From the NCBI GenBank assembly GCA_018057455.1, contig JAGPDT010000017.1, positions 1 through 56,933 of the forward strand: a stretch of 56,933 nucleotides of DNA. Reading direction: 5' to 3'. Source of the DNA: Flavobacteriales bacterium (GTDB lineage: Bacteria; Bacteroidota; Bacteroidia; Flavobacteriales_F; PHOS-HE28). The position numbers and the translations under genes are program-made. The notes under the pieces were generated by a model that saw only the letters and a program-made list of their open reading frames with translations, had not been told where the DNA came from and searched no databases. Positions 1-56,933 of this stretch are shown here, one piece after another; within the stretch, counting starts at the first letter, position 1, and each line of letters opens with the position of its first letter.

Positions 1-135
1 TCCATGCACGCACCCTTCCCCGTTCAGGTCCCGGTTGAAAGCAACAGCACGGAGCACTTCCTGCTCCACCTGTACGGTCACCTCAGCTACCATTTGGGCC
101 AGATCAATTACCTCCGGAGGATCTTGCAGCCTTGA
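1..135 (+). CDS. DinB-like (DUF1572-type) protein, C-terminal fragment
   Basis: The frame is open from base 1 to the TGA at 133-135, so only the last 44 or so residues are in the window. They include HLYGHLSYHLGQINYLRRIL, which resembles the last helix of DinB-like four-helix-bundle proteins of the DUF1572 type; these carry conserved His residues that bind a metal in relatives. The function of this subgroup is not settled; some DinB-fold enzymes are thiol-dependent transferases. The call rests on a short C-terminal match, so the family is likely but not certain. Confidence 0.6.
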   Translation, partial: SMHAPFPVQVPVESNSTEHFLLHLYGHLSYHLGQINYLRRILQP

Positions 136-182
136 CCGGTCGCATGGGAGGCGTGGCACACTACCCGCCCATGGCCTGTTGT

Positions 183-190
183 TACCTTTG
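183..190 (+). promoter_or_regulatory. Bacteroidota -7 promoter box (TACCTTTG)
   Basis: TACCTTTG is an exact match to the Bacteroidota -7 consensus TAnnTTTG. I see no clear TTG at the -33 position. The predicted transcript start falls just after 190, which argues against the upstream in-frame start codons at 132 and 192 for the MORN gene and favours ATG 201 or 219. Confidence 0.45.
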
Positions 191-218
191 CATGGCGCCA
201 ATGGCGCCCGCTACCTCC

Positions 219-1241
219 ATGCACGTCCGTTTCCTGATCATGTTGCCCTTGGCCATGCTGGCCTCCGGCGCTTGGGCACAGCCCACCAACCCGGCCATGA
301 ACCGCACCGACGCCCAAGGCCGAAAACAGGGGCCATGGGTGCGCACCTGGGCCGGCAGCAAACAGGCGCGCTATGAAGGGCAGTTCAAGGACGACAAGCC
401 CGTGGGCAGCTTCGTGTATTACAGCACGGATGGAAAAATGGAAAGCCGTGTGGACCACTACCCGGGCAGCAACGCCGCCCACGGGCGCCACTACCACCCC
501 AACGGCAAATTGATGGCCGAAGGCCGCTACCTGGGGCAGGACAAGGACAGCACGTGGAACTACTTCGACACGGCGGGTGGGCTGCGCAGCACCGAACACT
601 GGAAAGCCGGGAAGCTGCACGGGGCCATGACCACCTACTTCCCCGATGGCAACGTGGCCGAGAACCGGCAGTTCGCCAACGGCGTGGCCGAAGGCAAGGC
701 GGAACAGTTCCACCCCAACGGCAAGCCGCGTTACCAAGCCAACTATGTGAAGGGTGAGCCCCAAGGGCAAGAGACCTACTTCTTCCCCACCGGGAACAAG
801 GAGATCCAAGGGAAGTACGTGAACGGAAACCGCGACGGCGCTTGGCAGTATTTCAACGACGACGGCACCGTGCGCATGCAGTTCCTCTATGCCCAAGGCA
901 AACTGGTGAAACAGAAATACGAGAACGGCACGTTCACCGAATACTGGGCCGATGAACGGCCCAAGAGCGAAATGACCTACAAGAACGGCAAGCTCGAAGG
1001 GCCCTTCACCGAATGGTATGCCAATGGCACTTGGACCACGGAACCCACCAAAATGGGTCCCACCGGCGAGCAACGGGCGGACGTGAACCGGGTGCTGAAG
1101 GGCCAGACCAAGAAACGGGAAGGCACCTACAAGAACGATGTGCTGGAAGGCCCCGTGAAGGACTATGACGAACAGGGAAAACTGCTGGGCACCGTGGTGT
1201 ACCAAGGCGGCGAACCCTCAACGGACCGCACCAGGCCATGA
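219..1241 (+). CDS. Secreted MORN/YwqK-type repeat protein
   Basis: A 340-residue protein that starts with a clean signal peptide (MHVRFLIMLPLAMLASGAWAQ-like, cut after Ala-Gln), followed by about eight repeats of the type G-K-x-x-G-x-x-x-x-Y-x-x-x-G. These are the MORN-like repeats of the YwqK family, for example KLHGAMTTYFPDGN, NRDGAWQYFNDDGT and KLEGPFTEWYANG. Such proteins are exported in Bacteroidota and probably serve as binding scaffolds; no enzymatic motif is visible. I chose ATG 219 because it begins the signal peptide and lies downstream of the predicted promoter box at 183-190; ATG 201 is in frame and possible. The stop overlaps the mnmA start by four bases (ATGA), so the two are probably cotranscribed. 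Confidence 0.8.
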   Translation: MHVRFLIMLPLAMLASGAWAQPTNPAMNRTDAQGRKQGPWVRTWAGSKQARYEGQFKDDKPVGSFVYYSTDGKMESRVDHYPGSNAAHGRHYHPNGKLMAEGRYLGQDKDSTWNYFDTAGGLRSTEHWKAGKLHGAMTTYFPDGNVAENRQFANGVAEGKAEQFHPNGKPRYQANYVKGEPQGQETYFFPTGNKEIQGKYVNGNRDGAWQYFNDDGTVRMQFLYAQGKLVKQKYENGTFTEYWADERPKSEMTYKNGKLEGPFTEWYANGTWTTEPTKMGPTGEQRADVNRVLKGQTKKREGTYKNDVLEGPVKDYDEQGKLLGTVVYQGGEPSTDRTRP

Positions 1242-2341
1242 GCAAGCACGGCAGGGTACTGGTGGCCATGAGCGGCGGGGTGGACAGCTCCGTGACCGCG
1301 CTGATGCTGCATGAGGAGGGCTACGAGGTGATCGGCGTTACGATGAAGACCTGGGACTACGCCGCGGGCGGCACCGGCAAACGGATCACCGGCTGCTGCG
1401 ACCTGGACAGCATCAACGACGCGCGCGACATGGCCGTGAGCCGGGGCTTCCACCACATGATCATCGACATCCGCGAGGAGTTCGGCCCGGCCATCATCGG
1501 CAACTTCACCGGCGAATACATGGCCGGGCGCACGCCCAACCCGTGCGTACTGTGCAACACTTTCATCAAGTGGGAAGCACTCTTGAAACGCGCGGACATG
1601 CTGGACTGCGAGCTGATCGCCACGGGCCACTACGCCAAGGTGCGCAAGGAAGGCGGCCGCCACGTGATCAGCAAGGGCGCCGACCACAGCAAGGACCAGA
1701 GCTACGTACTGTGGGGACTGGCCCAGCAGAACCTCGCCCGCACCCGCTTCCCCATCGGCGGCTTCAAGAAGAGCGAGATCCGTGAAATGGCCCTCCAAAG
1801 CGGCTTCCCCAACCTGGCCAAGAAGAGCGACAGCTACGAGATCTGCTTCATACCGGACAACGACTACCGCGGTTTCCTCAAACGCAAGGACCCCGCCGCC
1901 TTCGAACAATTGGCCCAGGGCAAGTTCGTGGGCACGGACGGGGCATCCTTGGGTGAGCACGACGGCTATCCCTTCTTCACCATCGGGCAGCGCAAAGGCC
2001 TCGGCATCGCCCTTGGCGAACCCATGTACGTCACCGAGATCATTCCGGAGACCAACACCGTGGTGCTCGGCCACAAGGACGACCTGGACAAGCAGACCGC
2101 CTGGGTGCGCCAACCCAACTTCCAGAAAGTGCCCGCGCTCACCGGCGAAATGGAAGCCTCCACCAAGATCCGCTACAAGGACAAAGGCACCCCGAGCACC
2201 ATCCACATGGACGGTGACCGGGTACGCGTGGACTTCCACGCCAAGGTGTCCGCCATCGCACCCGGCCAAAGCGCCGTGTTCTATGAGGGCGACGACGTGA
2301 TCGGCGGCGGGTTCATCGACCGGGAAACACCGCGCCCATGA
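1238..2341 (+). CDS. mnmA: tRNA-specific 2-thiouridylase MnmA
   Basis: This 367-residue enzyme puts sulfur on U34 of tRNA-Lys, -Glu and -Gln, using ATP and a persulfide relay. The PP-loop SGGVDSS is at residues 12-18. The nucleophilic Cys is Cys106 in NPCVLCN, and the partner Cys is Cys203 in EICFIPD, corresponding to the two catalytic cysteines of the E. coli enzyme. The NPC form with an extra Cys103, where E. coli has NPD, is as I recall usual in Bacteroidota. Length is normal for the family. It overlaps its neighbours by ATGA on both sides (1238 and 2338), so it lies inside an operon of otherwise envelope-related genes. Confidence 0.96.
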   Translation: MSKHGRVLVAMSGGVDSSVTALMLHEEGYEVIGVTMKTWDYAAGGTGKRITGCCDLDSINDARDMAVSRGFHHMIIDIREEFGPAIIGNFTGEYMAGRTPNPCVLCNTFIKWEALLKRADMLDCELIATGHYAKVRKEGGRHVISKGADHSKDQSYVLWGLAQQNLARTRFPIGGFKKSEIREMALQSGFPNLAKKSDSYEICFIPDNDYRGFLKRKDPAAFEQLAQGKFVGTDGASLGEHDGYPFFTIGQRKGLGIALGEPMYVTEIIPETNTVVLGHKDDLDKQTAWVRQPNFQKVPALTGEMEASTKIRYKDKGTPSTIHMDGDRVRVDFHAKVSAIAPGQSAVFYEGDDVIGGGFIDRETPRP

Positions 2342-3015
2342 TACGGGCGTTCTCCGGCCTCTTGGTGGTACTGTTGGGCATCGCGGCCTGCAAGAAGGAT
2401 GAGGCCGTGCCCACCGCCGACCTCGGCCACGCCTACTTCCCCACGGATACAGGCCGTTGGATCAGCTACACCGTGGACACCGTTTGGCGCAACGACCTCA
2501 CCGCCGTGAGCGACAGCGCACGCTATGCCCTGCGCGAAGCGATCACCGAGGCCTTCACCGATGCCGAAGGCCGCCCCGCACAACGCCTCTTGCGCTCGCG
2601 GCTGGACAGCGCCAGCGGCGAATGGGTGCCCAAGGACGTGTGGTGGCAGGTGCGCACCACCACCCGAGCGGAACGCGCCGAGGAGAACCAGCGCCGGACC
2701 AAGCTCATCTTCCCCCCGCGCACCGGCCAATTCTGGAACACCAACGCCACCAACACCGGTGGCGCCTACGAACTCACTCTTGAAGAGGTGGACGTGCCTT
2801 GGAGCATCAACGGCATGAGCTTCGACAGCACCATCCTGGTGAAGACCACCTACCCCAACAACGCCGTGGTGGCCAACACGTATTGGGAGCGCTACGCCAA
2901 GCACGTGGGCCTGGTGTACCGCCAGGTGGACAGTACCAACACCCAGTACGCCAACGGCGTGCAACAGGTGCGTGGCACATGGTACAAACAGGTGATCACC
3001 GGATACGGCCAATGA
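2338..3015 (+). CDS. Hypothetical lipoprotein
   Basis: A 225-residue protein with a short hydrophobic leader ending in a lipobox (GIAAC, Cys18), followed by KKDE, typical of a Bacteroidota lipoprotein. The mature part is rich in Thr, Trp and Tyr and looks all-beta. It starts with a pattern seen in several Bacteroidota lipoproteins (YFPTDTGRWISYTVDTVW), but I do not recognise a named family. It sits between mnmA and the T9SS subtilase with four-base overlaps on both sides, so it is translationally coupled to them. Function unknown. Confidence 0.75.
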   Translation: MIRAFSGLLVVLLGIAACKKDEAVPTADLGHAYFPTDTGRWISYTVDTVWRNDLTAVSDSARYALREAITEAFTDAEGRPAQRLLRSRLDSASGEWVPKDVWWQVRTTTRAERAEENQRRTKLIFPPRTGQFWNTNATNTGGAYELTLEEVDVPWSINGMSFDSTILVKTTYPNNAVVANTYWERYAKHVGLVYRQVDSTNTQYANGVQQVRGTWYKQVITGYGQ

Positions 3016-4682
3016 AGCACATCGCCGCTGTCCTTGCCCTGGTCACCGCAGGGGTGCTCTGCGCGGGCACAACGCTGCAGGCGCAAACCGCACCCGCCAC
3101 CTATTGGGTGCAGTTCACCAACAAGGACAACACGCCCTTCAGCCTCCACCAGCCGGAGGCATTCCTCTCGCCCCGTGCCTTGGAACGCCGCACGTGGCAA
3201 GGCATTTCCATCGATTCATTGGACCTGCCCGTGGACCCGGCCTACATCGGCCAACTGCTGGGCGCAGGAAACATTGAACTGCTCAACGTGAGCAAATGGA
3301 TGAACGCGGTGACCATCCGCACCACCGATACCCTTGCCTTGGACAGCCTGGGACTGCTGCCTTTCGTGCAGGTGGTGCGCCTCACCATGGACGGACGGCC
3401 CCGGCCAAGCCACCACGCCGCCAAATTCCCCTCCCCCAAAGGCACCTATGCCCAAGACTATGGCACCTCCTTCCGGCAAGTGCAGATGATGAACGGCCAT
3501 TTGCTGCACCAGGTGGGCCAGGCTGAAGGACAAGGCATGCTGATCGGCGTGCTGGACTCCGGCTTTGAAGATGCCGACATCCTCCCGGGCTTGGTTACGT
3601 TGCGCGCACGCGGCGGCATTGTGCATACCCGCGACCTGGTGGCCCCGGGCGGCAACGTGTACGCCGAGCACTACCACGGCCGCAGCGTGCTGAGCGTGAT
3701 GGCCGGCGAGGTGGATGGAAAACTCCGGGGCACCGCGCCCGGGGCCAACTACGTGCTGGTGCGCACCGAGGATGCCAACAGCGAATACCTGGTGGAAGAA
3801 GACAACTGGGTGAGCGGGGCCGAGCTCTGCGACAGCATAGGCTGCGATGTGCTCAACACCTCCCTGGGCTACACCACCTTCGACGACAGCACACAGAACC
3901 ACACCTACGCCGACCTCAACGGGCTTACCTCCCGCATGACCCTGGCAGCCGACATCGCCTCGCGCAAGGGCATGGTGGTGGTGAACAGCGCCGGCAACAG
4001 CGGCACGCAACCCTGGCACTACATCGGTGCACCGGCCGATGCCTTCGACATCCTGGCCGTGGGCGCGGTGGACACCGCCCGCCACGTGGCCAACTTCAGC
4101 TCACGCGGGCCCAGCGCGGACGGCCGGGTGAAACCGGATGTGGCGGCCATGGGACTCCACACCATCGGGCTGGATGGTGGCGGCTGGAACGTGGGCCCCA
4201 TCAGCGGCACTTCCTTCTCAGGCCCGTTGGTGGCGGGTCTCAGTGCTTGCTTGTGGCAACTCCACCCCGATCGTTCCGCGCATGAAGTGATGGCCGCCAT
4301 CCGCCAGAGCGCTTCGCAACATGCCAACCCGGACAACGACCTGGGCCACGGCATCCCCGACTTCTGGCGGGCGCATTTGCTCCTGGGTGGCCGCGACCTC
4401 ACCGGCCTTTCACAACCCACGGCCATGCATGTGATGCCGGTGCCGTTCACGGACTTCCTGGACGTTGAGCTGTTCGCCGGCAGTGCCGCCACCATGACCG
4501 TGGAAATGCACGACCTGCTGGGCCGGGTGGTGTGGGCCACCACCACCGCGCTGGAGCCGCAGGTATACGCCCGTGTGCGCATCCGGAACGACCTGCTGGG
4601 CCGCCTGAACGCCGGGGCCTATCTCCTCGCCGTCCAGGTCGGGGATTCGCGGATCACCCGCCGCGTGGTGAAGGCCGAATGA
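3012..4682 (+). CDS. S8 subtilisin-like serine protease with T9SS sorting domain
   Basis: A 556-residue secreted protease. After the signal peptide (about residues 1-25) comes a pro-region, then the S8 catalytic domain with Asp182 (GVLDSGF), His222 (YHGRSV), the oxyanion Asn in NSAGNSG (about 329) and Ser401 (GTSFSGP), so the triad is complete. The last 80 or so residues form a type A T9SS domain (PVPFTDFLDVEL, then HDLLGRVV, then a LNAGAYLLAV-like strand and a basic VVKAE end). It is therefore predicted to cross the outer membrane by type IX secretion and have its tail removed. I chose ATG 3012, which overlaps the previous stop by four bases; longer in-frame versions lack a signal peptide at the N terminus. 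Confidence 0.92.
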   Translation: MKHIAAVLALVTAGVLCAGTTLQAQTAPATYWVQFTNKDNTPFSLHQPEAFLSPRALERRTWQGISIDSLDLPVDPAYIGQLLGAGNIELLNVSKWMNAVTIRTTDTLALDSLGLLPFVQVVRLTMDGRPRPSHHAAKFPSPKGTYAQDYGTSFRQVQMMNGHLLHQVGQAEGQGMLIGVLDSGFEDADILPGLVTLRARGGIVHTRDLVAPGGNVYAEHYHGRSVLSVMAGEVDGKLRGTAPGANYVLVRTEDANSEYLVEEDNWVSGAELCDSIGCDVLNTSLGYTTFDDSTQNHTYADLNGLTSRMTLAADIASRKGMVVVNSAGNSGTQPWHYIGAPADAFDILAVGAVDTARHVANFSSRGPSADGRVKPDVAAMGLHTIGLDGGGWNVGPISGTSFSGPLVAGLSACLWQLHPDRSAHEVMAAIRQSASQHANPDNDLGHGIPDFWRAHLLLGGRDLTGLSQPTAMHVMPVPFTDFLDVELFAGSAATMTVEMHDLLGRVVWATTTALEPQVYARVRIRNDLLGRLNAGAYLLAVQVGDSRITRRVVKAE

Positions 4683-4685
4683 ACC

Positions 4686-5279
4686 ATGTTGCGCACAGAC
4701 GGCGGACCGGTGCTCTCTCCCCAACTGTTGCTGGCCGCCTACCGCCAAGGTTTCTTCCCCATGGCCGCCGACGACGGCGCGATCGAATGGCACAACCCGG
4801 ATCCGCGGGCCGTATTTCCACTGGCCGGCATACAGCCGAATGCACGGTTTCGGCGCTTTCTGCGCAATGCCGGCTTCCGGTTGTCCATGAATGAGGCCTT
4901 TGCCCAAGTGATCAGGCACTGCGCCACGGTCCACGGTGACAGCTGGATCAGCCCGGCCATGCAGGAAGCGTATGTGGCGTTGCACGGCATGGGCCATGCG
5001 ATCAGCACCGAAACGTGGATCGAGGACCAGCTCGTGGGCGGCATCTATGGGGTGTCCATCGGCAACGCCTTCTTCGGCGAGAGCATGTTCAGTCTGGCAA
5101 CCAATGCGGGCAAGGCCGCCTTCCATCGCCTTGCCGAACACCTCCGCCAACAAGGCTACACCTTGTTCGATACCCAGTACATCAACGAACACACGGCCTC
5201 TCTCGGTGCCATGGAGATCCCCCGGGCCCGGTTCTTCCAGGAACTGGAGCGGGCCGTGGCCACACCGTTCCGCATCTGA
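4686..5279 (+). CDS. aat: Leucyl/phenylalanyl-tRNA--protein transferase
   Basis: This 197-residue cytoplasmic enzyme transfers Leu or Phe from aminoacyl-tRNA to proteins with N-terminal Lys or Arg, marking them for ClpS/ClpAP. Hallmarks are YRQGFFPM near the N terminus, the WHNPDPRAVFPL segment, WIEDQLVGGIYGVSIGNAFF, FGESMFS and the C-terminal FDTQYINEHTASLGA. It is a little shorter than the E. coli protein (234), with the difference at the ends. It follows the protease gene by three bases. The substrate adaptor clpS is in the same window at 28935-29216, so both parts of the bacterial N-degron pathway are present. Confidence 0.95.
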   Translation: MLRTDGGPVLSPQLLLAAYRQGFFPMAADDGAIEWHNPDPRAVFPLAGIQPNARFRRFLRNAGFRLSMNEAFAQVIRHCATVHGDSWISPAMQEAYVALHGMGHAISTETWIEDQLVGGIYGVSIGNAFFGESMFSLATNAGKAAFHRLAEHLRQQGYTLFDTQYINEHTASLGAMEIPRARFFQELERAVATPFRI

Positions 5280-5283
5280 GCCC

Positions 5284-5700
5284 ATGCGCCAGATTGCATC
5301 GCTCGTGCTGTTCGCCCTGCCCTTGTTGTCGTTGGGCCAGGCCGGTCTGCAGGTGGTGATGCTGTTGGAGAAGCCCGCTTTGGCCGGCACCCTGCGCGTG
5401 GCCCTCTGCGCGTCGCGCAAGGCATACAACAGCGGCATGGGTTGCATTGAGGGGTCCGTGCCGGTGAATGCATCCAGCGCCACCTGCGATTTCCCCGGCC
5501 TGGCACCCGGCACCTACGCCGTGAAGGTCTTCCAGGATGTGGACGACGACGGGCTGCTGGACACCAGTTGGCTGGGCTGGCCCACGGAACCGGTGGGCTA
5601 CAGCAACGATGCTCCGATCAATACGGGCACCCCGCCGTTCGGATCGGCCGCCATCGCGCTGGGTCCCGGCCGGCACACAGCCCGCATCCGCGTTCGGTGA
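5284..5700 (+). CDS. DUF2141 family secreted protein
   Basis: A 138-residue protein with a signal peptide (about 1-19, ending LLSLGQA) and a single beta-sandwich domain of the DUF2141 type. Typical parts are AGTLRVALC at the start, the F-x-x-L-x-P-G-x-YAVKVFQD core, and the calcium-loop-like DVDDDGLLDTSWLGWPTEP followed by GYSNDA. The family is common in Bacteroidota and Proteobacteria; its function is unknown, though it resembles cell-surface prealbumin-like folds. It starts four bases after aat stops and probably ends the operon. The next gene is convergent, 18 bases away. Confidence 0.85.
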   Translation: MRQIASLVLFALPLLSLGQAGLQVVMLLEKPALAGTLRVALCASRKAYNSGMGCIEGSVPVNASSATCDFPGLAPGTYAVKVFQDVDDDGLLDTSWLGWPTEPVGYSNDAPINTGTPPFGSAAIALGPGRHTARIRVR

Positions 5701-5718
5701 ACCAGGGCCGGGCACTGC

Positions 5719-6372
5719 TCAACGCACACCGCTCTGTACCTCGGGCACCGTGGCGTTCCGTTCCTGGAGGTAGCGTTGGTAGGTTTCGCTGTAGGCGGCG
5801 CGCTGATCGAACACGTCACCAAAATTGCCCAGCAAGCTGAGCACGGCCTCGGTGGCTTCCCGCAGCCCGTTCTCTCCCCCGCTTGTCGCCGTCACCAGGT
5901 CGGCATCGCCCCGGGCGATCACATGTTCGGTGAAACGCTCCCCGCCCCTGCGGCCGATCATCACGCGAAGCCCGCAACGCCTGGCCACGTCCAGGTCGAT
6001 GGCATCATCGAAAAAGAAGGCGACCTCCGGGGCGGCAAGGCCATGCGCCTGAAGAAACGCATCAAAGGCCACGCCTTTGTTGATGAAGCCCATGTACAAG
6101 CCATGGAAGCGCTCCCGTTGCACAAATTTCTCCGCGAAGGGATTGAGCTGCCCGGTGAGCACGGCCGATGGCGGGTTGATGCCGTTGCGCAGCCACATGC
6201 CGAAGCGGAGCATGTTCACGCCCATGCTGCCCACTTCGCTGAAGGGACTGCCACCATCGAGGTCCTTCCAACCGTCGTTGAACACGCCGTCCCAATCAAA
6301 GAGGACGGCTTTGATGTGCTGGGCACGGGATCGCAGGTCCTCCGGGGTGCGCACGTAGCGGGTCAGATGCAT
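5719..6372 (-). CDS. HAD phosphatase, KdsC-like (predicted KDO 8-phosphate phosphatase)
   Basis: A 217-residue HAD-superfamily protein. Motif I is FDWDGVFND (Asp26, Asp28), the VLTGQ Thr73 fits motif II, INKG Lys99 fits motif III, and FFDDAIDLD (Asp122, Asp123) is motif IV. The short cap-less build, motif I ending in GVxxDG and the GSMGVNML stretch after it resemble KdsC (DVDGVLTDG, VRDGLGI), which removes phosphate from KDO 8-phosphate. It is longer than E. coli KdsC by about 30 residues and clearly diverged. Context supports the call: it is the last gene of a run with kdsA and the aldolase-CBS gene. A sugar phosphatase for a different acid sugar is the alternative. Confidence 0.72.
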   Translation of the reverse strand: MHLTRYVRTPEDLRSRAQHIKAVLFDWDGVFNDGWKDLDGGSPFSEVGSMGVNMLRFGMWLRNGINPPSAVLTGQLNPFAEKFVQRERFHGLYMGFINKGVAFDAFLQAHGLAAPEVAFFFDDAIDLDVARRCGLRVMIGRRGGERFTEHVIARGDADLVTATSGGENGLREATEAVLSLLGNFGDVFDQRAAYSETYQRYLQERNATVPEVQSGVR

Positions 6373-6507
6373 TTCAGTTGTTCGTTGCCGGTTCTAGGTT
6401 GCCAGTTCTCTGGCTTGCGACCGTGGCCGTGCCCTTGGACCACACTGCACCAGTTGGTTTGCACGGAAGATCCAGGTCATCCCTGACAACTTGCAACTAA
6501 CCACCTC

Positions 6508-7530
6508 CTACCCCGCGATCGCCTTCATCAAATCCTGGATGTCCAGCATGCCGAGCTGTTTGCCGTTCTCACTTACGCTCAACGTATCCACCTTGTGTTC
6601 CTTGAAGGCTTTCTGGGCCTCGTCCAGCAAGGCCTCGGGCGAAATGGTGAACGGTGCGTTGAACTTCAGGGTGCTGAGCTTCTTGGCGAGGAACTTGTTG
6701 CCTTCCTTCTCCAGCCCGCGGCGCAGGCCGCCATCGGTGAATACGCCGGTGTTCTTGCCTTTGGCATCCACCACCATCACGGCACCGAAGCCGTGCTTGG
6801 TCATTTCCACCAGGGCCTCGCTCACCGTCTTGCTGTCCTTCACCACGGGATTGGTGCGGCTCACCACGTCCTTCACCTTCATGGTGATCAGGCGGGTGTC
6901 CACATAGAACTGCTTGGTGCCGATGGCGGTGAAGTGGTTGTCGGTAAGCTGCTTCATCAGCTTCCATGGCACGGTGATCGTGTGCACGCCCAACTCCACG
7001 GCATTGCGCACATGCTCCACGGTGCGCACGCTGCTGAACATGATCTTGGTGTCATAGCCGTAATAGTTCACGGCATGCACGCATTGTTCCACCAAGGCCA
7101 GTGCATCATGTCCCTGGTCCTGGAGACGGCCCACCAAGGGGCACACATAGCTGGCCCCGGCCTGCATGGCCATGTAGGCCTGTTGCAGGGTGTAAACCAG
7201 GTGCACGTTCACCTTGATGCCCTCATTGCGCAACAGGCGGCAGGCGCGCAGGCCCTCCAAGCTCACGGGGATCTTGAAGACGGTGGTTTCCTTCTTCAGG
7301 CCCATCTTCAGCTGGCGCTTGGCCTCCTTTACCACTTCCTCGGCGGTTTCGCCCAAGGCTTCCACCTGCAGGATGGGCACCTTCTTGGCGAGGTCCAGGA
7401 TCATCTTGTCGATGTCCGTGACCCCACCCCGGTGCATGAAGGTGGGTGTGGTGGTAAGGCCGGTGAGGAAACCCAGTTTGAAGGCTTCGTCGATTTCCTT
7501 GATGTCGGCGCTGTCGAGGTAGAGTTCCAT
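6508..7530 (-). CDS. Transaldolase-like (TalC/FSA-type) barrel fused to a KdsD-type CBS pair
   Basis: A 340-residue two-part protein. Residues 1-215 are a TalC/fructose-6-phosphate-aldolase-like barrel: MELYLDSADIKEI (Asp6), the Schiff-base Lys86 in FKIPVSLEGL, and YVCPLVGRLQDQG. Residues about 220-340 are two CBS motifs whose GVFTDGGLRR and HKVDTLSVSENGKQLGMLDIQDL closely resemble the tail of arabinose-5-phosphate isomerase KdsD. The SIS isomerase domain itself is absent. By memory alignment to E. coli FSA, Asp6, Lys86, Gln55 and a Ser near 166 are kept, but Asn28 is Thr28, Thr109 is His110, Ala129 is Cys130 and Tyr131 is Leu132, so the reaction may differ from FSA. It lies between kdsA and a kdsC-like gene, hence a predicted role in supplying or sensing arabinose 5-phosphate for KDO. 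That role is inference. Confidence 0.85.
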   Translation of the reverse strand: MELYLDSADIKEIDEAFKLGFLTGLTTTPTFMHRGGVTDIDKMILDLAKKVPILQVEALGETAEEVVKEAKRQLKMGLKKETTVFKIPVSLEGLRACRLLRNEGIKVNVHLVYTLQQAYMAMQAGASYVCPLVGRLQDQGHDALALVEQCVHAVNYYGYDTKIMFSSVRTVEHVRNAVELGVHTITVPWKLMKQLTDNHFTAIGTKQFYVDTRLITMKVKDVVSRTNPVVKDSKTVSEALVEMTKHGFGAVMVVDAKGKNTGVFTDGGLRRGLEKEGNKFLAKKLSTLKFNAPFTISPEALLDEAQKAFKEHKVDTLSVSENGKQLGMLDIQDLMKAIAG

Positions 7531-7559
7531 GGGATCTGTACGGTTGGGATTTGATCAAG

Positions 7560-7600
7560 GCACCTGTCGCGTCGACCGAATGGGTCGACTGTACAGGTGC
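7560..7600. repeat. Long interrupted palindrome between kdsA and the aldolase-CBS gene
   Basis: The left arm GCACCTGT-cgc-GTCGACC and the right arm GGTCGAC-tgt-ACAGGTGC are reverse complements except for a 3x3 internal mismatch, with a loop of about five bases. It fills half of the 80-base kdsA/aldolase gap. There is no T-tract on either side, so it is not a standard intrinsic terminator. It could be an attenuator, an mRNA-stabilising hairpin, an operator for a dimeric regulator, or a REP-like element. I saw no second copy in the window. Confidence 0.8.
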
Positions 7601-7610
7601 GGGTGGCTCG

Positions 7611-8456
7611 TTAGGCGGTAACGGTGCGATGGCGGTGTTTCACTTCCACGGCATGGATGTCCAGCAGCGGCTTGAGGAATTCCTCCAGGTCGTACACGCA
7701 GAGCTGGCTGGCCGCATCACAGAGGGCCTTGGCCGGATCGGGGTGGGTTTCGATGAACACGCCATCCACCCCTGCGGCCACGCCTGCGCGGGCAATGGTG
7801 GGCATCACATCGCGGTTGCCGCCGCGCGGGTCGGCGCTGGGGATGCCGTATTTGCGTATGCTGTGGGTGATGTCGAACACCACGGGGTACCCGGTACGCC
7901 GCATGTGGTAAAATGCGCGTGGGTCCACGATCAGGTCGTTGTAGCCGAAGGTGTAGCCGCGTTCGGTCAGGATGATCTTGTCGTTGCCCACGCTTTTGGC
8001 CTTTTCGGCCGGCTTGATCATGTTGTCCGGTGCCAGGAACTGCGCATGCTTCAAGTTGATCACGGCGCCGGTGCTGGCGGCCTCGGTCACCAAGGTGGTC
8101 TGCATCACCAGGTAGGCGGGAATCTGCAGCACGTCCACCACGTCGGCGGCAGGCTTGGCCTGGCTTGGGTAATGGATGTCGGTGAGGATCGGAAAGCCGA
8201 AGTCCTGTTTGATCCGCTGCAGCACCTTCAGTCCTTCCTCCAGGCCCGGACCTTGGTAGAAGTCCACGCTGCTGCGGTTGTCCTTGGTGAAGCTGCTCTT
8301 GTAGATCACGGGCACCTGCAGGCGCTCGCTCACCTCCTTGAGCTTCTCGGCCGTGCGCAGCATCACGTCCTTGGTTTCGATCACGCAGGGGCCGGAGATG
8401 AGGAAGAGCTGGTCTGAACCGCAGGCGATATTGCCTACTTGCACGATCTTGGTCAT
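7611..8456 (-). CDS. kdsA: 3-deoxy-8-phosphooctulonate synthase (KDO 8-P synthase)
   Basis: A 281-residue TIM-barrel enzyme that condenses arabinose 5-phosphate with phosphoenolpyruvate to give KDO 8-phosphate, the precursor of the lipid A inner-core sugar. It shows LISGPCVIE near the start (Cys24), YKSSFTKDNRSS, FPILTDIHYP, VFDITHSIRKYG, and the C-terminal GVFIETHPDPAKAL. The Cys in GPCVIE, where the E. coli enzyme has Asn, marks the metal-dependent class of KdsA. A separate -7 box (8485-8492) precedes it. Downstream come the palindrome, the aldolase-CBS gene and the KdsC-like gene, all co-directional. Confidence 0.94.
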   Translation of the reverse strand: MTKIVQVGNIACGSDQLFLISGPCVIETKDVMLRTAEKLKEVSERLQVPVIYKSSFTKDNRSSVDFYQGPGLEEGLKVLQRIKQDFGFPILTDIHYPSQAKPAADVVDVLQIPAYLVMQTTLVTEAASTGAVINLKHAQFLAPDNMIKPAEKAKSVGNDKIILTERGYTFGYNDLIVDPRAFYHMRRTGYPVVFDITHSIRKYGIPSADPRGGNRDVMPTIARAGVAAGVDGVFIETHPDPAKALCDAASQLCVYDLEEFLKPLLDIHAVEVKHRHRTVTA

Positions 8457-8484
8457 GGCTGCTTGGCTTAGCGGAATGAAGGTG

Positions 8485-8492
8485 CAAAGCTA
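8485..8492 (-). promoter_or_regulatory. Bacteroidota -7 promoter box for kdsA
   Basis: On the minus strand this reads TAGCTTTG, an exact TAnnTTTG match, 28 bases before the kdsA start and overlapping the end of the FAH gene. A TTC, not a full TTG, lies 20 bases upstream. It suggests the kdsA/aldolase-CBS/kdsC unit has its own promoter. Confidence 0.5.
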
Positions 8493-9110
8493 CCCTTTCG
8501 CCACCGTTGCGTGAAGCAGCCGTTTATCATTGAGAAAGCCTTCCAGCACATCCCCCGGAACAATGGGGCCAATGCCGGCCGGTGTGCCCGTGAACAACAG
8601 GTCCCCGGGCTCCAGGGTGATGTAGCGCGACACATGGGCGATCAGGTCGGCCACGGGGAAGATCATGTTGGCCGTGGAGTCCCGCTGCACGGTCTGTCCG
8701 TTCTTTTTCAGCTCCATGCCGAAGGACTGCAGGTCGGTGGATGCGGTCATGGGCAGTTCCACCTCGCCCAGCACGGCAGAGCCGTCCCATGCTTTGGCCT
8801 TTTCCCACGGAAGGCCATTTGCCTTCAATTGGTTCTGCAAGGTGCGTGCGGTGAGGTCAAGGCCCAAGGTGAAGGAGGCGATCAGGCCCAGGGCCATGTG
8901 CTTGGGCACGTCCTTGGCATAACTGTCGATCATCACCACCAGTTCGAGTTCATGCTCGATCTCGCCGGGGATGTTCGGCAAACGGATGTCCTGCCCCGGA
9001 TACAGGCAGGCCGTGGTGGGCTTGAGGAAGAAGAGGGGTTCTTGGGGCACCTCGTTTCCCAGTTCCTTGGCATGGTCGGCGTAGTTGCGCCCGATGCATA
9101 TGACTTTCAT
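8490..9110 (-). CDS. Fumarylacetoacetate hydrolase family protein (FAHD1/YcgM-like)
   Basis: A 206-residue single-domain FAH-fold protein. It opens with VICIGRNYADHAKELGN and PLFFLKP, carries the metal ligands in HELELVVMI (Glu54, Glu56) with Asp85 in LGLDLTAR, has the AKAWDGSAVLG lysine loop, and ends with GDLLFTGTPAGIGPIVPGD. Relatives act as acylpyruvate hydrolases or as oxaloacetate tautomerase/decarboxylases; the exact substrate cannot be read from sequence. It is 34 bases upstream of kdsA on the same strand, but kdsA appears to have its own promoter, so a link to KDO synthesis is not implied. Confidence 0.9.
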   Translation of the reverse strand: MKVICIGRNYADHAKELGNEVPQEPLFFLKPTTACLYPGQDIRLPNIPGEIEHELELVVMIDSYAKDVPKHMALGLIASFTLGLDLTARTLQNQLKANGLPWEKAKAWDGSAVLGEVELPMTASTDLQSFGMELKKNGQTVQRDSTANMIFPVADLIAHVSRYITLEPGDLLFTGTPAGIGPIVPGDVLEGFLNDKRLLHATVAKG

Positions 9111-9231
9111 GTGGGATCGATGATCTGTAGGCGGGCGGGACGCTGCCGCAGCCAGGTGGTGGTGGTGGTGGATCGCATTGGAGCGGCAGTACTGTCCCGG
9201 TGTATTGCCCCACGATGCGGGTAGGCTTCGT

Positions 9232-10002
9232 TCAGGTGTGGAGATCGGTGAGCGCGTTGCGCATGATGGCCAAGGTGCTGGGTGGCAGTTCGGCCTTGGT
9301 GATCAGCCACTGCATGTAGCCGGGGTCGTTGCGGCCGATGTTCTCCAGGGTCCAGCCGCGGTACTTGCCGAAGGTGAGGCACAGGTGGCCGTGCGCGTCG
9401 AAGGCAAGCTTTCCGGCGGCATCGGGGCTGCGTTTGCGGTCGCCGCAGAATTCCCCCAATCCGTCCACGTCATGTGGCAGTTCGGCGTAGCGTTCCAGTT
9501 GTGCCAACAGCACATCCGCGGTGGTCTCCACATCGGCCAAGGCATCATGGGCACCTGCGTGGGGCCGCTGCAAATAGAAGCGGGCCGCGGCGCTGAGGTC
9601 GCGCCGCTCGAAATGGTGGTAGATGCGCAATGCATCCACCACACGGACGTTGGCGGTGTCCCAGTGGATGCCCACGCGGAAGAATTCCTCGCTGAGCAAG
9701 GGCAGGTCGAACCGCAGAATGTTGAATCCGCAGAGGTCGCAATCGGCCAACAGTCCCAGCAGGTGGTCGGCCACCGCTTCGAGCGCAGGTGCATCGGCCA
9801 CATCGGCATTGGTGATGCCGTGCACGGCTGAGGCTTCGGCCGGTATGGGCATGCCCGGGTTGACCAAGCTCTGCCAAGCACTCCGGCTTCCATCGGGCAT
9901 CAGGCGCACCACGGCAACCTGTACGATGCGGTCATGCCCGATGCGGGTACCGGTGGTTTCCAGGTCGAATACGGCCAAGGGGCGTTGCAGATCCAATGAC
10001 AT
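9232..10002 (-). CDS. DEDDh 3'-5' exonuclease (DnaQ/ExoX-like) with extra C-terminal domain
   Basis: A 256-residue protein. Residues 1-170 form a DnaQ-type exonuclease with Asp13 and Glu15 (VFDLETTG), Asp99 (FNILRFDLPLL), His152 and Asp157 (AHDALADVE), so the DEDDh set is complete. The C-terminal part (about 205-250) has FGKYRGWTLENI and DPGYMQWLI, the small domain found at the end of exonuclease X/T-type proteins. A role in DNA repair or in trimming of nucleic acid ends is likely; a dedicated PolIII epsilon role is less so, because of the extra domain. It starts just beyond a strong terminator (10020-10046), and 121 bases separate it from the FAH gene. Confidence 0.88.
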   Translation of the reverse strand: MSLDLQRPLAVFDLETTGTRIGHDRIVQVAVVRLMPDGSRSAWQSLVNPGMPIPAEASAVHGITNADVADAPALEAVADHLLGLLADCDLCGFNILRFDLPLLSEEFFRVGIHWDTANVRVVDALRIYHHFERRDLSAAARFYLQRPHAGAHDALADVETTADVLLAQLERYAELPHDVDGLGEFCGDRKRSPDAAGKLAFDAHGHLCLTFGKYRGWTLENIGRNDPGYMQWLITKAELPPSTLAIMRNALTDLHT

Positions 10003-10019
10003 AGCGGCAAGTTGGTCAC

Positions 10020-10046
10020 AAAAAAGCCCCCGGAAGTGCGGGGGCC
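10020..10046 (-). terminator. Rho-independent terminator of the PorE-like gene
   Basis: On the minus strand there is a perfect seven-base-pair stem GCCCCCG/CGGGGGC with a six-base loop, followed by TTTTTT. It lies 27 bases past the stop of the PorE-like gene and 18 bases before the exonuclease start. Confidence 0.85.
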
Positions 10047-10072
10047 ATTTTGATTTTTGAACGATCAGTGGC

Positions 10073-12256
10073 TCAACGCACTTTCAGTTTCACGTACTGG
10101 AACTTGCCGTACTTGGCCGTGTCCTTGTAGTCGCCACGGTATTTGGGGCCCTGCACCAGGTGGTTCACCGAGCCCAGCCTCAGGTTGGCGGGGTCCTTGC
10201 CGGCCGCCTTCACGGCATCGATCAACTGCTTGCTGGCTTCCTCCTTGCGCAAGGCGCTCAGCTTGTCGTTGTTGCCGTACGTGCGGGTGGGCACGTGTGA
10301 TGCACTGGATTCGATGGTGATGTCCACCGTGGCCTGCTTGTCCATCAGCGCCAATACGGAGGCCACGAAATCCTTCCAATCGGCCGCCTGGGTGTCGATG
10401 CCCTTCTCGTTGTATCCATGGTACTTCACGAATTCGGCGGCGTAGGAGGCGTCCGGGGTCACGTGCTTCTCGCCCTGTTGTTGCCGTTCGGCATCGGTCT
10501 TGGGCGCTGCTACGGGCTCCGCACCTTGGGTCTGGGTCACCTTGTCCTTCACCGGCACGCCCTGTTCCTTGCTGCCGGGGGGCGCCCCTTCGGGCATGTC
10601 CACGATGCTGGCCGCACCGGCCAGGGCCACCGGGTTGAGGTACACCTCTTTGTTGAGCTCCTGGTAGGCGCTTTCACATTCCACATAGACGTCCTCGGTA
10701 TGCACCGTTTTGTCGTTCACGCGGTAGTCCAGGTTGTAGTTCCTGCAGGGCGCCAGGATGGCCACGTAGACTCCATCGCGTTGGCGGGGTTTGTAGCTCT
10801 TCACTTCACCGGTGGCTTTGTCCGTTACGTAGAGGATGGTGGTGGGCGAGAGTTGTTCACCCGGTGGCGGAATGATGAAGCCCTTGAGCACGGCCAGGCC
10901 CTCGGATCCCATCTCTTGGGGGAAGTCCACGAAGTAGATGTCCTTTTCGCCGTAGCCGCCCATCTTGTCCGAGCTGAAGTATCCGCGGCGGCCATCGGCC
11001 GTGGTGACGAAGAACACGTCGTCGTCCACGGTGTTCAGCGGGTAGCCGATGTTCACCGGTGCGCTCCAGGTGCCATCGGATTGCTGCTCGGTGCTGAAGA
11101 TGTCGAAGCCCCCCATGCTGTTGTGGCCGGTGCTTGCGAAGTACATGGTGCGGCCGTCCGGGTGGATGAACACACCATCCTCCTCGTAGGGGGTGTTCAC
11201 CGTGGCGCCCAGGTTCTGGGCCTTGCTCCATGCCCCGGTGGGCAGCTTCACCACGCGGTAGATGTCACGCCCGCCGGAGCCGCCCGCCCGGTTGCTCACG
11301 AAGTAGAAGGTGTTGCCGTCCGCGCTCAGTGCCCCGTGGGTCTCCCATGCTTTGGTGTTGATGTCGCTGCCCATCTTCATGGGGTCGCTCCATAGTTCAC
11401 CCACCAGCTTGCTCTCGTACAGGTTGCCGTCACCGTTGTCGTCCTGGTAGGTGATGAGGGTTTGGCCATCGGCCGAAACGTTCACTGTGGCCAAGTGGCC
11501 GATCGGGGGGTTGATGTTGAGCAGTTCCGGGGCCTGCCACTTGCCGTTGCGGTCCTTGTAACTGACATAGATGTTTTCATACGGCAAGCCTGCGATGGGG
11601 TCCAGGATGCCTTGGTTGGAGCTGTCGGGCCGAATGCGCCGGGAGGTGAAGAAGAGGGCGTTGCCGTCCACGCTGATCACGGGGCTGAAATCCGGCAGGT
11701 CCGAATTCACCATCGGCCCGATGTTGCTCACTTGGTATTCCTTGGGTTCGGCAATTTGGGTGCGGGCATTGGCGGTTTGTTCCAGGCCCCGTGCGGCCAA
11801 GTTCTTGAAATCGTTCCGTTCGCCAGCCTCGGCAATGAATTTCCTGTAACTGCTGTCGGCCCGATCGAATTCGTTGTTGAGGTGGTAGGCGCGGCCCAGC
11901 CAATAATCCACCTCCACCGGTGCATTCCGTTCCTTGGGATTGAACGGGTCGTAGCCCGAACCGCCATACCGGGCAACACGCTTGGCCGCGGCGGTCTGCA
12001 GGAAGGGAAGCGCTTTTGCCTTGGCATTGTACGAAAGCATGTAGGACTGGCCCGTTTTCCAATTGAGGTTGGCATTGCCGGGATCCTTGGCCACCAGCTC
12101 CTTCCATGTCTCCGCGGCCTGCCCGTAGAGTTTCTCCTCCATCAACCGGCTCGCCTCATCGAATGTTGCGGTTTGCTCGGGCGCTTGGGCCTGCAGGGCG
12201 GTGCTGCCCAACAGGATGGGGAAGGCGAAGCAGGCAAGGTGTATGGGTCGGATCAT
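10073..12256 (-). CDS. TPR / PD40 propeller / CRD / OmpA-like envelope protein (PorE-like)
   Basis: A 727-residue secreted protein with a signal peptide (about 1-24, ending LQAQA). Order: TPR-like helices (about 25-140), a PD40/TolB-like propeller (about 190-450, with LFFTSRRI, YFVSNRAGGSGGRDIY, MYFASTGHNSMGG and GYFSSDKMGG blades), a carboxypeptidase-regulatory-like beta domain (about 460-550), and a C-terminal OmpA-like domain (about 610-727). This is the order known for PorE, the T9SS periplasmic protein that ties the machinery to peptidoglycan. The OmpA part is diverged (NNDKLSALRKEEASKQLIDA). I trimmed a longer reading to ATG 12256, which begins the signal peptide. Close paralogues exist in Bacteroidota, so PorE itself is not proven. 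Confidence 0.82.
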   Translation of the reverse strand: MIRPIHLACFAFPILLGSTALQAQAPEQTATFDEASRLMEEKLYGQAAETWKELVAKDPGNANLNWKTGQSYMLSYNAKAKALPFLQTAAAKRVARYGGSGYDPFNPKERNAPVEVDYWLGRAYHLNNEFDRADSSYRKFIAEAGERNDFKNLAARGLEQTANARTQIAEPKEYQVSNIGPMVNSDLPDFSPVISVDGNALFFTSRRIRPDSSNQGILDPIAGLPYENIYVSYKDRNGKWQAPELLNINPPIGHLATVNVSADGQTLITYQDDNGDGNLYESKLVGELWSDPMKMGSDINTKAWETHGALSADGNTFYFVSNRAGGSGGRDIYRVVKLPTGAWSKAQNLGATVNTPYEEDGVFIHPDGRTMYFASTGHNSMGGFDIFSTEQQSDGTWSAPVNIGYPLNTVDDDVFFVTTADGRRGYFSSDKMGGYGEKDIYFVDFPQEMGSEGLAVLKGFIIPPPGEQLSPTTILYVTDKATGEVKSYKPRQRDGVYVAILAPCRNYNLDYRVNDKTVHTEDVYVECESAYQELNKEVYLNPVALAGAASIVDMPEGAPPGSKEQGVPVKDKVTQTQGAEPVAAPKTDAERQQQGEKHVTPDASYAAEFVKYHGYNEKGIDTQAADWKDFVASVLALMDKQATVDITIESSASHVPTRTYGNNDKLSALRKEEASKQLIDAVKAAGKDPANLRLGSVNHLVQGPKYRGDYKDTAKYGKFQYVKLKVR

Positions 12257-12327
12257 TTCAAAGGGATGGTTCGCGGTCCGCAAGGTCAGTGGCGCAATGT
12301 AGTTTTTCCGGTGAAGGCACAAGCCGT

Positions 12328-13677
12328 TCAGATCTCCGTGTCCAAGGGCCATGCCTCGAGGATATCGGCCACGCGGCGTACGAACTTGCCGCCCAAGGCA
12401 CCGTCCACCACACGGTGGTCGTAGCTGTGGCTCAAGTACATCATGTGCCGGATGGCGATCACATCACCCGCCTCGGTCTCCAGCACCGCCGGTTGCTTGC
12501 GGATGGCGCCAGCGGCCATGATGGCCACCTGCGGCTGGTTGATGATGGGTGTTCCCAGCACATTGCCGAAGGTGCCTACGTTGGTGAGCGTATAGGTGCC
12601 CCCGCTGATCTCATCGGCGCTGAGCTTGTTCTGCCGGGCCCGGTTGGCCAGGTCGTTCACCGTCTTGGTCAGGCCCACCAGGTTGAGGCGGTCCGCATTG
12701 CGCACCACCGGTACGATCAGGTTGCCCGAGGGCAGCGCCGCCGCCATGCCGATATTGATGTCCTTCTTCTTCACGATCTTGTCCCCGTGCACTTGCACGT
12801 TGATCAAAGGCATTTCCTTGATCGCTTGGGCCAAGGCCAGGATGAACACGGGGGTGAAGGTGATCTTCTCCCCTTCGCGCTTCTCGAAAGCGGCCTTCAC
12901 CTTGTTGCGCCATAGCACCAGGTTGGTCACGTCGGCCTCCACGAAGCTGGTCACATGGGGGCTGGTGCGCTTGCTCATCACCATGTGGTCGGCGATGAGC
13001 TTGCGCATGCGGTCCATTTCGATCAGCTCGTCACCGGGCCCCAATTTGACCTCGGCCGGGGCGGCAGGCGCAGCAGGAGCAGCTTTGGGTGCCGGTGCCA
13101 CGGGCACCGATTGTACCGGTACCTCAACAACTGCCGGTGCCGCAGGAGGTGCCTGGGCCTCACCCGTTCGACGCGGCAAATAATCCAGCAGGTCCTGCTT
13201 GGTGACCCGGCCACCTTGGCCGGTACCTTCCAACGCTTCCAGCTCGGACAAGGAAACCCCTTCGCTTTGGGCGATGTTGCGCACCAAGGGGCTGTAGAAC
13301 TTGCCGCTGGGCCCGGTACGTGCCACGGGGCCTTCCTCCTGCACGGCCTTGGCAACGGGTGCAGCCGCAGCTTGTGCCTGCGGTGCCGCTGCAGGAAGCG
13401 GTTGAGCGACCGCGGCGGGTCGCGCGTTGTCACCGGCCGCGGTGCCCAGCAGGGCGATCGGTTGGCCCACCTGCACCACGTCATTTTCCTGGACCAGTCG
13501 TTTCAAGAAGATGCCGTCCTGTGGGGCGGGCACTTCGCTGTCCACCTTATCGGTGGCGATCTCCACCAGCGGCTCATCGGCCTGCACGCGATCACCGTCG
13601 TTCTTCAACCACTTGATGATGGTGGCTTCGGCCACGCTTTCGCCCATCTTGGGCAGGAGGATCTCGATCTGTGACAT
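12328..13677 (-). CDS. Dihydrolipoamide acyltransferase, E2 of a 2-oxo acid dehydrogenase complex
   Basis: A 449-residue E2 subunit. The lipoyl domain (1-80) has the lipoylated Lys44 in IATDKVDSEV. A Pro/Ala linker leads to the E3/E1-binding domain (about 127-168, SPLVRNIAQSEGVSLSELE), a second Pro/Ala linker, then the catalytic acyltransferase domain with the active-site His421 in SYDHRVVDG. One lipoyl domain and this style of EIATDK sequence suit a branched-chain or general 2-oxo acid complex; E1 and E3 are not in the window, so the substrate is undecided. Start ATG 13677 gives the exact lipoyl-domain start; the open frame upstream is spurious. It stops 71 bases before the PorE-like gene start. 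Confidence 0.93.
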   Translation of the reverse strand: MSQIEILLPKMGESVAEATIIKWLKNDGDRVQADEPLVEIATDKVDSEVPAPQDGIFLKRLVQENDVVQVGQPIALLGTAAGDNARPAAVAQPLPAAAPQAQAAAAPVAKAVQEEGPVARTGPSGKFYSPLVRNIAQSEGVSLSELEALEGTGQGGRVTKQDLLDYLPRRTGEAQAPPAAPAVVEVPVQSVPVAPAPKAAPAAPAAPAEVKLGPGDELIEMDRMRKLIADHMVMSKRTSPHVTSFVEADVTNLVLWRNKVKAAFEKREGEKITFTPVFILALAQAIKEMPLINVQVHGDKIVKKKDINIGMAAALPSGNLIVPVVRNADRLNLVGLTKTVNDLANRARQNKLSADEISGGTYTLTNVGTFGNVLGTPIINQPQVAIMAAGAIRKQPAVLETEAGDVIAIRHMMYLSHSYDHRVVDGALGGKFVRRVADILEAWPLDTEI

Positions 13678-13772
13678 TCGGTTGGCTTCAGGGGGATTCC
13701 CGTGGGCTGCGAAGTTATCCGCACAAAGCGAAACGCCATGTTCCGGCGCGAATACCGTGCTGCACCCACGCG

Positions 13773-15683
13773 TTACCGGGCCAGGGCCACCCCCCCGAGG
13801 GAGCGGTAGTTCTGCAGCACTTGCCACAGGTCGTTCCAGGCACGGTAGTCCTTGGCGTATTCCAGGTCCATGCGCCGAACCACCGCGGGGCCCGCCTGTG
13901 CCCACCGGGCCAACTTGGGGTTGAGCAGGCCCGGGCGGATCTTGGGCAAACGCCTGTCGGGCACGGAACCGGTATAGCTGATCCACGTACGCCTGCCGCC
14001 CAATACGGCCATGCAGTTGCGCACAAAGCCCGCCTTGTCCGCCAAGAGCCAAATTCCTGCGGGCAAGGTGGCCAGGAACAACATGGTGAGGCCAACGTCC
14101 ATGGTCCTTCTGCGCCGCAGGGAGGCGGCACTGTTCACGGCATGGTCGGGGAGCACCAGGAGGTCGCGCAAGCTTTCGGTGGTGCCGGGGCCGATGATGA
14201 AGGCCGCTTCGGGCTGCGCGATCTTGAACACCACGCCCGCGGATCGCAGTTGTTCCAGCAAACCGATGACATGCCCCATGGACATGTCCTGCGCGCAGAA
14301 CACCACCTCATGCGCCTGTTCCTGGTGGATCATGGCGCGAATGGCCTCCACCCCGTCCGCAGCCATGGCCGCTTGGGGTTCCATGGTAACCTCCTTTCGC
14401 AGCCCGAAGTGGGTTTGCCAAAGCAGCCCCAATGCCAACTTTGCTTCGCGGGGGGATCCCACCACCAGCACGGTGGTCCGGTCCGGTGATCGGGGCACGT
14501 GCTGGCTGCCCTGGAGCGCGCGTGCCGCCAACCGCGCCAACAGGAGCAGGCCCGTGGCCACGCACAAGGCCTGTACCACGTCCATGAGGTTCCACGGGAG
14601 CAATCCATGGCCCACCAGCACCAGCGCCAGCAACGCCCCGAGGCCTTTGATGACGTTGAGCAGCTTCAACGGCCGGTCGTAGGCCCCAAAGGCAGCCATG
14701 GCGGCCAGCACCGCTCCGGACAACAACAAACCGTCCAACAGGGAAATGCCGGCCATGCCGCCTTGGTGCCGGGCCAGGTTGAAGGCGCCATAGCTCAGGG
14801 ACAGGTCGATCAACGGCAGGAAGGCCCCACGGAGGAACCGCATCACGATGGCTGCTGCGGCACTCAAGTAGATCGCACCGCGGATCAAGGCGGAGAAGAA
14901 TTGGGGGCGCCGCCGGGTGAAGTGCTTGCGTGCGAAGATGACCATGGCATTGTAGAACACGATGACATAGTTCACGCTGCTCTTCTTGGTGCTCTCGCCC
15001 TTGTAATGGATGATCCGCGCTTGGGGGAAGTACCAATTCTCATAGCCGCCCAGCCGGATGCGGTAGCTCAGGTCGATGTCCTCCCCGTACATGAAAAAGC
15101 TCTCGTCCAGCAAGCCCACTTGGTCCAAAACCGAACGGCGCAGGAACATGCAGGCACCGGAGAGGATTTCGATCGGGGCCGCGTCATCTTCAGGCAAGTG
15201 CCCTAAATGGTAGCGGCCGAAACGTGCGCTGCGGGGGAACATGCGCGAGAGGCCGATGATCTTGTAGAAAGCCACTGTGGGCGTGGGCAAACCGCGCTTG
15301 CTCTCGGGCAGGAAGCGGCCTGTGCCGTCGATCATCTTCACACCAAGCCCTCCCGCCCGGGGATTAGCGTCAAGGAAGTCGATCACCTTTTGGAACACAT
15401 CCTCGCCGACCACGGTGTCCGGGTTGAGCAGAAGCACATACTCGCCGGCACATTCCCTGATCGCCTGGTTGTTGGCCCTGCTGAAGCCCATGTTCACCGC
15501 GTTTGCCATGAGCTTCACGCCGGGGAACGCCTGCCTCACCATCTCCACGCTGCCGTCCGTGCTCTGGTTGTCCACGACGAACACCTCCCCGTCAATGCCC
15601 TGCAACGCTTCAAGTACTGAGCGCAGGCATTGCTCCAAGTAGGCTTTCACGTTGTAGTTGACGATGACGATGCTGAGTTTCAT
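13773..15683 (-). CDS. GT2 glycosyltransferase fused to a polyprenyl-P sugar-transferase-like tail
   Basis: A 636-residue protein in two parts. Residues 1-260 are a GT2 (rhamnosyltransferase-like) glycosyltransferase: VNYNVKAYLEQCL, DNQSTDGS, NPDTVV (DxD-type) and MYGEDIDLSYR. Residues about 275-420 hold several membrane segments. Then comes a nucleotide-binding-like region (TTVLVVGSPREAKLAL) and a tail (about 515-636) that parallels bacterial sugar transferases of the WbaP/RfbP type: a hydrophobic segment, then RPGLLNPKLA in the place of KPGITGWAQ, and LEYAKDYRAWNDLWQVLQN in the place of the LDLYYIENWSLWLDL-like end. The catalytic middle of that family is much shortened, so the tail may be inactive. 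Likely role: surface glycan assembly at the inner membrane. Confidence 0.8.
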   Translation of the reverse strand: MKLSIVIVNYNVKAYLEQCLRSVLEALQGIDGEVFVVDNQSTDGSVEMVRQAFPGVKLMANAVNMGFSRANNQAIRECAGEYVLLLNPDTVVGEDVFQKVIDFLDANPRAGGLGVKMIDGTGRFLPESKRGLPTPTVAFYKIIGLSRMFPRSARFGRYHLGHLPEDDAAPIEILSGACMFLRRSVLDQVGLLDESFFMYGEDIDLSYRIRLGGYENWYFPQARIIHYKGESTKKSSVNYVIVFYNAMVIFARKHFTRRRPQFFSALIRGAIYLSAAAAIVMRFLRGAFLPLIDLSLSYGAFNLARHQGGMAGISLLDGLLLSGAVLAAMAAFGAYDRPLKLLNVIKGLGALLALVLVGHGLLPWNLMDVVQALCVATGLLLLARLAARALQGSQHVPRSPDRTTVLVVGSPREAKLALGLLWQTHFGLRKEVTMEPQAAMAADGVEAIRAMIHQEQAHEVVFCAQDMSMGHVIGLLEQLRSAGVVFKIAQPEAAFIIGPGTTESLRDLLVLPDHAVNSAASLRRRRTMDVGLTMLFLATLPAGIWLLADKAGFVRNCMAVLGGRRTWISYTGSVPDRRLPKIRPGLLNPKLARWAQAGPAVVRRMDLEYAKDYRAWNDLWQVLQNYRSLGGVALAR

Positions 15684-15742
15684 GGCAGGTGGGCACCACG
15701 GCGGGCTTGTTGCAGCTGGCGGGTTGCAGGGCTTGGGGGTTA

Positions 15743-16375
15743 TCATTCACCGGCGGTTCCCGGCTCTGCGGCTTGCTGGTAGGGCTTGCGTTCAAGGATG
15801 CTCCGCCCCAAGGTCACCTCATCCACTTGGTCCAGGTCCCCCCCGATGCTGATTCCTCGTGCGATCATGGTCACGGCCCCGGCTTTCCCGCTGAACTTGC
15901 GATGGAGGTAGAAGCTGGTGGTGTCTCCTTCCAACGTGGCGCCCAAGGCCAACACCACCTCACGTAGGCCTCCACGGTCCACACGGGCCATGAGTTCCTT
16001 GGTGTGCAGGTCATCGGGCCCCACTCCGTCCATGGGGCTGATCACCCCTCCGAGTACGTGGTAAAGCCCTTTGTACTGATGGGTGTTCTCAATGGCGATG
16101 ACGTCGCGGATGTCCTCCACCACGCACACCAGCGCGCGGTCCCGCCGGGGATCGGCGCAGATGCTGCACAACGGACTGTCGCTGATGTTGCAGCACTCGG
16201 TGCAGTAGACGACCTCTTCGCGGAGCCGGCGCACTGCCTCGCTGAAGCGGGCCACCTCATGGAGGTCCCGGCGCAAGAGGTCCAGTGCCAGGCGCATGGC
16301 CGTGCGCCGCCCGATGCCCGGCAGGGTGGCCAATTGGTCCACGGCTTGTTCAAGGAGGGCGGAGCTGAGCGCCAT
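15743..16375 (-). CDS. recR: Recombination mediator RecR
   Basis: A 210-residue RecR that works with RecF and RecO to load RecA on gapped DNA. It has the helix-hairpin-helix LATLPGIGRRTAMRLAL (about 15-31), the Cys4 zinc site (Cys58, Cys61, Cys70, Cys73 in CTECCNISDSPLCSIC), and the Toprim domain starting VCVVEDIRDVIAIE, with YHVLGGVISPMDGVGPDDL. Length and order are normal. The start ATG 16375 lies five bases after a CATCTTTG -7-like box. recA is a few genes upstream on the same strand. Confidence 0.96.
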   Translation of the reverse strand: MALSSALLEQAVDQLATLPGIGRRTAMRLALDLLRRDLHEVARFSEAVRRLREEVVYCTECCNISDSPLCSICADPRRDRALVCVVEDIRDVIAIENTHQYKGLYHVLGGVISPMDGVGPDDLHTKELMARVDRGGLREVVLALGATLEGDTTSFYLHRKFSGKAGAVTMIARGISIGGDLDQVDEVTLGRSILERKPYQQAAEPGTAGE

Positions 16376-16380
16376 GGGGG

Positions 16381-16388
16381 CAAAGATG
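16381..16388 (-). promoter_or_regulatory. -7-like promoter box before recR
   Basis: Minus strand CATCTTTG, one base off TAnnTTTG, ends five bases before the recR ATG. If used, the transcript would have almost no leader. Confidence 0.35.
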
Positions 16389-16402
16389 CAACGGGCTGCG
16401 GC

Positions 16403-17164
16403 CTATAGGTCCACTTTCAGGCCGTCATGGGCCAATGCCACACCAGCGGGCAATTCCACGTGCGCGTGCAGGCCCATCAGGTGGCTGATGTGGGTGAGGA
16501 AGGCCCGCTTGGGTGCCAGCTCGTTGATCAATGCCAGGGCTTCTTCCACGTTGAAATGCGAATAATGCGGTTTCATGCGCAGGGCGTTCACCACCAGTAC
16601 GTCAAGGTCCCTGAGCTTTTCCCGCTCCCCCGGTGCTATGGTCTTGGCGTCGGTGATATAGGCCAACTTGCCCATGCGGAACGCCTTCACCGGCAAGCTG
16701 TGGTGCATCACCTCCACGGGCAATACCTGCAAGCCGTCGGCGGTGAAGGCTTGATCATCAATGGTATGGAGCTCGAATTGCGGAAGACCTGGATAGGACT
16801 TGTTGGTGAAGGCGTAGGAATACACGCGCCTCACGGCCTGCAGGGTGGGTGCGTCCGCATATACGGCCACTGCCCGCGGCGGCTCATGGGCAAAGCTGAA
16901 CGCCCGGAGGTCATCCATGCCGGCAATATGGTCCATGTGCTCATGGGTGAGCAGCACGGCACCCAGGTTGGTCACTCCCTCACGCAGGATCTGCGCGCGC
17001 AGGTCCGGTCCGGCATCGATCAACAGGCTGGCCCCCATATGCTCCACCAACACCGAGGAACGGGTGCGCCTGTCGCATGGATCGCCACTGGTGCATACCG
17101 CACAGCGGCACCCAATCACGGGAATGCCTTGGCTGGTGCCGGTACCCAGGAATGTAAGCTGCAC
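16403..17164 (-). CDS. MBL-fold metallo-hydrolase (PhnP-like)
   Basis: A 253-residue metallo-beta-lactamase-fold phosphodiesterase-type protein. It begins LTFLGTGTSQGIPVIGC and carries the metal motif HEHMDH (His74, His76, Asp78, His79), later His in MHHSLP, and the C-terminal LTHISH. Cysteines 19, 21 and 24 (GCRCAVC) match the structural zinc site of PhnP, which cleaves cyclic ribose phosphates. The family in Bacteroidota is usually annotated only as MBL-fold hydrolase, and no phn genes are nearby, so the substrate is open. The start is GTG (17164); no ATG fits the conserved MxLTFLGTGTS start. Confidence 0.88.
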   Translation of the reverse strand: MQLTFLGTGTSQGIPVIGCRCAVCTSGDPCDRRTRSSVLVEHMGASLLIDAGPDLRAQILREGVTNLGAVLLTHEHMDHIAGMDDLRAFSFAHEPPRAVAVYADAPTLQAVRRVYSYAFTNKSYPGLPQFELHTIDDQAFTADGLQVLPVEVMHHSLPVKAFRMGKLAYITDAKTIAPGEREKLRDLDVLVVNALRMKPHYSHFNVEEALALINELAPKRAFLTHISHLMGLHAHVELPAGVALAHDGLKVDL

Positions 17165-17244
17165 AGGGTCTCAAGTTTGCGCACGAATGTACTTCGCCTG
17201 GAGGCAGGCCGATGCCCGCTGCTGGCAAGCGCCATGCGCGCACG

Positions 17245-18315
17245 CTAGCGCTTCCCTTGGCGCTCGCGGATCTTGATGCGCACGCCCTTGGCCTCCAAGC
17301 GGTTCAAGCCTTCCGTGGCCAGGGCATGGTCGGGCCGCAGGCTCAGGGCGATCTGGTAGTTGGCGGCTGCACTGTCCAGTTCACTGGTGCGTTCCATCAC
17401 CAAGCCCCGGTTGTACCAGGCGTCGGCATAGCCCGGCTCCAAGCGGATGGCCTGGCTGAAGTCATGGTCGGCACCGGCCATGTCCTTCAGGTGCTCCAAG
17501 CGGATGAATCCGCTGTTGTACCAGGCCAGCGCATTGTTCGGGTCGATCGCCATGATCTGTTCATAGCAGGCCAGGGCCATGCTGTCCTGTCCTTGCTCCT
17601 GATAGTACATGCCTTTGTTGTACCAGGCTTCCACGCTTCGTGGCTTCAGGGCGATGGCCGTGGCATAGTACTGTTCAGCCAGCGGATCGTGTTTGGCCGC
17701 GCTGATCTTGCCCAGCATGATGTATGCGGCATAGTCCTGGGGATCTTGCTCCACGGCCGTGCGGAAACTGCTCAATGCCAAGGTGGTATCGCCCGTCTCC
17801 ATGTGGATCCACCCTTTGAGGAAGTACCCATGTGCGGCGTGTTGGTCCATGCGCAAGGCATCGTTCACCAAGCCCATGCTGCGTTGGTAGTTGCGCAACA
17901 CCAGTTGGATCTCCGCCTGTTTGAGCAGGGCCGGTGTGCTCGATGGGTCCACTTTGGCGGCCCGTTCAAACGCGGCATTGGCCTTTTCCACCTGAACGGT
18001 GCTGTAGTACAGGTCACCCAGGGCCAAGTGGTATTGCACTTGGCCGCTGTCCAAGCCCACTGCCCGTTCCAAGTCGCGCTGTGCATCCACCAAGCTGTCC
18101 ACCCCGATGTACAACCGGGCCCGGCGCTCATACAACGCGGCCTTGTTGGGCTCCTTCACGATCAACGCGTTGACGGAATCCAGGGCAGCCAGGAACGGGT
18201 CGGCATTCACCAGGCCGGGCGGCCCGGTCTCTTGCGCGCCCCCACCACTCCCACAGGCACACCAGCACAGGGAAGCAACAAGGAGAACAGCAATCGGGGC
18301 CCGGCCGGTACGCAT
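17245..18315 (-). CDS. TPR-repeat lipoprotein
   Basis: A 356-residue protein with a hydrophobic leader (MRTGRAPIAVLLVASLCWCAC) that ends in cysteines and looks like a lipoprotein signal, followed by about eight TPR repeats, for example KAALYERRARLYIGVDSL, AAYIMLGKISAAKHDP, EAWYNKGMYYQEQGQDS and DAWYNRGLVMERTSEL. The TPRs cover almost the whole mature protein, so it is a binding scaffold on the periplasmic face of a membrane. Starts at 18342 and 18330 are also possible and would add up to nine residues; a TACTTTCG box at 18379-18386 lies upstream of all three. Partner unknown. Confidence 0.8.
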   Translation of the reverse strand: MRTGRAPIAVLLVASLCWCACGSGGGAQETGPPGLVNADPFLAALDSVNALIVKEPNKAALYERRARLYIGVDSLVDAQRDLERAVGLDSGQVQYHLALGDLYYSTVQVEKANAAFERAAKVDPSSTPALLKQAEIQLVLRNYQRSMGLVNDALRMDQHAAHGYFLKGWIHMETGDTTLALSSFRTAVEQDPQDYAAYIMLGKISAAKHDPLAEQYYATAIALKPRSVEAWYNKGMYYQEQGQDSMALACYEQIMAIDPNNALAWYNSGFIRLEHLKDMAGADHDFSQAIRLEPGYADAWYNRGLVMERTSELDSAAANYQIALSLRPDHALATEGLNRLEAKGVRIKIRERQGKR

Positions 18316-18509
18316 GGGGATCTGAAGCATGAGGTATCGCATCCCGCCTCAGCCGTGGTGGTTGCCGAAGGGGCGGGACGAAAGTAACGGCCGTATGTGG
18401 TATGCCTGCCCCTGGTGGATGTGATTGGCCACCGTTGCGCGCCCAACCACCCCAGAGGCAACTCCGGTGCACACGAACCAGGCGGAACACCCAAGTCAAT
18501 ACCACACGA

Positions 18510-19529
18510 TCACTCGGCGGTGGCCATGGCCTCCGGGGTCATGTTCGCCTTGATGCGCTTTTCCAGTTCCTCGCAAAGCTCGGCGTTGTCGTCCAGCAAC
18601 TGCCGCACGGCATCGCGCCCTTGGCCCAGCTTGGTTTCTTCGTAGGAGAACCAACTGCCGCTCTTCTTGATGATACCGAGCTCCACGCCCATGTCAATGA
18701 TCTCGCCGGTCTTGCTGATGCCTTGCCCGTAGAGGATATCGAACTCCGCCTTGCGGAACGGAGGAGCCACCTTGTTCTTCACCACCTTCACCTTGGTGCG
18801 GTTGCCCAGCACGTTCTCCCCTTCCTTGATCTGGGAGGAACGGCGGATATCCAGGCGGATGGTGGCGTAAAACTTCAGCGCGTTGCCGCCGGTGGTGGTT
18901 TCCGGGTTGCCGAACATCACCCCGATCTTCTCGCGCAATTGGTTGATGAAGATGCAGCAGCAACCGGTCTTGCTGATCGTGGAGGTCAGTTTACGCAAGG
19001 CTTTGCTCATCAGGCGGGCCTGCATGCCCACGGCACTGTCACCCATTTCCCCCTCGATCTCAGCACGGGGCGTCAATGCCGCCACACTATCGATCACCAG
19101 AATGTCAATGGCTCCTGAACGGATCAGGTTGTCGGCGATCTCCAACGCCTGCTCGCCGTTGTCCGGCTGGCTGATCAACAGGTTCTCCGTGTCCACACCA
19201 AGGCTTTCGGCATAGAACCGGTCAAAGGCATGCTCGGCATCAATGATCGCAGCGATGCCCCCGTTGCGCTGGCATTCAGCAACGGCATGAATGGCCAAAG
19301 TGGTCTTACCGCTGCTCTCCGGCCCATAGATCTCCACGATACGCCCTTTGGGGTAACCACCAACGCCCAAGGCGAGGTCCAAGCCGATGGACCCCGAGGG
19401 GATCACCTCCACTTTTTCGATGGCATCATCGCCCATGCGCATGATCGCCCCCTTGCCGAAGGACTTCTCCATCTTGTCCATCGTGAGCTGAAGCGCCTTC
19501 AGCTTCTCCTTGTTGATCTCCGTTGCCAT
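18510..19529 (-). CDS. recA: Recombinase RecA
   Basis: A 339-residue RecA. It has [20 protein letters not shown] near the start, Walker [10 protein letters not shown] at 69-77, Walker B LLVIDSV-type [12 protein letters not shown], the L2 region with [12 protein letters not shown], and a C-terminal domain with the usual acidic tail. It drives homologous recombination and SOS induction. I saw no Gram-positive- or E. coli-type LexA box in the 86 bases upstream. A peroxiredoxin gene lies upstream on the same strand. Confidence 0.98.
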
Positions 19530-19615
19530 CTTGTGGGTTGTTTTCTTAGGTTATTCTAGAGCGACGCATCAGCAGAAGAGGATACATCGCTGGTTATCAG
19601 CTGCGTTAATGCAAC

Positions 19616-20074
19616 TCAGTTCGAACCATCCTTCAATATCTGGTCGGCGTGGTCCTTGGTCCGTACTTCGCGCATGATGTGTTCAATGATGCCCTGCTCA
19701 TCGATCAGGAACGTGGTCCGCAGGATACCGTCGTATGAGCGCCCCATGAACTTCTTGCGGCCCCATACGCCATAGGCCCGGGCCGCGGTCTTCTCCGGAT
19801 CGGCGAGCAGTCGGAAAGGCAATTGGTACTTCTCGGCGAACTTCTTGTGCTTGGCCACCTTGTCCGGACTCACACCCAGTACTTCATAACCCGCCTGGCG
19901 CAACGCCAGGTGGCCTTCCCGCAAGCTACAAGCCTCCGCCGTACAGCCCGGCGTGTCATCCTTCGGATAAAAATACAGCACCAGCTTGCGCCCACCGAAG
20001 TCCTGCAGCCGCACCGGCAGACCATCTTGGTCGCTTCCTTCAAAAGCCGGAGCCATGTCCCCCTTCTTCAGCAT
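19616..20074 (-). CDS. bcp: Thioredoxin-dependent thiol peroxidase (Bcp/PrxQ)
   Basis: A 152-residue peroxiredoxin of the Bcp/PrxQ group. The peroxidatic Cys44 and resolving Cys49 lie in PGCTAEAC, the four-residue spacing typical of an atypical 2-Cys Bcp. LVLYFYPKDDTPG, GVSPDKVAKHKKFAEKY and the TTFLIDEQG strand are also typical. It reduces organic and hydrogen peroxides with electrons from thioredoxin. A well-formed promoter lies upstream (20094-20123). Confidence 0.95.
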   Translation of the reverse strand: MLKKGDMAPAFEGSDQDGLPVRLQDFGGRKLVLYFYPKDDTPGCTAEACSLREGHLALRQAGYEVLGVSPDKVAKHKKFAEKYQLPFRLLADPEKTAARAYGVWGRKKFMGRSYDGILRTTFLIDEQGIIEHIMREVRTKDHADQILKDGSN

Positions 20075-20093
20075 GCTCTTGGACCCCAGTTGA

Positions 20094-20123
20094 CAATATT
20101 ACCGTCAACCGAATGACGTGCAA
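20094..20123 (-). promoter_or_regulatory. Bacteroidota-type promoter of bcp
   Basis: On the minus strand TTG, a 19-base spacer, then TAATATTG (one base off TAnnTTTG), ending 19 bases before the bcp ATG. Both boxes and the spacing agree with the Bacteroidota sigma consensus. Confidence 0.5.
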
Positions 20124-20264
20124 TTAAGCCAATTGATTTGGTTCCACCAATTCGGGCATGGAGAAAAGTTTTGAACATCCGGCTGGCCCATGGGCGCATG
20201 GCCACTGAGGCTCCGGCAACAACCCACCCGTACTTGCTTCAGGGATACTTTTACCGCCACCAAT

Positions 20265-21560
20265 ATGGACACCACGCCCTTGGCCGAACGCATGCGCCCT
20301 ACCTCCTTGGAGGAGATCGTGGGGCAAGGCCACTTGATCGGGCCCGAAGGCATACTCCGCAAGGCCATCACCGGCAAGATCCTGCCCAGCATGATCCTTT
20401 GGGGCCCGCCAGGGGTGGGCAAGACCACCATGGCCCGCTTGCTGGCCAAGGAACTGGACCGGCCCTTCCACACCCTGAGCGCCATCAGCAGCGGGGTCAA
20501 GGACATCCGTGAGGTGATCGCACAGGCGGGCGGAGCCGGTCTCTTTTCCCGCAGCGCCGTGCTCTTCATCGATGAGATCCACCGTTTCAGCAAGGCCCAA
20601 CAAGATTCCCTGCTCGGTGCCGTGGAAAAGGGCACGGTGACCCTGGTGGGCGCCACCACGGAAAATCCCTCCTTCGAGGTGATCGGCGCATTGCTTTCAC
20701 GGTGCCAGGTGTATGTGCTCAAGCCCCTCTCGGTGGAAGACCTTGATGGCCTGCTCCAGCGGGCCATGCGCGAGGATGTGGAACTGTGCAGGCTGCCGAT
20801 CCTGCTCCAGCAAACCGATGCCCTGATGCGCGCCAGCGGCGGCGATGCCCGCCGCCTGCTGAACACGTTTGAGCTGTGCGTGAAGGCTGCACATCCGTCC
20901 CAGGCCACCGTCGGCGAGGCGCCGGTGGCGATCACCGATGCCTTGGTGCAACAGGTGGTGCAAACCACCGCTGCCCGGTACGACAAGCAGGGCGAGCAGC
21001 ACTACGACATCGTCAGCGCCTTCATCAAGAGCTTGCGCGGCAGCGACCCCAACGCAGCGGTATACTGGTTGGCGCGCATGGTGGAAGGTGGCGAAGACCC
21101 GCTGTTCATCGCCCGCCGCATGTTGATCCTGGCCAGTGAGGACATCGGCAATGCCGACCCCAACGCCCTGCTGCTGGCCACCACCACCATGCAGGCCGTG
21201 CAAATGATCGGTTGGCCCGAGGGAAGGATCATCCTCTCCCAATGTGCCGTGTACCTGGCCTGCGCGCCCAAGAGCAACGCCAGCTACAAAGCCATCGGCG
21301 AAGCCCAACAGGCCGTGGCCCGCACCGGCGACCTGCCCGTGCCCATCCACCTGCGCAACGCGCCCACCAAGCTGATGAAGGACCTGGGCTACGGCCGCGA
21401 ATACCAGTACAGCCACGATGCCCCTGGCCACCATTCCGACCAAGAGTTCCTGCCTGCGGAACTGCGTGGGACGGCTTTCTACCAACCGGGCGACAACCGC
21501 CGCGAACAAGCCTTTGCCGCCTACCTCGCCCAAGTTTGGGGCACCAAATACAACGGATAG
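20265..21560 (+). CDS. rarA: Replication-associated recombination protein RarA (MgsA)
   Basis: A 431-residue AAA+ ATPase of the RarA/MgsA/WRNIP1 family, which acts at stalled forks. It starts PLAERMRPTSLEEIVGQGHL, with Walker A WGPPGVGKTTMARLL (47-54), Walker B LFIDEIHRF, sensor 1 GATTENPSFEVI, and SGGDARRLLNTFEL. The C-terminal half has KQGEQHYDIVSAFIKSLRGSD, the LARMVEGGEDPLFIARRM segment and the YKYPHD-like QYSHDAPG near the end. ATG 20265 gives the family's normal N terminus; the frame open upstream is non-coding. Its stop is one base from the stop of the convergent membrane gene. Confidence 0.95.
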   Translation: MDTTPLAERMRPTSLEEIVGQGHLIGPEGILRKAITGKILPSMILWGPPGVGKTTMARLLAKELDRPFHTLSAISSGVKDIREVIAQAGGAGLFSRSAVLFIDEIHRFSKAQQDSLLGAVEKGTVTLVGATTENPSFEVIGALLSRCQVYVLKPLSVEDLDGLLQRAMREDVELCRLPILLQQTDALMRASGGDARRLLNTFELCVKAAHPSQATVGEAPVAITDALVQQVVQTTAARYDKQGEQHYDIVSAFIKSLRGSDPNAAVYWLARMVEGGEDPLFIARRMLILASEDIGNADPNALLLATTTMQAVQMIGWPEGRIILSQCAVYLACAPKSNASYKAIGEAQQAVARTGDLPVPIHLRNAPTKLMKDLGYGREYQYSHDAPGHHSDQEFLPAELRGTAFYQPGDNRREQAFAAYLAQVWGTKYNG

Positions 21561-21561
21561 T

Positions 21562-22011
21562 TCAGGAGGCACGTTCGGCTTCCATGAAGCTGCGGTGCAG
21601 GTCATAGACCACCCCAAGGCCCACCATGAGGCCCCCTGCACCTTGCTCCGCCACTTGCCACAATAAATCCACCACCACATGGTGCATTCCTTGGTCGGCA
21701 AAGGAGAGCCCGGACAATAACACCAGCAAGTACACCACGGTGCCAAATGCGGCACCCACCATCATGGCTTTCACCGGAAATGCTCCTTTGAGCGAGACCC
21801 ACTCGCGTACCAGCATGAAGTGCACCAACAAGGTGAGCACCAGGGCCAACATCAAGTACACCAATGCCGATATGCCCAAATACTTCTGCAACCCCATCCG
21901 CAGGTCGGCCACGTCGTTCAGGGCCCATCCATGCCATGCATAGGATAGACCGGCCATTGCCACGGTGCTCAGCAGCCATGGCACCAGGAAGCGACGTTTG
22001 AATACCAACAT
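21562..22011 (-). CDS. Small multi-pass membrane protein
   Basis: A 149-residue protein with four predicted membrane segments (about residues 8-26, 38-62, 77-97 and 112-137). FMLVREWVSLKGAFPVKAMMVGAAFGTVVYLLVLL sits in the middle, with charged loops between. I do not recognise a family with confidence. A textbook promoter precedes it and is shared back-to-back with the lipoprotein gene at 22097. Its start at 22011 is the first ATG after the promoter and begins the first basic/hydrophobic stretch. Confidence 0.7.
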   Translation of the reverse strand: MLVFKRRFLVPWLLSTVAMAGLSYAWHGWALNDVADLRMGLQKYLGISALVYLMLALVLTLLVHFMLVREWVSLKGAFPVKAMMVGAAFGTVVYLLVLLSGLSFADQGMHHVVVDLLWQVAEQGAGGLMVGLGVVYDLHRSFMEAERAS

Positions 22012-22034
22012 CTCGGCTTGCGGGGCCGTTGAGG

Positions 22035-22064
22035 CAAATCTAACCACTGGCCCTTGCCTTGCAA
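22035..22064 (-). promoter_or_regulatory. Bacteroidota promoter for the small membrane protein
   Basis: Minus strand TTG, 19-base spacer, TAGATTTG: an exact match to the Bacteroidota -33/-7 arrangement. The -7 box ends 23 bases before the ATG at 22011. It is the best-formed promoter I found in the window. Confidence 0.6.
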
Positions 22065-22096
22065 CGGCACCCTTTCAATGGTCTACCTTGGCCACC

Positions 22097-23701
22097 ATGT
22101 TCAGCAGAGCCGCCGCTGTCTATGGCTTGGCATTCATGGCCTTGGCCTCCGGGTTGGCCGGTTGCCGCAAAGACCGCATACCGCCCCGGTGGGACGTGGA
22201 CCTGCTGGCCCCCTTGGTGCAAACATCCCTCACCATCGGCGACCTGGTCCCGGACAGCATCCTCTCTACCGACCCCGCCGGCAATGTCAGCATCCTCTAC
22301 ACGTCCGAGCTCTTCTCCCTCTCGTTGGACACGGTGCTCTCCGCACCGGACACCAGCTTCCAATACGCCTATGCCCTCCCCTTTCCAGGCCCGTTCCTGC
22401 TCCAACCCGGCACCACCTTCAACACAAGCAATGAAGTCACCCAGTTCGAACTCGAGGACCTTCAGCTCAGCAAGCTGATCGTGCGATCGGGGCAGTTGGA
22501 CATGGTGATCACCAACATGATGAACGGCCCGATCACAGGCGATTTTTCCTTGCCCGGGGCCACCCTCGGCGGAATTCCCTTCCACATGCAATTGCAGGCC
22601 ACACCCGGTACGCCGGGTGCCCCCAGCACCACCAACGCCAGCCGTCTCTTGGACGGGTACGAATTCGATTTGCGGGGCCCGGGGTTCAACCAGGTGAATG
22701 CATTGGCCACCCACCTGAGCTATTCCATTGCCCCGGGCGGTGGCGCCGTCTCCATCTCCGGCCAAGACAGTTTGCTGGCCCTGGTGGCCTACCACGATAT
22801 CATTCCACAATATGCCACCGGTTCCTTCGGTACCCACGCCATGGAAGTGGAACCGGCCTCCACCAACCTTGATCTGTTCGCCAACCTGTCCGGCACATTG
22901 GACCTGGACCAGGTGAACGCCCGCCTGAAGATCACCAACGGCATAGGGGTGGATGCGCGGGCCAACATCCATTACCTCCGATCGGAGAACAGCACCACCG
23001 GGCAATCTGTTGACCTGTTGAGCACGATCACCACCGGTCCGGTGAACATCGATCGCGCCCTGGACCTGGGACACACCTTCCAAACCGCCCAGAACGTATT
23101 CGACCTCAACAACGGCAACAGCAACATCGACCTGTTCCTGGAGAACCTGCCCGACGGCATCGGCTACGCCATGGACATCACCATCAACCCCTTGGGCGAC
23201 ATCAGCAATGGCCACGACTTCCTGTACTATGACAGCCGCTTGATCGCCGAACTGGAAGTGGACATTCCCCTGCGGCTGATCGCCACGGACCTTACCCTTC
23301 GCCAAGCGATGGAGGTGGACCTCCCCGGAACCGAAGCGGGGCACGCGCTGCAAAGCGGCACGCTGCACCTCTTTGCCCAAAACGGCTTCCCTTTCAGCGC
23401 CATGGTCGAACTGGCGGTCTCCACCGCCGACGGCCAAGTGCTTTCCTTGTTGGCCCCGGGCGGTGCCGTGGCTTCGGGAAACCTTGGACCCGACGGCTTC
23501 GTGGCCAGCAGCACCTCCAGCAGGCTGGACTTCCAGGTGAACAGCGAACAAATGTCCCTGCTTCACCAAACGGGCAACCTCCTGGTCACCGCACGCTTCA
23601 ATACGGCCGACCAATTGCAACATGTGCAGTTGCTGGATAGCTATCGACTGGACCTGCAATTGACCCTGGAGGCCAACTATCTGGTGAACGGGGATGAGTA
23701 G
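22097..23701 (+). CDS. Large hypothetical lipoprotein
   Basis: A 534-residue protein with a lipoprotein signal (MFSRAAAVYGLAF..., lipobox GLAGC about residue 22). The mature part looks all-beta, rich in Thr, Ser, Asp and Leu, with no catalytic motif that I recognise. It opens PPRWDVDLLAPLVQTSLTIG, a start I associate with Bacteroidota outer-membrane lipoproteins found beside beta-barrel genes. It overlaps the next gene by eight bases, so the two are coexpressed and probably form a pair at the outer membrane. Start ATG 22097 begins the signal peptide and follows a TACCTTGG box by five bases. Confidence 0.78.
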   Translation: MFSRAAAVYGLAFMALASGLAGCRKDRIPPRWDVDLLAPLVQTSLTIGDLVPDSILSTDPAGNVSILYTSELFSLSLDTVLSAPDTSFQYAYALPFPGPFLLQPGTTFNTSNEVTQFELEDLQLSKLIVRSGQLDMVITNMMNGPITGDFSLPGATLGGIPFHMQLQATPGTPGAPSTTNASRLLDGYEFDLRGPGFNQVNALATHLSYSIAPGGGAVSISGQDSLLALVAYHDIIPQYATGSFGTHAMEVEPASTNLDLFANLSGTLDLDQVNARLKITNGIGVDARANIHYLRSENSTTGQSVDLLSTITTGPVNIDRALDLGHTFQTAQNVFDLNNGNSNIDLFLENLPDGIGYAMDITINPLGDISNGHDFLYYDSRLIAELEVDIPLRLIATDLTLRQAMEVDLPGTEAGHALQSGTLHLFAQNGFPFSAMVELAVSTADGQVLSLLAPGGAVASGNLGPDGFVASSTSSRLDFQVNSEQMSLLHQTGNLLVTARFNTADQLQHVQLLDSYRLDLQLTLEANYLVNGDE

Positions 23702-24932
23702 ATCGTGGTGGGTGCTGGGCCTGTTGCCCTCCTTGGCGGTGGCCCAAGTGGACAGCGCAGTGGTCCAAACGGCGCATTGGTCGCACCGCCTGACCATCAC
23801 CAGCGAGGCGGGCTATGACTCCAATGTATTGGACAACGCCTTGGTTTGGGGCTTGGTCCAAGGGGAGAACTTGAGCAGAGACACCCGGTTGCACGGCCTG
23901 GAGGCGTTGGGCAGCAACAACCGTTTAGGTTTGGCGGTGCAGGGCACGGCCACGTTGACCTGGCAGGACAATCTCTTCGGGTGGGAAAACTGGATGCCTC
24001 GGATCAGCCTGTCCCACCGGGACCTTCTGGGCATCCGGTTCACCAAGGATGCCTATGACCTCACCTTCTTCGGCAACGCCCCCTTTGAGGACCGCGTGGC
24101 CAACTTGGGCCCAAGTGCCTTTGAGCAGGTCACCTTCCAAACCCTGGCCTTCGGCATGGAACACCGCACCACCGGGACCTTTCTGGAGGCCGGTGTGGTG
24201 AACGGCATGCACCTCAATACCGGCAAGCTCAACCAGGCCGACCTGTACACCGCTCCGGACGGGCGCTTCCTGAACCTCGAACTGGACGGGCACTATGAGC
24301 GCAGCGACACCGCGGAGAACCAGCTTTCCAAGGGCCTCGGCCTTGTGATCAACCTGCAATGGAGCCACCGGTTCCACGGGCTGGGCGGCGTACAAAAGCT
24401 GACCTGCTCGGCCACGGACGTAGGTTTTGTGGTTTGGGGGCCGCGATCGCTCTCCGCCTCCAAGGACAGCAGCATCCATTTCGAGGGCATGCGGGTGGAG
24501 AATATCATGGACCTGGAAGGCCTGATCCTGGATGAACACCGCCTGCAGGACAGCCTTGGATTGGGTTACAGCCCCGGTGGCACCACCAAACTTCTGCCGG
24601 CCCGGTTCGCAGCCGAACTGCAATTTGGCCCGCTGCTCACGCTTCGCTCAGCGCGCCAACAGCAGGCTTTCGTGGTTTCCGTGGACCAACTCGTGCTCCC
24701 GGGCCACTTGCCGCACGCTTCGCTCCGGTGGAACACGGCCTTGTTCCATGTGTTGATGGCCACGGTGGGGGTCAGTAACGGTGGAAGCGGTGGGCTACGG
24801 GCACAGACGGGCCTTGAAGCCGCCATCGGCCAGCACCTCCAGTTGGGTGTTGCGCTGCCCAATGTGATCGGATTGTTTTCAGATCAAGCAAACGGCAAGG
24901 CCTTGGCGGGCCGGTTGGAAGTGTGCTGGTAG
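23694..24932 (+). CDS. Outer-membrane beta-barrel-like protein (DUF5723-like)
   Basis: A 412-residue protein with a signal peptide (about 1-18, ending LAVAQ). The rest alternates hydrophobic and polar residues and is full of Trp, Phe and Tyr strand ends, for example LFGWENWMPRISLSHRD, FTKDAYDLTFFGN and TLAFGMEHRTTGTF, as in a FadL-like porin barrel. Its plan (barrel with an internal GHYERSDTAENQLSKGLG-type loop and repeated glycine-rich hairpins) fits the DUF5723 family of Bacteroidota. It is translated from a start inside the lipoprotein gene (eight-base overlap). Substrate unknown. Confidence 0.72.
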   Translation: MSRSWWVLGLLPSLAVAQVDSAVVQTAHWSHRLTITSEAGYDSNVLDNALVWGLVQGENLSRDTRLHGLEALGSNNRLGLAVQGTATLTWQDNLFGWENWMPRISLSHRDLLGIRFTKDAYDLTFFGNAPFEDRVANLGPSAFEQVTFQTLAFGMEHRTTGTFLEAGVVNGMHLNTGKLNQADLYTAPDGRFLNLELDGHYERSDTAENQLSKGLGLVINLQWSHRFHGLGGVQKLTCSATDVGFVVWGPRSLSASKDSSIHFEGMRVENIMDLEGLILDEHRLQDSLGLGYSPGGTTKLLPARFAAELQFGPLLTLRSARQQQAFVVSVDQLVLPGHLPHASLRWNTALFHVLMATVGVSNGGSGGLRAQTGLEAAIGQHLQLGVALPNVIGLFSDQANGKALAGRLEVCW

Positions 24933-24940
24933 GCGGCCGC

Positions 24941-26008
24941 TCAGTTCTCCGCCAATGCTTCGCTCTCGTAGATCTGTTTGGAGCAACTGCGGCCGTTCTT
25001 GAAATAGAACACACCACTGTATTTGCGCGCCACCCGGCGGTATTCCGTGACCTCCTCCCCGACCCCCAATTTGATCACCGTGATCACCTCATTGGGTTGC
25101 ACGATCACATCCTGGTGCCGCACCACAGGCACGGCGGTCGGCTCAAACTTGGGCCGGGGCTCCTGCAGGCTATGGGCCACGGCTGGTTGCACCCGCCTTG
25201 GTTCCTCCAACACCCGGGGTTCAAGGGCACGCCGGGATTCTTCCGTTTCCATGGCCTTGGGCGTGGAAGCCGCACGCCGTTGCTTGGCGGCAGGCAACAC
25301 CGGCGCACGCTCCACCTTGGGTTCAGGCTTGCTGGCCGGAACGGGGGCCATGGCAGCAACCGGCATGGCCTGCGCCAGTTGTTGTGCGGCCTTGTCCTGC
25401 TCGGCTTTAATCTTCGCTTGGGCCGCCTGCTGCTTCGCCTGGTCCTTGGCCTCCTGCTGCTTGCGCTGGGCTTCCTCGGCTTCCGCCCGTACCGCCTCCT
25501 TTTGTTTGCGATCCACCTCCAACTGGGCCGCTTCCAAGGCACTCTGGATGCTCTTGGTGTAGTCCGTGTCGTAATCGAAATCACCGAGCATGGGGTCATA
25601 CCTGATCATGCCCACCGGCTGATTGAACACCACCGTGTTCAACCCTTCATATTGCTTGAAGAGCGACACCACGAACTGGAACGGCGCCAGGTTCTCACGT
25701 ACCACACCCGCCGGAAGCCGGGTGTTGAATTGAAGTTTCTTGGTCACGAAGCCCGCCTTCTCAAAAGACAGGATATAGTTGGCCCCGAGCTCCAGGTCCA
25801 AGGAAAAGCGGTTCAGGTCCGCGGAAATGGTGCGGTGCTTCGCGCCATCCTTGTACACCACCATGCGGCATCCGTCCAGCCCGCCACCGTCCACCTTCAA
25901 GCGGCCGTTGATGACGAACTTGGCCTGGGCCATGCCCAAGTTGGCCAGCACCAAGAGAAGCACGCACCAACCCCAACGCAAGGGCCGTCCGCGGGCGAAT
26001 GTGCGCAT
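24941..26008 (-). CDS. Secreted protein: beta domain, charged coiled coil, C-terminal domain
   Basis: A 355-residue protein. The signal peptide (about 1-29) is followed by a carboxypeptidase-regulatory-like beta domain (about 30-110, VINGRLKVDGGGLDGC, FSLDLELGANYILSFEKAGF), a long Glu/Lys/Gln/Ala coiled coil (about 155-215), a Pro/Arg-rich stretch, and a small C-terminal beta region (VITVIKLGVGEEVTEYRRV, GVFYFKNGRSC). The build suggests a periplasmic or outer-membrane structural protein that spans some distance. The start at 26008 is the ATG; an in-frame GTG three bases upstream is less likely. Its stop lies eight bases from the barrel gene's stop. No family recognised. Confidence 0.72.
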   Translation of the reverse strand: MRTFARGRPLRWGWCVLLLVLANLGMAQAKFVINGRLKVDGGGLDGCRMVVYKDGAKHRTISADLNRFSLDLELGANYILSFEKAGFVTKKLQFNTRLPAGVVRENLAPFQFVVSLFKQYEGLNTVVFNQPVGMIRYDPMLGDFDYDTDYTKSIQSALEAAQLEVDRKQKEAVRAEAEEAQRKQQEAKDQAKQQAAQAKIKAEQDKAAQQLAQAMPVAAMAPVPASKPEPKVERAPVLPAAKQRRAASTPKAMETEESRRALEPRVLEEPRRVQPAVAHSLQEPRPKFEPTAVPVVRHQDVIVQPNEVITVIKLGVGEEVTEYRRVARKYSGVFYFKNGRSCSKQIYESEALAEN

Positions 26009-26016
26009 CACCGGGA

Positions 26017-26139
26017 TCAGGAGACCACCACCGTGGTGGAAAGCATGCCTTTGGCAAACATGGCTGCAGCGAGACCTACCGCCAGTACCGCGGCCATGAT
26101 CAAGGTGCGCCTGGCCACTGAGTTGTTCTGTCCGTTCAT
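26017..26139 (-). CDS. Small single-pass membrane protein (40 aa)
   Basis: MNGQNNSVARRTLIMAAVL starts a 40-residue product with basic residues before one membrane helix (about 13-30) and a short polar tail ending TTVVVS. It lies eight bases upstream of, and co-directional with, the coiled-coil gene, so it is likely its operon partner. Too small for family assignment. Codon use looks like its neighbours, and the start is an ATG, but it could still be spurious. Confidence 0.45.
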   Translation of the reverse strand: MNGQNNSVARRTLIMAAVLAVGLAAAMFAKGMLSTTVVVS

Positions 26140-26259
26140 GACCTTGTGATTTTCCCCCTCTACGCCCAGGTCATCCCTGAGGTTACGGCGCGAATTCCAC
26201 CAGGCCCTATCGGCCGGGTGAAACCCAGACCGGGCATACACCGTTGCAGATCACCCGCC

Positions 26260-26781
26260 ATGATGCGTTCCTTGCTCGCCTTTACCGGGGTCCTTGCTGC
26301 CTACACGGCCACGGCGCAAGCCTTGCCCTCCTCCACGGCGGATGATCTGTTCCGCAACGGCGTAAAAGCCTGCAACATGGGGGACTATCCCCGGGCCGCC
26401 GACCTGTTCACCCAGGTGATCCAAATGGACCCTGAGAACCTCAATGCGTACCTCCAACGGGGCATCTGCTTCAGCTTACAGCAGAACTACCAAGCGGCCG
26501 TGGCGGATCTCAGCGCGGTGATCCAACGCAAGCCGGACCACCAAGGGGCCTACGCAAGCCGTGGAAGCGCGTACAACAAGTGGGGCAAGCCCGAACAGGC
26601 CGTGCAGGACTTCGACACCGCACTTGCCATGGACCCCTCCGACCAAGAAACATTCAATAACCGCGGCTGGGCCAAGAAGGCCCTCGGTGATCCGGACGGC
26701 GCCTGCGCCGACTGGAACAGCAGCCGTAAGCTGGGCAACGCCGAAGCCAAGATCATTCTGAAGAACAACCGATGCAATTGA
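26260..26781 (+). CDS. Secreted TPR-repeat protein
   Basis: A 173-residue protein with a signal peptide (about 1-20, ending ATAQA) and four TPR repeats: ADDLFRNGVKACNMGDYPRA, NAYLQRGICFSLQQNYQAA, GAYASRGSAYNKWGKPEQAV and ETFNNRGWAKKALGDPDGAC. The last carries ADWNSSRKLGNAEAK, the usual ending of Sel1/TPR-type Bacteroidota periplasmic proteins. A scaffold role is likely. ATG 26260 is followed at once by a second ATG (26263); either may be used. It overlaps the next gene by ten bases. Confidence 0.82.
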   Translation: MMRSLLAFTGVLAAYTATAQALPSSTADDLFRNGVKACNMGDYPRAADLFTQVIQMDPENLNAYLQRGICFSLQQNYQAAVADLSAVIQRKPDHQGAYASRGSAYNKWGKPEQAVQDFDTALAMDPSDQETFNNRGWAKKALGDPDGACADWNSSRKLGNAEAKIILKNNRCN

Positions 26782-27179
26782 AACGAATCCTGATCACCGC
26801 CTTGCTGGCCATGCCCATGGGGTGGGCCACAGCCCAAGACCAGAGCTATGCCGATTGCCTGGCCAAAGCGGGCAGCAACTGGGGCCAGCCATGCCGCAAA
26901 TGCGAGACCTACAACGGGTACAAGCGCGATTTCTCGGGGGTCTACCAAGTCCAGTTCCGCAACATCTGCAATGAGATCCTGGAAGTGAAGGTGGCCGTGG
27001 AAGAAACAAATGGGACTTGGCGCACCTTTCCGGTAACGGCCTTGGCGGGTGGCGACACCCTCACCGCCTTTGCATGCCAGGGCACCGGCAGGGTGCAGTA
27101 TTGGGCACGCCGGGTGAACGATACGGAGATCGTGCTACCGACCGATGGGCAGATCGCCAGCGCCAATTCCGGCCGGTAG
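26772..27179 (+). CDS. Hypothetical secreted protein with conserved cysteines
   Basis: A 135-residue protein with a signal peptide (about 1-21, ending ATAQ). The mature part has cysteines spaced CLAKAGSNWGQPCRKC, then C in RNICNEIL and FACQGTG, suggesting disulfides or a small bound metal in the periplasm. VYQVQFRNICNEILEVKVAVEE and GRVQYWARRVNDTEIV look like beta strands. I do not recognise the family. It overlaps the TPR gene upstream by ten bases and is presumably its partner. Confidence 0.72.
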   Translation: MQLKRILITALLAMPMGWATAQDQSYADCLAKAGSNWGQPCRKCETYNGYKRDFSGVYQVQFRNICNEILEVKVAVEETNGTWRTFPVTALAGGDTLTAFACQGTGRVQYWARRVNDTEIVLPTDGQIASANSGR

Positions 27180-27341
27180 GCCACCAACGCAGGTGCCGTG
27201 CCTGCGGCCCCTGCATGCGGTCCACCTCCGGTTCCATGCAGTTTTCATACGGGCCATCAACACCTTGCTGTTCACAGATGAATGCCGGCTCTCTGCCGCG
27301 GCGCCAGCACTTGCCTATCCTTGGGAAAACCGGAAGCCGTC

Positions 27342-27734
27342 ATGTCGATCAAGCACATGCACATCGGCCGCACATCCACCTCCCCGGAAGTGCAATTGGA
27401 CCTGGAACGGGGCACCATTGATATCATCGGGCGTTCCTTGCCCGCGAACGGCGAACAATTCTACGAGCGGGTGCACCGGTGGCTGGATGAGTACCTCAAG
27501 CAACCCTGCGACCGGACCACGGTGAACATGCGGTTGGACTACATGGACACCAGCAGCTCCAAGCACTTCTACACGATCTTCAACCGGCTGAGCGCAGCCC
27601 AGGAACGTAGTGGAAATGTGCAAGTGAACTGGCACTTTGAGACCGGTGATGAAGAAATGGCCGAAACGGGCAAGGACTACCAGAGCCTCTTCCCCATCGA
27701 GTTCCAGATCATCGAAGTGAAGGACCTGTTCTAA
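27342..27734 (+). CDS. SiaC-like (DUF1987) regulatory phosphoprotein
   Basis: A 130-residue protein matching the SiaC/DUF1987 family. It has STSPEVQLDLERGTIDIIGRSLPANGEQFY near the start, a VHRWLDEYLKQP helix, and LDYMDTSSSKHFYTIF, whose Thr70 lines up with the phosphorylated Thr68 of Pseudomonas SiaC. In Pseudomonas, SiaB phosphorylates and SiaA dephosphorylates SiaC, and the bare form activates the diguanylate cyclase SiaD. No siaA, siaB or GGDEF gene is in the window, so the partners are elsewhere or differ. A TATCCTTG box at 27316-27323 may be its promoter. Confidence 0.88.
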   Translation: MSIKHMHIGRTSTSPEVQLDLERGTIDIIGRSLPANGEQFYERVHRWLDEYLKQPCDRTTVNMRLDYMDTSSSKHFYTIFNRLSAAQERSGNVQVNWHFETGDEEMAETGKDYQSLFPIEFQIIEVKDLF

Positions 27735-27944
27735 CGCCTGCTTGGGTGTTCCTGCGGGATGGCCGTTGCATCCGTTTTCCGTTCAGGAAAGGCCTTGAAA
27801 TTTCAGCGAAGCGGTGCCTATCAGGCAATTTTCCGGTGAAGAATGGGCTGGAACAAGGCCGGGGGGCGCCCTTGCGGTGATCCGAAACAGGCTCCCAGGG
27901 GTGGCAGCGGCCACAACGGACTTGCCCCTTCGTTTACCCCCTAC

Positions 27945-27981
27945 CCCAAAAGCGAAGCCCCCCAAAATGCTTGGAGGGCTT
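27945..27981 (-). terminator. Hairpin downstream of tRNA-Arg, likely terminator
   Basis: Minus strand AAGCCC...TTGG-type stem (arms AAGCCC/GGGCTT and TTGG/CCAA with one bulged pair) followed by CGCTTTT. It begins 14 bases past the tRNA 3' end. The 260 bases between the SiaC-like gene and the tRNA hold nothing else that I can support. Confidence 0.6.
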
Positions 27982-27994
27982 GCTGCTGTATGCG

Positions 27995-28068
27995 TGGACC
28001 CGTAGGGAGTCGAACCCCAAACCTCCTGATCCGTAGTCAGGTGCTCTATCCAATTGAGCTACGAGTCC
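27995..28068 (-). tRNA. tRNA-Arg (anticodon ACG)
   Basis: A 74-base tRNA on the minus strand. Acceptor arms GGACTCG and CGGGTCC pair with discriminator A; the D arm is GCTC...GAGC, the anticodon stem CCTGA/TCAGG with loop CTACGGA (anticodon ACG), and the T arm contains GGTTCGACTCC. ACG is read as ICG after A34 deamination by TadA and serves CGN codons. The 3' CCA is not encoded and must be added by the CCA enzyme. Confidence 0.96.
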
Positions 28069-28131
28069 AATATCCGCCTTTGGAACAACCTGCGTTCGAC
28101 CGAAAGCGGCCGCGAATATAATACAGCTTCT

Positions 28132-28938
28132 TCAACGCGGTTTATAATACTTCATGGCCTCGGGCATATAGGCTTCGAGGTCGGCGATCCGGCGATCATC
28201 GCTGGGGTGCGTGCTGAACAACTCGGGTGGTTTAGGGCCCCCTTGTTCGGCCATGCGTTGCCAGAACTGCGGTGCTACGCGTGGGTCATAGCCTGCCATG
28301 GCCATGAAGACCAAGCCCAATTTGTCCGCTTCACTCTCCTGCTTGCGGCCATAGGCCAGCAGGCCCAGTTGGCCGCCCACGCCGAATGCCTGCATGAACA
28401 AATTGGAGGCCGTGGAAGGCTTCTCGGAAAGCACCGCTTGCAAGGTGACGCCGGCGCCCTGCATGGCCAAGGCTTGGCTCATGCGCTCATTGCCGTGCCG
28501 CGCAATGGCGTGGGCGATCTCATGCCCCATCACAAGGGCCAGGCCGGTTTCATCCTTCGTGATGGGCAGGATACCGGTGTAGACCACGACCTTTCCGCCG
28601 GGCATGCACCATGCGTTCACCGTGGGGTCGTCCACCACGTTGAATTCCCACGTGAAATTGGCCACGCGGTCCGCGGCCTTATGCTCGGTGAGGTAGGCGG
28701 TGGCCGCTGCCGCCAACCGGTCGCCGATGCCACGCACCATCTTCACGCGGGCATCGCTGGCCTGCAGCGGCGGGTGTTCCTTCAGGAATCCCTGGTATTC
28801 GGTCAGGCTCATGCCCATGAGTTCCGATTCCGGCAGCAGATTCAACTGGCTCCTGCCGGTTATGGGCACCTTGGAACAGGCCGCCACCAAGGCGACCATA
28901 CCGGTCAATGCGAGCGTTCTCGTCCACGTGATGTTCAT
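28132..28938 (-). CDS. M48 family zinc metalloprotease lipoprotein (LoiP/YcaL-like)
   Basis: A 268-residue lipoprotein: signal with lipobox VAAC (Cys21), then an M48 peptidase domain with HEIAH (His139, Glu140, His143) and the third ligand Glu203 in ESEADKLG. PGGKVVVYTGIL and STHPSDDRRI are typical of the LoiP/YcaL group of periplasmic quality-control peptidases. Here it would be anchored in the outer membrane, facing the periplasm. Its start overlaps the clpS stop by four bases (ATGA), tying a periplasmic protease to a cytoplasmic protease adaptor. Start ATG 28938 is set by the signal peptide. Confidence 0.92.
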   Translation of the reverse strand: MNITWTRTLALTGMVALVAACSKVPITGRSQLNLLPESELMGMSLTEYQGFLKEHPPLQASDARVKMVRGIGDRLAAAATAYLTEHKAADRVANFTWEFNVVDDPTVNAWCMPGGKVVVYTGILPITKDETGLALVMGHEIAHAIARHGNERMSQALAMQGAGVTLQAVLSEKPSTASNLFMQAFGVGGQLGLLAYGRKQESEADKLGLVFMAMAGYDPRVAPQFWQRMAEQGGPKPPELFSTHPSDDRRIADLEAYMPEAMKYYKPR

Positions 28939-29216
28939 CGGATATCGGCTGAAAGTCCACGGTCGCAAAGCGCTTCACACAGGGGGCGGAGCACATTGAA
29001 CGCACCCCGCTTCACGCTGCATTTGCCCGTGAAGTGCACCAGCCACGCGCATTGTTCGGCCTGCAACGGATCATGGTCGCATACGTCGATCAGGCTTACG
29101 ATCACGTGTTCGAAGGTGTTCACATCATCGTTGTGCAGGATGATCTCCTGGGTACCGGTTTCCACCACGCCGGGGTGTTCCAACAAGTCTTCCTCAAAAC
29201 GCTGATCCGCCTTCAT
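28935..29216 (-). CDS. clpS: ATP-dependent Clp protease adaptor ClpS
   Basis: A 93-residue ClpS, the N-recognin that hands proteins with N-terminal Leu, Phe, Trp or Tyr to ClpA/ClpP. The binding pocket motif is ILHNDDVNTFEHVI (Asn29, Asp30), and His61 lies in WLVHFTGKC, matching Asn34, Asp35 and His66 of E. coli. The C terminus is shorter than in E. coli by some ten residues. A TACCTTCG box is found 23 bases upstream. The transferase that makes its substrates, aat, is in the window at 4686. Confidence 0.92.
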   Translation of the reverse strand: MKADQRFEEDLLEHPGVVETGTQEIILHNDDVNTFEHVIVSLIDVCDHDPLQAEQCAWLVHFTGKCSVKRGAFNVLRPLCEALCDRGLSADIR

Positions 29217-29239
29217 GGGCAATGGGCTGGTGCCGCACG

Positions 29240-29247
29240 CGAAGGTA
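29240..29247 (-). promoter_or_regulatory. -7-like promoter box before clpS
   Basis: Minus strand TACCTTCG, one base off TAnnTTTG, in the 40-base gap between the giant SPOR gene and clpS. It may give clpS and the M48 gene their own transcription. Confidence 0.35.
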
Positions 29248-29256
29248 GGGAACGGT

Positions 29257-32200
29257 TCACCGAACTTGTTCCACAGGCTGGGCCAAGATCGACTTTCCGA
29301 ACTTGGCCAACAACACCCGGGCATCGCGCAAGGGGATGCGTTTGCCGTTCAAGTAGGCCGTTACGAACGCATCCGCCACGCCCAGCGCCACGGTACCGGC
29401 CTTGCGTATGGCAGCTTGATCTTCGCTACGGAATTGGCCCGTGGTGTAGCGGATCTTTGCATTCGCGGTGAGTTCGCTGTTCAACGGGGTGATGTTGAAG
29501 AGGCGGTCCAACGCGGTGGGCTTGCTATAGACGCCCACTTGCACGGTGAAGAACAAGCCCTTGACGGTTTCCACTTGCTCGGCCGGTGCGGCGGCCGGGT
29601 CGTTGTAATAGGCCGAGGCATCCGTGGCTGGTTTGAAAGCTTCCAGCACAGCCTCGGCGGTGGCCGGATAACTGGCGAGCACCGCGGATTCCGCAGCCTC
29701 CGCAGTGCCTTGTGCGCTCAGATCGGCCGGTGCCGTGGGAGACTGTGCCGTTTGCTTGACCGGTTCCTCTGCAGCCCGGGATACCCCTTGGCCGGAGGGG
29801 GGGGCCGAGGCGGTCCCTTGGGCCAAAGCGGGCCGTTCGGCCTCCAAGGCCTCCCGCAGGGAAACGCGTGCTCCATCCAGGTAGGCAACCACGAAGGCAT
29901 CACGATATCCCCGTTGGCGCAGCTTAACGCCAGCCTCGGCCGCACTGGCGGCACTGGTGAACAGGCCTGCGGAATATCGGATCACCCCATTGGCGGCCCG
30001 TTCGCCCGTGAGGGGTGACATGTCGCTGAAGGCCTCCGCAGGCAATGGGTTCCGGAAAGCACCGACCTGCACCTTGTACACCACGCCAACGGGCATGGCA
30101 GCATCCATGGGGATGGGCAGTTTCCGCGTTGGTGCTTGAGCGTCGAGGGTAAACGCATCCTGCACCAATGCCGGCGCAACGGGGGCTGGGGCGTTGTTGG
30201 CGGGCCGTTCCAGTGGAGCCATGCGCTCTGGACGTCCAATTCCCCCGGAAGGCCTACCGCCGGTGATCTCCGTTACCAAAGGCGGGGCATGGCTTGTATC
30301 AGCCGCCACCGGCATGGGTTCGAGCACCGGTTCAAAAGCGTTCGGTGGCGTTGGCTTGGCCGCCGGTACCCCTGAAGCATGAGACCCGACGGGTTCGGCA
30401 GCCATGGCATTCGCGCCCGATGGCCTGCTCTGGGCCAAGACCGGTTCGGTGCGCCGATTGGTCTGCTCCAGGTCCATGATGGCCGCGGACCGGTCTGCAT
30501 CCAAGCTTTGCATCCACGCTGCGGCCTGGGCGTCGATCAGGTCGGCGGATGCCTCTTGGCGCGCAGCATCCTTGCGCAAGGAATCGGACCGTAGCACCAA
30601 GGCATCGGCGCGTTGCCCGAGTTTGCCGACCTGCTCCAATGCGGCCGGTTTTCCGCGCAGCTCCCGGGCTTCTGCCTCTAGGATGGCGGCCAATTCCCTC
30701 GCTCCATCCGCTTCCATGCGGGTGCCCCCGGCACCGGCCCGCTGCTCCATGGCGTGGCCCTTCATGAGGAAATAGCGGCTTTCCTCGGCCCCGCCCACCA
30801 CCAGCAACCGCTCCTGGGGATCGAGGTAGTAGAAGCGCTGCAGGTATCCCGCCAAGGTGGTGCTGTCCGTCGGGGTGTTCACGCCCCAAGGCAATACTTG
30901 TTCAGGTCCACGCCGTATGCTCACCGGAAACGTTGAAGCCCCTCCTGACCGGGCGGTGCCCCTTGCGGAATCGGCCGGAGCATGGACCTGGCCTCCGGAT
31001 TGGTCCGCGATCGGTGCACTTGGTTCAATAGCCAACACCTCCTGCGATCCCGGGGTGGATCCACCGAACAGCCGCTGTTCCACCTCCGCATAGGTCAACT
31101 GCTGGGCAGCGGCTGGCTTGCCGTCCAAGAGGAAGTTGCGCACAGTAAGAGAGCGGTCCATGTTCCTCAAGGCCTTCAGTTCTTCGGCATAGGCCGAGCG
31201 GTACAGGGAATCACGCACAAGGATGTCGTTGGTGTTGTCCGCCTTCCTGCGTACGGTCTTCGCATGGTCCATGGCCTTTAGGGCATCGGCCTCAAAAGCG
31301 CGGGCCATTTGCTCCAACGGTGCATCGGGGGGCGTTCCGGACTGCATGATTCTTTTGGTCAGCACCTTGGAACTGTCCTTGGCCGATTCAAATTCGCTCC
31401 GCGTGATGAACACTGAACGCTGCCCCACGTCCACGGAATGGATCAGCAGGTCGTCGATCATGCGGTCGGTGCGCTCCACCAATTGGTCATAGGCCTCCCC
31501 TTCTTCCAGGTCGGACAAGGCCTGCTCCATGCTGTCAATCTCCATCTGCAGGTCTTCGGCCATCACCATATCCTGCTCCAACCGGGCTACCGCACCTTCG
31601 GTCTTCGCTGATCGCGGCGCCAAGGGGCTGAGGAAGATCCGGCGCATGTCCGTTTCCAACTGGACATAGGCGTCGTTGTGGGGAGTTGGGGACGGCGGCT
31701 CTTCCGCGGAGGACGGAACAGGGGCTTCGGCACCGCTGGCGGCCAACAGGGCATCTTCGAACGCCTGCGTTTCCACGGCCACATACTCTTGCTTCACTGC
31801 GGCCAAGGCCTTCTCGGCCGCTTCCAGGTGGGCGGCCTTGGTCCGGCGCCAACGTTCCAATCGGGGCAACAGTGTTCCGGCCTGCTCCGGATGCTTGTCG
31901 AGATGGTCCACGGTTCCCCGCATCTGCACATCGATGCTGTCGATCAAGCGCATCTCCAACGCATGCAGCAGCGCGGCTTTTTCTTGGTGCGTACCGGTGC
32001 CGTTCACGATGGAGTCACGGTGCAGGGCAAACCCCGGGATGATCTCGTTGAGCAGCTCCTCGTCCATCATCGACATGTCAAAATCGAGCAGGACGTAGTT
32101 GTGCGTGGCCAGTTGCGAGGCTTGGGCGGGTTCGGCATTGCGCGCCGTGCCCAAGTGCTCAATGCGTTCCTTCTGCGCCTCGATCACTTGGTCCAGGCTA

Positions 32201-35200
32201 TCGCGTTTATCCCGGTCCTTTTCCACATGCCGTAATTGCTCAAGTTCCGCTAGGCCATTGCTGAGCAAGAACAGTTCATCGGCCCGCGTGGTGCTTGCGC
32301 CATCCACGGCGGCCATCCCCGTTTCGCCAGGAGGCCCTTGGCCGCCCGGACCGGTGCCTTTCAACGGCGGCTCCGCATGGGTGGTGGAAGGGAGGGAACG
32401 TGCTTCACCGGTGGCCTTCCCTGCCGATTGCTGCACACCACGGCCTGCGCTATCGGCTGCTGCCGCAGCCGGCTCCGCCAAGGGTATGGCTTCCACAACG
32501 TCCGGCACTGCTGGATCCGTCCTTAAGGCGGTGGGATCCGGTGGCACGGCCGGATCAGTTCGCCCCCCGGCAAGGCCATCGGCCTGCTCATTTACCACGG
32601 GACCGGCACCGCCTTCATCCAGTTGCCCGGCCGTTCCCTCTTGCGCTGGTTCCGCCGGGCGGTCCACCATGCTGCTATCCGTGGATCCGGTCCTGGTGTT
32701 GGCCTGGTCGTAGCCCCGGTTGGTGGAGGGATGGCGTGCGTCCTCCACCCCGGTGGGCGTTGGTTGCGGGTCCTGTGGCCTTGCCACTGATGCGGGGGAC
32801 TTTGGATCCGTTTCTTGCGGCGCCGCCCGGCTGATCACACCACCCGAAGTGCGTGCTGCTGCCAACGTGGGGTTGGCGCCACCTGCTACCATGGAAGGGG
32901 ATACGCCCCAATTGAAGATGCGCAGGTCTCTCTCAGCGGGACTGGCCGCCACCAAGGGAAGGAATTCCTGTGCGATCTCCAAGCTGGAGTTGCGCGCGTG
33001 CACGGCCGCGAGCCTTTGTTCCATGTTGTCCGGAACGGCCAGCCCACGTCCGGTACGTCCTTGCTCCTTCGCAGCATCCAAATACCGGAGCAATTGTACT
33101 TGTCCACGGACCAGTGCGGCGGCCTGTTCTGTTTCCTGCGCCTCTTGGAATGCCTGTGCCACCTCTTCGCGCAGGGCCAGGTCTTGTTCCTTGAGCACGG
33201 CCAATTCTTTCTTCAGGTCCTGTTGTTTGCGGCCTTTGGCCTGCCCGGCCTCATAGCTCAAACGCGCAACCCGTTCCGCCAACTGGGACTGCTCGCCCCG
33301 CTGGGAATTGGCCCGGCGCAGCTTGGCCTGTGCATCCTGCTCCGCCTCCGTGGCGGAGCGGCGCATCAGTTCCAGGTCATCAGGCCGCGCATCGGGGCCG
33401 GTCCGGGCATCGAGCCCGGCTTTGAGCTGCTTCAGCAACGTGGTGGTCGCCGTCGGGTCCATCGCGCTATTGGCGCGTTCCAACGCCAATTGCAAGGCGC
33501 GTGCATCCGTTTCACGCTTGCGGGAGGCCGTGGCCGCGGTGGCCATGTCACCGCTGGAGCGGTAGGCCGCCATGGCCCGTTGCCAGGCATCTTCAGCGTT
33601 CAGTTTGGCCTGTGCGGCCCGGCGCATCAATTGCTCCCGTTCGGGAGAAGGGGTTAGTGCTTCGCCCTGCTGGACCAAGTTGGCGGCCATTGCGGCTTGC
33701 TGTTCGCCGACCTCCAGATTGGCCATGGCCAATTCCATGGCGGCCTTGGCCACGCGCTCCTGTTCTTCGGCCCGGTCCTGCTCGGCCTTTGTCCCGCGTC
33801 CGGCCATTTCCAAGGTTTGGGCCATGGTCACGGTACCGTCGAAACCGGCGGCCTGCAAGGGATCGCCGGTTTCGGGTGCTGGGGCCGCCAAAGCGGCGGT
33901 GGTACGCGTGGCGGAGACGTCCAACCGGGCCCTGCGGCGCACCTCCTCCAAGGCCAAGGCCAGGAGGTTCCCGTCCAAAGGCTGGTCGAAATGGTTCTTG
34001 ACCTCCACCGCGATGCCGGCCTTGTACACGAGGTCCATTTCCTGTTGGAAGGCTTGTGCTTGCTTGCTGGGCGGCACATCCAAGGCGGCGAGATAGGTGC
34101 GCTTTTCAGGTCCGGCCTCCACGAGCAACCGGTACTTGCCTCCGCGTGGGAGCACCAGCGTGTAGTTGCCCTGGGCATCGGTGGCCACCTCCGTGATGCG
34201 TTCGCCGGTCAGTTCGTCTTCGACGATGATGCGTGCCCGCTTGTCGCCGGGGTCGAGGTTGGATGCGAAGGTTCCTTTGAGCAAGGTGATGTTGATGGGG
34301 GTTTGGGTGGTGCTCACACGGTACACCTTCAGCATGTCCTGCTGGGAATCGCGATCGCTGGCGAAGCAGGCTTCCTTGCCATCCGGCCCCAGGATATACA
34401 ACCGTTCATCGGCCGGGGTATTGACGGCAAAATCCATGTTCTCCGGCGCGCTGAACACGTCCATGCCCTTGTCGTAGGTGCTCTTGAACACGTCATAACC
34501 GCCCATGCTGTTATGGCCTTTGCTGCAGAAAAAGAAGGTTCGTTCGTCTGTGGCCATCACGGCGAAGTCCTCGTCCTCGGGGGTGTTGATGTAGCCGGCC
34601 AGCAGTACGGGTGCCGCATAGCCCCCCGTGGGCAACAGTTCGGTGCGGTAGATGTCACGGCCGGTCTTGCCGTCCTTGCCATAACTGCTGAAAAAGATGG
34701 GGCCGCCGCGGTCGGGCAAATAGACCAGGAAGCGCTCGCCACTGCGCCGGTCCATGCCTGAAAGCAGTTCATCGGGGGTAACCACGATCTTGCCGCCGAT
34801 GTCGCCGAGGTCGTAGAAGCGGAAAAAATCCGAAGCGTCCACTTCCACTTTGTTCATCACTTGGATGTCCTTCAAATTGCTGAGCAGGTGCAAACCGTTC
34901 CGGCACTGCTGTTCCAGGGCATCCACGGGGAATCGGGCCAGGAGTTTCTTATCGCCCGTACCGCGGAAGTGTTTGTAGGCATCCAGCGCCTCATTGAAGC
35001 GGTAGTCGAGCTGGTAGGCCCGGCCCAGGAAATACCAGGCCAAGCCCGAGGTGGCAGGGCCTGCCAGCGCGAACTTCAGGTAGCCTGCCGCCTTGGTCTT
35101 GTCGTCCCCGCCGAAGATGGTGCATGCCCCGAGCTTGAAATTGAGCTCATGGTCCTGCGGGGCCAGGCTCACCAGTTGGGAAAACAGCGGATACGCCTTG

Positions 35201-35340
35201 GCATAGGCCCCTTTTTCGAAGAGTGCATCGGCTTCCGCCCTCAAGGCCTTGTCCCCGTCTTGTCCCCATCCGCTGAAGGCGGTTGCCAGCACCAGGAACA
35301 GGGCGGTGCAGCAGCGCAGCAAGCGTTGGAGACGGGTCAT
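29257..35340 (-). CDS. Giant TPR / PD40 / coiled-coil protein with two C-terminal SPOR-like repeats
   Basis: A 2027-residue secreted protein (signal peptide 1-26, ending SGWGQ). Order: TPR-like helices (about 30-130), PD40 propeller (about 190-345, with FFCSKGHNSMGGYDVF), carboxypeptidase-regulatory-like domain (about 365-430), a long Ala/Glu/Gln/Arg coiled coil (about 500-790), a Pro/Ala/Ser/Thr-rich spacer (about 830-1020), further helical stretches to about 1660, and two SPOR-like repeats (about 1750-1835, VYKVQVGAF...RYSAGLF; about 1928-2010, FTVQVGVY...RYTTGQF). SPOR domains bind peptidoglycan stripped of stem peptides. The front half parallels the PorE-like protein at 10073, so this may be a peptidoglycan-bound spacer of the envelope or motility machinery. 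Function unproven. Confidence 0.85.
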   Translation of the reverse strand: MTRLQRLLRCCTALFLVLATAFSGWGQDGDKALRAEADALFEKGAYAKAYPLFSQLVSLAPQDHELNFKLGACTIFGGDDKTKAAGYLKFALAGPATSGLAWYFLGRAYQLDYRFNEALDAYKHFRGTGDKKLLARFPVDALEQQCRNGLHLLSNLKDIQVMNKVEVDASDFFRFYDLGDIGGKIVVTPDELLSGMDRRSGERFLVYLPDRGGPIFFSSYGKDGKTGRDIYRTELLPTGGYAAPVLLAGYINTPEDEDFAVMATDERTFFFCSKGHNSMGGYDVFKSTYDKGMDVFSAPENMDFAVNTPADERLYILGPDGKEACFASDRDSQQDMLKVYRVSTTQTPINITLLKGTFASNLDPGDKRARIIVEDELTGERITEVATDAQGNYTLVLPRGGKYRLLVEAGPEKRTYLAALDVPPSKQAQAFQQEMDLVYKAGIAVEVKNHFDQPLDGNLLALALEEVRRRARLDVSATRTTAALAAPAPETGDPLQAAGFDGTVTMAQTLEMAGRGTKAEQDRAEEQERVAKAAMELAMANLEVGEQQAAMAANLVQQGEALTPSPEREQLMRRAAQAKLNAEDAWQRAMAAYRSSGDMATAATASRKRETDARALQLALERANSAMDPTATTTLLKQLKAGLDARTGPDARPDDLELMRRSATEAEQDAQAKLRRANSQRGEQSQLAERVARLSYEAGQAKGRKQQDLKKELAVLKEQDLALREEVAQAFQEAQETEQAAALVRGQVQLLRYLDAAKEQGRTGRGLAVPDNMEQRLAAVHARNSSLEIAQEFLPLVAASPAERDLRIFNWGVSPSMVAGGANPTLAAARTSGGVISRAAPQETDPKSPASVARPQDPQPTPTGVEDARHPSTNRGYDQANTRTGSTDSSMVDRPAEPAQEGTAGQLDEGGAGPVVNEQADGLAGGRTDPAVPPDPTALRTDPAVPDVVEAIPLAEPAAAAADSAGRGVQQSAGKATGEARSLPSTTHAEPPLKGTGPGGQGPPGETGMAAVDGASTTRADELFLLSNGLAELEQLRHVEKDRDKRDSLDQVIEAQKERIEHLGTARNAEPAQASQLATHNYVLLDFDMSMMDEELLNEIIPGFALHRDSIVNGTGTHQEKAALLHALEMRLIDSIDVQMRGTVDHLDKHPEQAGTLLPRLERWRRTKAAHLEAAEKALAAVKQEYVAVETQAFEDALLAASGAEAPVPSSAEEPPSPTPHNDAYVQLETDMRRIFLSPLAPRSAKTEGAVARLEQDMVMAEDLQMEIDSMEQALSDLEEGEAYDQLVERTDRMIDDLLIHSVDVGQRSVFITRSEFESAKDSSKVLTKRIMQSGTPPDAPLEQMARAFEADALKAMDHAKTVRRKADNTNDILVRDSLYRSAYAEELKALRNMDRSLTVRNFLLDGKPAAAQQLTYAEVEQRLFGGSTPGSQEVLAIEPSAPIADQSGGQVHAPADSARGTARSGGASTFPVSIRRGPEQVLPWGVNTPTDSTTLAGYLQRFYYLDPQERLLVVGGAEESRYFLMKGHAMEQRAGAGGTRMEADGARELAAILEAEARELRGKPAALEQVGKLGQRADALVLRSDSLRKDAARQEASADLIDAQAAAWMQSLDADRSAAIMDLEQTNRRTEPVLAQSRPSGANAMAAEPVGSHASGVPAAKPTPPNAFEPVLEPMPVAADTSHAPPLVTEITGGRPSGGIGRPERMAPLERPANNAPAPVAPALVQDAFTLDAQAPTRKLPIPMDAAMPVGVVYKVQVGAFRNPLPAEAFSDMSPLTGERAANGVIRYSAGLFTSAASAAEAGVKLRQRGYRDAFVVAYLDGARVSLREALEAERPALAQGTASAPPSGQGVSRAAEEPVKQTAQSPTAPADLSAQGTAEAAESAVLASYPATAEAVLEAFKPATDASAYYNDPAAAPAEQVETVKGLFFTVQVGVYSKPTALDRLFNITPLNSELTANAKIRYTTGQFRSEDQAAIRKAGTVALGVADAFVTAYLNGKRIPLRDARVLLAKFGKSILAQPVEQVR

Positions 35341-35347
35341 CGGGGAT

Positions 35348-35992
35348 CTATGGCGTTGATCGGCCCAGGAAGCTCATCCGGCCTTCGGTTCCTTTGATCA
35401 GGCGCGCGATGTTCTGCCGATGGGTAAAGAAGACCAACAGGCACAACACCAAGGCGAAAACCCGCATCACCACGCTGGGTTCATGGAAAACGAGCAGGAT
35501 GGCCATGGGGAACGCGGTAGCGGCCACCAGGGAGGAAAGGGATACATAATGGGAGATCAGGAAGACGATGAAGAACACGGCGATGCAGATCAGCGCCGAG
35601 CCGGGATGGACGGCCAGCACGCCTCCGAGGGAGGTAGCGATGCCCTTTCCTCCACGGAAGCCGGCAAAGAGGGGATAGAGATGACCCAAAACGGCGGCTG
35701 ATACGAGGAGTACGCGCAAAAGGGTCCAAGCATCGGAATAGGGTTCGGACCCGCTCCAAAGGGGGAGCAGCCGAACGGGCAGGAACCCCTTGAGGACATC
35801 CAGCAGCAGCACGGGCAATCCGGCCTTGGGGCCCAACACGCGGAACGTGTTGGTGGCGCCCGCATTGTGGCTGCCGTGTTGGCGTACGTCAATGCCGTAA
35901 AAAGCCCTTCCCCACCACACGGAGGTGGGAATGCTCCCGCTGATGTATGCGATGGCCATGGCCGTAAGTCCGAAGGTCCAGGGGAATTCCAT
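35348..35992 (-). CDS. plsY: Glycerol-3-phosphate acyltransferase PlsY
   Basis: A 214-residue membrane enzyme that moves an acyl group from acyl-phosphate (made by PlsX) to glycerol 3-phosphate, the first step of phospholipid synthesis. It has the expected membrane segments and the three conserved loops: YISGSIPTSVWWGR, HGSHNAGATNTFRVLG and FRGGKGIATSLGG. The start ATG 35992 is preferred over a TTG two codons upstream. It is two bases from the stop of the 1483-residue gene and seven bases from the giant SPOR gene, inside the long operon. Confidence 0.95.
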   Translation of the reverse strand: MEFPWTFGLTAMAIAYISGSIPTSVWWGRAFYGIDVRQHGSHNAGATNTFRVLGPKAGLPVLLLDVLKGFLPVRLLPLWSGSEPYSDAWTLLRVLLVSAAVLGHLYPLFAGFRGGKGIATSLGGVLAVHPGSALICIAVFFIVFLISHYVSLSSLVAATAFPMAILLVFHEPSVVMRVFALVLCLLVFFTHRQNIARLIKGTEGRMSFLGRSTP

Positions 35993-35994
35993 GT

Positions 35995-38900
35995 TCAAAG
36001 TCCGAAGCGGTCGCGGAAGTCGTCCACTTTGCGTTTGTTGGTCAGGATGAATTGGTAGTCGGGCAGGCCCTTTTTGCCGGGGAACTGGCGCTTGTCGTCC
36101 TTGATCTCGCTGATCATGGTGTTGAACGCGCTGTTGCTGCTGTACACGTACATGAAATTCCGGGCATACTGGAAGAACCAGTAGGTCTGGGCGTCCAGCA
36201 TCAACAGCACGGTCATCACGTCGCCGCTGCGCTTGCGCTCGAACTCCACCTTGCCTTTGAGGTACCGGTACACGGGCTTTTTCATTGCGGTGGCCAGGCC
36301 CAGGTCGCCGGTGCTTTGCCAGGCTTCATCGCGCGGGTTCCATTCCAGGTTGACATCGCAGAACACCAGTGCTTTCACCAGTTCATCGGGCAGCCGCTTG
36401 ATCTCACCCTTGATGCTGAGTTCGCTGATCAGTTTGTCGCTGCGTTCCTTGCCGAGCATTTCGCGGAGGGAACGTTCATACGGGGTTTTGGCGAGGTCCA
36501 CCTGTTTTTGATCGGGGTAGGCGGCCATATCAGCCACCATTTTGTCCAAGGCGTTGTCCACGAAGGGGAAGTCCAACACGAGGGTGAGCTTGGTGGTGGT
36601 GGCTGCCTTGTCGCCCTTGTATTCCAAGGTGCCATAGCCATCGGCCTGGACTTGGCCCAATTGCACGCCCGGGTTGATGTGGCCATCGGCCGAGAGCAGG
36701 CAGGAACTGGTGGAAAGGGCCACCAGGTTGCCGGGCAGGTTGTTCTGGCGGATCTTGTCCTTGTTGGAGATGAGGTAGGCGGACCGCACCTTGTCGAAGT
36801 ACAGCAGCCCCTTGGCACTGATGATGTCGCGGTCTTCCTTGTCGCGTTTGCGGCTCAGGAAGGTTCCGTAGGTGAGGAAGGGGTCATCCTTGGTGAGGTA
36901 GATGCCAGCGCCCACGGCAAGCCCTTCGGCATCCACCAGGGAATCGCTTACCGGGATGAAGACTTCCTGGGGGTCGATGCGCCCGCTGAAGGCCATCCAA
37001 TTGCGGGGGATGCCGGCACAGTCGTGCATGATGCGCGTGTTGCCGGTGAAGTTGAGCTCCTTGATGGAGGCTTCCAACCTGACGTCACCGAAGAAATCGA
37101 ACGCCGGGCTCAGCTGGAATCCGGCCTCTTGGGGCACCCGGCCCAAGGCATAGGTCTGGAAGGTGGTGTCCACATTGATGTTCCTCATCTCAATGGGGAA
37201 GACCTTGCCGGTCTCATCCTTGTAGTCGTAGATGCCACTGCCGCTGTACTGCCGGCGGGCGGCGATGTTCACCGTGGCACCGTGGATGGTGTGGAACTTG
37301 TTCACGAAGTTGGCGGTGACCGTGGCGTTGCGCAGGGGGTCCATTTTGGCATTGCGCGCGATGCGCACGCGCAAGCTGTCGGGCATGATCAACGCATCGG
37401 CCACCTGGATGTACTGCACATCGTTGGCGGTGATGATGTGCTTCTTCAGGTCATACCGGGCCTTGGGTGCCATGAACCGCAGGGAATCCTGGTCCGGATG
37501 CACGCTGATGAAGTTGGTTCCCGAGAGCTGGAGGTCCTCGTTGCCCGCAGCCGCCGTGCGGTCGCTCTCCAGTTCAATGTCGCCTTGGTCCATGTACCAT
37601 TTGAAGCGGTCCATGTAGCAGATGTACTGGTTGTAGGGGAACTCCACCTTGGTCTCATCGCCGTTGCTGACGAACTCACCCACCCGCTCGTCCAGTTTGA
37701 TGGTGGCGTTCACATTGTCCGTGCGGAAAGCGATGGCCGTGGTATCGCCTTCGGTGAGGCGGAAGTCGCTGGTGTCTGCATGGACGGCCATGGTCTTGAA
37801 TTCGAAGAGCCTTGAACTGAGCGTGGCATTGGTGAAATCCACCAGCCCGGACCCGGTCATGCCGTTGGGTTTGAGTTCGGTCTTGCCGTAGAGGAAGGCC
37901 TGCTTGTCATACATCTCCATGGGCCTGTCCAAGTTGCGGGCGAGCAGCACGTCCTTGGCGGGTTCCAAGCGCAGGAACACCTTGCTGGCTTGCACCGTGG
38001 GCACGCTCAAGGCGGGGCTTTGTGCCGCTCCGTTGTACAGGGTATCCGCCAGGCCGAAAGTGGTGTCCGGGGTGAAGACCAGGTCCTTGCTGCGGGCAAT
38101 GGTGGTGAGGTAGCTGAAGTCGCCTTCGCCGTGCAGGCCTTTGTTGTCCAACTTGATGGTTTCAGCGAATTTGGCTTTCTTTCCATACAGCGGCAGACCA
38201 CCTTGGCCGGTGGGCCGCACAAAGCCCAAGGCATAATCGGGCTGCAGGCGCAAGGTTTCGCGGATGTCCGGGAAGATGCCGGCACTGACCAGGGTGCCAT
38301 CGAACTTCAGGCCGTCGTTGGTGAAGTTGTCCAAGCTGTCGATCAGGAAGGGGTCGCTGCGGTAGTAAAAATTGTCCCGCTTGTAGGCTCCTTTCTGGAT
38401 GGTGGACCGGTCGTAGAAAACAAAGCTCTCACGCGTGCTGTTGAACTTGGGGAAATCGGGGTACTTCTTCTGTTGCAGGCCGCTTTTGTTGGACGGTGCG
38501 TCCACTTCAAGCGTACCGGCCACGTTCTCCAGCACGTTCTTCACCTTCACCAGGCGGTAGCGCCCCTGTTCATCAGGTTCAAAGCTGTCCGCCAGGAAGG
38601 CCACGCTGTCCACATTGAGCAGGTCGATGGTGAAGGGCTGGTAGTGGAAATGGTATTCCTTTCCATGGAAGGTGAGCTTACCGGCCTTGATGACGCCTGC
38701 GAAGGTGAAATCGCGGTCTTTCTTGATCGTCACCAGTTGGTCCGCCGGGTAGATCTTCACGTCCTGTGAATCGCTCAGTTGGATGCGGTTGACCCCCTTG
38801 AGTGCGAGGTCGTTGTTGAGCAGGTTGATGGTACCGTTGACCCCGTCGGGGCTGTTGCTGTTGAATTGCAGCACGTCATAGTCCACCTTGCCCGCGCTGG

Positions 38901-40446
38901 AGAGGATGTGCTGCAGCAAGCGGGGTTGCACGGTGACGCGCTCTTCCTCCAGGTCGTACTTCAGGAAACCCATGTTGGCCAGGTTGATCAACATCGGCTT
39001 CACTTGGGTGACCTGCAACTTGGCATAGGTGGCGAATTCCTGAACGCTGAATTCATCCCCCACGGCCTTGCTGAAATCACGCACCCGGGCGAGCGGGTGC
39101 ACATTGTCGATGCCCAGCATGGCGGTATAGCGCCGTTTTTCGAAGTAGTTGAAGCTCTCGAAGGAAGTCCTGTTCTGGGTGGTTCCTTGCATGTTGCCCA
39201 GCTGCACCAAGGGATCGCCCTGTTTCCAACGGAGCTCCTCGAAATACATGTCCAATTGGTGGTAGGTATCGTAGAACGGCCCTTTGGAGAGGCCTTCATC
39301 GCGCTTGATCAGGGTGAGCTGCTGTTTGTCGCGCATGAAGCGCAGGGTGACGCTGGGATGCACAATGGAATCCTTGTCGAGGTACATGGTAAAGGCCACG
39401 TCCTCACTGGCGATCTTGTCCGGCTCGATGGAGAATACCAGCCCCCTGGCAAGGATGAACAGGCGGCCTTCGCGTTTGAAGGCGAGCGAAGCCGGTTCCT
39501 CCTTGGTCCCGTACCCCTGCAGTTTGGCGCCCTGCATGGTGAAGCCGCCTTCAAAGTCAATGCCGGGCACGATGTCGTTGATGCGTTTGCGCAGGTCGTA
39601 GCTCTCGAACCGCGGGTAGGAGGCATTGTCCTCGGTCACATTGGCCTTGAGCTTGTCCTTGACGGTTCCCAACAGGACTTTGTCGAAGTAGGGGTCCGTG
39701 AAGTTCACACTGTCCACCACCACTTCCGTGGTCTTCAACTTCAAGGCGTAGCGGCGGCCCCATTTGGCGTACGTGGCGTCCGGCTCCAACCCGGTGCGCC
39801 TCCAAGTGAGCGTGCCGGCCACACCTTCCCATGTGTTGGTCAGCGGATAATAGGTACCGCTGGTGCCTTGGATCACCGAGCTGTCCGAACGCGACCACCA
39901 CACCAGGTCGGTGGTGTTAAAATGCACCTTGGGGACACTGTCGAAGGCGAAGGTGAACGTGCCCTTGGTGGCATGCCAATTGGTGGCGGCGGTCTGGTAC
40001 AGGATGGCGGCCTCCAAGAGCGACCGGCCGCTTTCAAGCATCTCCACCAGGTCATTCTTGCGGGAGGAACGACCGGCTTGTTCCAAACCCTTCAACCACG
40101 CCGTGAACTCTTCCGTGCTGTGGCCTTTGGCCGGAAAAGCGGCGGCCGTGGCCAACATGTCCTTGAAGTCGGGGATCGCTGGAAAGCGTTTCTTGCCCAT
40201 CACGTTGGCCAGGTCCACCAGGCGTGCTCGTTGGTCGGCATTGAGGAATCCACCGCTCCAGAAGGGGATGAACACCGATTCCATGAAGGCCGTGCCTTCC
40301 TTTTTGTCCGCATCGGTGAGGAACTTGTGCACCTCCGCTTGGAAGGCGGCCTGGTCCTTGGGGAACACAGGGGCCTGTGCACGCACCACCAAGGCTGGTG
40401 CCATGCAGCAAACCACCAGGCAGGGCAAAACGATCGCTTGCTTCAT
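35995..40446 (-). CDS. 1483-residue secreted protein of unknown function
   Basis: A very large exported protein with a signal peptide (about 1-24, ending VVRAQA). The first 180 residues look helical; the rest is long stretches of short beta strands that alternate hydrophobic and polar residues, in places like OstA/LptA-type jellyroll (RYDLKKHIITANDVQYIQVADA). About residues 463-514 read like a winged helix (SVQEFATYAKLQVTQVKPML, then LANMGFLKYD), odd in an exported protein. No enzyme motif is visible. It overlaps prmA by four bases and plsY follows two bases later. I regard it as a Bacteroidota-specific envelope protein; a role in lipid or LPS handling is only suggested by plsY. Confidence 0.75.
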   Translation of the reverse strand: MKQAIVLPCLVVCCMAPALVVRAQAPVFPKDQAAFQAEVHKFLTDADKKEGTAFMESVFIPFWSGGFLNADQRARLVDLANVMGKKRFPAIPDFKDMLATAAAFPAKGHSTEEFTAWLKGLEQAGRSSRKNDLVEMLESGRSLLEAAILYQTAATNWHATKGTFTFAFDSVPKVHFNTTDLVWWSRSDSSVIQGTSGTYYPLTNTWEGVAGTLTWRRTGLEPDATYAKWGRRYALKLKTTEVVVDSVNFTDPYFDKVLLGTVKDKLKANVTEDNASYPRFESYDLRKRINDIVPGIDFEGGFTMQGAKLQGYGTKEEPASLAFKREGRLFILARGLVFSIEPDKIASEDVAFTMYLDKDSIVHPSVTLRFMRDKQQLTLIKRDEGLSKGPFYDTYHQLDMYFEELRWKQGDPLVQLGNMQGTTQNRTSFESFNYFEKRRYTAMLGIDNVHPLARVRDFSKAVGDEFSVQEFATYAKLQVTQVKPMLINLANMGFLKYDLEEERVTVQPRLLQHILSSAGKVDYDVLQFNSNSPDGVNGTINLLNNDLALKGVNRIQLSDSQDVKIYPADQLVTIKKDRDFTFAGVIKAGKLTFHGKEYHFHYQPFTIDLLNVDSVAFLADSFEPDEQGRYRLVKVKNVLENVAGTLEVDAPSNKSGLQQKKYPDFPKFNSTRESFVFYDRSTIQKGAYKRDNFYYRSDPFLIDSLDNFTNDGLKFDGTLVSAGIFPDIRETLRLQPDYALGFVRPTGQGGLPLYGKKAKFAETIKLDNKGLHGEGDFSYLTTIARSKDLVFTPDTTFGLADTLYNGAAQSPALSVPTVQASKVFLRLEPAKDVLLARNLDRPMEMYDKQAFLYGKTELKPNGMTGSGLVDFTNATLSSRLFEFKTMAVHADTSDFRLTEGDTTAIAFRTDNVNATIKLDERVGEFVSNGDETKVEFPYNQYICYMDRFKWYMDQGDIELESDRTAAAGNEDLQLSGTNFISVHPDQDSLRFMAPKARYDLKKHIITANDVQYIQVADALIMPDSLRVRIARNAKMDPLRNATVTANFVNKFHTIHGATVNIAARRQYSGSGIYDYKDETGKVFPIEMRNINVDTTFQTYALGRVPQEAGFQLSPAFDFFGDVRLEASIKELNFTGNTRIMHDCAGIPRNWMAFSGRIDPQEVFIPVSDSLVDAEGLAVGAGIYLTKDDPFLTYGTFLSRKRDKEDRDIISAKGLLYFDKVRSAYLISNKDKIRQNNLPGNLVALSTSSCLLSADGHINPGVQLGQVQADGYGTLEYKGDKAATTTKLTLVLDFPFVDNALDKMVADMAAYPDQKQVDLAKTPYERSLREMLGKERSDKLISELSIKGEIKRLPDELVKALVFCDVNLEWNPRDEAWQSTGDLGLATAMKKPVYRYLKGKVEFERKRSGDVMTVLLMLDAQTYWFFQYARNFMYVYSSNSAFNTMISEIKDDKRQFPGKKGLPDYQFILTNKRKVDDFRDRFGL

Positions 40447-41294
40447 GCCGGCTCTGAGGTCTGCGGTTTCTCCACGCGTAGAAAGGCCCATTCTCCTTCT
40501 TCCAGCTGTTGTACAACGTGCAATCCTTCCTTGGCTGCCGCCTGGAGCAGGTGCGGCAGGTGCTCCACCACGAAGCCGCTGAGCAGCAGGTGGCCTCCTG
40601 GTTTCAAAGCCACCGCCATGGCCGGCATGGCGGTGATGAGCGTGTTCCTTTCAATGTTCGCCAAGATAGTGCCATAACCCGCTCCGGCTTGCAGATCGGT
40701 CCCTCCGTTTTCCACGGTGACGTGCGTGCAATGATTCACCTGCGCATTGTAGCGGGCATTTTCCACGGCCACCGGGTCATGGTCTATGGCCACTACTTCC
40801 ACGGCGCCCAATCGCTCGGCCAAGATGGCCAGCACCCCGGTGCCGCAGCCGAGGTCGCACACCCGTTGGCCCAGCAGGGGGAATCGCAGCATGGACACTA
40901 CCATCATCCGGGTGGTGGCATGGTGGCCCGTGCCGAAGGCCATCCGCGGAGTGATGACGACATCGTGCTCAAAGCCATCCACTGCTGCATGGAACTCGGC
41001 CCGCACCCGCACACGGCCATCCACTTCCACCGGCTGGAACCCGCTTTCCCACTGGGCATTCCAATTCACCTCGGGCAGTTCCGACACGGAACGGCTGATG
41101 GACACATGCGGGTCGCGCACCACTTGCAACCGGTCCAGGTCCGCACGGTGGAATTCCGCCGTGGGGATGTAGGCCTTCAACCCGCCGGTGGTCTCTTCAA
41201 ATCCTTCATAGCCCAGTTCCATGAGCTCCACCAGCAGCAGGTCGCGCCACGGTTCCACGGGCTCCAGGAGAAAATTGACGACGGTGTAGGCCAT
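40443..41294 (-). CDS. prmA: Ribosomal protein L11 methyltransferase PrmA
   Basis: A 283-residue SAM-dependent methyltransferase that trimethylates ribosomal protein L11. The N-terminal substrate-recognition domain (1-90) leads to MAFGTGHHATTRMM (119-132), the SAM loop VCDLGCGTGVLAIL (146-159), IDHDPVAVENA, and ILANIERNTLI, the N-I-x-x-N-x-L form of the catalytic loop. GGHLLLSGFV follows. Start ATG 41294 gives the family's usual N terminus; the stop overlaps the next gene (ATGA). Confidence 0.95.
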   Translation of the reverse strand: MAYTVVNFLLEPVEPWRDLLLVELMELGYEGFEETTGGLKAYIPTAEFHRADLDRLQVVRDPHVSISRSVSELPEVNWNAQWESGFQPVEVDGRVRVRAEFHAAVDGFEHDVVITPRMAFGTGHHATTRMMVVSMLRFPLLGQRVCDLGCGTGVLAILAERLGAVEVVAIDHDPVAVENARYNAQVNHCTHVTVENGGTDLQAGAGYGTILANIERNTLITAMPAMAVALKPGGHLLLSGFVVEHLPHLLQAAAKEGLHVVQQLEEGEWAFLRVEKPQTSEPA

Positions 41295-41304
41295 AGGTAC
41301 CAAG

Positions 41305-42090
41305 CTATCCGTGATGGGCGATGCGCACCAGTTCGGTAAAGGAAGCAAGTGAGAGGGCGGCACCACCGATCAGGCCGCCATTGATGTCCGCCCCGGCGAA
41401 GAGGCCGGCCGCGTTGTCCGGTTTGCATGATCCGCCATAGAGCACGGGGATCCGTCCGGCGCCGGCACCGGCCATGCGATGCAGCTCACCGCGGATGAAG
41501 GCATGCATGTCCTGGGCCTGGTCCGGGCTGGCGGTAAGGCCCGTGCCAATGGCCCAAACCGGCTCGTAGGCCACCACCATGCGGGCCAGTTCCTGTGGCG
41601 GAAGGGAACCGAGCGCTGCGGTGAGCTGTGTGGCCACCACTTCTTGGTGGCGCCCTTCGCGGCGTTCCTCCAGGCGTTCTCCGCAGCAATAGATGGGCAT
41701 CAGCCCATGCTTGAGCAGCAGGGCCACTTTGACGGCCACGGCCGGGTCATTTTCACCGAAGTACTGGCGCCGTTCACTATGGCCCACGATGCAGGCATCA
41801 ACACCCAACGACTTCAACATGGGCACGCTCACCTCCCCGGTGAACGCCCCGTTCTCCGCCTCGTGGCAATTCTGTGCAGCGATCAACACCTGCGGCCCAC
41901 CCTCCGCGGCCCGTGCCCCGGCAACCCGTTGGACGGCATCGGCAAGGAATGGAAAAGGTGGCGCCACGACCACGGTTACATTCACGGGGTTGGCTTTGCA
42001 CCACGCCACCAGCCCATCGATCAATGCCCCGGCCTCCCGGGCATCGGTGTGCATCTTCCAATTCCCCGCGATGATCATTTTGCCTTTCAT
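41305..42090 (-). CDS. tpiA: Triosephosphate isomerase
   Basis: A 261-residue TIM that interconverts dihydroxyacetone phosphate and glyceraldehyde 3-phosphate. Asn10 and Lys12 (AGNWKMH), the electrophile His104 (IVGHSERRQYFGE), the base Glu176 (VAYEPVWAIGTG) and the phosphate loops (VLYGGSCKPDNA, INGGLIGGAAL) are all present. It is the first gene of the long minus-strand operon and is ten bases from prmA. In Bacteroidota tpiA often lies beside BT_3928 and DUF1599 genes, as here. Confidence 0.98.
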   Translation of the reverse strand: MKGKMIIAGNWKMHTDAREAGALIDGLVAWCKANPVNVTVVVAPPFPFLADAVQRVAGARAAEGGPQVLIAAQNCHEAENGAFTGEVSVPMLKSLGVDACIVGHSERRQYFGENDPAVAVKVALLLKHGLMPIYCCGERLEERREGRHQEVVATQLTAALGSLPPQELARMVVAYEPVWAIGTGLTASPDQAQDMHAFIRGELHRMAGAGAGRIPVLYGGSCKPDNAAGLFAGADINGGLIGGAALSLASFTELVRIAHHG

Positions 42091-42111
42091 GCCCTAAAGG
42101 ATTGATGTCCG

Positions 42112-42119
42112 CAAATATC
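42112..42119 (-). promoter_or_regulatory. -7-like promoter box before tpiA
   Basis: Minus strand GATATTTG, one base off TAnnTTTG, 21 bases before the tpiA start. No clear -33 TTG at the usual spacing. It is the best promoter candidate for the tpiA-prmA-plsY operon. Confidence 0.3.
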
Positions 42120-42194
42120 GCCGCCATGGCCAACCCCGCACCGCACCGGGGCCCAGGTTTATCCACGTGGAAGGTGGATTGGCTTCGGGAACGT

Positions 42195-43535
42195 CTACTT
42201 CAAGGCTTTGGCGGCCTTGGCGAAGGAGGGCACGGAGTTGCACCCCCACTTCCCGCGCACGGTACCCTGCTGCAACAAGACCACACCGGGATTGCTGCGC
42301 ACCACGGTCTTGAGCGTCACCTCATCGCAGGTGAGGTAATCGAACATGTTCTGGTTGGCGTGCCTGAATGCCTCAGACTCATCGTAGGAACTGCTGGTGA
42401 GCCCGTACACCCGCCATCCGGCCTTCTGCGCGGCAACGGCCAAGGCATTGATGGCGGGTTGGCAACGGGTACGGGTATCGCCGATCGTTTTGGCCACCAC
42501 CAGCAGCACCGGTTCCGGTGCGGTGAGCACGGTATCGGTGTAGTCTTCCCCGTCCGCATCGTAAAGGATGAAATCCTGCACTTGCGAAGCGATGCCCGGC
42601 TCCACCTCCACCACACGGGTGCTGTTGGGCACATTCTCGAAGTTGGGGTCATCCCAGGGATAGGGCCCTGAAGTGAGGTACTCCTTGGCCTCGCCGGTGG
42701 TCTTGTTGCGGTAGCTCACATAGGTCAGGTTCACCGGTGGCTTGGCCTCCAGTTTCTGTTGCGTGATGTTCTTGCCCACAGCGTAGGGGCGATAATCACG
42801 AAGGGGCATATAGGCCAACGTGCACCCCATGAAGAGCACGGTGGCAGCCGCCACCCACCCTGCCGTGGCCCACTCCCCCCGGGGTTCTTCAACGAAGCGC
42901 TTGACCAGCAGGTAACCCGCGAGCACCAGTACGGTGAAAAGCAGGGGGAACCACCAGGTGAACACCCAGCAGTAGAAGGCCAACAGCGCCAAGGCCATGG
43001 GCAGGAGGACCAGGTCATCGCCCCAGGTGTTGAACTTGATCCGCTTGCGGAAGAAGAACAGCGGCAGCACGAACACCAGCAGCACCATGTCCTTGGTGAA
43101 GCTTTCCCAGGGGGTGAGCGAGCGGCCCAGGGAACCCTTCATGGCATCGCCAAAACAGCCGCAATCGGTCACACAGGTCACATCGCGCTGCTCGGCCACA
43201 CCGCCGACCAGCACTTCGTACTTGCCAAAGGGGTCACAGGTGGCGGTATAGGCGGTGAGCCAACCGAAGAAGAGCGTAAGCGCCAGCAAGGACCAAGTGG
43301 CCAGTTTCATCCTCCCGCCCACCAGCACGGCAAAGCCCAGCACCACCTCGGCCAAGCACGCCAGCATGGCCAAGGGCAAGGCATAGGGCTCCAGCCAAGG
43401 CAGCCCCAAGGCGCTTTCCGCGAAGTACTCCTCGAGTTTGTAGCTGAAGCCCAGCGGGTCATTGGCCTTGATAAGGCCACTGATGATGAAGGTGGCTCCG
43501 ACGAGGACCCGGCAGATCAACAGGAATATTCGCAT
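42195..43535 (-). CDS. BT_3928 family DoxX-like membrane protein with thioredoxin-like tail
   Basis: A 446-residue protein. The N terminus (1-150) is a DoxX-like four-helix membrane domain (ICRVLVGATFIISGLIKAND, PLAMLACLAEVVLGFAVLVG); then CVTDCGCFGDAMKGSLGRS, further membrane helices (about 185-275) and a periplasmic C-terminal part (about 290-446) with a thioredoxin-like pattern (LLVVAKTIGDTRTR, AQKAGWRVYGLTSSSYDE, FDYLTCDEVTLKTVVRSNPG, LLQQGTVRGKW). This is the BT_3928 family, known by its gene order in Bacteroidota; its function is unknown, but the cysteines and fold suggest redox work. Start ATG 43535 begins the first membrane helix. Confidence 0.9.
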   Translation of the reverse strand: MRIFLLICRVLVGATFIISGLIKANDPLGFSYKLEEYFAESALGLPWLEPYALPLAMLACLAEVVLGFAVLVGGRMKLATWSLLALTLFFGWLTAYTATCDPFGKYEVLVGGVAEQRDVTCVTDCGCFGDAMKGSLGRSLTPWESFTKDMVLLVFVLPLFFFRKRIKFNTWGDDLVLLPMALALLAFYCWVFTWWFPLLFTVLVLAGYLLVKRFVEEPRGEWATAGWVAAATVLFMGCTLAYMPLRDYRPYAVGKNITQQKLEAKPPVNLTYVSYRNKTTGEAKEYLTSGPYPWDDPNFENVPNSTRVVEVEPGIASQVQDFILYDADGEDYTDTVLTAPEPVLLVVAKTIGDTRTRCQPAINALAVAAQKAGWRVYGLTSSSYDESEAFRHANQNMFDYLTCDEVTLKTVVRSNPGVVLLQQGTVRGKWGCNSVPSFAKAAKALK

Positions 43536-43594
43536 GGTTCCGGCTCCGCTATTGTAGGTGGTACAAGGAGGATGATGCCCTGCAGCGGATCGGG

Positions 43595-43602
43595 CGAAAA
43601 TA
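43595..43602 (-). promoter_or_regulatory. -7-like promoter box before the BT_3928 gene
   Basis: Minus strand TATTTTCG, one base off TAnnTTTG, 59 bases before the ATG. The rest of the 278-base gap between this gene and the PsbP-like gene holds no gene or hairpin that I can support. Confidence 0.35.
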
Positions 43603-43813
43603 GCGCTTGCGGCAGGTGCATGGACCACCAGGCTGACAAAGGTTGCTAACGGCCGAACACCATGGCCGGCACTGCCGAACCGACCCTGGCCCGCATGGAT
43701 GGATCACGCACCGCCCACACGCAGGCGTTGAAATCATGACCGGAAGCCTGCTCCGTGTGCGGCACCGGATGCCGTATGCTTGCGGCCCGAGCTCCTTTGA
43801 CACGAGCACCACC

Positions 43814-44359
43814 ATGTCTGCCATGCCTTATCAATCGAGAAAATTGCCGTTGCTGCTGTGCGTCCTGTGCTCCTTGTCCGCGGCAGCTCAACAGGCCCGT
43901 GTGGTCACACGGGTGGTAAAAGGTGTGGCCCCTGCTTGGAAAACCTGGACAGCAGATGGCGCAAGCATGCAATACCCCTCGGACTGGGGATTCGTTCAAC
44001 CGGCCGAAGGGGACACACTGGCGGTCTTCAACGGGGCGGCGGATTCTACCATGCCCGGTACCGGGGCCTTGTTGGTGGTGGCCCTGCGCAGGGATGGCCC
44101 TGCGGGGTCCATCACGGAGCGCCCGCCTGCCGGTGCAGTCCGGCTGGAGGTGGCCGGAACCATTGGCGAAGCTGGATCGGGTGGGCAGTGGACGGAATAT
44201 GCATTCGGGGCGGACAGCGCCCGCATGAGGGCCTTGGAACTGGTGAACACGTCGGACGGCCGTATCTACACCATCACCTACATGGCGTCCGCGGGCCGTT
44301 ACGATGAATTCAGCCCTCTGGCCCAGGCCATGATGCAGTCCTTCTCAGCGGCCCGGTAG
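43814..44359 (+). CDS. Secreted PsbP-like protein
   Basis: A 181-residue protein with a signal peptide (about 1-27, ending SAAAQ). The mature part opens WKTWTADGASMQYPSDWGF and ends RIYTITYMASAGRYDEFSPLAQAMMQSF, the pattern of PsbP-like/DUF1795 domains, which have an alpha-beta-alpha sandwich and no known enzyme activity. It is probably a periplasmic binding or assembly protein. ATG 43814 begins the basic n-region; a second ATG at 43823 is possible. Its last 15 bases overlap the end of the convergent DUF1599 gene. Confidence 0.72.
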   Translation: MSAMPYQSRKLPLLLCVLCSLSAAAQQARVVTRVVKGVAPAWKTWTADGASMQYPSDWGFVQPAEGDTLAVFNGAADSTMPGTGALLVVALRRDGPAGSITERPPAGAVRLEVAGTIGEAGSGGQWTEYAFGADSARMRALELVNTSDGRIYTITYMASAGRYDEFSPLAQAMMQSFSAAR

Positions 44360-44905
44360 GGCTTCATCCGCCTCATCGAGGTGGATGAGCGCAAAAACGG
44401 CATAGTTCAGGATATCGAGGAAGTTGGCGTCGATGCCTTCACTGACCGTTGTGCGCCCCTGGTTGTCCTCGATCTGCTTGATGCGGAGCAATTTCACCAG
44501 GATCAGGTCCACTAAGGAACTGACGCGCATGCTGCGCCAGGCTTCGCCGTAATCATGGTTCTTGCGCACCATCAGCTCCTGCGCGGCCGCGATGGCCTGT
44601 TGCACCCGGTCGATCGCTTCCTCGGCCTTCATGTCCGGCGTATCCGCCACGCCGCGCTCCAATTGCACCAAGGCCATGGCCGCATAGTTCACAATGCCGA
44701 TCAGCTCCGGCCGGATCCCTTCATCCACCTTGCTCTCGCCCACCTGTTGCAAGGTGCGGATGCGCTGGGCCTTGATCAACACCTGGTCCGTGAGGGAGCT
44801 GACACGCAACACACGCCAAGCCGTACCGTAGTCGCGCGCCTTTTTCGCGAAGAGGTCCATGCACTGGGCGGCAACGCGCTGGTATTGCTGAAGGGTTCTT
44901 TCCAT
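44345..44905 (-). CDS. DUF1599 protein with internal duplication
   Basis: A 186-residue cytoplasmic protein made of two copies of the same all-helical unit. Copy one has KKARDYGTAWRVLRVSSLTD and IVNYAAMALVQLE; copy two has KNHDYGEAWRSMRVSSLVD and ILNYAVFALIHLDE. This is the DUF1599 family, which I recall being linked to nucleotide metabolism (NMAD1) on genome-context grounds; that link is not shown here. It is divergent from folP, 29 bases away, and a TATCTTCG box for it appears to lie inside folP (44949-44956). Confidence 0.88.
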   Translation of the reverse strand: MERTLQQYQRVAAQCMDLFAKKARDYGTAWRVLRVSSLTDQVLIKAQRIRTLQQVGESKVDEGIRPELIGIVNYAAMALVQLERGVADTPDMKAEEAIDRVQQAIAAAQELMVRKNHDYGEAWRSMRVSSLVDLILVKLLRIKQIEDNQGRTTVSEGIDANFLDILNYAVFALIHLDEADEALPGR

Positions 44906-44934
44906 GCTGGGCCAAGCCGCCCCACCTTTGGGGC

Positions 44935-45789
44935 ATGCTGGACGGCGGCGAAGATATCGTGTGGTGCGTGCGCGGCAGGCCGGTGGTGCTGGCTGCACCG
45001 CTGGTGATGGGCATCCTGAACGTGACCCCGGATTCCTTTGTGGGGTCCAGCCGGTTGGGCCAAGTGGGCGGCGTGCTGGAAACGGCTGGGAGGATGCTGG
45101 AGGAGGGTGCGCGGATCCTGGACGTGGGCGGTGCAAGCAGCCGCCCCGGATCGGTGGAAGTGCCGGCCGATGAAGAGCGGCGGCGGGTGCTGCCGGCGAT
45201 CGAGGCTTTGCATCACCGCTATCCCGAGGCCTTGATCAGTGTGGACACCTGGCGGGCGGCCGTGGCGGCCGAAGCCGTGCAAGCCGGGGCCGGCCTGGTG
45301 AACGACATCAGTGCCGGCCGGATGGACGCGGACATGCTTCCGTGTGTTGCCGCATTGAAGGTGCCCTACATCCTCATGCACATGCAGGGCACCCCGCGGA
45401 CCATGCAGCATGCCCCGGTATACCAGAATGTGGTGGCTGAAGTGGTGCACTACCTGAGCGGCCGGGTGCTGGCGGCCCGGAATGCGGGCATTGCCGATGT
45501 GGTGGTGGACCCGGGGTTCGGTTTTGGCAAGACCACCGGGCATAACTACGCGTTGTTGCGCGGGCTGCCCGCCTTGAAACAACTGGGCGTACCCGTTCTG
45601 GCGGGCCTATCCCGAAAGCGCATGATCAACGAAGTGCTCGGGACCACGCCCGAAGAAGCACTCAATGGCACCACCGTGCTGAACACCATGGCCCTGCTGA
45701 ACGGGGCAGGCATCCTGCGGGTGCATGATGTGCGGCAGGCCGTGCAGGCCCTGGAACTGCTACGGGCGTACAGGTCCCTGCAGGGCTAA
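44935..45789 (+). CDS. folP: Dihydropteroate synthase
   Basis: A 284-residue TIM-barrel enzyme that joins p-aminobenzoate to hydroxymethyl-dihydropterin diphosphate in folate synthesis, the target of sulfonamides. It has VMGILNVTPDSF (24-35), ILDVGGASSRPGS in place of the usual DIGGESTRPG, SVDTWRAAVA, GLVNDISAGR, MHMQGTPRTMQ, VVVDPGFGFGKT and GLSRKRMI. All substrate-binding loops are present. A CACCTTTG box ends four bases before the ATG. Its stop overlaps that of the next, convergent gene. Confidence 0.95.
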   Translation: MLDGGEDIVWCVRGRPVVLAAPLVMGILNVTPDSFVGSSRLGQVGGVLETAGRMLEEGARILDVGGASSRPGSVEVPADEERRRVLPAIEALHHRYPEALISVDTWRAAVAAEAVQAGAGLVNDISAGRMDADMLPCVAALKVPYILMHMQGTPRTMQHAPVYQNVVAEVVHYLSGRVLAARNAGIADVVVDPGFGFGKTTGHNYALLRGLPALKQLGVPVLAGLSRKRMINEVLGTTPEEALNGTTVLNTMALLNGAGILRVHDVRQAVQALELLRAYRSLQG

Positions 45790-46349
45790 CGGAAGGCCTC
45801 CTGGTTGCGGCGGTCACGCTGCTTGTAGTAGCCGCGGAAAGTCTTCTCGTACTCGTCCATGGCCTTGGAGAACAGCGGCCGCATCTGCTCGGTATAGGGC
45901 GTATCCCAGCTCATGTTGCGTACGCTGGTCTTGTAGTTGGCCTCGCCAATGGCTTCTTGAAAAGGGCTCAGGTCCACATCAGCGATCCATGCGAACAAGG
46001 TCATCTGCAGGTCCATTTCATAGAATGGAACATCCGGGTACGGCGGCACCTCCCGTGTATCGATGACCACATGCTTGGAGACCATGTTGTTCCGGCTGAA
46101 CCATACTTCATACTTCCAACCGCGTTCCAATTCAAACTTGTAGCGGCCATCACTGCGCGTGGTGAGCTCCAGCTCCTCCTTGCCCGCTTTCAGCACGCGC
46201 ACCAAGGCCCCCCTGAGCGGATCGCCGGAGAACAGCTCGGTCACCTGGCCGGAAAGGAACACGGTGAACCGTTGCGAGGGAGCTTGTGCGCGGCAGGCCC
46301 CGATGCCTACCAGGCCGATCAACAAGGCTGAAAGTGAACGGAATGACAT
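45786..46349 (-). CDS. Secreted carboxypeptidase-regulatory-like protein
   Basis: A 187-residue protein with a signal peptide (about 1-22, ending CRAQA). Residues about 28-110 form a CarboxypepD_reg-like beta domain (FLSGQVTELFSGDPLRGALVRV, DGRYKFELERGWKYEVWFS), and the C-terminal half is helical and strongly charged (RPLFSKAMDEYEKTFRGYYK). Similar proteins occur in Bacteroidota as periplasmic envelope parts. No active site. An exact TATTTTTG box ends five bases before its ATG, so the mRNA is probably leaderless. Confidence 0.8.
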   Translation of the reverse strand: MSFRSLSALLIGLVGIGACRAQAPSQRFTVFLSGQVTELFSGDPLRGALVRVLKAGKEELELTTRSDGRYKFELERGWKYEVWFSRNNMVSKHVVIDTREVPPYPDVPFYEMDLQMTLFAWIADVDLSPFQEAIGEANYKTSVRNMSWDTPYTEQMRPLFSKAMDEYEKTFRGYYKQRDRRNQEAFR

Positions 46350-46354
46350 GGGGG

Positions 46355-46362
46355 CAAAAATA
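46355..46362 (-). promoter_or_regulatory. Bacteroidota -7 promoter box before the CRD protein
   Basis: Minus strand TATTTTTG, an exact TAnnTTTG match, followed by CCCCC and the ATG at 46349. Position implies a leaderless transcript. Confidence 0.45.
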
Positions 46363-46480
46363 TCCCAAGGAGCGTTGTGGAAGGAGCTGCCCGGGCCCAC
46401 CACCCCGCACCGGCAGCCATCCTTTCCTTGGGCTCTCCCTTGCTGATGGGTCGGAAGCATGGCTGGGTCCACCGGGCCGG

Positions 46481-47656
46481 CTACGCCGTACCAAGGCTGG
46501 GCAACGGCGATCGGTCCCGCAGCACCGCCGATCCCTCATCCGCCGGGATCATGGTCACCGGCTGTGCAGCGCGCCCTTTGCGCTGCACGGAACGTACCAC
46601 CAGGTGGCGCTTGCCCCCTTTCACCCGCATGAGCTCGGGCGGGCCGAAGCGGTAGTGTTCGTCCGCATCGGGCATCCGGTCCAGCAGTTCCTGGGTCATC
46701 ATCAGGTCCACATGCTGGTTCTTGGCCACGGACTGCACCCGGCTGGTGGTGTTCATCACATCCCCGCTGAAGTCGATGGCCCGTTTGATGTGGCCGATCT
46801 GGGCCGTGATCACCCGCCCGCCATGCAGGCCTCCGCGGAATTGGGGCATGGCGCCGAACTCACGCAGCATCAACGGGCGATGGGCTTCCAGCCGCTCTTG
46901 TATGTCGAAGAACAGATCGAGGCAGTTGTTGTGCCGGGTGCCGGTCTGTATGGTCCAGGTGAAGATCACTTCGTCCCCCACATATTTATGGATCTCCGCA
47001 TCGTGCCGCAGCACCGCCTCGGTCATCAGTGAGTGCGTGGTGTTCAGGAAGCGGAAGTACAGCATGTCGCCCAATCGCTCGTTCAAGGCCGAACTGCCCA
47101 CCAGGTCGATGCTGAGCATGACGCGCTCCCCAACCCTGGGTTTGTCATACCACCCCAGCAGGAACCCCAGGAAGAACCGGCGGCCCATGAATTCCTCCAC
47201 CTGCACCACCAGGATGGAGGCGGAAGTGACCACCACCACCTGCAGGGCAAAGCGGTAAATGCCCATGGCCGCCACCACATCCTCCAACGGCCAGTGCAGC
47301 CGGTCCGCCACGGGCATTTCATGGCCTCGGCTGGCCAACCAGGCCAGGGTCACCAAGGTCACCGTAAAGACATTGACCGCAAGCGCCTTACCAATGAACT
47401 GCAAGGGAATGGCCAACGCCCTGAACCGCCTGCCGAAGAGGAATTCCTCAAGGATCCCGGTCCAAACACCCAGCAAGGCCCATGCGCTGAACAGCTTCCA
47501 TCCGGCATAATTGCCGAAAAGCATCAACACCGACCCCACCACGGCCGTCACCAAGGCATACTTCAGCAGCTTGCGCAGCTTGTAGCGGGTAATGGCCGGA
47601 AGGTTTCTCAAAACAGGAACAACGCGGCGCGAAGATAGCTCGGTTGCATCGGCCAT
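46481..47656 (-). CDS. Membrane-bound class III adenylate/guanylate cyclase
   Basis: A 391-residue protein. Four or so membrane helices (about 30-50, 55-70, 85-108, 133-152) are followed by a class III cyclase domain. Both metal Asp residues are present (Asp184 in SIDLVGSSALNERLGD, Asp228 in HKYVGDEVIFTW), as is the GDVMNTTSRVQ helix with the transition-state Asn/Arg, so it should be active. AMP or GMP preference cannot be settled. In Bacteroidota, 4-TM cyclases of this type are common and their signals unknown. Start ATG 47656 is nine bases from the divergent SpeE-like gene; a TATCTTCG box just inside the frame (47630-47637) leaves open a start further in. Confidence 0.88.
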   Translation of the reverse strand: MADATELSSRRVVPVLRNLPAITRYKLRKLLKYALVTAVVGSVLMLFGNYAGWKLFSAWALLGVWTGILEEFLFGRRFRALAIPLQFIGKALAVNVFTVTLVTLAWLASRGHEMPVADRLHWPLEDVVAAMGIYRFALQVVVVTSASILVVQVEEFMGRRFFLGFLLGWYDKPRVGERVMLSIDLVGSSALNERLGDMLYFRFLNTTHSLMTEAVLRHDAEIHKYVGDEVIFTWTIQTGTRHNNCLDLFFDIQERLEAHRPLMLREFGAMPQFRGGLHGGRVITAQIGHIKRAIDFSGDVMNTTSRVQSVAKNQHVDLMMTQELLDRMPDADEHYRFGPPELMRVKGGKRHLVVRSVQRKGRAAQPVTMIPADEGSAVLRDRSPLPSLGTA

Positions 47657-47661
47657 CTTTG
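47654..47661 (+). promoter_or_regulatory. -7-like promoter box before the SpeE-like gene
   Basis: CATCTTTG, one base off TAnnTTTG, ends four bases before ATG 47666 and overlaps the start codon of the divergent cyclase gene, so the two transcripts must interfere. Confidence 0.35.
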
Positions 47662-47665
47662 CGCC

Positions 47666-48331
47666 ATGTCCTTGCTGAAGAGCCTGTTGAGCTACGCCTG
47701 GCCCATGACCGAATGGAAAGGCCACGGCAAATACGGACCCTTGGCCTTGGTCTGGGAACAAGGGCACTTGGTGGTGAACAGCGCAACGGCCAACCAGAGC
47801 TTCGGCAACCTCCACGCCATTTGGCAACAATGCCTCGAGGACCAACGGGTAGCGATGAGGCCTTTGCGGAACATCCTGCTGCTGGGCTTCGGTGCCGGAA
47901 GTTCCGCCCGGATCTTGCGGAAAGAATTGGGCATCATGGCGCCCATTACCGGTGTGGACGGCGACGCGGAGATCCTGCGGATCGCACGTGAACACTACCG
48001 CGTACACCAATTGGAGGGCGTGCAGCTCGTGCTTTCCGATGCGCTGGAATTCGCCCGGGACCACCACTTGGCATATGATCTGGTACTGGTGGACCTCTGC
48101 CATGAACTGGACCTTGCGCCCCATGTGGATGAAGAACCCTTCATCAAGGACTTGCACCGCTGTACCGCACCCGGTGGGCTGCTCTGCTTCAACACCATCG
48201 TACATGACCCCATGAGCCGTGAAAGGAGCCAACGCACAAGCCACCTGCTGCGTCTCAGCTTTGGGCAGGTGGAAGAACACCTCTATCAAGGGATCAACCG
48301 GGTGATCTCGGCCGCCCGTCCAGGTAATTGA
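47666..48331 (+). CDS. SpeE-like (spermidine-synthase-fold) methyltransferase-like protein
   Basis: A 221-residue Rossmann-fold protein of the spermidine synthase-like group: PLALVWEQGHLVVNSATANQSFG, the SAM/dcSAM loop ILLLGFGAGSSARIL, ITGVDGDAEILRIA, DALEFARDHHLAYDLVLVDL and GGLLCFNTI. It lacks the N-terminal beta domain and the polyamine-binding Asp set of true SpeE, so the substrate is probably not putrescine. Start ATG 47666 is close to a CATCTTTG box. Co-inheritance with the divergent cyclase would suggest a link, but the sequence does not show one. Confidence 0.78.
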   Translation: MSLLKSLLSYAWPMTEWKGHGKYGPLALVWEQGHLVVNSATANQSFGNLHAIWQQCLEDQRVAMRPLRNILLLGFGAGSSARILRKELGIMAPITGVDGDAEILRIAREHYRVHQLEGVQLVLSDALEFARDHHLAYDLVLVDLCHELDLAPHVDEEPFIKDLHRCTAPGGLLCFNTIVHDPMSRERSQRTSHLLRLSFGQVEEHLYQGINRVISAARPGN

Positions 48332-48391
48332 AGCCTTTGGCGGTTCGCCCCGGATCCCGAAATTTGAAGCTCAGGCCCGCTCAACGCATCC

Positions 48392-51300
48392 GTGTCCATT
48401 TTGAACGCCCGGATCACCGCCTCCACCCTGCTCTCCGTGCTTTTGGCATGGGGTGCCCGGGCACAACCGGTCTGCTTCGTCCAACTGGGGGCTGATACCA
48501 CCATCTGCCAAGGCGGGACCGCCACGCTCCACGGTCCACCCGGTTATGCCAACTACCTGTGGAGCAACGGTACCACCTCCCAGAATACCAGTGCCACCAC
48601 GGCGGGCAACTACTGGTGCCAAGTTTCCTACGCCACAGGCAACCTGGTGTACAATGGCGACTTCTTGATGGGCAATTCCGGATTTACCTCCCAATTCATC
48701 TACTCCACCTCATCGGTCCAGAATGAAGGCTACTATGCCGTTGGGACGGATGCACATGACTACCACAGCCAGTTCCAAGGGACCGGGACCGGCAATTTCC
48801 TGATCGCCAATGCGGGGTATGGCAGTTGGAGCAACAACCAGTTCGACGTTTGGTGCCAGACCATTCCCTGCTGCCCGGGCCAGACGTACACACTGAGCTT
48901 CCTGGGCCGCACCCTCAGCAACGCGCTGCCGGCACGGGTGGTCTGGCTCATGAGCGGGCAACTGGTCAACTGGCCCGATTTCACGTTCCCTGCCTATTCC
49001 GCAGGATGGCAAACCTTCACCACCACCTGGACCGCCGGCCCCGGCCAAACCAGCGTGAACGCCTGCATCAGCGTCACCTCCGGAGACGGGGTTGGCGACG
49101 ATTTCGGCATCGACAACATCTCCATCGCCAGCACCGTGGTCCTGCGGGACACCGTTGCGGTGAATGTTACCCCCCTGCCCGTGGTGGACCTTGGCCCAAG
49201 CCAATCGCTCTGTGCCGGTGATGTGCTTACCCTGGATGCCACCGTTGGCGGGGGCACCTATGCCTGGCAGGATGGCAGCATCAACCCCACCTTCCACGTA
49301 ACCGGACCGGGCCACTATAGCGTGGTGGTAACCGCCCAAGGCTGTTCCAATTCCGATGTGGTGAACATCACCTACAACCCATTGCCCACCGTGGACCTGG
49401 GCCCGGACACGCTGCTCTGCGCCGGAAGTCCATTGGTGCTCAACGCCTACAGCCCCGGATATACCTACTTGTGGCAGAATGGCTCCTCCGCTTCCACCTA
49501 CACGGTAACCCAGCCTGGCACCTATTGGGTGGAGGTGATGCGCAACAACTGCACCGCGCGCGACACGGTCCAAGTGGGCTACAAGCCCATGCCCACCGTG
49601 TTCTTGGGCAACGACACCACCCTTTGCGCCGGTGATACCTTGGCCTTGGACGCCACCGTGGCCAACGCCACTTGCCTCTGGGAGAACGGGAGTACATCTC
49701 CGTTGCGGACGCTATCGGCCGCAGGCACCTATCAAGTGGCCGTGGACCTGAACGGATGCGTGGCGCAGGATGCCATTCAGGTCTCCGTGGCACCGCTCCC
49801 CACCGCGAACCTGGGGCCGGACCAAACGGTTTGCCCGGGCACGTCGGTCACCTTGGATGCCACCTTGGCCGGGGCCACCTACTTGTGGAATGACGGCTCC
49901 ACAGCGGCCACCCTCACCACGGTGCAACCTGGCAATTACATCGTGGAGGTTTCCATGGCCGGATGCTCCAACACGGACACGTTGGCGGTAGCCCACTTTA
50001 CGCTGCAAACCGTGGATCTGGGGCCGGACGTAACGATCTGTGCCGGCACGTCCACCGTGCTGGGTGACCAGGTGCCAGGGGCTACCCTGCTGTGGAGTAC
50101 AGGGGCGACCACGGATTCCATCACGGCAACTACGGGCGGCCCCTACTGGATGCAAACAACCCGCAATGGCTGCATCGTAAGCGACACGGTACAATTGACG
50201 GTGGTACCTCTACCGATCTTTTCCTTGGGGCCCGACCTGATGGTCTGCCCCGGTGCCCTCACCACCTTGGACGCCACCACGGGAAACGCCACCTACCTCT
50301 GGAACAATGGCACCAACGGCCCAACGATCATTGCGGGGGTGGGCACCTGGTCCGTGGAAGTTTCCGGGAATGGTTGTAGCACCAGGGATACGGTGACCAT
50401 CAGTGCCTACACGCCACCCGTGGTGGACCTTGGCCCGGATACCGTGCTGTGCCCGGGCGCTTCGATCACCTTGAACGCCGGAGTTCCGGGAACCTACCTC
50501 TGGAACACGGGGGCCACCACGCCGTCCATCAGCATTGGCAGCACCATGACCGCCTCCTTGACCGTGACCGATGGCCATGGCTGCCAAGGCACGGACCAGA
50601 TCGGCATAGCCTTCGCCCAACCGGGCACCACCGGCTTGGGGCCGGACAGCACCTTTTGCATGGGCAACCCGGTGATGTTGGACGCCACCACACCGGGCGC
50701 AACGGCCTATTTGTGGAACAACGGTTCCACGAATGCCCTGCTCCAGGCCAATGCCGGAGGAACCTATTGGGTGCACGTCACCGTTGGGCCATGCAGTGTC
50801 GGTGATACCATTCTGCTCACAGCCGCACCCCTTCCCACGGTGGACCTGGGCACCGATCTACTGCTCTGCCCAGGTGGTTCTTTGTTCTTGCAACCACCAT
50901 CGGCAGGCCTGCTCCTGCACTGGCAGGACGGTTCCACAGGCAGCTCCTTGCTGGTGAGTGCCCCGGGCAGCTATAGCGTGGAGGCCACCAACGCACTTGG
51001 TTGTACGGCCTCGGACACCGTCGTGGTCAGCGGAATTCCAGCTCCGGTGGTGCAATTGGGGCCGGACACCGCCTTGTGCCCCATGCAATCGCTTGCCGTG
51101 GATGCCACGGTGCCGGGCGGCCTGTACCTGTGGAATGACGGGAACACCTCCGCCCAGCGGCTCTTGGCACCTGGCACCTGGTCCGTACAAGTAACCGCCA
51201 ACTCCTGCACCGCCTCGGACACCATCACCATTCTGGCCCTTCCAGCCCCGGTGCTGGGCCTGCCCACGGACACCACGCTTTGCGCCGGGCAAGCATGGAC

Positions 51301-52366
51301 GATCGATGTAGGCCAGCCCAACAGCAGCTACCTCTGGAGCACAGGCAGCACGGACCCCTCAATCGCCGTGAGCACACCCGGTACGTACAGCGTGGACGTG
51401 GTGCGGGAAGGATGCCTGGGATCCGCCTCCGTGGCGGTGGAGGTGGTGGACCTTTCCGCATTCAGCCTCGGACCCGACACCATGCTGTGCCCCGGCACCA
51501 GCCTCACACTTGTGATACCCGTGGCCGGTGCTTCGGTTGTTTGGCAGGACGGGTCCACCAACCCGAACTATTCCATTACCGCACCAGGGACCTATCAAGC
51601 CGCCATCTCCTTGGCCGGCTGCACCGCACAAAGCAGCATCGCCGTAGCCTACAGTTCCATCCCTGCCGTGGACCTTGGCCCGGACCGGCATGCTTGCACC
51701 GGGGATACCGTGTGGTTGACTGCGGAAGTTGGCCTGGCTGCCGCCACCTGGTCCGGAGGAACTTCCGGCAATTCACTCCCGGTCACCACCACGGGAATCT
51801 ATTTCCTGCAGCTCGAACAGGACGGATGCACGGAGTCGGACCTGGTATCCATCCTCTTCGACCCGGTCATGGACGTGCTGGACTTGGGGCCGGACGGCGA
51901 GCTCTGCTTTGACCAGTCCATTGTGTTGGACGCGACCACCGCCGGCGCCCAATACCAATGGAACAATGGAACCCTGCTGCCCACCTTGGTCGTGGACCGG
52001 CCCGGCACCTATGCCGTCACCATCACCGGGCCCTGCATCCTGGCCACGGACACGGTCCGCATCGTTGAAGGGTCATGCGCCCCGTTGGTCCACATTCCCA
52101 ACGCATTCACGCCCAACGGCGATGCCATCAACGACCTGTTCATGGCCCTTGCTTCCGAACCTGTGGACCACTGGAAGTTGATGGTTTTCGACCGCTGGGG
52201 GCTTCAAGTGTTCGGCAGCAGCGATCCGCAAGAAGGCTGGGACGGCATGTACTTGGGCCGCGAAGTCCCGATTGGCGTCTACGTGTGGGACCTCCATTAC
52301 CGCAAAGCGGCCAGCAACGGCGTGGTGCAAGTACGCGAACGGGGCAGCGTGACGCTAGTTCGATGA
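48392..52366 (+). CDS. Giant Ig-repeat surface protein with gliding-motility (T9SS type B) C-terminal domain
   Basis: A 1324-residue secreted protein that starts at GTG 48392 (signal peptide about 1-24, ending WGARAQ). It has about 15 Ig/PKD-like repeats of some 75 residues, each opening V-D-L-G-P-D-x-x-x-C and carrying YLWxxGS and a G-x-Y-x-V strand, separated by PLPT-type linkers. Repeat one is interrupted by a jellyroll-like domain (about residues 84-245, LVYNGDFLMGNSGFTSQF ... DDFGIDNISIAS). The last 85 residues are the gliding-motility-associated domain: IPNAFTPNGDAINDLF, WKLMVFDRWGLQVF, GWDGMYLGREVPIGVYVWDL. Type B domains direct T9SS export and surface attachment, so it is probably an adhesin. 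The start is not an ATG, so it is a little uncertain. Confidence 0.9.
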   Translation: MSILNARITASTLLSVLLAWGARAQPVCFVQLGADTTICQGGTATLHGPPGYANYLWSNGTTSQNTSATTAGNYWCQVSYATGNLVYNGDFLMGNSGFTSQFIYSTSSVQNEGYYAVGTDAHDYHSQFQGTGTGNFLIANAGYGSWSNNQFDVWCQTIPCCPGQTYTLSFLGRTLSNALPARVVWLMSGQLVNWPDFTFPAYSAGWQTFTTTWTAGPGQTSVNACISVTSGDGVGDDFGIDNISIASTVVLRDTVAVNVTPLPVVDLGPSQSLCAGDVLTLDATVGGGTYAWQDGSINPTFHVTGPGHYSVVVTAQGCSNSDVVNITYNPLPTVDLGPDTLLCAGSPLVLNAYSPGYTYLWQNGSSASTYTVTQPGTYWVEVMRNNCTARDTVQVGYKPMPTVFLGNDTTLCAGDTLALDATVANATCLWENGSTSPLRTLSAAGTYQVAVDLNGCVAQDAIQVSVAPLPTANLGPDQTVCPGTSVTLDATLAGATYLWNDGSTAATLTTVQPGNYIVEVSMAGCSNTDTLAVAHFTLQTVDLGPDVTICAGTSTVLGDQVPGATLLWSTGATTDSITATTGGPYWMQTTRNGCIVSDTVQLTVVPLPIFSLGPDLMVCPGALTTLDATTGNATYLWNNGTNGPTIIAGVGTWSVEVSGNGCSTRDTVTISAYTPPVVDLGPDTVLCPGASITLNAGVPGTYLWNTGATTPSISIGSTMTASLTVTDGHGCQGTDQIGIAFAQPGTTGLGPDSTFCMGNPVMLDATTPGATAYLWNNGSTNALLQANAGGTYWVHVTVGPCSVGDTILLTAAPLPTVDLGTDLLLCPGGSLFLQPPSAGLLLHWQDGSTGSSLLVSAPGSYSVEATNALGCTASDTVVVSGIPAPVVQLGPDTALCPMQSLAVDATVPGGLYLWNDGNTSAQRLLAPGTWSVQVTANSCTASDTITILALPAPVLGLPTDTTLCAGQAWTIDVGQPNSSYLWSTGSTDPSIAVSTPGTYSVDVVREGCLGSASVAVEVVDLSAFSLGPDTMLCPGTSLTLVIPVAGASVVWQDGSTNPNYSITAPGTYQAAISLAGCTAQSSIAVAYSSIPAVDLGPDRHACTGDTVWLTAEVGLAAATWSGGTSGNSLPVTTTGIYFLQLEQDGCTESDLVSILFDPVMDVLDLGPDGELCFDQSIVLDATTAGAQYQWNNGTLLPTLVVDRPGTYAVTITGPCILATDTVRIVEGSCAPLVHIPNAFTPNGDAINDLFMALASEPVDHWKLMVFDRWGLQVFGSSDPQEGWDGMYLGREVPIGVYVWDLHYRKAASNGVVQVRERGSVTLVR

Positions 52367-54496
52367 AGGCAGTAGGAAGCCATCCTCCTTCCAGAGGTAC
52401 TTGCCATCGGACAAACGCACATAGGCAAAGCGGTTCCCCCGGGTGACCTTTACCAAGCCTTGGTCCACGGGGCTGACCCCATCATAGAGCAGGGGGACCA
52501 GCACCTTTCCGGAAGGATCCACCAAGCCGGTACCCGAATCATCACGGGCGATGAGCTTGCCGTTGGACACATCCCCCAATGCGGAATAGCGGGTGGGGAT
52601 GGTCTCATTGCCCAAGCTGTCGATCAACCCGAACAGGCCGCCCGATTCCACGCGACCGTAGCCCTCGTGCAATTCCCAAGCTTGGTCGTACTTGGCTTCC
52701 ACCACATTGGTGAACGAGCGCTTGATGTACCCCCATGAATTCTTGCGCTTCACCGGGATGAGCCCACCCTCCAACAGCCCGATGTTGGCGTACTGCGGCT
52801 GGACCACGCGGTTGCCCGCGGTATCCACCATGCCCCATTTCCCGCCGGACAACACCCGGGCCAGTCCGTTATGGAAATCGCCCATTCCTATGGTCAGCGC
52901 ATTGGCCTCATACCGTTGCGGGATCACCCACAGGCCCTTGGTGTCCACATAGCCGCACTTGCCTTGGTCGATCACCAGGGAAAGGCCGTCTTTGAAAGGA
53001 CCCACGTGGTCATGCTCCGCTGCCAGGACCACCTCCCCGAAGCGGTTGATGATGCCCATGTGGCCCCCTTTGCGCATGCGCGAAAGCGGTTTGGAGAGGA
53101 AGCCTTCCACCCAATCATACGCACACGGCACCACCAGCTCACCTTTGGTGTCGATCACGCCGCGTTGGTCGTTGATCACCACCACGGCCATGCCGTGATG
53201 GAATCGCATGGCTCCATCAAATGAGAAGGGGATCACTTCGTTGCCCCTGGCATCAATGTAGCCGTACCGGCCTCCCTTGGCCGCAGGTGCCAGGCCGTGC
53301 TCAAACTCACCCACTTCCTCGTAGGCCAAAGGCACCACCAACTTGCCATCGCGGTCCACGGCGCCTTGTTTCCCATCCAGCTCCACCGTGGCCAGTCCTT
53401 CGTGGTAATCGAGCACGTCATCATAGTCGAGCGGGATCACGGGTTTGCCCAGCTTGTTCACCGAACCGCTGCGGCCGTTCCGGGCCACTTGCGCCTGTCC
53501 GTGGAGGAAGGGTTCGGCCAGATCGAGATCGGCCTTGATTCGCTCCACGGCATCGCCATCGATGTAGCCCCAATGCCCGCCTTGGCGGAACGGGTAGAGC
53601 ACCAAACTGGCCACTTTGTAGTCGTACATCAGTTCGCTGATGTACGGGTAGTCCGGATAGTCTTTCAGGAAACGGGTGATGTTCTGCACGCTGAGCACCG
53701 TGGTGTAGGACTCATACATGCGGCGCCAGGCCTCGGGCACGTTGGGGTTGTCCGGATAGCGGCGGATGAAGGCCGCAAACTCCATAGCGGTCTTGTGCGG
53801 GGTGTTCAGTTCCATCAGCATGTCCTGGGCGTCACGCACATGGGTGTTTTCCGGATGGTCGCGGATAAAGGCCTCATATTCAGCCAGGGTGCCCGTGGGC
53901 ACGGCTTCCCGGAAGATGGCTTCCTGAAGGCGGGACCGGGCACCCAGCGCTTGTTCCGCATCGGGGAATTGCTGGAGAAACGCTTGATAGGCCGTGGACG
54001 TATTCGCCTCGCGAGCCGCGGCAAATGCAAGTTCGTTGCGGCGTTCAACGGCCAATTGCACCTGGCTGCTTCCGGCAAAGTCCTGGACAAACCGCTGGTA
54101 GTCTTCCGCGCGTCCCAAGGTGTTCACCTGTTGCCAGGCCAGGCCGGCCACATGCTCCCATTGTGCATGGATGGCCGCGGAATCCACGCCCAGCATGGCC
54201 GTCCGCGCCAGATCCCGGTCATCCATCAGCGGATAGGCGGCCATGGCGCGCCGGATGGCGGCATGGCTTGAATCCAGTTGGTAAAACGGGTTGTCCGCCC
54301 GGCCCGTGATCACGCTCAGGCCATACCATGCCGCTGCCGGATGCCGCTTGACCGAACGCTGGAACAGGGCCTTGGCCTTGAAGTAATCGTACCGCTCCAA
54401 GGCGGCGAAAGCCTTCTCCAAGCGGCCGGCCGAGGCACCGGAGGCCCACCCCACCACCAACAGCAACACGCCCCACCTCCTGATCGCTCCTTGCAT
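52355..54496 (-). CDS. WG-repeat protein with N-terminal helical repeats
   Basis: A 713-residue secreted protein (signal about 1-23, ending ASGASAG). Residues about 25-320 are TPR/HEAT-like helices (FQRSVKRHPAAAWYGLSV, EYEAFIRDHPENTHVRDAQD). From about 325 to the end there are some 12 WG repeats, for example GGHWGYIDGDA, GGRYGYIDARGNEVIP, QGKCGYVDTKGLWVIP and GGKWGMVDTAGNRVV, each with a trailing FxxGLAxV strand. WG repeats form beta units of unknown ligand in Bacteroidota. The stop overlaps the end of the convergent giant gene by 12 bases. An exact TATTTTTG box ends four bases before the ATG. Confidence 0.9.
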   Translation of the reverse strand: MQGAIRRWGVLLLVVGWASGASAGRLEKAFAALERYDYFKAKALFQRSVKRHPAAAWYGLSVITGRADNPFYQLDSSHAAIRRAMAAYPLMDDRDLARTAMLGVDSAAIHAQWEHVAGLAWQQVNTLGRAEDYQRFVQDFAGSSQVQLAVERRNELAFAAAREANTSTAYQAFLQQFPDAEQALGARSRLQEAIFREAVPTGTLAEYEAFIRDHPENTHVRDAQDMLMELNTPHKTAMEFAAFIRRYPDNPNVPEAWRRMYESYTTVLSVQNITRFLKDYPDYPYISELMYDYKVASLVLYPFRQGGHWGYIDGDAVERIKADLDLAEPFLHGQAQVARNGRSGSVNKLGKPVIPLDYDDVLDYHEGLATVELDGKQGAVDRDGKLVVPLAYEEVGEFEHGLAPAAKGGRYGYIDARGNEVIPFSFDGAMRFHHGMAVVVINDQRGVIDTKGELVVPCAYDWVEGFLSKPLSRMRKGGHMGIINRFGEVVLAAEHDHVGPFKDGLSLVIDQGKCGYVDTKGLWVIPQRYEANALTIGMGDFHNGLARVLSGGKWGMVDTAGNRVVQPQYANIGLLEGGLIPVKRKNSWGYIKRSFTNVVEAKYDQAWELHEGYGRVESGGLFGLIDSLGNETIPTRYSALGDVSNGKLIARDDSGTGLVDPSGKVLVPLLYDGVSPVDQGLVKVTRGNRFAYVRLSDGKYLWKEDGFLLPSSN

Positions 54497-54500
54497 GGCC

Positions 54501-54508
54501 CAAAAATA
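54501..54508 (-). promoter_or_regulatory. Bacteroidota -7 promoter box before the WG-repeat gene
   Basis: Minus strand TATTTTTG, an exact TAnnTTTG match, followed by GGCC and the ATG at 54496: again a leaderless layout. Confidence 0.45.
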
Positions 54509-54573
54509 TCCGGCGTTGCCCTTGTGCAGGCACGCTACCTGGTACGGGAAAAGATGCCGCCCGGCCAACCCAA

Positions 54574-55326
54574 CTATTGGAAGCTGGCGTAGGCCCCCTT
54601 GAACTCGGGATCATCCATGAAGGCGTCCTTCCCGGTCTCCATGGCCGTGCGTGCGCCGCTTCGATCGCCTTTGCCATCGAGGTATTCGGCGTAATGGATC
54701 AAGGCGCTCTTCATCAATTTCTTCTGGTCCTCCGGAAGTGTGGCGACCCCGCCGGCGGCATCCATGGCCTTTTTGTATTCGGCCAGGCTCAGGTCACCAT
54801 CCTTCACCAGGTTGCTCTTGTACTGGGCCAAGGCGAGCATCAGCCATGGGCCCGGGTTCTCCGGATAGTAGCGGGTCATGTACTCGAAGTTCCGCTTGGC
54901 CTTGCTCATCTCCTTCGGGCCGGCCTCATAGCTGATCAAGCCGCTTTCCTGGGCCACAGAATTGAGCTCACCCCAGTAGTCGTCATAATCGTGGAAGAAC
55001 TCCAGGTCCTTGTCCTTTTTGCGGTACTTGCCGGCCCACTTGAGCGCCTCCCGGTCGGCGTTCTTGTAGTCCTCCATTTCCTGGAACTTGGGGATCTTGC
55101 TCATTTCGAAGAGGCACATGCTCATGTACAGGTACGGCAAGGCGTCTTTCTTCGTGTTGTCCGCCATGGTATAGCGTTCCGCCTTCACGATGCAATCCTC
55201 GTACTTCTCGTCCACGTACTTCACCAACAGGTCCTCATACGGTTTGGATTGCGCAAGCACGGTGGTGGCCGTCAGCGGCAGGAAGGCCAGGAGGGCGGAA
55301 GCGGCCACGGTGTAAATCCTCTTCAT
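54574..55326 (-). CDS. Secreted TPR-like helical protein
   Basis: A 250-residue protein with a signal peptide (about 1-25, ending TTVLAQ). The mature part is all-helical with loosely conserved TPR-like pairs (YEDCIVKAERYTMADNTKKD, YLYMSMCLFEMSKI, NPGPWLMLALAQYKSNLVKDG, SALIHYAEYLDGKGDRSGA) and a long charged Lys/Asp/Glu middle (about 80-130). No family name comes to mind; many Bacteroidota have such periplasmic proteins. It lies 77 bases upstream of the WG-repeat gene, co-directional. Start ATG 55326 begins the signal peptide; the frame open before it is non-coding. Confidence 0.78.
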   Translation of the reverse strand: MKRIYTVAASALLAFLPLTATTVLAQSKPYEDLLVKYVDEKYEDCIVKAERYTMADNTKKDALPYLYMSMCLFEMSKIPKFQEMEDYKNADREALKWAGKYRKKDKDLEFFHDYDDYWGELNSVAQESGLISYEAGPKEMSKAKRNFEYMTRYYPENPGPWLMLALAQYKSNLVKDGDLSLAEYKKAMDAAGGVATLPEDQKKLMKSALIHYAEYLDGKGDRSGARTAMETGKDAFMDDPEFKGAYASFQ

Positions 55327-55418
55327 GGAGACAAGTTTTTTGTCGGGGTCTTCTACGCAAGATCGATGCCGAAGGTAAGCAGCACGCCCCAAGTAGCGTG
55401 GAACACCGCGCCCCACGG

Positions 55419-55426
55419 TACTTTCG
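55419..55426 (+). promoter_or_regulatory. -7-like promoter box before trmD
   Basis: TACTTTCG, one base off TAnnTTTG, ends six bases before the trmD ATG at 55433. No clear -33 element. Confidence 0.35.
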
Positions 55427-55432
55427 CAGCCC

Positions 55433-56122
55433 ATGCGCATCGACATCCTCACCGCATTGCCCCGCTTGCTGGACAGCTACTTCAACGAGAGCATCCTGAA
55501 GCGTGCCCAACAAAAGGGACTGGCCGAAGTGCACGTGCATGACCTGCGCGACCATAGCACGGACAAGCACCGGCGCGTGGACGACTACCCGTTCGGGGGC
55601 GGGGCCGGCATGGTGATGACCATAGAGCCGGTGCACAAGGCGATCATCGCGCTGAAACACCAGCGCCCCTATGACGAGGTGATTTATATGAGCCCGGACG
55701 GGCAACTGCTGGACCAGCCCATGGTGAACCGGATGAGCTCCTTGAAGAACATCATCATCCTGTGCGGCCATTACAAAGGGGTGGATGAGCGGGTGCGCGA
55801 GCACCTGATCGACCGCGAGGTGAGCATCGGCAACTATGTGCTCAGCGGGGGGGAGCTGCCGGCCGCCGTGCTCAGCGATGCCCTGATCCGCCTGCTGCCC
55901 GGGGTGTTGGGCGATGAAACAAGCGCCCTTTCGGACAGTTTTCAGGACGGCCTGGTGGCGCCGCCCATGTACACCCGGCCGGAAACTTACGGCCCTTGGA
56001 AGGTGCCCGATGTGCTGCTGGGCGGTCATGCCGCCCGCATACAGGAATGGCGCCACCAGCAAAGCGTGGAGCGCACCCGGGAGCGCCGTCCGGAGCTGCT
56101 GGACAAAAATGATCCAGCCTGA
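55433..56122 (+). CDS. trmD: tRNA (guanine(37)-N1)-methyltransferase TrmD
   Basis: A 229-residue SPOUT methyltransferase that makes m1G37 in tRNAs reading CNN codons and so prevents frameshifting. It has [12 protein letters not shown] (51-62), the trefoil knot [17 protein letters not shown] (108-124), and [17 protein letters not shown] (131-147), then [31 protein letters not shown] in the C-terminal domain. It is followed by rplS (L19), the usual order, but rpsP and rimM are not directly upstream. The gap to rplS is 77 bases and may hold a second promoter. Confidence 0.97.
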
Positions 56123-56148
56123 AACGCAATTCCGTAGGGAAGAATGCT

Positions 56149-56156
56149 TAATATTG
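56149..56156 (+). promoter_or_regulatory. Possible -7 box before rplS
   Basis: TAATATTG, one base off TAnnTTTG, 43 bases before the rplS ATG, with no -33 TTG at normal spacing. It is the same octamer as in the bcp promoter. Confidence 0.3.
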
Positions 56157-56199
56157 CGCCCCCAAACGGCAGGGACAAAGCCGCAAATCGCTGAGCGCC

Positions 56200-56610
56200 A
56201 TGGACAAGATCAAGCAATTGGAGAAGGAGTGGACCCCGGTGAAGGACCAAGGGAACTTCAAGGCAGGGGACACCATCACGGTTCACTATCGCATCAGCGA
56301 AGGGAACAAGGAACGGGTCCAGCAATACCAAGGCGTTGTGGTGCAGCGCAAAGGCAGCGGCAGCACCGCCACCTTCACGGTGCGCAAAATGAGCGGCTCG
56401 GTGGGCGTGGAGCGGATCTTCCCGATCGCCTCCCCTTTCTTGGAGAAAGTGGAGGTGAACAAACGTGGCGACGTGAACCGCGCCCGCATCTTCTACATCC
56501 GTGAACGCCGTGGCAAGAGCGCACGCATCAAGGAAAAGCGCCTGGTGGTGAGTTCCGATGAGGCCGCCGGCAAGGCCAAGGCCAAAAAGGCTGTTGCCAC
56601 CGCCAAGTAA
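56200..56610 (+). CDS. rplS: Ribosomal protein L19
   Basis: A 136-residue large-subunit protein at the 30S-50S interface. It has [61 protein letters not shown] and [26 protein letters not shown]-type ends, all typical. After the L19 core come about 22 Lys/Ala-rich residues ([13 protein letters not shown]), a tail longer than in E. coli (115 residues) and common in Bacteroidota. A strong terminator follows. Confidence 0.98.
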
Positions 56611-56632
56611 CCCTCGCTTTCAAGCGGAACGC

Positions 56633-56664
56633 AAGGCCCCGCCACCGCGGGGCCTTGGTTTTTT
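56633..56664 (+). terminator. Rho-independent terminator of the trmD-rplS unit
   Basis: AAGGCCCCGC, loop CACC, GCGGGGCCTT: a perfect ten-base-pair stem followed by GGTTTTTT, 23 bases past the rplS stop. Confidence 0.95.
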
Positions 56665-56698
56665 CCTATCCAAGCAGCGGGTCACGGATCCACCACGC

Positions 56699-56903
56699 AT
56701 GGGACCGATCGGCGGCTTGGTCATAGGTAGCCTTACCGGTTGGCTCGCCAGCCGCTTGATGAAAGGGGAAGGCCATGGTAATGGTGGTCAATATCATCCT
56801 GGGCCATTGTGGCGGCCTGGTCGGCGGTAGGGTCTTCGACACCCTGGGCTGGGCCACCACCAGGGTGGCCCTTCCAAGACCGTACATACGAATGCTATTG
56901 TGA
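56699..56903 (+). pseudogene. Frame-disrupted GlsB/YeaQ/YmgE family membrane protein
   Basis: From ATG 56699 the frame reads GGLVIGSLTGWLASRLMKGEG, the first helix and conserved KGEG turn of the GlsB/YeaQ stress-protein family, then turns into non-family sequence with a TAG at 56828. The +1 frame carries on from about 56775 with VVNIILGHCGGLVGGRVFDTLGW, the family's second helix, up to a TGA at 56901. So one base appears to be missing or added near 56775-56790. The third helix is not evident in any frame. It is either a decayed gene or a sequence error near the window end. Confidence 0.6.
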
Positions 56904-56933
56904 GGGTGGAACAGGTTCCGGAGCGAACTATTA

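Follow-up and report, generated by a model that had tools for sequence, protein, structure and literature searches.

A protein that joins an aldolase-type barrel to the regulatory tail of KdsD is very likely a non-homologous replacement for KdsD itself, providing the neighbouring KdsA with the D-arabinose 5-phosphate (A5P) that KDO synthesis needs. KDO is a central component of the outer membrane in most Gram-negative species. The usual source of A5P for KdsA is KdsD, a SIS isomerase with two C-terminal CBS domains that has attracted interest as a possible drug target. Our analysis suggests that many Bacteroidota have an uncharacterised second way to this essential cell-envelope sugar. The fusion gene lies in the window, by which we mean the whole 56,933-nucleotide stretch of Flavobacteriales bacterium contig JAGPDT010000017.1 that was analysed. 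It is the second of three consecutive, co-directional genes, all of which are where the original prediction had put them. Transcription runs along the minus strand in the order kdsA (7611..8456, encoding the 281-aa KDO-8-phosphate synthase P0003), aldolase-CBS fusion (6508..7530; P0001, 340 aa) and a HAD phosphatase distantly related to KdsC (5719..6372; P0002, 217 aa), with intergenic gaps of 80 and 135 bp. P0003 scores over the curated cut-offs of the KdsA models NF003543 (344.5 bits; cut-off 242) and TIGR01362 (334.3 bits; cut-off 314).

The domain search matched residues 3-201 of P0001 to PF00923 (TAL_FSA; E 7e-38, 131.1 bits against a cut-off of 27), identified two CBS domains (PF00571; E 1.4e-15) and found no SIS domain in the protein. 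In the AlphaFold model of the fusion (pLDDT 85), residues 1-203 (6922..7530, minus strand) form a TalC/FSA-type (beta/alpha)8 barrel that superposes on the Thermotoga maritima transaldolase 1vpx with a Z of 28.8 and an rmsd of 1.5 over 195 residues, at 33% identity; in the structure comparison, identity to transaldolases was 30-36%. Lys86 (codon 7273..7275, minus strand), which aligns with Lys85 of Escherichia coli FSA, is the expected Schiff-base lysine. Residues 213-340 (6511..6894, minus strand) form a CBS (Bateman) pair of the KdsD type. This tail matches TIGR00393 and PRK10892, and the KpsF/GutQ (58.9 bits), KdsD and GutQ models fit it better than other CBS families do; the TIGR00393 match is limited to model positions 153-267. 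The motif GVFTDGGLRR occupies residues 262-271. When the CBS pair was modelled alone and submitted to a fold search, the CBS pairs of the A5P isomerases 4o9k, 3k2v and 3fna were returned at ranks 1, 2 and 4; the ligand of 4o9k is, we presume, CMP-Kdo. Tail and fold matches thus agree that the KdsD-type CBS half has been kept, and the PF00923 match and the invariance of Lys86 bear out the predicted exchange of the SIS half for a TalC/FSA-type barrel: P0001 is a KdsD-type CBS pair joined to a TalC/FSA barrel. It resembles KdsD, GutQ and KpsF (TIGR00393) in its proposed product, A5P, in its homologous C-terminal CBS pair with GVFTDGxLRR and in its genomic niche within the KDO pathway, but where those proteins have a SIS catalytic half, the fusion has a TAL/FSA barrel with a Schiff-base lysine.

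A whole-genome search for a SIS-domain KdsD or GutQ had been proposed as a check on this replacement. Using SIS and KpsF models, we found no KdsD in the window's own genome (3.31 Mb, 99.4% complete). The five SIS matches were the two halves of one 627-aa protein, together with PGI/PMI, MurQ and GmhA, each of these three over its curated cut-off; judging by its length and its pair of SIS halves, the 627-aa protein is presumably GlmS. The KpsF/KdsD model matched CBS tails only, the best of them belonging to the fusion itself. We therefore rejected the idea of a hidden KdsD, as the genome offers only these SIS proteins and unrelated CBS tails. KdsB and WaaA are both over cut-off. With KdsA, KdsB and WaaA present and KdsD missing, the organism should make KDO without KdsD.

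One set of 296 genomes from the class was scored for the fusion, KdsD, KdsA, P0002, kdnB and KdsB. Presence was called at gaps in the E-values (fusion at 50% identity or above; KdsD at E of about 1e-40 or below, chosen so that SIS-only forms count; KdsA at about 1e-50 or below). Among the 229 genomes with kdsA, the fusion occurs alone in 49, KdsD alone in 176, both in 2 and neither in 2; in one of the last two (G013; the other is G234), the fusion is cut by the contig end beside its P0002 gene. The anticipated association of the fusion with absence of KdsD in Bacteroidota is thus close to perfect exclusion. A plain Fisher test gives P of 6e-45, a value that overstates the evidence because it ignores relatedness. 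Stratified within the GTDB families that have both states (f5, f10, f14, f32, f34, f36 and f66), the observed overlap was 1 against 7.6 expected (P 8e-7). In one of these, f32, the only genome with the fusion also has KdsD; both states as such are found in six families. Because G225 and G292 carry both genes, fusion and KdsD are not strictly incompatible. KdsD lies in these two genomes in what reads from the open reading frames as a recQ-kdsD-tatC-lptB context, and the fusion may be a newcomer there. None of the 67 genomes without kdsA has a lysine-bearing fusion, and 6 have KdsD. KdsB occurs in 287 of the 296, and 64 of the 67 genomes that lack kdsA have it, which implies that the fusion follows KdsA rather than KDO metabolism in general. 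In 20 genomes without kdsA, the surroundings of kdsB were inspected for a common stand-in for KdsA; the neighbours there all appear unrelated.

The genomic neighbourhood points the same way. In 55 of 80 named loci, kdsA lies directly upstream of the fusion and P0002 directly downstream; the loci are from Bacteroidota, save two records whose titles give just 'bacterium' or Saccharibacteria, and carriers include Thermoflexibacter ruber, Raineya orbicola and Chryseolinea serpens. In a set of 77 diverse loci, the genes that recur around the fusion are the HAD gene (56 loci), kdsA (52), kdsB (21) and those for a kdnA-like aminotransferase (23) and a kdnB-like iron alcohol dehydrogenase (22); a frequent extended order is kdnA-kdnB-kdsA-fusion-HAD-kdsB. 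Because the kdsA-fusion-HAD arrangement is kept across about 16 families, it is not due to chance. The original prediction had named as evidence against itself a complete kdsD in the genome and the lack of a link to kdsA in relatives; instead, KdsD is absent and the linkage is conserved. Taken with the exclusion and the dependence on KdsA, these results uphold the claim that the fusion replaces KdsD, and we consider it highly probable that it is the source of A5P in KdsD's place.

How the barrel would make A5P is suggested by its active site. The residues Asp6, Glu57, Lys86, Asn108, Arg135, Ser167 and Arg169, which transaldolases also have, do not vary in an alignment of 17 diverse fusions or in a second one of 27 members. 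The proteins closest in sequence and fold, the small transaldolases of the TalC type (T. maritima TM0295, Bacillus subtilis 3r8r and the Thermoplasma acidophilum enzyme), share the Asp6/Glu/Lys triad, Asn108, Arg135, Ser167 and Arg169, but their Asn28, Thr110, Phe132 and Ser130 are Thr, His, Leu and Cys in all fusions, to which the CBS pair has been added. In FSA numbering, all 17 fusions have Asn28 replaced by Thr, Thr109 by His and Phe/Tyr131 by Leu, unlike both the TalC of the same genome and E. coli FSA, and Ser/Ala129 is Cys; they therefore have the triad of the TalC/MipB transaldolase signature and lack its Asn28, Thr109 and Phe131. E. coli FSA resembles the fusion in its barrel fold, in Lys85/86 and in its phosphate-binding Arg, and differs in lacking the C-terminal CBS pair and in having Gln59 for Glu57, Thr109 for His110, Tyr131 for Leu132 and Asn28 for Thr28; since Glu57 and Leu132 are found in 17 of 17 fusions, the FSA signature is absent. 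A group of distant fusions in family f3 (37-42% identity), in which Arg or Ser replaces the lysine and the phosphate arginine is lost, lies amid unrelated genes in genomes without kdsA; first counted as carriers, these proteins were set apart for their missing lysine and kdsA-less genomes.

We lean towards aldol-type chemistry, because Asp6, Glu57 and Lys86 are all kept. Through a Schiff base on Lys86, the barrel would form A5P by an aldol reaction between C2 and C3: a C2 unit (glycolaldehyde, either free or drawn from a sugar phosphate) would, as its enamine, add to glyceraldehyde 3-phosphate held by Arg135, Ser167 and Arg169. Such an 'A5P aldolase' would resemble a DERA that takes a 2-hydroxy donor, and the CBS pair, shared with KdsD, would probably sense a late product such as CMP-KDO and set the flux. 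Transaldolases use Asn28 and Ser130 to bind the hydroxymethyl group of dihydroxyacetone and Thr110 to position the catalytic water. Judged from the alignment, the loss of Asn28 and Ser130 fits a donor without a hydroxymethyl group, that is, glycolaldehyde, and His110 could serve as an acid/base. We found no source of glycolaldehyde in KDO-scale amounts; dihydroneopterin aldolase makes it, in quantities estimated to be too small for KDO synthesis. FsaA and FsaB reportedly favour glycolaldehyde as the donor and glyceraldehyde 3-phosphate as the acceptor, a pairing that yields A5P (PMC6298115), and FsaA is in use as an A5P aldolase in vivo (PMC9947464). Together with PDB 3upb, a transaldolase in covalent complex with A5P that was matched in the structure search, this implies that A5P chemistry is within reach of the fold. 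The predicted joining of glycolaldehyde and glyceraldehyde 3-phosphate thus has chemical support, but because three key active-site residues differ from both known reaction types, the fusion's own reaction cannot be read from its residues, and this part of the prediction stays provisional. The fullest version of our model, a lysine-dependent A5P aldolase that uses a glycolaldehyde unit and glyceraldehyde 3-phosphate, is under feedback through a KdsD-derived CBS pair and serves KDO synthesis in a large share of Bacteroidota, thereby avoiding the isomerisation of ribulose 5-phosphate at this step of LPS synthesis, with perhaps a third route in lineages that have kdsB and lack kdsA, comes slightly short of an even chance.

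The main alternative is that the fusion makes A5P as a true isomerase or C2-epimerase, converting ribulose 5-phosphate or ribose 5-phosphate in the barrel, either through acid/base catalysis by His110 and Glu57 or through retro-aldol cleavage and re-addition without release of glycolaldehyde. We consider this a serious possibility, though a doubtful one. It requires no supply of glycolaldehyde, and repeated one-for-one swaps with KdsD would require no extra gene. It also accommodates His110, which is invariant in the fusions and absent from transaldolase and FSA, and the changes at Asn28 and Ser130, which in transaldolases hold the donor hydroxymethyl group. On the other hand, the full transaldolase triad including Asp6 is kept, as C-C bond chemistry needs, and we know of no isomerase in the TAL/FSA family.

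That the fusion is an ordinary transaldolase or fructose 6-phosphate aldolase, through whose CBS pair CMP-KDO regulates pentose-phosphate flux while another enzyme makes A5P, is improbable. The shared fold, the 30-36% identity to transaldolases and the conserved triad would all be expected of such an enzyme, but the genome already has a standard stand-alone TalC, with all canonical residues, which scores 288.9 bits with TIGR00875 (the fructose 6-phosphate aldolase equivalog; cut-off 245.95), whereas the fusion reaches only 167.4 bits and differs at Asn28, Thr109 and Phe131. This reading also leaves the anticorrelation with KdsD unexplained, and we rejected it as the best one on the strength of the separate canonical TalC and the different active site. 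Least probable is a fusion that degrades or buffers A5P by retro-aldol cleavage while another isomerase makes it: aldolases are reversible and the CBS tail could sense the pathway's end product, but the window's genome has neither KdsD nor another KdsD-like SIS protein, and exclusion with KdsD is what a substitute would show rather than an antagonist.

If the fusion is indeed the A5P source, a second, unrelated enzyme would explain the many Bacteroidota that bear kdsA without KdsD, and two unrelated catalytic domains would bear the same regulatory tail. The fusions would form a new enzyme family that can be assayed directly, and their annotation would be corrected, since a family search would name them transaldolase or fructose 6-phosphate aldolase. 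We found no earlier description of such a fusion as an A5P source in the literature searched, most subscription papers being outside its scope.

The wider cluster recalls the synthesis of Kdo8N (8-amino-KDO) in Shewanella, in which KdnB is the KDO 8-oxidase (PMC5125639). Near kdsA-fusion-HAD, kdnA-like genes occur in 23 of 77 loci and kdnB-like genes in 22 of 77; they match DegT-type aminotransferases and iron alcohol dehydrogenases, with no equivalog over cut-off, and are assigned by family and neighbourhood. The window's genome has a kdnB-like gene too, which is 60% identical to the one in another fusion operon. To our knowledge, no Shewanella kdn cluster contains an aldolase-CBS gene.

The third gene had been called kdsC-like. 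P0002 is indeed a HAD protein with KdsC matches, but these are weak and far under the cut-offs (PRK09484, 52.3 bits against 208; TIGR01670, 34.6 against 107). A better candidate on contig C7 scores 104.7 and 95.5 bits, likewise under the cut-offs. By score, the identification of P0002 as KdsC is not supported; it is a weak KdsC candidate and may be a KDO8P phosphatase. Its HAD motif residues D26, D28, D122, D123 and D126 are invariant in 57 proteins, and its orthologues (E < 1e-32) occur in 51 genomes of the class, 48 of which have the fusion. Two genomes, G250 and G188, are natural experiments that count in favour of the replacement of KdsD; because both keep P0002 without the fusion, this gene appears linked more closely to the KDO/Kdo8N cluster than to what the fusion catalyses. 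In G250, kdnA-like, kdnB, kdsA, P0002 and kdsB genes follow one another, kdsA being next to P0002 where the fusion would otherwise lie, and KdsD is 2 Mb away. In G188, which belongs to the window's genus, kdsA and the fusion are both absent, possibly through an assembly gap, the two genes being neighbours, and P0002, at its syntenic place, kdnB and kdsB are kept.

The HAD phosphatase encoded beside the fusion (P0002, window 5719-6372, minus strand) is the representative of a subfamily that has no Pfam match and is nearly restricted to fusion-bearing genomes. In G188, which belongs to the same genus as the window and is 100% complete in 9 contigs, the neighbouring kdsA and fusion genes are both missing (locus L179, G188:C2:303000-320000, at 8634-9239). 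The genes for P0002, kdnB and kdsB are retained there, and the expected place of the fusion is occupied by a c-type-cytochrome-like ORF.

Across the 296 genomes of the class, kdsB scored above the cut-off in 64 of the 67 that lack kdsA as defined by TIGR01362 (for example, G002, G007, G009, G148 and G268). KdsD and the fusion are likewise absent from nearly all of these kdsB-positive genomes. Either these genomes have an unrecognised replacement for KdsA, or their KdsB acts on another sugar.

Also kdsA-less are the genomes of family f3 that bear distant aldolase-CBS fusions (L074-L078, in G111, G163, G047, G082 and G139; 37-42% identity). These proteins carry Arg or Ser at the position of the Schiff-base lysine and no longer have the phosphate arginines; a 571-616-aa ORF with no family assignment is their conserved upstream neighbour. 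The f3 fusion is probably a non-aldolase descendant.

Finally, the presence of kdnA/kdnB-like genes in G000 (C43:23461-24528) and at fusion loci (such as L057:4339-6629) suggests that many Bacteroidota may contain 8-amino-KDO (Kdo8N). Of the 296 genomes, 47 have a kdnB-like gene, and 37 of these 47 also carry the fusion.
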